Of a stretch of 28,139 bases of DNA, positions 1-28,139 are shown in pieces. Position numbers and translations under genes: made by a program. The notes under the pieces are model-generated. The model ran no database searches and had not been told where the DNA came from. It saw nothing but the letters and a program-made list of their open reading frames with translations. The stretch spans positions 1 to 28,139 of the IMG/VR virus record IMGVR_UViG_3300032893_000237, one strand, 5' to 3'. How positions within the stretch are numbered: position 1 is the first letter of the stretch; each line of letters starts with the position of its first letter. The DNA comes from a virus.

Positions 1-841
1 CTCCGCTCGCATCGTAATAACTGTACAACTTTTCGTGTGCCCGCACATACGCATCCACGGCCTTCACCTTCTCCGCATATTTTTTCTCTTCACCCTGCAA
101 CGGTACACCATTTTGCATGTCCTGAAGAATCTCTTCTGCACTTCGTCCCTTGGGTGGCGTCGGGTACATTCCCTGGAGAGCTGCTTTCAAATCCACATCC
201 GGATAGCGTTTGCGCACATATTTTTCTTTCGCGTCCTTATCTGTTTCTAAACTCGTTTGCCGTGCGGGTTTTTTCTTTTCACTACTTTTTTGAGTTTGCC
301 GCTCACTCATTCCTTGTTCTTTTGCCCGTTCCAAATATACACTGATCGGGATCTTATTTCCCAAGTCGCCAGTCTTTGCTTCTTCTATGCTAAATTTTCC
401 TGTACTTGGATCGTAGTATTGCTCATATTTCGGAGCCGTTTCTCTCACTTGTTGTGGTTCCTGGTATGACGGATTTCCTACCGTCGTTGTGTTCGTCGTC
501 GGGTCCGTCGTCACCGGAACTATTGAGCGCTGTGTTTTCATCAGCGTGGTCTTCGGCTGCCGTGCGGCATTCGCCTGCTGGATCAAATTAAATTCTCCCT
601 GCATCTCCGGCGTTTCCCTCAGCATCTGGCCAATATTGAGTATGTCGTCATAACTCGCATTCGCCAGATTAAAAGGGCTTCGTCCCGCGCCGGATGCTGT
701 GCTTGTCGAAGCACCATCCAGCATATCCCGAAACCTCTGCTCGTTTTCCTGAAGACGTTTCTGCTTATAGTGCTGCTGCACTAATCCCGCCAGATCGTTA
801 ATCGCCGGTGCGCTTCTCTGTAATGATTCATAAATTCCCAT
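1..841 (-). CDS. Putative ejection/internal virion protein, partial (C-terminus beyond window)
   Basis: An open frame begins with ATG at 841 and stays open for 280 codons to the left edge, so the 3' end is missing. I translated it by hand and found no stop. The start is chosen because GAGGTG lies 4 bases upstream and the preceding gene stops at 850. The protein starts MGIYESLQRSAPAINDLA, is rich in Gln, Glu and Lys, has a Pro/Thr-rich low-complexity patch around residues 105-130 (DPTTNTTTVGNP), and has no signal peptide or membrane segment. I recognise no family. Its place after the fibre genes and next to another Gly/Ala-rich protein matches where P22 encodes the ejection proteins gp20 and gp16, so a DNA-ejection or internal virion role is inferred from order only. 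Confidence 0.7.
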   Translation of the reverse strand, partial: MGIYESLQRSAPAINDLAGLVQQHYKQKRLQENEQRFRDMLDGASTSTASGAGRSPFNLANASYDDILNIGQMLRETPEMQGEFNLIQQANAARQPKTTLMKTQRSIVPVTTDPTTNTTTVGNPSYQEPQQVRETAPKYEQYYDPSTGKFSIEEAKTGDLGNKIPISVYLERAKEQGMSERQTQKSSEKKKPARQTSLETDKDAKEKYVRKRYPDVDLKAALQGMYPTPPKGRSAEEILQDMQNGVPLQGEEKKYAEKVKAVDAYVRAHEKLYSYYDASG

Positions 842-849
842 CGTTCACC

Positions 850-1503
850 TCAATTATTCGAATACTTCCGTAACATCTGCATTACGGTATCCAGCGTGCC
901 TGCATCCGGACTGCTTAATTTTTTGAAAAGTCCATCCATATAATTTTGATTTTCCGGTGTGATGCCGTTCAATACATTCTTTCCTCCTCCGGTCAACATC
1001 GAAGCCCCGGTCGAAGCAGCACCGGCAACCGGATTGATGAACTTCGCCGCTGTCCCGGCAATGCCCAAAATGTCGTCGAACGTGCTTGCATTGCTTAGTG
1101 TATTCAGATATTGCTGCGTCGCGTCCATCCGGCCGTTCTTCATAAAGTTGGCAAGGAATTGTTCATCTCCCCGCTCCACGTCCAATCCCTTTTCCGCCGC
1201 ATTGCTTTCTAAGTCTCCGAACGCCGTCGCATAACGGGAATCGATATCGCCGAACGTCGTCTCCGGCATCGCATTGCTCCCGCCCATTCTCATCGCAGCG
1301 CCGGACATGGAATTTGCCCGGCGTGTTGCAAGATTTCCACGCGCCGGGTCGAACGTCCTCGATACATCCCCAGCCGTTCGCCGCTTCAGCCCGTACGTGT
1401 TTTCCACATTCCCGATCGTGGAAAGACTATCCATAATATCCTTCCAGCTCGCCTGCCCTTCCCGCTCTCGCGGGCTTGTAAATATATCGCTCAAAAAACT
1501 CAT
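850..1503 (-). CDS. Putative ejection (DNA transfer) protein, 217 aa
   Basis: The frame extends upstream to 1542, but the ATG at 1503 is preferred because AAAGGA sits a normal distance upstream and the fibre gene ahead stops at 1517. The protein begins MSFLSDIFTSPREREGQA. It has a basic N-terminal third and an Ala/Gly-rich stretch at about residues 150-180 (GIAGTAAKFINPVAGAAS, then TGGGKN) that could interact with membrane. It has no cysteine and no signal peptide. Length and position resemble P22 gp7 (about 229 residues), which is ejected into the host with DNA. This is an inference from position and composition; I do not see a diagnostic motif. It is followed 8 bases later by the next gene and is probably co-translated with it. 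Confidence 0.65.
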   Translation of the reverse strand: MSFLSDIFTSPREREGQASWKDIMDSLSTIGNVENTYGLKRRTAGDVSRTFDPARGNLATRRANSMSGAAMRMGGSNAMPETTFGDIDSRYATAFGDLESNAAEKGLDVERGDEQFLANFMKNGRMDATQQYLNTLSNASTFDDILGIAGTAAKFINPVAGAASTGASMLTGGGKNVLNGITPENQNYMDGLFKKLSSPDAGTLDTVMQMLRKYSNN

Positions 1504-1516
1504 ACAAATTCCTTTC

Positions 1517-2665
1517 TTATTGCACACTCCAATGAACAACAAACATGCCTATTTTCTTACTCAATGTATTGTTCGGATTCAGAAAGAACCCAACTTGACT
1601 GGCGGACGATATAAAATCTGTGCTTGAAACGCTGTAAAACAAATTCCAATACCTGCCATCTACAGACCAGTAGCAATATCGTGTTCCACCCGTTGTTTTT
1701 ATCCGTAACCAAAGGAAACTATTCACACCTAATATGATAGTAGCAGAGGTGTAGTCCGCAGACCAACTTGTCGGCGAATTCCATTTGTTGACAAACAGTT
1801 CGGTTCCTCCGGTTGTCCTCGTCGAGTACTCAAGTGCGATCATCTTTCCCGTCCACGCATTGCGCCAGAATAACCCTACACCATGATAATTCGTATAATA
1901 CATCTGCGGCAATATTGCTGCAATTACATCGTGCGTGCTGCTATCTACGGTTTCCACGAATCCCGACACCGAGTCAACAGTTGTACTATTGTGCTCGATG
2001 TAAACACCGCCGTACGTTGTATCGACCGTCGCACTTCCTTGGTTAATCCAAGAAAATTTTGAAAATGATGGCTTCACCAACGTCGGCAGCCAGTACAACT
2101 GTGCACTCCCTCCGCCTCCGCCACTTCCGACTCTTGAACTAATCGCAGCAGCTGTATCTTTTAAGTTTTTCGGTGTTACATAACCCCACCCACTATCTGC
2201 TCTTGGAAGATATGTCGTGCTGTCACCCTTACCGAGTTTTCTTGTCTCAAGCGCGCTTGCCGTATCTTTTAAGTTTTTCGGCGTGCTCCACACAACTCCA
2301 GAATCGCTTCTAAATAAATAATTACCAATCGGTTGATATGTCTGTGCAGCATGGGAGCGCGTTTCTATCTTTGTCACCGTATCGATACTCATCGTATGCG
2401 TTGCAAAATAATACGGCGTAATAAACAACCAGCTGCTATCACCTCTACTCGCTTTCTTTGCCAGCGAATCACTCAGCCCCCTCACCATCCACCACGGCAA
2501 CGGAGTACTCAACGTTGAGACATTATCGATTTCCATACTATCTCGCATCGGATATGGAATTCTCAAAACCTTGTGCGGCGCCGTCGGATCCACATACAGC
2601 CATTGCTGTCCCATTGCCGACACAGTAGCCATTATTATTAACGTCATCAAAAATATTTTTTTCAT
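1517..2665 (-). CDS. Tail-fibre-like protein with Sec signal peptide, lectin-like C-terminus (382 aa)
   Basis: The start ATG at 2665 follows AAGGAG, just after the upstream fibre gene stop. Residues 1-19 form a classic Sec signal (MKK, hydrophobic core, AMG then QQ). The mature part has fibre-shaft repeats: two copies of a segment containing TPKNLKDTA (near residues 130 and 163) and RSDSG/RADSG motifs. A run of five glycines near residue 185 looks like a hinge. The C-terminal 190 residues are Ser/Thr/Tyr/Trp-rich and resemble a concanavalin-like beta-sandwich ending in FFLNPNN...GMFVVHWSVQ, a plausible receptor-binding head. The gene is exactly as long as its upstream neighbour (1149 bases). 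A signal peptide on a fibre is odd, because tail fibres normally fold in the cytoplasm. Confidence 0.75.
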   Translation of the reverse strand: MKKIFLMTLIIMATVSAMGQQWLYVDPTAPHKVLRIPYPMRDSMEIDNVSTLSTPLPWWMVRGLSDSLAKKASRGDSSWLFITPYYFATHTMSIDTVTKIETRSHAAQTYQPIGNYLFRSDSGVVWSTPKNLKDTASALETRKLGKGDSTTYLPRADSGWGYVTPKNLKDTAAAISSRVGSGGGGGSAQLYWLPTLVKPSFSKFSWINQGSATVDTTYGGVYIEHNSTTVDSVSGFVETVDSSTHDVIAAILPQMYYTNYHGVGLFWRNAWTGKMIALEYSTRTTGGTELFVNKWNSPTSWSADYTSATIILGVNSFLWLRIKTTGGTRYCYWSVDGRYWNLFYSVSSTDFISSASQVGFFLNPNNTLSKKIGMFVVHWSVQ

Positions 2666-2678
2666 AAATTCTCCTTAA

Positions 2679-3827
2679 TTATTGTATCAACACAATACAT
2701 TGAGATGCACTCGTGGTATTGCCATTACATTCTCCAAACAAATTTATTTCCCATGTGTACCATGAGCCATCGGTTAGTTGAGAATGTACATCGGACCATT
2801 GTAGATTCATCGTGGCGGTCATTCCTACATAACTGGTTGAATTAGTTACGCCAGATTGCCATGATTCGTAATTGGTTATCTCTGCTATCGTTACCGATAT
2901 ATATGTTTCATAGGATGAGCTTTGAACCTTGACCAGTCCGATTGCAATGAGGTAAGTCATTCCTGTTTTATATAAAAATTTACCGCGCAGGATTTTATGC
3001 AAGGTACCGTCAGATACCGTATATACCGGAAAGTCTGGCGCGCCTACACTTGCATAAATTGGCAAACTATTCCAAATTGTTTGGCTGCTTGATGTTGGTA
3101 AATAGTACCCTGCTGCTATACTAATCGTTGGCGTTGTTCCACCGCTCGATGATAATCCCGTTCCCGCACCAACAGATGTTACTTGTGCGGTATTGGTCAC
3201 ATTTCCAAGGCCGACAGAAGAAGAGTTGAGTGTTTGCCATGTTTTATCTCCTCTCCAATATTGTGCAGTTGTTCCTGCTGTAATCGCTGGTTCTTTTTGA
3301 CCAAGTAAATAATTTGCACGAACAGAATCCATCTTTGCGAACCACAATAAACTGTCGGCCACAAATCTTGAAACTATAAAATCCCACTGACTATGGTTAT
3401 TCGTTGTTGTGTACCAAGAACTACTCGTATAAATTGGATCAGATTCGGTTTTTAAATATCCTTTTGCTATCAGCCCCGAAGGAGTAACATATCCTCCAGC
3501 GTAAACACCACTATCTGCTTTATTAACTTGAAGATTGTTTGATACATTACCAAGTCCTATCGCCGTTGAATTAAATGTTTGCCAAGATTTATCGCCTCTC
3601 CAATATTGCGCAGTAGTTCCATTGGCTATGGTGTTTTCCTTTCCCGCAAGCAATCCGTTCACACGCGTCGAATCCATCTTCCTTCCCACCACTCCAATCG
3701 TAGAGTCTATTCGAGCGTTGATTGTATCCGCCTTACTTTTTAAGCGCCGTTCATCCACTAATTTATTTTGAGCGAATAAAATTACCGGCAGCATCGATAA
3801 TAAAAACACAAAATATAATCTTTTCAT
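2679..3827 (-). CDS. Tail-fibre-like protein with Sec signal peptide (382 aa)
   Basis: The frame can be read from 3851, but the ATG at 3827 overlaps the preceding stop as ATGA and gives a clean signal peptide: MKR, a hydrophobic core, then LFA/QNK with predicted cleavage after residue 19. The mature part holds two related fibre repeats, each with a GTTAQYWRGDK(S/T)WQT core followed by a VGLGNV or IGLGNV motif, about 115 residues apart; such GTT-QYWRGDK-W repeats are typical of phage fibre shafts. The C-terminal 140 residues are beta-rich (YLIAIGLVKV, YETYISVTIAEI). Coupled to the upstream fibre-like gene and followed 13 bases later by the second signal-bearing fibre. Fibre identity is good; why it carries an export signal is unknown. 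Confidence 0.75.
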   Translation of the reverse strand: MKRLYFVFLLSMLPVILFAQNKLVDERRLKSKADTINARIDSTIGVVGRKMDSTRVNGLLAGKENTIANGTTAQYWRGDKSWQTFNSTAIGLGNVSNNLQVNKADSGVYAGGYVTPSGLIAKGYLKTESDPIYTSSSWYTTTNNHSQWDFIVSRFVADSLLWFAKMDSVRANYLLGQKEPAITAGTTAQYWRGDKTWQTLNSSSVGLGNVTNTAQVTSVGAGTGLSSSGGTTPTISIAAGYYLPTSSSQTIWNSLPIYASVGAPDFPVYTVSDGTLHKILRGKFLYKTGMTYLIAIGLVKVQSSSYETYISVTIAEITNYESWQSGVTNSTSYVGMTATMNLQWSDVHSQLTDGSWYTWEINLFGECNGNTTSASQCIVLIQ

Positions 3828-4528
3828 ACCCACTCCGTTCCCGACCACCAATAGGGCCGTCCTTCATCTGTATCCAAAAATCCTATCACCGGACTTGTCG
3901 GTGTAAGCGTTGCTCCCAGCGCATTTCGTTGAGCAGTTGTTCCCTTGTTTATGGTGCAGGCAGCGATCTCAGCTTCCAACGCTGCCAACTTGCTATCGTC
4001 AAGATTCATCTCTACAGCGCTCTCTCTTACGAGAGCCCACTTTACGAGTAATCCTGCATCATCCGTTCCACCCGCCGAAGTAATTGTAAAACTGGTTTCC
4101 GGCGTTATGTTGCTGTATGAGATCTTTGCGCCACTTGTTCCTGCCGGTGGATCGAGCAGTACCATACTGTTCGCTTCTATGTCTTCGCTTTCTACATCTG
4201 CCGTTCCGTTTGCATCGAGCATCACGCTCCCGTGCGGCATAGTACTCTTCGCCTTCAAAAGCGTTAGCATATCCGGCGTAAAGAAAATATTGATCGTGCC
4301 TTCTTGAATGTCATCTAAAGTATCTGTGCTTTTATCGAAGGAATTTCCCGTTGCTTCATTGACAATTTTCGTGACTGTTGTTCGCGTAACGCTGCTTCCC
4401 TGCGTTTCCGTTATCGTGCTGAACTTCTGCTGCACATGCTCTTCGAACTTCGCCAGCACTTGCCTTAACGCTTCGGACGCTTTCGCCGGATCCGCCGGCA
4501 ATTTCATATTTCTAAAATTTACAATCAT
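3824..4528 (-). CDS. Tail fibre or tail-needle-like protein (234 aa)
   Basis: The start at 4528 is preceded by a weak GGGG/AAAAG tract; a second ATG lies seven codons in. The N-terminal 60 residues are predicted helical and could be coiled coil (ASEALRQVLAKFEEHVQQKF). The middle is beta-rich. The C-terminus (GTTAQRNALGATL... then FLDTDEGRPYWWSGTEWV) is the short GTTAQR...DT..G.P.WW.G..W motif often seen at the end of phage fibre and head-fibre proteins. It has no signal peptide, unlike the next two genes. In P22 the gene after gp10 encodes the 233-residue needle gp26, so length and place fit a needle analogue, but the C-terminal motif points to a fibre. The stop overlaps the next start (ATGA). 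Confidence 0.65.
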   Translation of the reverse strand: MIVNFRNMKLPADPAKASEALRQVLAKFEEHVQQKFSTITETQGSSVTRTTVTKIVNEATGNSFDKSTDTLDDIQEGTINIFFTPDMLTLLKAKSTMPHGSVMLDANGTADVESEDIEANSMVLLDPPAGTSGAKISYSNITPETSFTITSAGGTDDAGLLVKWALVRESAVEMNLDDSKLAALEAEIAACTINKGTTAQRNALGATLTPTSPVIGFLDTDEGRPYWWSGTEWV

Positions 4529-4564
4529 TTTTTCTTTTCCCCTTTACCATCTACCTTTTACCTT

Positions 4565-7500
4565 CTAACTCCTCCCATCCATATCTCCGCCTGCGACCAT
4601 CGGATCATAATACACATCCGCACTTTCAATCTTCACTTTCTGATTCGCCATCGTTGCTGCCGCATCGAACCGTATTCGGGATCCTTTGCACATGCTTCCT
4701 AACGGCGCATACAATTCCTTTATATTTTCCGTCGCCGGCAGTGTGTATGTTGCCGCGGCCGTTTCCGCATCATCGAGAAACATCGATACTGTAATCGGCA
4801 CGTCTGTCTTATACTGGATCACCCAGCCGATCAACAAAACATCTAACGCGTTCCCGCCGCCGGCTTCTTTCAACGGCTCGATCTTGTTGCTCTCCCAGCT
4901 CATTGTATAACTTGCGCCGTCATGCAGTGTCGCGCCCGATTTATTCAGCGTGCACAGTTTGCCGTCCATCAACAGATCGATCGTACCGTCCATCGCTACC
5001 TTCATGAGTTTCGGCACATCCGCTAATTCCATCTGCATCCATCCGCCATTTTCAAGATCGTACGACCATTGCATTCCTGCCGCATTCACAATCAAAAGTT
5101 TATTCACACGATCGATTGCGCAGCTCGCCCCTTCCTTCTGCGCTGCCGTCAACGCTTTCCAGTCCTCAATCCACTCTGTGTTGATCGTCTTAAACTCTCG
5201 CGTGCTCAGCGAATGGATCCCGTTGTAATCGCACCAGTACACTTCGTCGTTAAAGAAGACCACGCTTCTTTGGCTGCATACGCCCACCGCTTGCGTCAAC
5301 CGGTCCCGCTCGTATGTGGATCCGCTCGGCGTCAGCACAACAACACTTCGCTTCTTGCCGACGAACAAACTTTCTCCCATCGGCGCCAGCGCTACAATCT
5401 CATCGCCGTCCCCATACTCCACATCGATCGTGTGCGTTCCGTCGTAAGCAAAAATATCGACCTGCATCATCGCATCTCCGCTGGCCGCGCACACAAACAC
5501 CGTGTTCGGATATTGATACGTTGTTCCTATCGCCGATCCGATCAGCACATTACCGATAAATGTTTTTGCACCGATCGTGCAGCCGGTCAAATATTTCACA
5601 ATCCCCGTGGCATCGTACGCGCGTCCCATATCCGCATCGATCTCCGCTCCAATGCCTTGATACGCTACCTGATCGATGTTTGCCGCTACCGCGTCTCCCA
5701 CCGTCCGGTAATCGCTTTCCCGGATCGATATTGTCGTTGTGCGATGGTAGAAATGTTTCGTCGCCGGATTGTAATACGGATCCGCTTCCCACGTTTCTTC
5801 CGTCACCACGCCCGTCGTATCGTTTGTCACCACACTTAAGTCACGTTGTAAGACTCGATAAAATCCCGATCCATCTTTTTCTATATATACATACGCATAT
5901 CGGAGCCGCGGAGGAATTCCACCGGCACTCACTAACAACTTAAAATCAAGGCGCTGCGTCCCGTCCAAACTGATCGTAAAGACTGTCGGCGCCAGATCAA
6001 TAATGAATCCGTCCCCGTATAACAGCGTTCCCGCCAGAAGAAGATTCAGCGTTGTGTTCGTTACCACAACTTGATATTGAGCATGTGTCGTATATGTCGT
6101 TCCATCGACATCTACATTTTTATAAACTACTTTCGTTGCAGCAAGCGTCACATGAGCATACAATTCCGCTCCATCCGTTCCTACGGCTGCGGCCGTTGCA
6201 GCGGCAATCGGCCACGATGAAACCAACGAAAGATCTGTAATGCTTCGCTTTTCTATCGTGTAACCACCGGAAGGGCAGGTGTCATATAAAAATCCGTTAC
6301 AAACACAAACCGATGGATACTGTTGGATCGCACCCGTATCGAGCCAATTTGTTACGGCAAGTGTCGAGCAAAGTGCCTTGAAAATATACGACGTTCTGTC
6401 GTTACTGTGCGATGTTACGCCGTACAGATATCCACCGGCATAACAAAGGGAATCTATCTCTCGAATCCTGTCGGTGTTTGGTCCCTGGAACGTAATCGAA
6501 TGGGCTAATTCTGCGACTGTCACATCATATTGCGCAATGCCTATGGGCGGATCCGCTATATCCAATGTTGTTGATGCTACATAAATATAGGTACCATCTG
6601 TAACGCAGAACGCTGTGCGGCAACTATATGCTCCCCAATACGTAATTTGGGGGCTACCATGTTCTGTGGTCGCAATATTTAAATGCGTCGTTACAATGAC
6701 TGCAGTAAAATCGCTCAATGCAATTTTTGCAAGATACAGATAATGGTTCCCGTCATCGATCGTGTATAGCACCCACAAATATCCGCCCATTACGAGAATA
6801 TCTCTAAACGTAAAGTTCGTTGCCGACGCAATCTGCAGCGCCTTCACAAACGTATAATCCTCTGCGGAATATTTATTGATCACGTTCGGAGTCGTTTTAT
6901 CCGGCCGGTAAATGAATCCGCCGCTCAACGCAAATCGTTCGCCTGCAGAATCGACAGAATATTTCAGCGCTATTTCCTGCACCGCTCCGGCATGCGCTTC
7001 TACCGCCTGCCGTATCTGCCCGTCATCCGTGCCCAGCGCAACCTTCAACGCATAGCTGCCGGCAGCTAATGGACTCGATGCGTCCGTCTGTGCCGCACTC
7101 TCCAATCCATCCAACAGCACGGCATACCGCCACGGCGAGCCGCATGCCATATCAAGAATCATCCTATCCTGTGCAGCATCCGGAGTAGCCCACGAATACG
7201 TTTTCTTCCGGAATCCCACCATCCGGCTTACATCCTTGTCGGTGTTTCCTGTGGTCAATCGCACTTCGTTCAAATAATTCCAGATTGCGATATCCATTCG
7301 CCCAAGGTCAGGCAGCGTGTTCAGCAGATCATCAGCGCTGTACGCTGTTCCTTCATCGTTCGTCGCGTATGCACGTATGTGATACTGCGTTTCCGGCGCC
7401 AATCCGCTCAATATCGCAGTGAACAGATCATCTTCGTCTTCGCTCGTAAAGACGGTATCGCTTAACGTTGGGTTCGGATTTAAGCTCACCACCACGCCGC

Positions 7501-9775
7501 GTGCTGTAATCGCGCTCGCTCCCTCGTATGTGATATCGCAATCAATCGTTGCACCCGTTGGTGTCAATGCTTTCTGATCGACAATCTCCACTTCCGGCAA
7601 TGGGTGTGTGTAAAAATCGATCTCGCTACCATAGCATACAGCATTTTGTAAAATCGCTCCTGCCGGTGGATCAGGTACAATGTAAGATCGCACATAATAA
7701 TGTTCTTTATCGGATAGCCCTTCTACCGTAACACTCCACTCTCCAAGGGCATTACTATCTTTACAGACCACCGTATCGTCAAGCGTCGGATTCGGATGCG
7801 TTGCATAACAAAATCCTCGCCGCTTGATCGATAATTCCGTCTCAAGAACATGCATCGTCAATAATGCTGAACCGCCTGCCACATCTGTTACTGATACTGT
7901 TTTTAGAATTGCCAGCCATATCGGATTAATAATGGGATTCCCAAAATACGGATACCCGACACCCAAGACTGCCCATCCACCCGGCGATACTATGAAAAGA
8001 ATTCCTTTCACTGTATCCATTCCTGCGCTTGGGAAATAGCCGGGATTTATATTCTCCATGCAATTCCCTGCTGCATTGGCTGTGCGGTATGAGAAGTTCA
8101 TGACTAACGGCGGAGTCGTAGAGTGCACTATCTGTCCATAACCAAAAGTTTGATCTGGGTCCGGATATCCGGCGGCGCTCAAAACACAGCGCACATTATT
8201 TTCCTTGTCTACATCGCACCCTAAATTCGGCGTACGATTGACATAAGCTCCACTGCCACCATTCCAAGAAGGTAATTCCGTCAAATCTCCTCTGCCCATA
8301 CCGTCATAGCCGGGAAATGCGCAACTTGTCTTGTACATTTTATCTTTTACCCATATCACACTTCCATCCTGGCCGCCATATATTGAAGTTCCCGGGCTAC
8401 CGCCACCATGCGGCGTGCCCGTTTCAATTGCATAATATGTAGAATAAGCTGGCGTGTAAATATATCCGGGATTATTCAGCGGTTCCTGCGTATTTATTAC
8501 TGTTTCGGGACTATATGATGCACCAAATGCATTTACAGCGTATGCTTTAATGGTGTAGCTCTGATTACCAAAGGGAAGTCCGCTTAACCACAGGTGATAC
8601 GTAAAATCAGGAACCGTGTCAGTGTGCCATTCTTCCTCAATTGCATTTTTATATAAAAATCCTGTTTCCGTGATTGGTGCATCACCGGGGTCTACAATGA
8701 TTCCCGAACAGTAGACATCATCGTCATCTTCACTGTACACTAAATCGGTTGTTACCGTCGGTGTCGGCGGTGCATACCCATTCGAAAGAAAATATCCTTT
8801 GCTACATGCACCGATCAAATTGTTTGCAATCGGATTATATACAACCATGCCGGAGCTGCCGGAGCTGTCTAAATTGGCGTCGTACGGCGGCGCGTACGCA
8901 TTCAAAATTCCATTATACAATCGTAAAATCGGGTGCGCTCCCGATCCGATGAACGTGCTAATCCATACTCCACCTCCTCCATCGATGTCAATGCACTTCG
9001 GCGTGTACCCCACAATAACGCTGCTTTGGTCCGTTACAGCGTACGTTGCCGGATCGATAGCAACCAGCGTCGTTGCGGTCGCGTGTCCCACCAACAATAT
9101 CCTATTCGTCAACGCATCATACGCCCCATGTCTGCCCACCCAATCTCCCGTGCTGGACAGCGTCGGCAGGCCGGCAGAAATTGTTGTCAACAGCGCACCG
9201 GCCGTTGAATACACTTTTATCTGTCCGTTGTAGCAATCACACACCCAGATTGTATTCGTACTATCGCAGTACAATGTATCACACACATTTCCATCAAACA
9301 CCCTGTCTGTCGTACCAATTTGTGTTGTTTGTTGGTTCAGCAGTGAAAATTTGTAGAGATATCCATGGAAAACTCCCGGACTGTATAAAAATGCTCCTGA
9401 CGCCCAATACACATCTGATCCGTGTATCCCGCAAGTTGTTGGTCGGCCGTTACTGTAGTTGGGCGCCGTTTGTCCTGGGAAATACGTGGTTGTTCCGTCA
9501 TACGCGATCTTACACCAGCAATTTCCACCGCTGTATCCTGCGCCATACATATTCCCCAGAGTATCGGGAATCAACCAATGTTGGCTCAATCCGTTGCTGT
9601 TGCTGCCCGGCATCGAAGGAGTGTTGAATGTCATTTTCTTCAGCAATGTTCCGTTCGGGTCCGTAATCCAGATATTCATCCCGTCCGTGTACCATGCATT
9701 TCCGTTGGAATCGATCGCGGCATTCTGGCTCGTGTTGAAATCCGCATTGTAATATGGCGTCCATGTCAATGCCAT
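4565..9775 (-). CDS. Giant mosaic tail protein: beta-propellers, FN3-like modules and gp10-like C-terminus (1736 aa)
   Basis: The start ATG at 9775 overlaps the previous stop as TAATG. Visible layout by approximate residue: 1-335 propeller-like repeats (IDSNGNAWYTDG, DSTNTIWVCDCYNGQIKVYS); 338-431 a fibronectin-III-like module (GIIVDPG...ITETGFLY...YTIKAYAVNAFG); 440-620 a second propeller-like block; 623-720 and 725-810 two more FN3-like modules with the RGFCYATHPNPTLDD / RGVVVSLNPNPTLSD signature and YHIRAYATN; 930-1200 a third propeller-like block; 1230-1736 the closing part of phage tail-stabilisation propellers (GDEIVALAPMGESLFVGKKRS, VFFNDEVYWCDYNGIHSLS). The last part suggests a P22 gp10-like tail-hub plug. 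The FN3 modules are of a type common in secreted Bacteroidota proteins, so this looks like a phage core gene enlarged by host-type domains. It has no signal peptide. Confidence 0.75.
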   Translation of the reverse strand: MALTWTPYYNADFNTSQNAAIDSNGNAWYTDGMNIWITDPNGTLLKKMTFNTPSMPGSNSNGLSQHWLIPDTLGNMYGAGYSGGNCWCKIAYDGTTTYFPGQTAPNYSNGRPTTCGIHGSDVYWASGAFLYSPGVFHGYLYKFSLLNQQTTQIGTTDRVFDGNVCDTLYCDSTNTIWVCDCYNGQIKVYSTAGALLTTISAGLPTLSSTGDWVGRHGAYDALTNRILLVGHATATTLVAIDPATYAVTDQSSVIVGYTPKCIDIDGGGGVWISTFIGSGAHPILRLYNGILNAYAPPYDANLDSSGSSGMVVYNPIANNLIGACSKGYFLSNGYAPPTPTVTTDLVYSEDDDDVYCSGIIVDPGDAPITETGFLYKNAIEEEWHTDTVPDFTYHLWLSGLPFGNQSYTIKAYAVNAFGASYSPETVINTQEPLNNPGYIYTPAYSTYYAIETGTPHGGGSPGTSIYGGQDGSVIWVKDKMYKTSCAFPGYDGMGRGDLTELPSWNGGSGAYVNRTPNLGCDVDKENNVRCVLSAAGYPDPDQTFGYGQIVHSTTPPLVMNFSYRTANAAGNCMENINPGYFPSAGMDTVKGILFIVSPGGWAVLGVGYPYFGNPIINPIWLAILKTVSVTDVAGGSALLTMHVLETELSIKRRGFCYATHPNPTLDDTVVCKDSNALGEWSVTVEGLSDKEHYYVRSYIVPDPPAGAILQNAVCYGSEIDFYTHPLPEVEIVDQKALTPTGATIDCDITYEGASAITARGVVVSLNPNPTLSDTVFTSEDEDDLFTAILSGLAPETQYHIRAYATNDEGTAYSADDLLNTLPDLGRMDIAIWNYLNEVRLTTGNTDKDVSRMVGFRKKTYSWATPDAAQDRMILDMACGSPWRYAVLLDGLESAAQTDASSPLAAGSYALKVALGTDDGQIRQAVEAHAGAVQEIALKYSVDSAGERFALSGGFIYRPDKTTPNVINKYSAEDYTFVKALQIASATNFTFRDILVMGGYLWVLYTIDDGNHYLYLAKIALSDFTAVIVTTHLNIATTEHGSPQITYWGAYSCRTAFCVTDGTYIYVASTTLDIADPPIGIAQYDVTVAELAHSITFQGPNTDRIREIDSLCYAGGYLYGVTSHSNDRTSYIFKALCSTLAVTNWLDTGAIQQYPSVCVCNGFLYDTCPSGGYTIEKRSITDLSLVSSWPIAAATAAAVGTDGAELYAHVTLAATKVVYKNVDVDGTTYTTHAQYQVVVTNTTLNLLLAGTLLYGDGFIIDLAPTVFTISLDGTQRLDFKLLVSAGGIPPRLRYAYVYIEKDGSGFYRVLQRDLSVVTNDTTGVVTEETWEADPYYNPATKHFYHRTTTISIRESDYRTVGDAVAANIDQVAYQGIGAEIDADMGRAYDATGIVKYLTGCTIGAKTFIGNVLIGSAIGTTYQYPNTVFVCAASGDAMMQVDIFAYDGTHTIDVEYGDGDEIVALAPMGESLFVGKKRSVVVLTPSGSTYERDRLTQAVGVCSQRSVVFFNDEVYWCDYNGIHSLSTREFKTINTEWIEDWKALTAAQKEGASCAIDRVNKLLIVNAAGMQWSYDLENGGWMQMELADVPKLMKVAMDGTIDLLMDGKLCTLNKSGATLHDGASYTMSWESNKIEPLKEAGGGNALDVLLIGWVIQYKTDVPITVSMFLDDAETAAATYTLPATENIKELYAPLGSMCKGSRIRFDAAATMANQKVKIESADVYYDPMVAGGDMDGRS

Positions 9776-10461
9776 TACAACGGTACCTCGTCATTCAAAA
9801 ATGTTCTCGTCAAAATCATCTTCGCTCCTGCCACCCGTGCAATGTCGGAATTGCTGCCAAAGTACGTTACACTCCCGCCGGTCGATCCGGTAATGAGAAA
9901 ATAATTATCAGTATCCTGCGCTTGGCTGTAATCTTCAAACACAACCGTAAAGTTTTTAAAATAATCATCGGCAAATCCGGTGTCCGCAAAATTCAACGTG
10001 CTCGGCGCCGTCAACGACGCGAGCTGCACGATCTGTATTTCCGTCAATTCCTGCCACGCGTCGATCCACACGCTGCCGTTCCAATACGGACGAATCCACA
10101 ACCCCAGCCGGTCTATCGTTACGCCGGCATCATACCTGCTTGTCTTCCGGTACGTCGCCGCAAACAATGTGATATCCGCACCGTTATGTTCAGCAACATG
10201 AAAATTGTGTATATCCACCGGCGACAGATAGCTAATGCACTGCACAGTAGGATTGAGATAATTTGTTCCCGCTGGATTCGTGATTTGCGGATATCCGCCG
10301 TCCGTGTCATTGGCAAATTTCTTCGCATACCCATCCATCTGCTCCAACCATCCACGATGCCGGTACCGCACAAAGTTGATCGCTTCCCGCGCGCTTCCTA
10401 CCGGCGGATTACCCAACGCTGTTACCAAGCCGCCAAAATTATTTATGAGCTTCGATGCCAA
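9775..10461 (-). CDS. Tail-stabilisation (gp10-like) N-terminal part, separate gene (228 aa)
   Basis: The first usable start is TTG at 10461: a TGA in the same frame lies just upstream at about 10480 and no ATG occurs until far inside. A G-rich/AAAG tract upstream could serve as ribosome binding site. The protein begins with INNFGGLVTALGN...AREAINFVRYRHRGWLEQMDGY, the N-terminal signature of phage tail beta-propeller proteins related to P22 gp10 (NF-GGL, an A...N pair, then an R-x-G-x-L-x-x-x-x-G-Y stretch). The rest is beta-rich with aromatic repeats. It lacks the closing propeller blades, which appear instead at the end of the next gene. I infer the two products form one tail component. Confidence 0.65.
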   Translation of the reverse strand: MASKLINNFGGLVTALGNPPVGSAREAINFVRYRHRGWLEQMDGYAKKFANDTDGGYPQITNPAGTNYLNPTVQCISYLSPVDIHNFHVAEHNGADITLFAATYRKTSRYDAGVTIDRLGLWIRPYWNGSVWIDAWQELTEIQIVQLASLTAPSTLNFADTGFADDYFKNFTVVFEDYSQAQDTDNYFLITGSTGGSVTYFGSNSDIARVAGAKMILTRTFLNDEVPL

Positions 10462-10493
10462 TTCTTTTTCTTTCCCCCCTCATTTCTTATTCT

Positions 10494-10541
10494 TCCCTTT
10501 ATCAAAGGGGAGATGTCCCGCCTTGCGGGACAGAGGGGTTA
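10494..10541 (-). repeat. REP-like palindromic element, copy 1
   Basis: Read on the minus strand, the element starts AACCCCTCTGTCCCGC, turns back through GCGGGACA, continues ATCTCCCCTTT and ends AAAGGG. It has two hairpins: an 8-base-pair stem TGTCCCGC/GCGGGACA (10514-10521 with 10525-10532, 3-base loop) and a 6-base-pair stem CCCTTT/AAAGGG (10495-10500 with 10504-10509). The first bases overlap the stop codon of the preceding gene. This layout matches a repeat family that I recall as common between genes in Bacteroidota-related chromosomes. There is no T-tract of terminator type. Confidence 0.7.
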
Positions 10542-11447
10542 CTTATTTTCCTTCTCTGCTTTCTTCTTTGCCTCTGCGTCCGCAGCAGCGTAAAAATCCT
10601 TCACGCTCTTTGCGACCTCAGGCGGTATCGCTTCCCTCTTGCCGCGGTCGATCATAAATCTCTGCACAATGTCGTTGATCAAGATTTGATTGTTCTCCGG
10701 AGGAATGTCGATCGCGTTATCGATCGTGTCATCCGTGTACAGCGCTGGCTTCCCTTTGATTTCTCCTGCAACGGTCCCCAGAACATTCGCCTCCGAACCA
10801 CCTGAGAGCAGAATCGTATCGCCTCTTTGATACCATAACACTTCCTTCCGCATCTGGTAATCATTTCCATGATCATAAAAAACATTCGGATCCGTTGTTC
10901 CGACAAACATTCTATTTTTTTGTCCCGGCGTTGTCGTTCCCATGTCATCGCCGAGGTAATTGAACTCTTTAAAGGATAGGTTGCTTACATCGATGCTTGT
11001 TTCCGACAGCGACCGCGTCACCCATACCTTTGCATTATTCGCTCCCAGATCGATAGCCGTTCCGCTGATCAACGCAAATGTTGCCACGGCGCCGCCCTCT
11101 GTAATACGTGCGGTGAAATTCCCGGCAACGACTCCCGCCGCATCGAGCACGACATGAAGAATCGAACCCGCGATAAATTCTCCGCTTGATCTTGTGATTG
11201 TTAATTCCGTCGCATCGATCCCCGTAATTTCTGTTGTAAGAAATTCTTGATCCGCTGCTACGGTCAAGATCACCGGTTGATTGTAAAACGGATCGTCCAA
11301 TCCGTCCAACACCCGGTACATATTCATCACCGCGTCATTGATGTACGCCTGCCGAATCGTATCGAATATATCCTGCCGTGTTATATTGCCGGCCAATCTC
11401 CGGCAGATCTCATCTAACTTTCCGTATGTCAATGAATTTTTCGGCAT
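10539..11447 (-). CDS. Putative neck/tail structural protein (302 aa)
   Basis: A TTG start at 11453 is possible, but the ATG at 11447 with AAGGAA upstream is preferred. N-terminal 60 residues are helical (LDEICRRLAGNITRQDIFDTIRQAYINDAVM), as in head-tail adaptors. Residues 60-160 form a beta-rich module (ITGIDATELTITRSSGEFI, RITEGGAVATFAL). The C-terminal 80 residues are mixed helix and end in a charged Lys/Glu/Ala tail (AAADAEAKKKAEKENK). It sits between an adaptor-like gene and the gp10-like tail gene, so a neck or tail-hub connector role is inferred. I do not recognise the family by sequence. Confidence 0.6.
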   Translation of the reverse strand: MPKNSLTYGKLDEICRRLAGNITRQDIFDTIRQAYINDAVMNMYRVLDGLDDPFYNQPVILTVAADQEFLTTEITGIDATELTITRSSGEFIAGSILHVVLDAAGVVAGNFTARITEGGAVATFALISGTAIDLGANNAKVWVTRSLSETSIDVSNLSFKEFNYLGDDMGTTTPGQKNRMFVGTTDPNVFYDHGNDYQMRKEVLWYQRGDTILLSGGSEANVLGTVAGEIKGKPALYTDDTIDNAIDIPPENNQILINDIVQRFMIDRGKREAIPPEVAKSVKDFYAAADAEAKKKAEKENK

Positions 11448-11470
11448 TTCCAATTCCTTCTATATTTCAC

Positions 11471-11557
11471 TTATGAGCGCCGCTGATTGAGGATGACCTG
11501 CACATCGAAGGATCCTATAATCTCATGCCAACCGTCGTTTCCGCTCACTTTTACCAC
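11471..11557 (-). CDS. Possible 28-residue ORF in the gap between two neck genes
   Basis: The 140-base gap holds a GTG-initiated frame of 28 codons (VVKVSGNDGWHEIIGSFD..., ending NQRRS). The beta-strand-like, tryptophan-containing sequence resembles the short WVKV-G-xWk repeats found on small phage structural proteins. I see no clear ribosome binding site, and in-frame TAG codons lie just upstream. It may be a real micro-protein, the remnant of a larger gene, or chance. The rest of the gap shows nothing further. Confidence 0.3.
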   Translation of the reverse strand: MVKVSGNDGWHEIIGSFDVQVILNQRRS

Positions 11558-11584
11558 GTTCTACCGTCTAACTTCTTGCTTCTA

Positions 11585-12445
11585 TCATTGTTTTACCGGC
11601 ATCACATTCAACCTTGCATCCGTCAACGCCTGTTGATATGCGCGTGAAAGAATTTCGCCGTGCCAGTATTTTTTTAGTTTCAAGTCCGCAGCATCCGGAT
11701 CCGTTTCCAGCACGATCACATTCAGTACACTGGCTGCTAAAATATTTCCCGTGGGCAAATTTTCTCCTGCCAGTACCACAGTGCTGTCATCCGTTCGTGA
11801 TTCGATCCTTCCGCCGTACGTCGCAGTAGCCGTTCCAAAGGCAATCAACTTGTTCACATCGCCGTTTACAAAGGCACGACTCATTGTGGCCGTCAACGTT
11901 CTCGTTGCCGCAGTGTATGCTCCTGCCGCTGTGCTCCAGAATCCGGATCCCACTGCTGTCGTGATCGGAACAATATCCGTCGGCGTCGAGATATACCGAA
12001 CGTACGCCGATCCACTGGCAATTCCCGCCGTTACGATTACGCCGTTCTCTTCCCAGAATACCGGCTTCGTAGCACTCGGAACGATCATCCTATTCGTTCC
12101 TGCTTTCACGTCTTCGATATCGTTCGGCGGCACGGGGTAAAAACTTACACTCGGCAGCCCGGCATTGCGTACGCCCAGCACAAGAAACGCATCCACCGGT
12201 TTGATCACCATTCCATTGTTCGTCAACGCGCCGCTTTCTTTGACGTATTCCGGAAACATCGTCTCGAATCGTTCCGGGCCGTATTCCAAAAACTTTTCTT
12301 TCAGAAAATCCCGTACCGCTTCGTTCACCTTCTGTGTAAGATACGCGCTCGTGTACGGCTGCACATCATCCGTCGCCAGGAGTCTCGGCGTTTTCAGCAG
12401 GCGCGCAAGATTCAAAACAATGATATTAAAATTCGTCGTTGCCAT
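11585..12445 (-). CDS. Putative head-tail adaptor/neck protein with beta insertion (286 aa)
   Basis: Start and previous stop overlap as TAATG, which indicates tight coupling. The N-terminal 60 residues are helical (YTSAYLTQKVNEAVRDFLKE), followed by a strand-rich part (GMVIKPVDAFLVLGVR, RMIVPSATKPVFWEENGVI) like connector or adaptor proteins. Residues about 165-245 form an Ala/Thr-rich beta segment (AATRTLTATMSRAF..., YGGRIESRTDDSTVVLAGE) that looks like an inserted module. The C-terminus returns to helix (LKLKKYWHGEILSRAYQQA). Role inferred from position between capsid and tail genes; I cannot name a family with certainty. Confidence 0.6.
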   Translation of the reverse strand: MATTNFNIIVLNLARLLKTPRLLATDDVQPYTSAYLTQKVNEAVRDFLKEKFLEYGPERFETMFPEYVKESGALTNNGMVIKPVDAFLVLGVRNAGLPSVSFYPVPPNDIEDVKAGTNRMIVPSATKPVFWEENGVIVTAGIASGSAYVRYISTPTDIVPITTAVGSGFWSTAAGAYTAATRTLTATMSRAFVNGDVNKLIAFGTATATYGGRIESRTDDSTVVLAGENLPTGNILAASVLNVIVLETDPDAADLKLKKYWHGEILSRAYQQALTDARLNVMPVKQ

Positions 12446-13062
12446 TAAAATCCTATCCTATCGCTCGAATGTTCATGCCGCAGAATCCCTGCGAACGTTT
12501 CTTTCCACGTTTCATACTTCGCCGTTTCTGCACGATCGAGATATTCTGCCTGGCGTTTTCCATCGCCTGTCAATCTCGCTAGTACTCCGACCATCATCAC
12601 ATAATCCCAGCGCTTATCTGTCACCGGATCCGCACCGAAGGCCAACGCTACCGTGGGATTGCCGTATGCAAGATATCCCAGCGTCGCATCTTCCACCGGT
12701 ACCGGCCACACACTCAGCTGTCCCGCCCATGCATATCCTTTCAATGGCTGCGCCGACGGAACGATACGTGAACTGTACCGGTCCCATTCGTCCGGGTTCT
12801 CGATTATCTCCAGCGGCCTTCGCCATCCTTCCGGTGTGATGAATGCCCGGATCTTCGCAACACTGGCAGGAATCGCATACGTATTCGTCCCGGCCACCAG
12901 CGCTATCGTGCCTGAGACTTTATACGCTTTAAACACGTCGCTAATTTCTTCATAGATACTTTGCAATTCGTCCAGCACGCCGTTTCTGGTGAATGCATGT
13001 TCGCCCTTCTGCCCTACCTTAAACAGCACATCGGCAACGATCTTGTCTACACGGTTCGCCAT
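12445..13062 (-). CDS. Putative head-tail adaptor (gp4-like position), 205 aa
   Basis: The ATG at 13062 lies one base after the upstream stop (TGACATG). The N-terminus is helical (VDKIVADVLFKVGQ, GVLDELQSIYEEISDVFKAY), then a strand pair with TIALVAGTNTYAIPASVAKIR. A 'V-G-x-x-x-Y-x-x-P' turn after an N-terminal helix bundle is typical of phage adaptor proteins that dock under the portal. The C-terminal half has YVMMVGVLARLTGDGKR and a final helix with EYLDRAETAKYETWKETF, also usual in adaptors. It lies where P22 encodes gp4, after the capsid region and before the gp10-like gene. It has no signal peptide, unlike the gene before it. Confidence 0.65.
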   Translation of the reverse strand: MANRVDKIVADVLFKVGQKGEHAFTRNGVLDELQSIYEEISDVFKAYKVSGTIALVAGTNTYAIPASVAKIRAFITPEGWRRPLEIIENPDEWDRYSSRIVPSAQPLKGYAWAGQLSVWPVPVEDATLGYLAYGNPTVALAFGADPVTDKRWDYVMMVGVLARLTGDGKRQAEYLDRAETAKYETWKETFAGILRHEHSSDRIGF

Positions 13063-13063
13063 G

Positions 13064-13414
13064 TCAGTTCGCCCACAGACGGCTTATAAAACCTGTTCCG
13101 CTCTTGGCCTTGCGATACACATATTTGGCATATTCGATCAGCTGCCAATGTTCGCCTTTATATACCGTCCGCCATGTCGTGTCATTGTTCGTACGGAACA
13201 GCAGCGTATCGCTGCCGGAACTTTCATTCGTAATCGTCAGCTGCACCACAGCATAATCACCGCTCACGGCAAGCGTGTCCGGTGTCGTGGTGATCTTCTT
13301 TTCACTCGTCACCTGAATGCTCAGAGGTTTCCAGTTCTGGCTGTAACAGACATCGGCACAGCTGGTCATCATCAACATTGCCGTGCCGATCAAGATCAAT
13401 ACAATTTTTTTCAT
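13064..13414 (-). CDS. Predicted lipoprotein in the head-tail gene cluster (116 aa)
   Basis: An open frame reaches 13483, but its first 23 codons are REP-like repeat sequence; ATG at 13414 with AAAGGAGAAAGG upstream is the convincing start. The protein begins MKKIVLILIGTAMLMMTSC, a lipoprotein signal with invariant Cys at residue 19 (position -3 is Met, so the lipobox is not perfect). Mature part is beta-rich (YAVVQLTITNESSGSDTLLF, TTWRTVYKGEHW), resembling short phage proteins made of a single beta sandwich ('TITN...LFR...W.T...G'). It stops one base before the adaptor gene and is therefore co-expressed with virion genes. Possible roles are superinfection exclusion or a surface-displayed phage product; these are guesses. 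Confidence 0.65.
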   Translation of the reverse strand: MKKIVLILIGTAMLMMTSCADVCYSQNWKPLSIQVTSEKKITTTPDTLAVSGDYAVVQLTITNESSGSDTLLFRTNNDTTWRTVYKGEHWQLIEYAKYVYRKAKSGTGFISRLWAN

Positions 13415-13433
13415 ACGTGCCTTTCTCCTTTGC

Positions 13434-13470
13434 TCTCCCCCTTTCTGGAGGGGGAGATACAGAGGGGGTT
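13434..13470 (-). repeat. REP-like palindromic element, copy 2 (short form)
   Basis: On the minus strand this reads AACCCCCTCTGTATCTCCCCC, then GGGGGAGA. It shares the AACCCC-TCTGT head and the ATCTCCCC/GGGGAG hairpin with the element at 10494-10541, but lacks the internal GTCCCGC hairpin. The stem is 8 base pairs (13434-13441 with 13450-13457). It lies between two genes and ends about 20 bases before the lipoprotein start, so its edge adjoins the ribosome binding site of that gene. Confidence 0.65.
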
Positions 13471-13479
13471 GCTGATTCA

Positions 13480-13920
13480 TCACTTTTTCTGCGCCGGTTT
13501 CGGAGCAGCAGTCGCGGCAGGCGCGGCCGGTTTCGGAGCAGCAGTCGCGGCAGGCGCGGCCGGAGCTGCCGGAGCTGTTGGCGTTTCGACATCGCCGGTT
13601 TCTTCCGTCTCATTTTTTGCCCGTTTGGCAATCACGCCCTGGGCATACTCATACACGTCCACCAGCTCGTCTTCCGTCAACGTCTTCAACAGATCATGCA
13701 CGGTTTGTGTCTGGAACGTTTTTTTGAATGCGTAGTCGTCCAGATTATCCTTTCCGTCCGACAGCTCATACAGGTTCGGATGGGTCCGCAATAACGCTTC
13801 TCCCAATCCCGCCGGCACGTCACACGACGGTTTGAATTCATACTTCGCGCCGCCTTTGCTAATCGTGTGCGGTAATTCCACGGTTCCCGGTTTTATCCGG
13901 AGCTTTATGGTGTCACCCAT
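13480..13920 (-). CDS. Head-region accessory protein with Pro/Ala repeat tail (146 aa)
   Basis: ATG at 13920 follows AAAGGAAACAAGACA. Residues 1-60 look like a beta-rich fold (MGDTIKLRIKPGTVELPHTI), and a short helical segment follows (TVHDLLKTLTEDELVDVYEYAQ). From about residue 113 the chain becomes a low-complexity Ala/Pro/Lys tail (TAPAAPAAPAATAAPKPA...) that includes an exact tandem duplication. I recognise no family. Position among capsid accessory genes suggests a virion or head-completion role. The tail is probably disordered. Confidence 0.65.
   Translation of the reverse strand: MGDTIKLRIKPGTVELPHTISKGGAKYEFKPSCDVPAGLGEALLRTHPNLYELSDGKDNLDDYAFKKTFQTQTVHDLLKTLTEDELVDVYEYAQGVIAKRAKNETEETGDVETPTAPAAPAAPAATAAPKPAAPAATAAPKPAQKK
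13496..13561 (-). repeat. Exact 33-base tandem duplication inside a coding region
   Basis: Two adjacent identical 33-base units (13496-13528 and 13529-13561) begin GGTTTCGGAGCAGCAGTCGC on the plus strand. The unit is 11 codons, so the frame is kept and the protein gains a repeated AAPAATAAPKP segment. Perfect identity points to a recent duplication. Confidence 0.9.
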
Positions 13921-13937
13921 TGTCTTGTTTCCTTTCT

Positions 13938-13965
13938 CCCGGTACGATCAATCGACCGCACCGGG
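13938..13965 (-). other. Strong hairpin ahead of the 146-aa gene
   Basis: CCCGGT (13938-13943) pairs with ACCGGG (13960-13965), and the interior also pairs (CGGTC with GATCG around a GATT loop, one G-T in between), for a nearly continuous 12-base-pair stem. There is no following T-tract on the minus strand, so it is not a standard terminator. It ends a few bases before the AAAGGA ribosome binding site and might be an RNA-processing or stability element. Confidence 0.5.
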
Positions 13966-13986
13966 AAATAAAAGTTTCTTAATTCG

Positions 13987-14265
13987 TTACGATCCGATAG
14001 AGGTATAATTCCACGTCCCATCGGCGAGACCGGCCGTGCCGCTCTTTTTGTAGAGCTTCTGCGCACCAGTCGTGTCATCTTGGATCGTGCTTCCGTTAGG
14101 TGCTTTATCGAAACTTCCGGCACTAATCGCTGTCGACGGCGCAGGATAGATGATCCGGTGAATCGGCCCAATGTCATCCTGCAACACTTCCACTCGTGTT
14201 CCATCCGGATATCCAAAATCGGATATGTGAGCGTCCGGCACGCTGCGTAATACTGTTACACTCAT
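13987..14265 (-). CDS. Small putative capsid decoration/head-fibre protein (92 aa)
   Basis: ATG at 14265 follows AAAGGACATAGT. The N-terminal half is strand-rich (MSVTVLRSVPDAHISDFG, GTRVEVLQDDIGPIHRIIY). The C-terminal part has APNGSTIQDDTTGAQKLYKK and ends GTWNYTSIGS, the 'aPnGs-i-D...g-lY-k-G' pattern seen in phage head-fibre and decoration proteins. It lies three genes after the major capsid protein with no signal peptide. A decoration role is inferred from motif and place. Confidence 0.6.
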   Translation of the reverse strand: MSVTVLRSVPDAHISDFGYPDGTRVEVLQDDIGPIHRIIYPAPSTAISAGSFDKAPNGSTIQDDTTGAQKLYKKSGTAGLADGTWNYTSIGS

Positions 14266-14300
14266 ACTATGTCCTTTCTCCGCTCTCGCAGAAATAATGT

Positions 14301-14831
14301 TTATCGTTTTCTGAAATACCGGTCAACCCGCAAATACACTTTGCTCGCTTTGGCCGTCAGCGTTGCATTGCCCGATGCACTTGCCGAGACACTCAATCCA
14401 AATTGATCGTATCCCTGCCAATATGCACCGGGCACCACGATGGAACTCATTTTCGCCGTCGCCGTGGTACTCGTGGGCGTATCGATCTGCACGCATGTTG
14501 CCTGGGACGGCAATGTCCAGCTGTCTTTCGCTTTCCAATACACGGTGAGTTTATACGTCGAATCCGCCGTCACATACCACGTCACTTTCACACTGTCCGG
14601 AAATGCGTTTTGCAAATCGGTCAATCGTGTTCCGTTGTACGTCAACGTGTAATACGTCAATCCATCCTTGTTCTGTGTCATCGTGCTGTCCACAGCGCTG
14701 TTCTTCAGCTGCAAACCTTTATACAATTCATCGGTGACGCGAAAGACTTGTGCTTGCACCGGTTGAACAACGAATGCCGTCAACATCGATATCATCAACA
14801 TGAGGATTACAAAAATATTTTTTGTCTTCAT
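14301..14831 (-). CDS. Secreted beta-rich protein next to the major capsid gene (176 aa)
   Basis: ATG at 14831 follows GAAAGGAAGAGC. Residues 1-27 are a strong Sec signal (MKTKN, a long hydrophobic core, PVQA then QVF). The mature chain is Thr/Ser/Tyr-rich and beta-predicted (LTYYTLTYNGTRL, VKVTWYVTADSTYKLTVYWK, SVSASASGNATLTAKASK), ending with basic VYLRVDRYFRKR. One cysteine remains. It sits where phages usually encode a decoration protein, straight after the capsid gene and a terminator. I recognise no family. The signal peptide argues against simple cytoplasmic capsid decoration, so either it is displayed on the host or the signal is retained in an unusual role. Confidence 0.7.
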   Translation of the reverse strand: MKTKNIFVILMLMISMLTAFVVQPVQAQVFRVTDELYKGLQLKNSAVDSTMTQNKDGLTYYTLTYNGTRLTDLQNAFPDSVKVTWYVTADSTYKLTVYWKAKDSWTLPSQATCVQIDTPTSTTATAKMSSIVVPGAYWQGYDQFGLSVSASASGNATLTAKASKVYLRVDRYFRKR

Positions 14832-14907
14832 ACCGCTCTTCCTTTCTGTCCTTCATAGGACATTTGTTCTTTTTTCACTGGCCAACTTCCTATTCTCTTC
14901 TCGATTC

Positions 14908-14940
14908 AAAAACCGGGAGGCATGCACTTGCACACCTCCC
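14908..14940 (-). terminator. Intrinsic terminator after the major capsid gene
   Basis: On the minus strand GGGAGG pairs with CCTCCC (14915-14940 overall), with an inner extension TGTGC/GCATG containing wobble pairs, followed by GG and then TTTTT (14908-14912). It begins seven bases after the capsid stop codon. A leaky terminator after the capsid gene is a common way to make capsid mRNA more abundant than downstream tail mRNA. Confidence 0.7.
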
Positions 14941-14946
14941 TCTTGT

Positions 14947-16284
14947 TTAATTCGAGTACTTGAACTTATGCGGGCTGTAGCTCGCAATCACCATGCTGCT
15001 GGTGTTTTCCAGGAACGACCCGGCACTGAGGATGTTTCCATTCTCATCCGGGATGCCGCCGTCCTGATCAAAGATGTCGTTGCGAACAACGCTCTCGATC
15101 GTATCAATGCCGATACCCTGGACATTTTCATAATCCCGAACGTTTTCTTTCAGCTTCATCTTCTCACCCACGCAAACCGACAAGGCGCTCTTGCCCATCA
15201 AGATCGCGAGCTTCTTGTTGCTCGTGTCGAGCGTGTTGATCCAGTTGCCGACCTTGATGCCTGCACCGCGCAGCGCTGCGGTCGCAGCCGGTCCGTATTC
15301 CACCGTTCCATCGGTCACGTTGGAATCGTCCGCGTGCGATCGTACACCCCAGAGTTTCAAATCCGGGATGATTAATGCACCGCCCAGATACACTTCGGCA
15401 GCTTTTCCTAACGGATGCTTCTTCAGATCCTCCGGCATATTTTTGACCCAGTCAAGGTAATCCGGATCTTTGCGCAATTGCTTGATCTGCGCATCGCTGC
15501 AGAAGATCAGATGGAACGGCGTTCCGGCCAGCGTTACCAGCGGAGAAATTTTCCGTCGATATGCTTCCAGCACGGAGTTCTCGATCAGATCGGCGCTAAA
15601 ATAATCGCTCGCCTGATCGGCCAAACCGTCGCACGCCGCAGCCACCGCTGCTTCATACGCGGTCGTATACGGACGCCCGTTCGTGTAGCTCACGAATCCG
15701 TCACCCGCCACTAAGAAGTTCGGATGGGATTTTATTCCCAGCCCGCGTCCACCGGCTCCGCCTGCAGCAACCAACAGGTCACGACTGTAGCCTGCCAGCG
15801 TTGCAAGAATGAAGTTGCCCGGATGGTAATCTTCACCGAACCATGTGGTGATCGAGTTACTGGCTTGCGTCACCAGATAATCTGCATAGCCTTTGGTGAG
15901 CTGCCGGCTCATACCGGTCGGCTTGGCCACGGCTTTGCGCGTGCGGTTAATACTGGCCGAACGCCACGCCAGCTTTTGATCCTCTTCCTGTCCTTCCAAC
16001 GGCCGGTCGCCGTGTGTCGGCATGCCGGTCAATCGGACCATCACGGGGATCCGCATATCCATTTGCCCGTCCTTCACAAACTCTTCGAAGAGTTCGATCG
16101 GCGCACCGGTCAACGCAGGCGGTTCACCCGGATTGCGAACAGCGATATCCTTCCCAACCGATTTCACATAGTTGGGCGCCACACATTCTGCGAATTTATT
16201 ACCCCACCACTGGCGGCGTTTTATCTTCTCGGATAAAATATCCACCTTCCCGTAGCTTGTGCTTTCAAAAACACTAAATCCCAT
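14947..16284 (-). CDS. Major capsid protein, DUF4043/N4-gp56-like (445 aa)
   Basis: ATG at 16284 follows AAAGGAAATG. Diagnostic segments for the DUF4043/N4-gp56 capsid family are seen at residues 60-130: a strand-rich E-loop-like part with MDMRIPVMVRLTGMP, then GDRPLEGQEEDQKLAWRSAS and NRTRKAV. The central region has TPFHLIFCSDAQIKQLRKDP and HPLGKAAEVYLGGALIIPD, and the C-terminus has KKLAILMGKSALSVCVGEKM, all as expected for the HK97-fold capsid proteins of this group. Length (445) fits the family. It follows the scaffold gene and precedes a terminator. A separate scaffold plus DUF4043-type capsid suggests procapsid assembly as in P22 or N4-type phages. Confidence 0.85.
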   Translation of the reverse strand: MGFSVFESTSYGKVDILSEKIKRRQWWGNKFAECVAPNYVKSVGKDIAVRNPGEPPALTGAPIELFEEFVKDGQMDMRIPVMVRLTGMPTHGDRPLEGQEEDQKLAWRSASINRTRKAVAKPTGMSRQLTKGYADYLVTQASNSITTWFGEDYHPGNFILATLAGYSRDLLVAAGGAGGRGLGIKSHPNFLVAGDGFVSYTNGRPYTTAYEAAVAAACDGLADQASDYFSADLIENSVLEAYRRKISPLVTLAGTPFHLIFCSDAQIKQLRKDPDYLDWVKNMPEDLKKHPLGKAAEVYLGGALIIPDLKLWGVRSHADDSNVTDGTVEYGPAATAALRGAGIKVGNWINTLDTSNKKLAILMGKSALSVCVGEKMKLKENVRDYENVQGIGIDTIESVVRNDIFDQDGGIPDENGNILSAGSFLENTSSMVIASYSPHKFKYSN

Positions 16285-16328
16285 AACACATTTCCTTTCT
16301 CACTTCTCCCGTTGTATTGCCGGGGAAG

Positions 16329-17675
16329 TTATTTCGGCATCAGCGCTTCCCGCTTCTCCGGATGCTTATCCAGCTCGTCCAATTCTGCATCGCTCAGCGA
16401 TCCAAGAACTGCCGGATCTGTTAAGTCCAGAGTATCCGCTTTCTCGCGTCGTGCCGCCTGGTCTCCAGGCAACCCGGCGTTCGATATCGTTGACGGTTGT
16501 CGTTTGCCGTTTCGGTTAATATCATCGATTGCTTGCGTGCGTCCGTTCCGTTCCTTCACCAATCCTATCTGCTCCTCAATTTTTTCGCGGTTTGTCAGAT
16601 ACCATTGATCGAAAAAACTTCCCTCGCGTAAAAACTTGACACCGCTGCGCTGTTCAAAGGCATTGGCATTGGCGAGTTGCTTCGCGACAAACGCGTTCAG
16701 ATCTTCGTCTTTCAACGGTAACTCGATCTTCTTCGCGTATGCTTTGATCTTCTCTACCTCTGCCGACTTGATACGGTCATTGTGCGTCACCGATTCTTTC
16801 TGTGCCGTCACATGATCCTGCGCTTCCTTCACCCGTCGCTGAAACAACTGCGGAATCTGTGTCTTCAGTTCAAAGTATGAAACGGAGTCTCTCCGCCGCA
16901 GATCTCGCATGAATTCCTCTGTCACCGTTTGGTCCAATAAGAATCCATCAGGGATCGTCACACCATCCGCCAGTAAATCACGGATCGTTTGTGTACTCAT
17001 CACATCTTCTCGCGTCGCTTCAAACACGGCAGCCGCCATGCGTTGCTGCTCCTGCAATGCCGCCTCGTTAGAGTGTCCAGCGTTTCCCGTTTCCGGTGTC
17101 TGGCTTCCTGCCGCATTGCTCGGTGCACCTGATGCAATGGCTGCGTCGAGCTGTGTATAAATTTCATTGACTTTTGTCCAATCACCCGTCCGGCGCGCTT
17201 CATTGATCGCGCCCAGCGGATCCAACTCTTCCCATTTCCCTGAATACTTCAACGGCTTGCCGGTGTTGATCACACCCCATGCAAGCTCTTCCGTCGTCTT
17301 AAATTTATTCCCTCCGTACGGAAATTCTTTTTTCCGTGCCGCTTCTGCCGCCGCTGCCTGAGCCGCAGCATCATCACCGCCGCCTTCGCCTTCTTTCTTC
17401 GGTGCAGGCGGAACAACTCCCGTTTCCAGAATTTTCTTTCGTGTCGCTTCATCCGTGGCTTGTTCGGCTGCCGTCAACACTTCTTCGCTCAAAAGAGAGA
17501 GATCTATCGGACCTTCATCGGTCGTTGTTACCGGCGCCGGTGTTACAGGGGCAGCAGGAGCTGCTGGAGTTGCTGGAGTTGCTGGCTGTGTGGCCGCTGG
17601 AGGTGTCGTTGCTGGAGCTGCACCGCTTCCCGGCTCTTCATCAAAAAATCTTTTTACCTGTGTTTCGATTCTCAT
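16329..17675 (-). CDS. Scaffolding protein (448 aa)
   Basis: ATG at 17675 follows AAGGAGAAGAGACA. The N-terminal 55 residues are Pro/Ala/Thr-rich and disordered (AATQPATPATPAAPAAPVTP). The body is Glu/Lys/Gln/Ala-rich, mostly helical (RRVKEAQDHVTAQKESVTHN, REKIEEQIGLVKERNGRTQ), and ends with a charged helix (SDAELDELDKHPEKREALMP). An internal segment near 110-160 (FPYGGNKFKTTEELAWGVIN) resembles the N-terminal motif of other phage scaffold proteins. Position between portal and capsid genes and composition make scaffold the best call. It has its own probable promoter, behind a terminator. Confidence 0.75.
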   Translation of the reverse strand: MRIETQVKRFFDEEPGSGAAPATTPPAATQPATPATPAAPAAPVTPAPVTTTDEGPIDLSLLSEEVLTAAEQATDEATRKKILETGVVPPAPKKEGEGGGDDAAAQAAAAEAARKKEFPYGGNKFKTTEELAWGVINTGKPLKYSGKWEELDPLGAINEARRTGDWTKVNEIYTQLDAAIASGAPSNAAGSQTPETGNAGHSNEAALQEQQRMAAAVFEATREDVMSTQTIRDLLADGVTIPDGFLLDQTVTEEFMRDLRRRDSVSYFELKTQIPQLFQRRVKEAQDHVTAQKESVTHNDRIKSAEVEKIKAYAKKIELPLKDEDLNAFVAKQLANANAFEQRSGVKFLREGSFFDQWYLTNREKIEEQIGLVKERNGRTQAIDDINRNGKRQPSTISNAGLPGDQAARREKADTLDLTDPAVLGSLSDAELDELDKHPEKREALMPK

Positions 17676-17722
17676 TGTCTCTTCTCCTTTTTGGGCTTCC
17701 GTTCCTCACGAGAGGTGTCCCG

Positions 17723-17752
17723 GTTATAGTTAATAAAAAAGCCGCTGTCCAA
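17723..17752 (-). promoter_or_regulatory. Possible sigma70-like promoter for scaffold and capsid genes
   Basis: TTGGAC and TATAAC are separated by 18 bases on the minus strand, 48 bases before the scaffold start. The -35-like box lies in the 3' part of the terminator stem. A promoter straight after a terminator would let the capsid block be transcribed separately. Hosts in Bacteroidota use a different promoter consensus (-7 TAnnTTTG), which I do not see here, so confidence is low. Confidence 0.25.
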
Positions 17753-17778
17753 TCCCTGCCGGGACTGAATCAGCGGCT
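17735..17778 (-). terminator. Strong intrinsic terminator between the 59-aa gene and scaffold
   Basis: On the minus strand AGCCGCTG pairs with CAGCGGCT, an inner stem CAGTCCC pairs with GGGATTG (one G-T) around a GGCA loop, and six T residues follow at once (17735-17740). This is a textbook Rho-independent terminator, placed 44 bases after the stop at 17822. It would separate the packaging/portal transcript from the scaffold/capsid transcript. Confidence 0.85.
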
Positions 17779-17821
17779 CATCACCTACTGAATAAATTTC
17801 TCTATGTGTTATTCCTTTTGG

Positions 17822-18001
17822 CTATCGGCCTTTTTTCACAACTTTCCGTTCGCGTTCTTTCGTCACCAACGTTACCTGACTGTTTTCGATCTGCACTTCA
17901 AAGATCAACCGGCCGTTCTCGATCGGTACCTTCTCGCCATACTTCCAATCATTCAGCTGCTGATCGATCAGATCGTGAATATATTCGCGTTCAACGCTCA
18001 C
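17822..18001 (-). CDS. Small protein after the portal region (59 aa)
   Basis: GTG at 18001 overlaps the preceding stop as GTGA, and TAG lies at 17822-17824. The sequence starts VSVEREYIHDLIDQQLNDW and ends KERERKVVKKGR; it has a helix, a beta hairpin (GRLIFEVQIENSQVTLVTK) and a basic tail. I know of no function. Translational coupling to the 119-aa gene and the terminator straight after it support it as the last gene of the packaging operon. Confidence 0.65.
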   Translation of the reverse strand: MSVEREYIHDLIDQQLNDWKYGEKVPIENGRLIFEVQIENSQVTLVTKERERKVVKKGR

Positions 18002-18357
18002 TTATTTTTCTTCCCGCCGGCAGCTTCCTCCAGCTCTTCATCCGTCATCTCGCTCGGATCTTTTCCCAGCGTGCGCTCGAACGAACATTGTTCGATCGAA
18101 AATTCAAAGCGCTTGCTTTCGCCATTATACGATTTATCTTTGTCCACACTGGTAATTTGATCCACGTTCACGATGGCCGTCATCAACAGCTTGTCACCGC
18201 TTTCCAATCCTTTGATATGCATCGGCACTTCCAGATCGTTCGCGTTGATCGTGGCAAACCGTTTCTTCTTTTCCTTCTTCGGTGATGCTCCCCCCACTTC
18301 CATTGTTTTGCCTTCATCTTCCTTCGGCCAGTATCCCGCTTCTGCTAATTGTTTCAT
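17998..18357 (-). CDS. Conserved-looking head-gene-cluster protein of unknown function (119 aa)
   Basis: ATG at 18357 follows GAAAGGATCG, 12 bases after the portal stop. The N-terminus is Lys-rich (PKKEKKKRFATINAND); the core holds MHIKGLESGDKLLMTAIVNV and a YNGESKRFEFSIEQCSF beta hairpin, and the end is acidic then basic (SEMTDEELEEAAGGKKNK). The layout looks like a small nucleic-acid-binding or capsid-assembly helper, but I do not recognise the family. Its place between portal and scaffold suggests a head role. Confidence 0.6.
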   Translation of the reverse strand: MKQLAEAGYWPKEDEGKTMEVGGASPKKEKKKRFATINANDLEVPMHIKGLESGDKLLMTAIVNVDQITSVDKDKSYNGESKRFEFSIEQCSFERTLGKDPSEMTDEELEEAAGGKKNK

Positions 18358-18369
18358 AACGATCCTTTC

Positions 18370-20463
18370 TTAGGCTCCTACCCGTTTTTGCACTTGTTCT
18401 AAAATCGCATTTTTCTGGATGCCGTTCATCATCAACTGATTCTGTCCGACACTCTGTTTGATCGCACTCTGTGTTTGCAGCTCGCCCATTTTTGCTTTCA
18501 TCACCTGCTCGGCGAACGCCTGCATCTTCGGTGCAATCGGGTTGTCCCATAGACGGAATGTTTCCGGCCAGTTCACAAACTCTGCGGGTACCATTTTGAC
18601 AAACTGCATCATTTCTTCAAACTTGATCATGCGCATGGTTTGGTCTAACTGCATCGTGTCCGGGGTAAAGTCATACTCCCCCTGACGCACATCGTTCAAC
18701 ACGCCGTCCAACGTCCGGTAATTCACCTGCATCCAATACGCACCGATCTCTTTCTTGCCGACAATCACGCCCGGCATGCTTTGCATTTCATCGGAGGGTT
18801 CTGCCAGGATTCGTACAGCACGCTCACTCGTCAAATAGGTTTGGATCAATCCGTCCACATACGAATATGTCAGGCGCATGGCTTTGATCATGTGATTCAT
18901 AAACAATGCCTGCATAATCTTCCCCTGCATCACACGGGCATTAAACAAGGTCGCCGGCTCGTTCGCGCTTTCTTTGCGGCCTTCCATATTCGCCGTAATG
19001 TTCAGAATCTTCTGCACCAGATCGCGGTCTTCTTCCGCGTAGCCGCTTAACAACGTCACGAGGTCGCTCGGCGGATACCGCTTCTCCGGAGGTTTTTCCC
19101 CTTTGAAAATCATCAACCTTCCGCGCACTTTACTCAGCCACGGTTCCTCGTCTTCGATCGCTCCCTTGTGCGCTTCAATCGGAGGATTCACCATATCCAT
19201 AATCGCTTCCAGGGCAGTCATTCTTCGTTGATTGTACGAATCCTGTGCATCCATGCCCGGCATAATCAAACTCAACACTTTCGTTGCATCCGGATGCAAA
19301 TCATGCGCGACTACAATCTGATGCTGCCATCCTTTGTTTTGTACTTCATACGGAGCTTCAAATAACAAATTCTCCGGCAGCAGTCCGGGTGCAGCAGCCA
19401 TCCGCCAGTATTCTTTTCGCGTCACATTGTCCACCACCTGCCCGCGCGGATATTGCGCTAACAAATTTGCCACCGGCGCTTCATCGATGGCATTCGCTTC
19501 ACCGGACGGCTGTTCAATGTTCGTCGATCCGGTTTCCGTTGTCTTTGTTACCGCTTCCGGCAGGTCAAAGGTTTGCCGGCTTTCCGGATCATAAAAAACT
19601 TTGGAGTGCACGACACGACGATCGTGGAATTCGATCACGCGATACATCCCGTTCGCCGCATCGATGAAATCCGTTTTATACGGATTCCCTTCCAGCGTCG
19701 CTTTGATGCCCAGCCAATCCATCGCACCGTTCCACACACGCGTCAACCAGCCCTGTGCTTTGCCGACATCCTTGTACGCCGCTTCCAACGTCTTCGCACG
19801 CTCTTTGATCAATGCCACTGTTTCCGGTTTCAGGTAACGGGAATAAATCGATATAATTTCATCGCTGGTATAAAATCCTGTCACTTCGTAATACCGGCGT
19901 TTCTCCGGATTGTTCAGCGGTGCGTCCGGATCCAACAAAATTGTCAGCGGATCGGCTGCTTCGGTTATCCCTACGCCTTCGATATCTTCGGAAAAATCCA
20001 TCCGGTTATTGATCGCACCGATGCCGCAGATCGCTGCATCGATTCCCGCCTTGGCAATCTCGTCATACCCGTTGCAGTTCGGCATCCACCAATCTCCCAC
20101 CAGCACATTGTGGAGCTCCGTTGCATCTTCATCGCCGGCACGTTTGGGTACCGCTTTCAACACGGTTTTATTTTGCGTCAGCGTTCCGCCGATATACAAA
20201 ATGGCTCCCAGGAGCAAATTGAACACCTTCGCCGGCCGGTGCTCTTCGTCCAGGGCTTTGCGCACTTCCGCATCGATCTGGTTGCCGATGATATACTCAT
20301 AACACTTGATCGCCATGATTCTCCACGCGCGCCATCGTTCCGCCAGAGAAATGTGCACGGCCGAGAGTTTTTCCACCTTGCTTTTTTGATCGTCTTCCAT
20401 CACCGGCAATGCCGGCATCGACGTCTTCACCTTACTGCGAATCATTGTTTGTTCATCGTCCAT
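18370..20463 (-). CDS. Portal protein, P22-like (697 aa)
   Basis: ATG at 20463 follows the terL stop by three bases. Length is close to P22 gp1 (725). Family-typical segments: an N-terminal helix with ERWRAWRIMAIKCYEYIIGNQ; AKVFNLLLGAILYIGGTLTQNK; a conserved 'DP' part (EAADPLTILLDPDAPLNNPEKRRYYEVTGF split over residues 165-200); GWQHQIVVAHDLHP; the long clip/stem helices; and a C-terminal helical region (AEQVMKAKMGELQTQSAIKQ) that may be a partial barrel. The portal ring is the DNA entry/exit channel and docks terminase. It lies directly downstream of terL, as in P22-like phages. Confidence 0.85.
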   Translation of the reverse strand: MDDEQTMIRSKVKTSMPALPVMEDDQKSKVEKLSAVHISLAERWRAWRIMAIKCYEYIIGNQIDAEVRKALDEEHRPAKVFNLLLGAILYIGGTLTQNKTVLKAVPKRAGDEDATELHNVLVGDWWMPNCNGYDEIAKAGIDAAICGIGAINNRMDFSEDIEGVGITEAADPLTILLDPDAPLNNPEKRRYYEVTGFYTSDEIISIYSRYLKPETVALIKERAKTLEAAYKDVGKAQGWLTRVWNGAMDWLGIKATLEGNPYKTDFIDAANGMYRVIEFHDRRVVHSKVFYDPESRQTFDLPEAVTKTTETGSTNIEQPSGEANAIDEAPVANLLAQYPRGQVVDNVTRKEYWRMAAAPGLLPENLLFEAPYEVQNKGWQHQIVVAHDLHPDATKVLSLIMPGMDAQDSYNQRRMTALEAIMDMVNPPIEAHKGAIEDEEPWLSKVRGRLMIFKGEKPPEKRYPPSDLVTLLSGYAEEDRDLVQKILNITANMEGRKESANEPATLFNARVMQGKIMQALFMNHMIKAMRLTYSYVDGLIQTYLTSERAVRILAEPSDEMQSMPGVIVGKKEIGAYWMQVNYRTLDGVLNDVRQGEYDFTPDTMQLDQTMRMIKFEEMMQFVKMVPAEFVNWPETFRLWDNPIAPKMQAFAEQVMKAKMGELQTQSAIKQSVGQNQLMMNGIQKNAILEQVQKRVGA

Positions 20464-20466
20464 GCT

Positions 20467-21996
20467 CTATCCCTGTCCTGGTCTCCAGGCCTTCCCAAAT
20501 GATTTTTTCGGACCTGCTTCGTGTTTGTAGTCGCTCGGTGTGCGGCTTGCCGTGCTCTTCGGCGCCGGCGCTTTATACACCGCCATGCACTCATACCGCT
20601 GTTCGTCTAAGGCGTGGTCGCTTACTTCCGGATCGTTGCCGCGGCCTTTGATGTCGTTCGGGTTTAATTCGTCATGCTCGGCCGCAAGGATTTCATCAAT
20701 CAACGCTTCGTTGGAATCCACGCGAAAATAAAACCACATCTTCCGGCGCATCATATCTTTCCAGACGCCCCAGCCGTTCACACGATCCGTCACGGCTTTC
20801 TCCAGCGTCAATCCCTGCGCTTCAAACAGATCGGCAAATGTTTTTTCTTCACCGATAATAGCCAGCTTGTCATGATGTGCCCATGCGTCGTGACCGCTCA
20901 CCACCTGATCCGGCATCCGGCCTCGTGTGTATTTGTTCGTGCGGATGAACGTCATTACATTGTCGACATTCTCGGACATGCCCGCGTTGGCTTTGTAGTA
21001 TGTTCCGATACGGTACGATTTTCCTGTCAGATCGATGGCATGCAATCCGAAACTACAAGCACTCGTCCAGCCCGGATCGAAACTCCCGACAATTCTCCAG
21101 CGGTCCGGAATCGTAAATGGTTCCACTAACTGTCCGCCTTGTTCTTCCGGTGTCCCGCTAAACTCATCAAAGAAATCTCCGCTGAATGCATCCCAATCGT
21201 TCTGCAGCAAGGCACGCTCATGTTTTTTCCCCTGCGCTTTCACGCGTCCGGCATAACCGGGATCGCGCTGCATCAAAATCGGATTATCCGTCAACCGTGC
21301 GGGAATATACGCCCGGCTCATCATATCGCGTAATTCTTGCGGCGTGGCCTGCCTGTCGGTGACCCGCTGGGTAATATCGATACCGCATGGATTGCGCACA
21401 GGATCTTCTGAAGGAAGCAGGTACCGAATTTTAAACGGCTCGGTGTCCTTCACGAATCTTGACCGCACCCATTTCAATCCTGCACCGATCGGATTGGCCG
21501 TGCCTCTGTATCGCACGAATAAATTTGGAATCACCGTCCGGCCTCTGCCCAGCAAATGCAAATATTGCGTCAGCGTAAATTGCTCCAGCTGATCGAATCC
21601 GATGAACTGATATTCCATCGAGTCATGATCAAATTTATTTTTCTCGGATTCCAGATGGCAGATAAAAATTCTGGCACCGCTCGGAAATGTCCAGCTCGGT
21701 CCGGGATCGCCGCGCCGTCCCAATAATGGTTTGCCGCCATAAAACTTGTAGTAATTATTTGTCTCTTCAATCAGCTTCGTGAACTCCGTGGATTTTCTCC
21801 GGAACAACACGCCGCGATAATTCGGAACGTCGATCGCTTTTTTGCCGAGCGCCGTTTGTTCAAATTGCAATCCCAGCGCATCGATGCACAGCTCCCAGGT
21901 TTTCCCGCCGCCGACTCCGCCGCCGTACAGCAGTTCATCGGCGGCACATTGCAACGCCGCCGTTTGCGGGCCATCTTGCGGTTTGATCACCACCAT
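20467..21996 (-). CDS. terL: Terminase large subunit
   Basis: An in-frame extension to 22071 would add 25 residues, but it overlaps terS, and the ATG at 21996, five bases after the terS stop, fits the family N-terminus. From that start: Walker A YGGGVGGGKTW at about residues 24-34; Walker B region YQFIGFDQLEQF; a coupling motif around RGTANPIGAGLKW. The C-terminal nuclease has acidic residues in SFDPGWTSACSFG, VSGHDAWAHHDK and DPEVSDHALDEQRY, as in RNase H-fold terminases. At 509 residues it is of normal size. The protein is the ATP-driven DNA packaging motor that cuts concatemers and docks on the portal encoded next. Confidence 0.9.
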   Translation of the reverse strand: MVVIKPQDGPQTAALQCAADELLYGGGVGGGKTWELCIDALGLQFEQTALGKKAIDVPNYRGVLFRRKSTEFTKLIEETNNYYKFYGGKPLLGRRGDPGPSWTFPSGARIFICHLESEKNKFDHDSMEYQFIGFDQLEQFTLTQYLHLLGRGRTVIPNLFVRYRGTANPIGAGLKWVRSRFVKDTEPFKIRYLLPSEDPVRNPCGIDITQRVTDRQATPQELRDMMSRAYIPARLTDNPILMQRDPGYAGRVKAQGKKHERALLQNDWDAFSGDFFDEFSGTPEEQGGQLVEPFTIPDRWRIVGSFDPGWTSACSFGLHAIDLTGKSYRIGTYYKANAGMSENVDNVMTFIRTNKYTRGRMPDQVVSGHDAWAHHDKLAIIGEEKTFADLFEAQGLTLEKAVTDRVNGWGVWKDMMRRKMWFYFRVDSNEALIDEILAAEHDELNPNDIKGRGNDPEVSDHALDEQRYECMAVYKAPAPKSTASRTPSDYKHEAGPKKSFGKAWRPGQG

Positions 21997-22000
21997 CGCA

Positions 22001-22609
22001 CTACTCGGCGCTGCTGGGCAAACGCACAACATTCCCGTCAAAAGCAGGAACCACAAATGTCGGTGCTTCAATTTTCTCTCCTCCGCTGGTCACATCCACT
22101 TTTCGTTTCCAATTCTCCGGGTCGCGATTCGCTAAATAAAATTCAAGGCACTCCGGATCCGCCGCGATTTGTTTCACCACGGTCTTCGTTACATGCAGCT
22201 CCTCGGAAAGCATCTGCGTGATCTTCTCGCCCTTGACTTGCCGCATCACCATCACCGGCTCCATCGTTACTTCGGCAAAGTTGTATCCGCACGCGCGTCT
22301 GAAGAGACTGTTTTCGACCGCAAGAAGTGCTTTTTTTCGTCCCTGTTGTACCACTGCCTTAAATTTTGAGTTCTGTTTGTAACGATTGAGCGTGCGCTCA
22401 CTTACACCACATGCGTATGCTACCTGCTTATCCAAAAGCCCCGCGCCGTAGAGATTCAGAATTGCATCGCAATTCATCCGCTCGTGCACCTTTTCTACCG
22501 GTATACGAGACGATCTTTTTTTCTTTTTCTTGGGGATTTTTTTCGACTTTTGTTTCATCGCTTCGAAGCCTTTTCCTTTAGGGATGGAGCCGCTGCCGTT
22601 ATCCGACAT
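22001..22609 (-). CDS. terS: Terminase small subunit
   Basis: ATG at 22609 with AAGGAG upstream is preferred over the GTG one codon earlier. After a Lys-rich N-terminal tail (KSKKIPKKKKKRSSR) residues about 45-95 form a helix-turn-helix (AILNLYGAGLLDKQVAYACG then VSERTLNRYKQNSKFKAVV), as in terminase small subunits that bind pac or cos. The rest is a helical oligomerisation part and a short tail with NRDPENWKRKVDVTSGG, a phrase often found in small terminase subunits. It precedes terL by five bases. It selects phage DNA for packaging and regulates TerL. Confidence 0.85.
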   Translation of the reverse strand: MSDNGSGSIPKGKGFEAMKQKSKKIPKKKKKRSSRIPVEKVHERMNCDAILNLYGAGLLDKQVAYACGVSERTLNRYKQNSKFKAVVQQGRKKALLAVENSLFRRACGYNFAEVTMEPVMVMRQVKGEKITQMLSEELHVTKTVVKQIAADPECLEFYLANRDPENWKRKVDVTSGGEKIEAPTFVVPAFDGNVVRLPSSAE

Positions 22610-22623
22610 CACGGCTCCTTAGG

Positions 22624-22642
22624 ATGTTGGCTATACCAACAT
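22624..22642. promoter_or_regulatory. Perfect inverted repeat just upstream of terS
   Basis: ATGTTGG and CCAACAT form a 7-base-pair palindrome around CTATA, in the 54-base gap between the 90-aa gene and terS. It lies 14 bases before the terS start. It could be an operator, a protein-binding site (terminase recognition sites often lie near terS) or a weak hairpin. On the plus strand it is followed by AATCTTTTTG, but the stem is too weak for a confident terminator. Confidence 0.4.
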
Positions 22643-22666
22643 AATCTTTTTGTCAACCCCGTTCCA

Positions 22667-22939
22667 CTACTTGTTGTGCACATCCATGACACACGTAGTA
22701 TCCAGCCCGAAATACTTTCTTGCATCCACCAATTCTTCACGCGCTCCATCTATCGAGCACTTTATAGCTTCTTTTCCCTCTACGAGTCTTTCATCGGCAA
22801 ATCTAAAGACTCCAAATCTCGACCGCCTGCCTGATCTTATTATTCGTAAAAATGGCCGGAAAGTGCGCGTATTCTTCACAAATTGAAACGCCTCGTCTTC
22901 TTTCATGTTTAAAACCGTTACCTGGATAATGTAACTCAT
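22667..22939 (-). CDS. Small protein coupled to the HNH gene (90 aa)
   Basis: ATG at 22939 overlaps the HNH stop as ATGA. The chain begins MSYIIQVTVLNMKEDEAFQF and has a basic middle (FLRIIRSGRRSRFGVFRFAD) and a helical C-terminal part with one Cys. I do not recognise it. Coupling to the HNH nuclease and its position just ahead of terS suggest a role tied to DNA processing or packaging. Confidence 0.6.
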   Translation of the reverse strand: MSYIIQVTVLNMKEDEAFQFVKNTRTFRPFLRIIRSGRRSRFGVFRFADERLVEGKEAIKCSIDGAREELVDARKYFGLDTTCVMDVHNK

Positions 22940-23754
22940 TTTCCACTCCCTTCCCTCAAGTCAACCGGCGCTGTGAGAATCGCTTGTGCCTCTGCCTCCT
23001 CTTTTCCTGTGTCATCCTCAAGTTTCGTTTTCTCCCGTGTTCGCCACCGCACGATCTTTTCTCCGGATACCCGTTCCATATAAAACGGCGCACTCCTGCT
23101 GAGCGCGCTGCACAGCGGCCGCAGCCAATCCTCCGCCGTTTTGATCGTTATGGAGAGTTCTGTTCCGTTGTCAAACTTCTCTTTGGCATCCTGCACCCCG
23201 GCATCGATCAGGTCGCTCCACTTCGCTTCCTTCTCCCGCTTCATCACTTTCCGGACGACCTTCTCAAACTTTGGCTTCAGGATAATACTTTTCAGCTGCT
23301 CCATACTGCGGACTATTGGAGGTTCTCCACCATTGTCAAAGATAATTTCTCCTTTGCTTCGTCTTCCCCCCTCTCCCTCTCCCCCTCTCCCTGTGTACTG
23401 TTCTGACTCATTGTCGCGCAAGAACTTATGTCGTCGCGTACGGTCGGAAGGCGGGTCGCATTTGATGTTGTGGCATCGGCAAAGTGGCTCATGATTGCTG
23501 CCGTCGATCGGATTATTTTCAGGATTATTATCGATATGATGCAGCACCATGTTCGCCGAACAGTCGCCCGTTGCCCACAATTCGCCGTTTCTATTACGCT
23601 GTGCTAAATATTCGTCATCGCCCAGGTCGCGTGCTTGCTGCACGGCACACACCGGCCCGGGCCATACTTTGCCCGCTGCTTCGTAAATACGTTGCTGTTC
23701 GGAATAACATCGTTGTAACGCCTTTTTTCGTTGTGAAATGGTCAGCCTACTCAT
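22936..23754 (-). CDS. HNH-type endonuclease with extra C-terminal domain (272 aa)
   Basis: ATG at 23754; the binding site upstream is weak. HNH features: LHHIDNNPENNPIDG at residues 71-85 (His-His, Asp, Asn) and LCRCHNIKC at 91-99 (Cys pair with His), with C36 and C65 possibly completing a zinc site. Between residues about 120 and 138 lies a Gly/Glu/Arg low-complexity stretch (TGRGGEGEGGRRS). The C-terminal 120 residues are a separate, unidentified domain (KWSDLIDAGVQDAKEKFD, TIKTAEDWLRPLCSALSR). HNH proteins next to terminase genes often assist DNA packaging in tailed phages, which is the likely role here. Confidence 0.8.
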   Translation of the reverse strand: MSRLTISQRKKALQRCYSEQQRIYEAAGKVWPGPVCAVQQARDLGDDEYLAQRNRNGELWATGDCSANMVLHHIDNNPENNPIDGSNHEPLCRCHNIKCDPPSDRTRRHKFLRDNESEQYTGRGGEGEGGRRSKGEIIFDNGGEPPIVRSMEQLKSIILKPKFEKVVRKVMKREKEAKWSDLIDAGVQDAKEKFDNGTELSITIKTAEDWLRPLCSALSRSAPFYMERVSGEKIVRWRTREKTKLEDDTGKEEAEAQAILTAPVDLREGSGK

Positions 23755-23863
23755 CGTTTTTTATCATCTTTCTATCGTGTACTTTGTCATCGTTGCACCA
23801 ACATTCCGTCGCCTTTTTCTTATGCAGGTCTAAACTCCCTCTCAATAGTTGCTTTCGTTCCAT
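23747..23863 (-). CDS. Possible 38-residue ORF overlapping the HNH start
   Basis: A frame starting at ATG 23863 (MERKQLLRGSLDLHKKKATE, then CWCNDD) ends at TAG 23747, overlapping the HNH start. It is charged with two cysteines. I see no ribosome binding site, and it overlaps another frame that looks coding (23820-23918). It may be spurious. Confidence 0.25.
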   Translation of the reverse strand: MERKQLLRGSLDLHKKKATECWCNDDKVHDRKMIKNDE

Positions 23864-24108
23864 AGACTTTTTTTATATAACTTTCTGCGCTTTTATATGA
23901 GTAGAACTCTTTGATGTTTCATCATTTTCCCTTTCTTTTCACCTTCCGGTCCCACGATCTTTCCCGGCTCATCATTTAATAAAATTATTTTCCGCTCTGG
24001 CTCTGTTATTGTATTTGCTCCCGGATAATATACAGCGGTACAATCCCCAGCAAAAACCAGCCGGTATACCGATACACGATCCTTCCACCTCCTGTTTGTG
24101 TCCGCCAT
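23820..24108 (-). pseudogene. Probable frameshifted small gene (about 95 aa if restored)
   Basis: The frame from ATG 24108 encodes 71 residues (RVSVYRLVFAGDCTAVYYPG..., ending RVLLI) and stops at 23893. In the +1 frame, starting just before, lies an open frame without a start codon (NIKEFYSYKSAESYIKKVYG..., ending TIEREFRPA, stop 23820-23822) that looks strongly protein-like. Dropping one base around the AAA at 23917-23919 joins both into one protein of about 95 residues, or gives the second part an ATG start (23925 or 23922). Either there is a real or sequencing frameshift, or a small coupled gene starts there. No family recognised. Confidence 0.5.
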
Positions 24109-24125
24109 GTTCTCTTAAAAATCAT
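24006..24125 (-). CDS. Possible 39-residue membrane micro-protein in an alternate frame
   Basis: ATG 24125 has a good GAGGTG site six bases upstream, better than that of the overlapping longer frame. The 39-residue product has a membrane-like segment (YTGWFLLGIVPLYII) near residues 20-34 and a polar N-terminus. It overlaps most of the 5' part of the gene starting at 24108 in another frame. Its ribosome binding site is the main support; both frames could be used, or the site may serve the longer gene. Confidence 0.3.
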   Translation of the reverse strand: MIFKRTWRTQTGGGRIVYRYTGWFLLGIVPLYIIREQIQ

Positions 24126-24153
24126 TGTGCACCTCGTTTTTCTTTCCTCTTCG

Positions 24154-24381
24154 TCATATGCAATTCTCCATAAAATCTAAAATATCGTGCAGGCATCCAT
24201 TGTTGAAAACGCAATTCTCTCGTGAGCTAAAGACGTATTGTCTCCATGGTCTGTAAAAAGAAAGCATCCCGATCTCTTTTCCGGACCTATTGTTAAAGAT
24301 CCTATACACCGGATGTCGTTCAAACAATTCATCATTCACCTGCCTAATTGTGATGAACTTATATTCCTTTTCATTCGTCAT
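24154..24381 (-). CDS. Small phage protein coupled to the DUF5131 gene (75 aa)
   Basis: The frame reaches 24486, but ATG 24381 overlaps the DUF5131 stop as ATGA and gives a compact protein. Key segments are YRIFNNRSGKEIGMLSFYRP and WRQYVFSSRENCVFNNGCL, then DILDFMENC. This resembles a small phage protein family that I recall next to Gp37/Gp68-type genes, mainly by the 'Y-I-N-S...G-L-F-Y...W-QYVF' pattern. Function unknown. It has three cysteines in the C-terminal part. Confidence 0.65.
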   Translation of the reverse strand: MTNEKEYKFITIRQVNDELFERHPVYRIFNNRSGKEIGMLSFYRPWRQYVFSSRENCVFNNGCLHDILDFMENCI

Positions 24382-24860
24382 TTCGGATACTCTCCCCACA
24401 CCTTCCCATCCAGCTCCGGCATTTTCACAACCTGGCCATCGATTTCCATTTGCTTCAAGAAAAACGGTACTTTCGCAATTACACACTGATCACGCAGCGA
24501 TCGAAACCATTCCACCTCCGCCGGCCGTCTCTTCGGCCCGCTTTCACATCCGGCAATCACCCAATGAATATCCCCATAGATTCTTATTGCTCCTCCGCCA
24601 TCAAATTCTTCATATAAATATTTTTTTAAATCTATTTTTTCCAGTAATGGTTCACAGCTCACAAATCGTATGGTAGCAGGAGTTTGTAATAATATCGGTA
24701 TTCGCTCATCTGCGAATTGATCAGGCGCCGCAGGATACCCGCACCGTCCTGCCAGCCGTTTCGCCATACGCTCGGCATAACAATGCTTGCACCCTGGCGA
24801 TATTTTATCGCAGCCCGTCACCGGGTTCCACGTCTCGTCGCACCATTCGATGTTCGTCAT
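24378..24860 (-). CDS. DUF5131 (phage Gp37/Gp68) protein, internally shortened (160 aa)
   Basis: ATG at 24860 follows GAGGAAAAAGAGAT. N-terminus MTNIEWCDETWNPVTGCDKI with GCDKISPGCKHCYAERMAK (three Cys in C-x6-C-x2-C spacing, as in iron-sulfur/radical-SAM-like sites) and C-terminus TIRFVSCEPLLEKIDL...HWVIAGCESGPKRRP...VPFFLKQ are clear hallmarks of DUF5131. Usual members have about 230-270 residues. Here the central part (normally with NSMSDLFHE, LTKRP and a GVSVE motif) is absent: the chain passes from GYPAAPDQ straight to ADERIPILLQTPATIRF near residue 48. The frame is intact, so this is an in-frame deletion. The biochemical role of the family is unproven. Confidence 0.8.
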   Translation of the reverse strand: MTNIEWCDETWNPVTGCDKISPGCKHCYAERMAKRLAGRCGYPAAPDQFADERIPILLQTPATIRFVSCEPLLEKIDLKKYLYEEFDGGGAIRIYGDIHWVIAGCESGPKRRPAEVEWFRSLRDQCVIAKVPFFLKQMEIDGQVVKMPELDGKVWGEYPK

Positions 24861-24879
24861 ATCTCTTTTTCCTCGCTTG

Positions 24880-25110
24880 TCACCATCGCATCATCTCGCG
24901 TGTTTGTTCTGCACGCCGCTCCTGCTCGTCCTCGCGCAGCTCTTCGATACTCTGCCGGCCCAGAAACAAATTGCACTCCACATCCCCGCCGCCTTTGTCC
25001 CATTTCGGAGTGGTGGCAAAATACCGTTGATTCTTTTCCGGCGGATCGGTTGCCCGCCGGCATTGTTTGGCCAGCGGGCATGTCGTGTCCCTACAATTCG
25101 TCTCGGCCAT
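24880..25110 (-). CDS. Four-cysteine small protein (76 aa)
   Basis: ATG at 25110 begins directly after the TAA of the preceding (frame-corrected) gene. The N-terminus holds C-x4-C-x5-C (NCRDTTCPLAKQC) and a fourth Cys near residue 46 (GGGDVECNLFLG), a possible zinc-binding site. The C-terminal third is a charged helix (SIEELREDEQERRAEQTRE). I do not recognise the exact family, though short phage proteins with this spacing are common near replication genes. Confidence 0.65.
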   Translation of the reverse strand: MAETNCRDTTCPLAKQCRRATDPPEKNQRYFATTPKWDKGGGDVECNLFLGRQSIEELREDEQERRAEQTREMMRW

Positions 25111-25489
25111 TTAGCACTTCCCCAACGTTTTCGGCAGAGGGATAAGAGCATCGTACCGCTCCAGCACCGTATCGATGGCATCCATCGTGGCCTTCAGCGA
25201 TTCCCGCTCCTTCACCAACTGCTCCAGCCACGCCGGCGTCACCGCTTCTTTTTTTTGCGTTCCGCTTGGTAAAGTCGTTGATCGTCGTTTCAATCCGCTT
25301 CTGCCTTGGCATTTCTTCGCTGCTCGGCGCCACGCCCGGCAATTTTCCGTTTTTCTTCATCACGCGTTTCAAATAGTATACATCCTGGTCGCTGCACTGA
25401 TCCGCTAAGACAACCATAATTTCCTTGATGGTCTTTCCTTGTTTCAGCAGATCTTCTGCCGTTACTTTCGCTTCTACATTTTGCCACAT
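25111..25489 (-). pseudogene. Helical protein split by a +1 frameshift at an A8 tract (about 125 aa if restored)
   Basis: ATG at 25489 follows AAGGAGCATAGT. The first frame reads sensibly to about residue 80 (TAEDLLKQGKTIKEIMVVL...TTINDFTKRNAKK), then turns Gly-rich. The +1 frame after the A8 tract (plus strand T8, 25249-25256) continues with a clean helical protein (EAVTPAWLEQLVKERESLK, TMDAIDTVLERY) and stops exactly one base ahead of the next gene's ATG. With seven A residues the two parts make one protein. The N-terminus resembles a small DNA-binding or regulatory domain; family unknown. Either a sequencing/indel error, a real loss of function, or programmed slippage. Confidence 0.65.
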
Positions 25490-25681
25490 ACTATGCTCCT
25501 TGTGTTATTACATGATATTGTTGATTGATCGTTCAAAAATATCGCGCTGCCGATTCTTACGGATGGAGAAAAATGCACACCCTGTGTTTTTTCGCCATTT
25601 CCCAGCTTACGTGCTTTCTATATTCGTTCCCGGGAAAAGAACAAGCGTGCTTTGACCCACGCTCAGCGCGATATACTTACA
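25490..25681 (-). other. Gene-free gap between the ParB-like gene and the next gene
   Basis: This 192-base stretch is the longest gene-free interval in the right part. It holds only tiny frames (13-17 codons) and the ribosome binding site of the next gene. A TTGAAC and AT-rich TAATAA pair 20 bases apart could be promoter-like, but the spacing is poor. I see no hairpin strong enough for a terminator. Confidence 0.4.
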
Positions 25682-27226
25682 TCACTTCTTACTTTTCTTT
25701 CCCTTGGTTTTTCTCACCTTCGTTTTAGAGACTGGCTTATCTGTCTTGTTGGGCTTCTTTGTCAACTCCGCCAATTCCGCAGCATGCTGTTGTTCCACTT
25801 CTGCACGGACAGCGTTCTCAACCTGCTTCGTGTCGATACCCAGACTCTTTGCTTTCTTCTCCAGGTACACCACCGCATCTGCATCGTCGCCGTTCATGAA
25901 GTCATCCACTTGATACAGAATCGCTTTCATATTCAACAGCTGTATAGCGACGGCCAGCTTTTGATTTTCAATCTTCCCTTTGATGCCGAGCAATTTCTCT
26001 GCACTGTAACTACTGTAGAAAGCATTATCCAGCACGGAGTACAGCTCTTCGATAGTCGTTTTATCCAACACCTTTGGCACGCGCCGGGCAATCAATTCCA
26101 GCAGGCGATTGCATAAAGTTCTGACTATCTCAATGGCGATGTCTCGCTTGACGTTCTCGATCTTTTCTTTCTTTTCATCCTTTTCCTGTTTGGCCGCTTG
26201 CTGTTCCGGATCTGCCTTCGGTGTTTCCTTCGGCATCTTCTTGGGCTTCACGGTGAGAATTTGCCCGCGCTGGTCGCCGTCCCACACCATCGCCTTCACC
26301 GTTCCCGGATCGCCTTCTTTTGCTTTGCTCCAATCGCTGCGCTGCAGCACGTCGCTCTTGCGGGTATAGGGCTCTTTGGTGATCAATACAAACGGGTCAC
26401 CGCTTCGTTGCAACATCCGGTGCTGCCGTTCGCGGTATGCCTTCATCTTTGCCTTCACGCATTGAATGTCCGTGCAGATCACACTCTTGCCCAGGTCGCC
26501 GAACAAGTTCAAATTATTCGCGGAACATTTCGGGCATAGTTCACAGGAGCCGGCAGATTTCACCAGTAACGGATCGGTCTTGTCAAAAGCATACTTGTCC
26601 AGCTGGCAATGAAACATCGCTTCGATGTCTTTTAAAAATTCCTTCGTATCCGGCTGGCCTGTTCCCAGATTATACCGGTACCGTCGCATCGTCAAAAATT
26701 CTTCCTGCTGTGCGTGCGTCATGCGCGCAATAGCCATGGCTTCCGTAAAGTTGATGTGGTTCTCCACAAAATACTTTTTCCATGCCGACGTCAGGTTCAG
26801 CAGCACCATCGTTTTCGCAACACGTTCCGGCGTGCGGCTGCATTTCTTCGCAATCGCCGGCACATCGTAGTTTAGTTTTGCCCACCGGCCATACAGCTCC
26901 GCCTCTTCCATCGGCTTCAAATTCTCGCGCACAAAACTGATCATCTGGTATTCCTGAGCTTCTTCGTCCGTCATGTCGCAGATCTCTGCCGGAACTTCTT
27001 CCAATCCCACAGCCATCGCCGCTCTCCACCGGCGTTCGCCGTCCACCAGTTCATACTTTGCCTGCTGGCCATTGGTGTTGGGATGTTCGCGCACAAGGAG
27101 TGCTTCTATGACACCTTTTTCTTGTATGCTCGCCGCTAATTCTTTATCGGCGGGTGAATCGAATTCACGGCGCGGGTTCGTTGTACTGGGAACGATGAGC
27201 GTCGTAAAAATAAGTTTGTGTTTCAT
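25682..27226 (-). CDS. ParB-like nuclease/partition-family protein with cysteine cluster (514 aa)
   Basis: The frame extends to 27373, but ATG 27226 follows ACGAGGTAAGT and gives the family N-terminus. Residues about 10-110 are a ParB/sulfiredoxin domain: NPRREFDSPADKELAASIQE, then KYELVDGERRWRAAMAVG (box II GERRWRA, nucleotide-binding in ParB). A helix-turn-helix part follows (YDVPAIAKKCSRTPERVAKT, FTEAMAIARMT). Residues about 220-270 hold CELCPKCSANN...VICTDIQC, a possible zinc cluster not found in standard ParB. The C-terminus is helical with a very Lys-rich tail. Standard ParB is about 290 residues; this is much longer. Possible roles: DNA partition of a phage-plasmid, transcription control or DNA processing. 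No ParA partner is visible. Confidence 0.75.
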   Translation of the reverse strand: MKHKLIFTTLIVPSTTNPRREFDSPADKELAASIQEKGVIEALLVREHPNTNGQQAKYELVDGERRWRAAMAVGLEEVPAEICDMTDEEAQEYQMISFVRENLKPMEEAELYGRWAKLNYDVPAIAKKCSRTPERVAKTMVLLNLTSAWKKYFVENHINFTEAMAIARMTHAQQEEFLTMRRYRYNLGTGQPDTKEFLKDIEAMFHCQLDKYAFDKTDPLLVKSAGSCELCPKCSANNLNLFGDLGKSVICTDIQCVKAKMKAYRERQHRMLQRSGDPFVLITKEPYTRKSDVLQRSDWSKAKEGDPGTVKAMVWDGDQRGQILTVKPKKMPKETPKADPEQQAAKQEKDEKKEKIENVKRDIAIEIVRTLCNRLLELIARRVPKVLDKTTIEELYSVLDNAFYSSYSAEKLLGIKGKIENQKLAVAIQLLNMKAILYQVDDFMNGDDADAVVYLEKKAKSLGIDTKQVENAVRAEVEQQHAAELAELTKKPNKTDKPVSKTKVRKTKGKKSKK

Positions 27227-27228
27227 AC

Positions 27229-27492
27229 TTACCTCGTTATTGATTGATTGTGTAATGTTGATTGATGATGCAGCAGAAGTTCCACCTGGTCGATCGTGCA
27301 CAGCATCGTTCCTCGCTCGATCTCCTTCAAGATCTTCCGCGTGTCCCATGCTACTCCGCATACTTTTCCGCATCCGGGACCGGGACAGATCAGGTATTCC
27401 ATCGAAGGATGTTTATGCAAATCATCTGCGCGTACAACTGTTTCGTGGCCGCACGCGCAGTGCACTACCGTATACCGTGCATCGAGCACCAA
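27229..27492 (-). CDS. Zinc-ribbon-like small protein (87 aa)
   Basis: The start is TTG 27492 or GTG 27489; GGAGAGG lies 8 bases upstream of the TTG, which I prefer. CAC-G spacing near residue 12 (VHCACGHETVVRADDL) and ICPGPGCGKVC near residue 35 form two Cys pairs of a zinc ribbon. The C-terminal part is helical (TRKILKEIERG) with a His-rich end. The stop is two bases before the ParB-like start, and its end carries the ribosome binding site of that gene, so both are co-translated. Probably nucleic-acid or protein binding. Confidence 0.6.
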   Translation of the reverse strand: MVLDARYTVVHCACGHETVVRADDLHKHPSMEYLICPGPGCGKVCGVAWDTRKILKEIERGTMLCTIDQVELLLHHQSTLHNQSITR

Positions 27493-27496
27493 AGTG

Positions 27497-27904
27497 TCAT
27501 CCTCTCCACATCCGGATCGTGTCCGTCTTGCCGATCACCGATTCGATGGTATCGAGTATCTCCTGGCCGTCGCCAATCGTCAGCTCGTTGCCCGGATAAA
27601 TCGATTTCGCAATCGCCACATAACACTGCTCCAGCAATTCAAAAATTTTATCCGCCACCGCACTCGCCGCCTGCCGGTTCTTTTGTGCATCTTCTGCTTT
27701 TTTGTTTAATGATGGATCATCAGCTGGCGCCGCCATTCCACATGCATCAGTTACCGGATCAATTTCCTGTTTCCCGTGCACACCGTCCACCAGCGTCACT
27801 TCTCCGGCGCCAGGGATCGGTGTCTTTTCCGGTATTGGTTCCACATGCGATGCAATCATTCCTGCACCTGTCGGCAAAACCGTGTTTGTTTCTTCCTGTT
27901 CCAT
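27497..27904 (-). CDS. Unknown acidic protein with helical C-terminus (135 aa)
   Basis: ATG at 27904 follows GGAGG by four bases, a strong site, so I take it as the start although the frame is open upstream to the right edge. The N-terminal half is acidic and disordered (MEQEETNTVLPTGAGMI, IPGAGEVTLVDG, PVTDACGMAAPADDPS). The C-terminal half is helical (ASAVADKIFELLEQCYVAIA) and ends ESVIGKTDTIRMWRG. No family recognised. It precedes the zinc-ribbon gene by a few bases and lies at the head of the visible operon. Confidence 0.6.
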   Translation of the reverse strand: MEQEETNTVLPTGAGMIASHVEPIPEKTPIPGAGEVTLVDGVHGKQEIDPVTDACGMAAPADDPSLNKKAEDAQKNRQAASAVADKIFELLEQCYVAIAKSIYPGNELTIGDGQEILDTIESVIGKTDTIRMWRG

Positions 27905-28138
27905 ACATCCTCCATTGGTTGTTGTGATTGTTTTGTTAGTTGTTTTGTTAGTTGATACATGCAGTTTACACCCGAATTTTTCCGCTGTGAGCAATTCCGC
28001 CTTGTATTCCGAGCCGTCCATTACGGTCGCGCCATCTTCATCCGGTCGTTGGTAAAAAACTATCTTGGGATTTTTACAATACCTTACTCTATATCCGTAC
28101 ACATTTATTTGTTCCTCTTCAGTCTCAATGCGTTTATA
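27905..28138 (-). CDS. Partial upstream frame, open at the right edge and in frame with the next gene
   Basis: Reading in the frame of the gene above, the codons from 28138 encode YKRIETEEEQINVYGYRVRY and KNPKIVFYQRPDEDGATVMD... ending with a Thr/Asn/Lys-rich low-complexity link (STNKTTNKTITTTN). No stop occurs before the ATG at 27904. The first 50 residues look coding, whereas the link looks like an untranslated A/C-rich leader read through. So either one longer protein spans both parts, or the upstream gene has lost its stop. Start is outside the window or at GTG 28102. Confidence 0.45.
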
Positions 28139-28139
28139 T

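Follow-up and report, generated by a model that had tools for sequence, protein, structure and literature searches.

Two fibre-type genes in a virion structural operon

The window, as the whole stretch analysed here is called, is a 28,139-base IMG/VR virus fragment from an uncultured phage. The late genes are encoded by the minus strand, where the terminase small and large subunits, the portal protein and the major capsid protein are followed by smaller genes and then, in order, by genes for a 1736-aa protein, a 234-aa protein, two fibre-type proteins (f2 and f1), a 218-aa protein and a truncated 280-aa protein. The f1 and f2 genes sit within this virion structural operon and are flanked on both sides by structural-type genes. 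The main features are the following.

18370..20463, minus strand: portal protein (PHROG 156), in the operon of f1 and f2
14947..16284, minus strand: major capsid protein (PHROG 334), in the operon of f1 and f2
14301..14831, minus strand: 176-aa protein adjoining the capsid gene, with a Sec signal by rule-based call; cut VQA/QVF by the Q-rule
13064..13414, minus strand: protein of about 116 aa with a lipoprotein-type signal, MMTS/C, by rule-based call
3824..4528, minus strand: 234-aa fibre-type protein coupled to f2, without a signal; matches to PF24146 (K1-lyase_C domain) and to virion structural PHROGs
2679..3827, minus strand: f2, 382-aa fibre-type protein with two shaft repeats and a Sec signal; ATG at 3827
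3771..3827, minus strand: predicted Sec signal peptide of f2, residues 1-19, MKRLYFVFLLSMLPVILFA/QNK; called with and without a Gln bonus
1517..2665, minus strand: f1, 382-aa fibre-type protein with DSG..TPKNLKDTA repeats and a Sec signal; ATG at 2665
2609..2665, minus strand: predicted Sec signal peptide of f1 (rule-based), residues 1-19 by the Q-rule (AMG/QQW), with residue 17 as the alternative
850..1506, minus strand: 218-aa protein downstream of f1, without a signal, probably a virion protein; weak tail-protein PHROG match

The ORF coordinates bear out the initial annotation in that both products have 382 residues. Comparison of f1 with f2 revealed no significant similarity, and the two are not recognisable paralogues; gene duplication was rejected as their origin on this ground, and the equal length is therefore a coincidence. 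The fibre-shaft repeats that had been described are also present. Residues about 62-103 and 178-216 of f2 both match one and the same set of shaft segments in other fibres, with hits to phage minor tail proteins and to many viral fibres, and the DSG..TPKNLKDTA unit is repeated in f1, the C-terminal half of which weakly matches Caulobacter phage tail proteins. A sequence search of the PDB returned no meaningful relatives for either protein, and the AlphaFold2 models of mature f1 and f2 have pLDDT values of 33 and 32, respectively, which are too low for the fold to be read. In the viral contigs searched, no relatives were found of the portal, the capsid protein, f1 or the 176-aa protein, and thus no close relative of the window phage was found.

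Several other products of this operon have distinctive features. The 1736-aa protein (4565-9775, minus strand) combines a propeller-like N-terminus, with SGL/NHL matches, and fn3-like repeats, and its C-terminal part weakly matches internal-virion PHROG families. The 176-aa protein is encoded directly downstream of the capsid gene, the usual place of a decoration protein, and the small protein with the MMTS/C signal lies amid structural genes.

Predicted Sec signals and their cleavage sites

Signals were called by a rule-based detector, distinct from SignalP, that looks for a charged start, a hydrophobic core and agreement with the -3/-1 rule. It identified signals in four of the 29 window genes, namely f1, f2, the gene for the 176-aa protein and the one lipoprotein-type gene; the pass rate for random N-termini of equal composition is 0.8%. 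The n-, h- and c-regions of a Sec signal are present in both f1 and f2 by these rules, so that the N-terminal Sec signals described on both products are upheld. The placement of the cut after residue 19 holds for f2, where it is unambiguous (LFA/QNK), but not securely for f1, where a cut after residue 17 (VSA/M) outscores residue 19 when Gln is ignored and the Q-rule prefers residue 19. Gln at +1 is accordingly clear for f2 and applies to f1 only if the Q-rule picks the site. Likewise, the VQA/QVF site of the 176-aa protein exposes Gln by the Q-rule, and this protein has another possible site without that rule.

The starts from which these signals are read are very likely real, since the f2 start codon overlaps the stop of the upstream gene as ATGA and an AAGGAG ribosome-binding site lies just 5′ of the f1 ATG. 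For this reason among others, it is highly improbable that the signal-like N-termini stem from hydrophobic stretches occurring by chance or from wrongly assigned start codons. The window does contain chance extensions that look like signals, for example one from a TTG at 22071 ahead of the terminase, but the low chance rate, the coupled or ribosome-binding-site-supported ATG starts, and the Gln at +1 together with the recurrence of such signals in other phages (see below) all stand against it. The TTG extension of the terminase ORF (minus strand) was itself rejected because it overlaps the small-subunit gene and the ATG at 21996 is a better start; it is almost certainly spurious and shows that signals called automatically in phage ORFs should be treated with care.

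In Bacteroidota, about 71% of the proteins cut by signal peptidase I have Gln at +1, the Q-rule, and this Gln is then cyclised to pyroglutamate (PMC10653852; PMC5837995). Its presence in the window signals suggests a Bacteroidota host. The host of the window phage is thus probably a member of the Bacteroidota, the signal type being the sole direct clue to it.

Signal-bearing fibres in other phages

The shaft repeat of f2 is widespread, with matches in 231 viral stretches, of which the best 80 yielded 64 shaft fibres after near-duplicates were removed. Signals are present on seven of these 64, all with Gln at +1 when sites are scored with a Gln bonus, as against 12 Gln-type signals among the 868 remaining genes in those loci (p=1e-4). 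The enrichment of Gln at +1 has p=0.0004 with the Gln-favouring site score and weakens to p=0.018 without the bonus, in which case Gln follows the site in 5/7 signal-bearing shaft fibres versus 10/44. The window portal has no match in the five signal-bearing shaft-fibre contigs searched, which indicates that the trait is not confined to a single core lineage. Homologues without the signal had been named at the outset as the finding that would speak against export, and these do exist: most other shaft fibres, including those of Dyadobacter contigs and of some Flavobacterium contigs, are signal-less, as are fibres of several Bacteroidota phages, but the signal-bearing minority remains. The trait is therefore recurrent rather than universal. 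In addition, Bacteroidota genomes encode secreted proteins in which the f2-type shaft repeat follows a signal, and the shaft thus appears compatible with export. Apparently host-type secreted proteins that combine Sec-type signals with the phage-fibre shaft ('NYQAIARNANG') were seen in Flavobacterium, Sphingobacteriia and Sediminibacterium contigs (L082, L083, L086, L092 and L113-L115).

Similar comparisons can be drawn with cultured Cellulophaga phages. At the distal end of the tail genes of phi10:1, the products gp091-gp094 carry Sec signals with Gln at +1 and are accompanied by GenBank notes citing experimental MS/MS proteomics; gp095 has a signal possibly ending FS/QGK, which the rule set called lipoprotein-type. 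The phi19:1 proteins gp101-104 and the phi18:3 proteins gp085-087 are likewise signal-bearing and MS/MS-noted in GenBank, with a predicted +1 residue other than Gln in phi19:1 gp104 (FG/KDY) and phi18:3 gp085 (SFG/YSQ). Within the stretches examined of these three phages, signals were found in 11/11 MS/MS-noted fibre-block proteins versus 0/18 other MS/MS-noted proteins, where phi18:3 contributes three proteins from part of its genome and virion status in all three phages is that of the GenBank notes. Some members of the MS/MS-noted set could be exported proteins that adhere to virions without being part of them. Similar signal-bearing blocks exist in phi46:3, phi19:3, phi13:2, Nekkels and Ingeline, and the signal-bearing fibre block spans three families (Assiduviridae, Pachyviridae and Duneviridae). 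No such signal was found on the structural proteins examined of phi14:2, phi18:1, phi38:1, phi17:2, crAss001 and 11b.

The signals of the cultured phages are, judging from sequence comparisons, under purifying selection. Seven phages share one 20-residue signal in the 'pectate lyase' family (777-aa type), although the DNA that encodes it has many synonymous differences (pS of 0.30 and pN of 0). For the tail-fibre family, pN/pS amounts to 0.23 over the signal and 0.34 over the 22 residues that follow it; all these values derive from pairs that are not independent. Moreover, the signal and the mature N-terminus are constant and the C-terminal part is swapped between fibre and lyase types, which is the usual combination of a virion-docking end with a variable receptor-binding end.

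These patterns bear on two other explanations of the signals. It could be that they are leftovers of the recruitment of fibre genes from secreted host proteins, the phage protein itself working in the cytoplasm, as the sharing of the shaft repeat with secreted host proteins might suggest; strong purifying selection on the phage signals and the occurrence of the trait in three families make this very unlikely. Alternatively, the N-terminal hydrophobic segment may stay uncleaved and serve as a peg, either for docking into the tail or for keeping the fibre at the membrane up to the time of assembly, in which case full export would be unneeded. The conservation of the signal segment along with the residues that follow it is what would be expected of a docking piece. 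However, the segments resemble signal peptidase I substrates and most have Gln at +1, a rule that is sensible only if cleavage exposes the Gln, and their hydrophobic cores vary freely between phages. A retained peg is therefore rather unlikely, though not to the degree that leftover signals are.

Export, assembly and relation to known systems

In the textbook view, tailed-phage assembly is completed in the cytoplasm, and the initial annotation took folding and attachment of fibres in that compartment as its premise. For this group of phages the premise is doubtful: the annotation of signal-bearing Cellulophaga fibres from virion MS/MS means that it is not obviously valid. Export of f1 and f2, as originally proposed, is predicted from sequence and gains support from the Q-rule-type sites, from recurrence in unrelated phages and from purifying selection in the cultured ones. 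As to what export would serve, surface display and an unusual assembly step had both been put forward. Positive evidence for display did not emerge, and domain searches showed that a type IX C-terminal sorting domain is absent from f1, f2 and the phi10:1 proteins, which leaves display without support beyond the signal itself. An assembly step fits better because virion MS/MS is cited in the annotation of signal-bearing fibre-block proteins in Cellulophaga phages.

A related possibility is that the exported proteins act on or outside the infected cell, as adhesins, in receptor masking or superinfection exclusion, or in polysaccharide cleavage, rather than as working parts of the virion, and that their detection in virion preparations reflects carry-over. 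The signals are indeed typical of secreted proteins, Bacteroidota place the same shaft repeat behind signals in secreted proteins of their own, and phages of Porphyromonas gingivalis encode exported proteins of unknown function. Nonetheless, f1 and f2 lie inside a structural operon with structural-type genes to either side, the signal-bearing block of phi10:1, phi19:1 and phi18:3 contains the annotated fibre proteins and was detected in virions, the pairing of a constant N-terminus with an exchanged C-terminus is the layout of a virion fibre, and the sorting domain of the type IX system is missing. A role at the cell is thus unlikely.

On balance, f1 and f2 are probably virion fibres, acting as receptor-binding proteins, of a phage that itself probably infects Bacteroidota, and they would be exported by Sec, cleaved, matured in the periplasm and mounted at lysis. 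In this scheme, both would be synthesised as Sec preproteins and exported to the periplasm, where host signal peptidase I would cut them to expose a Gln that could then be cyclised to pyroglutamate. Folding would take place in the periplasm after cleavage, and the fibres would be mounted on virions once the inner membrane is breached at lysis. Periplasmic maturation with attachment at lysis would be the simplest route reconciling export with presence in the virion. We infer the host, the cleavage, the periplasmic stay and the time of attachment, and f1 and f2 would be present in virions by analogy. A difficulty for the export route is that virions would have to encounter the periplasmic fibres before lysis dilutes both. 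More tentatively, and with chances that seem a little short of even, tailed phages from several unrelated Bacteroidota-infecting lineages may store Sec-exported, cleaved and pyroglutamylated fibres outside the cytoplasm and acquire them only at lysis, such that the last assembly step would be extracytoplasmic.

Should the fibres of Bacteroidota phages pass through Sec, virions would be completed with envelope-processed parts, and fibre attachment would be tied to lysis and to the signal peptidase and glutaminyl cyclase of the host; such fibres might mature improperly when made in other hosts. A Sec signal with Gln on distal tail genes could also serve as a sequence mark for fibres and for Bacteroidota hosts in metagenomes.

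Like f1 and f2, the fibre and pectate-lyase blocks of Cellulophaga phages (phi10:1 gp091-095, phi19:1 gp101-104, phi18:3 gp085-087, and those of Nekkels and Ingeline) consist of distal fibre-type genes with Sec signals. In those blocks, the signals mostly have Gln at +1 and the genes stand at the end of the structural genes and encode annotated virion proteins. There is no homology between the Cellulophaga block and f1/f2 outside short motifs, and the Cellulophaga signal-plus-docking N-terminus (QTVEGTVGSDG or QTVIKIKQPNP) has no match in f1 or f2. The 234-aa protein of the window has a C-terminal motif that also occurs in the product of the gene that opens the Cellulophaga fibre block. For the lyases of Ingeline and Nekkels, 'signaling peptides' have been published (PMC8776804), and the parts of that report consulted treat these lyases as tail enzymes, without discussion of export. 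Q-rule signals have also been described on proteins of P. gingivalis phages (Nixviridae), the function of which is unknown (PMC10367356); the window shares Q-rule phage genes with them but has these on fibre-type proteins. The lambda protein Lom, a phage-encoded envelope protein (PMC12309495), resembles f1 and f2 in being exported and encoded near tail-fibre genes but is an outer-membrane barrel rather than a fibre. Minor tail proteins of Arthrobacter and Mycobacterium phages have the shaft repeat in common with f2 and belong to the signal-less majority of shaft fibres. In filamentous phages, coat proteins are Sec preproteins, assembly occurs in the membrane, and virions exit without lysis. 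These coats are likewise virion proteins made through Sec, but the window belongs to a tailed phage in which only the fibres would be exported.

The literature searched, in which subscription journals are thinly covered, did not describe the export of tail fibres in any tailed phage and contained no paper joining signals, the Q-rule and virion fibres or fibre assembly. Earlier work had already recorded phage proteins with Q-rule signals and flavophage lyases with signal peptides; what the present analysis newly suggests is a link to fibre assembly, by a route that is still a proposal.

Further loci of a similar kind were encountered. A 155-kb viral contig contains four consecutive Sec-signal genes (L079:14794-20177), possibly another exported fibre block; Gln is at +1 in at least two of the four. 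In Maribacter phage Colly_1, an annotated tail fibre has a lipoprotein-type signal, LVG/C (L148:6923-8929), and the tail-fibre gene is followed by an OmpA-family gene with the Sec signal VSA/QGF.
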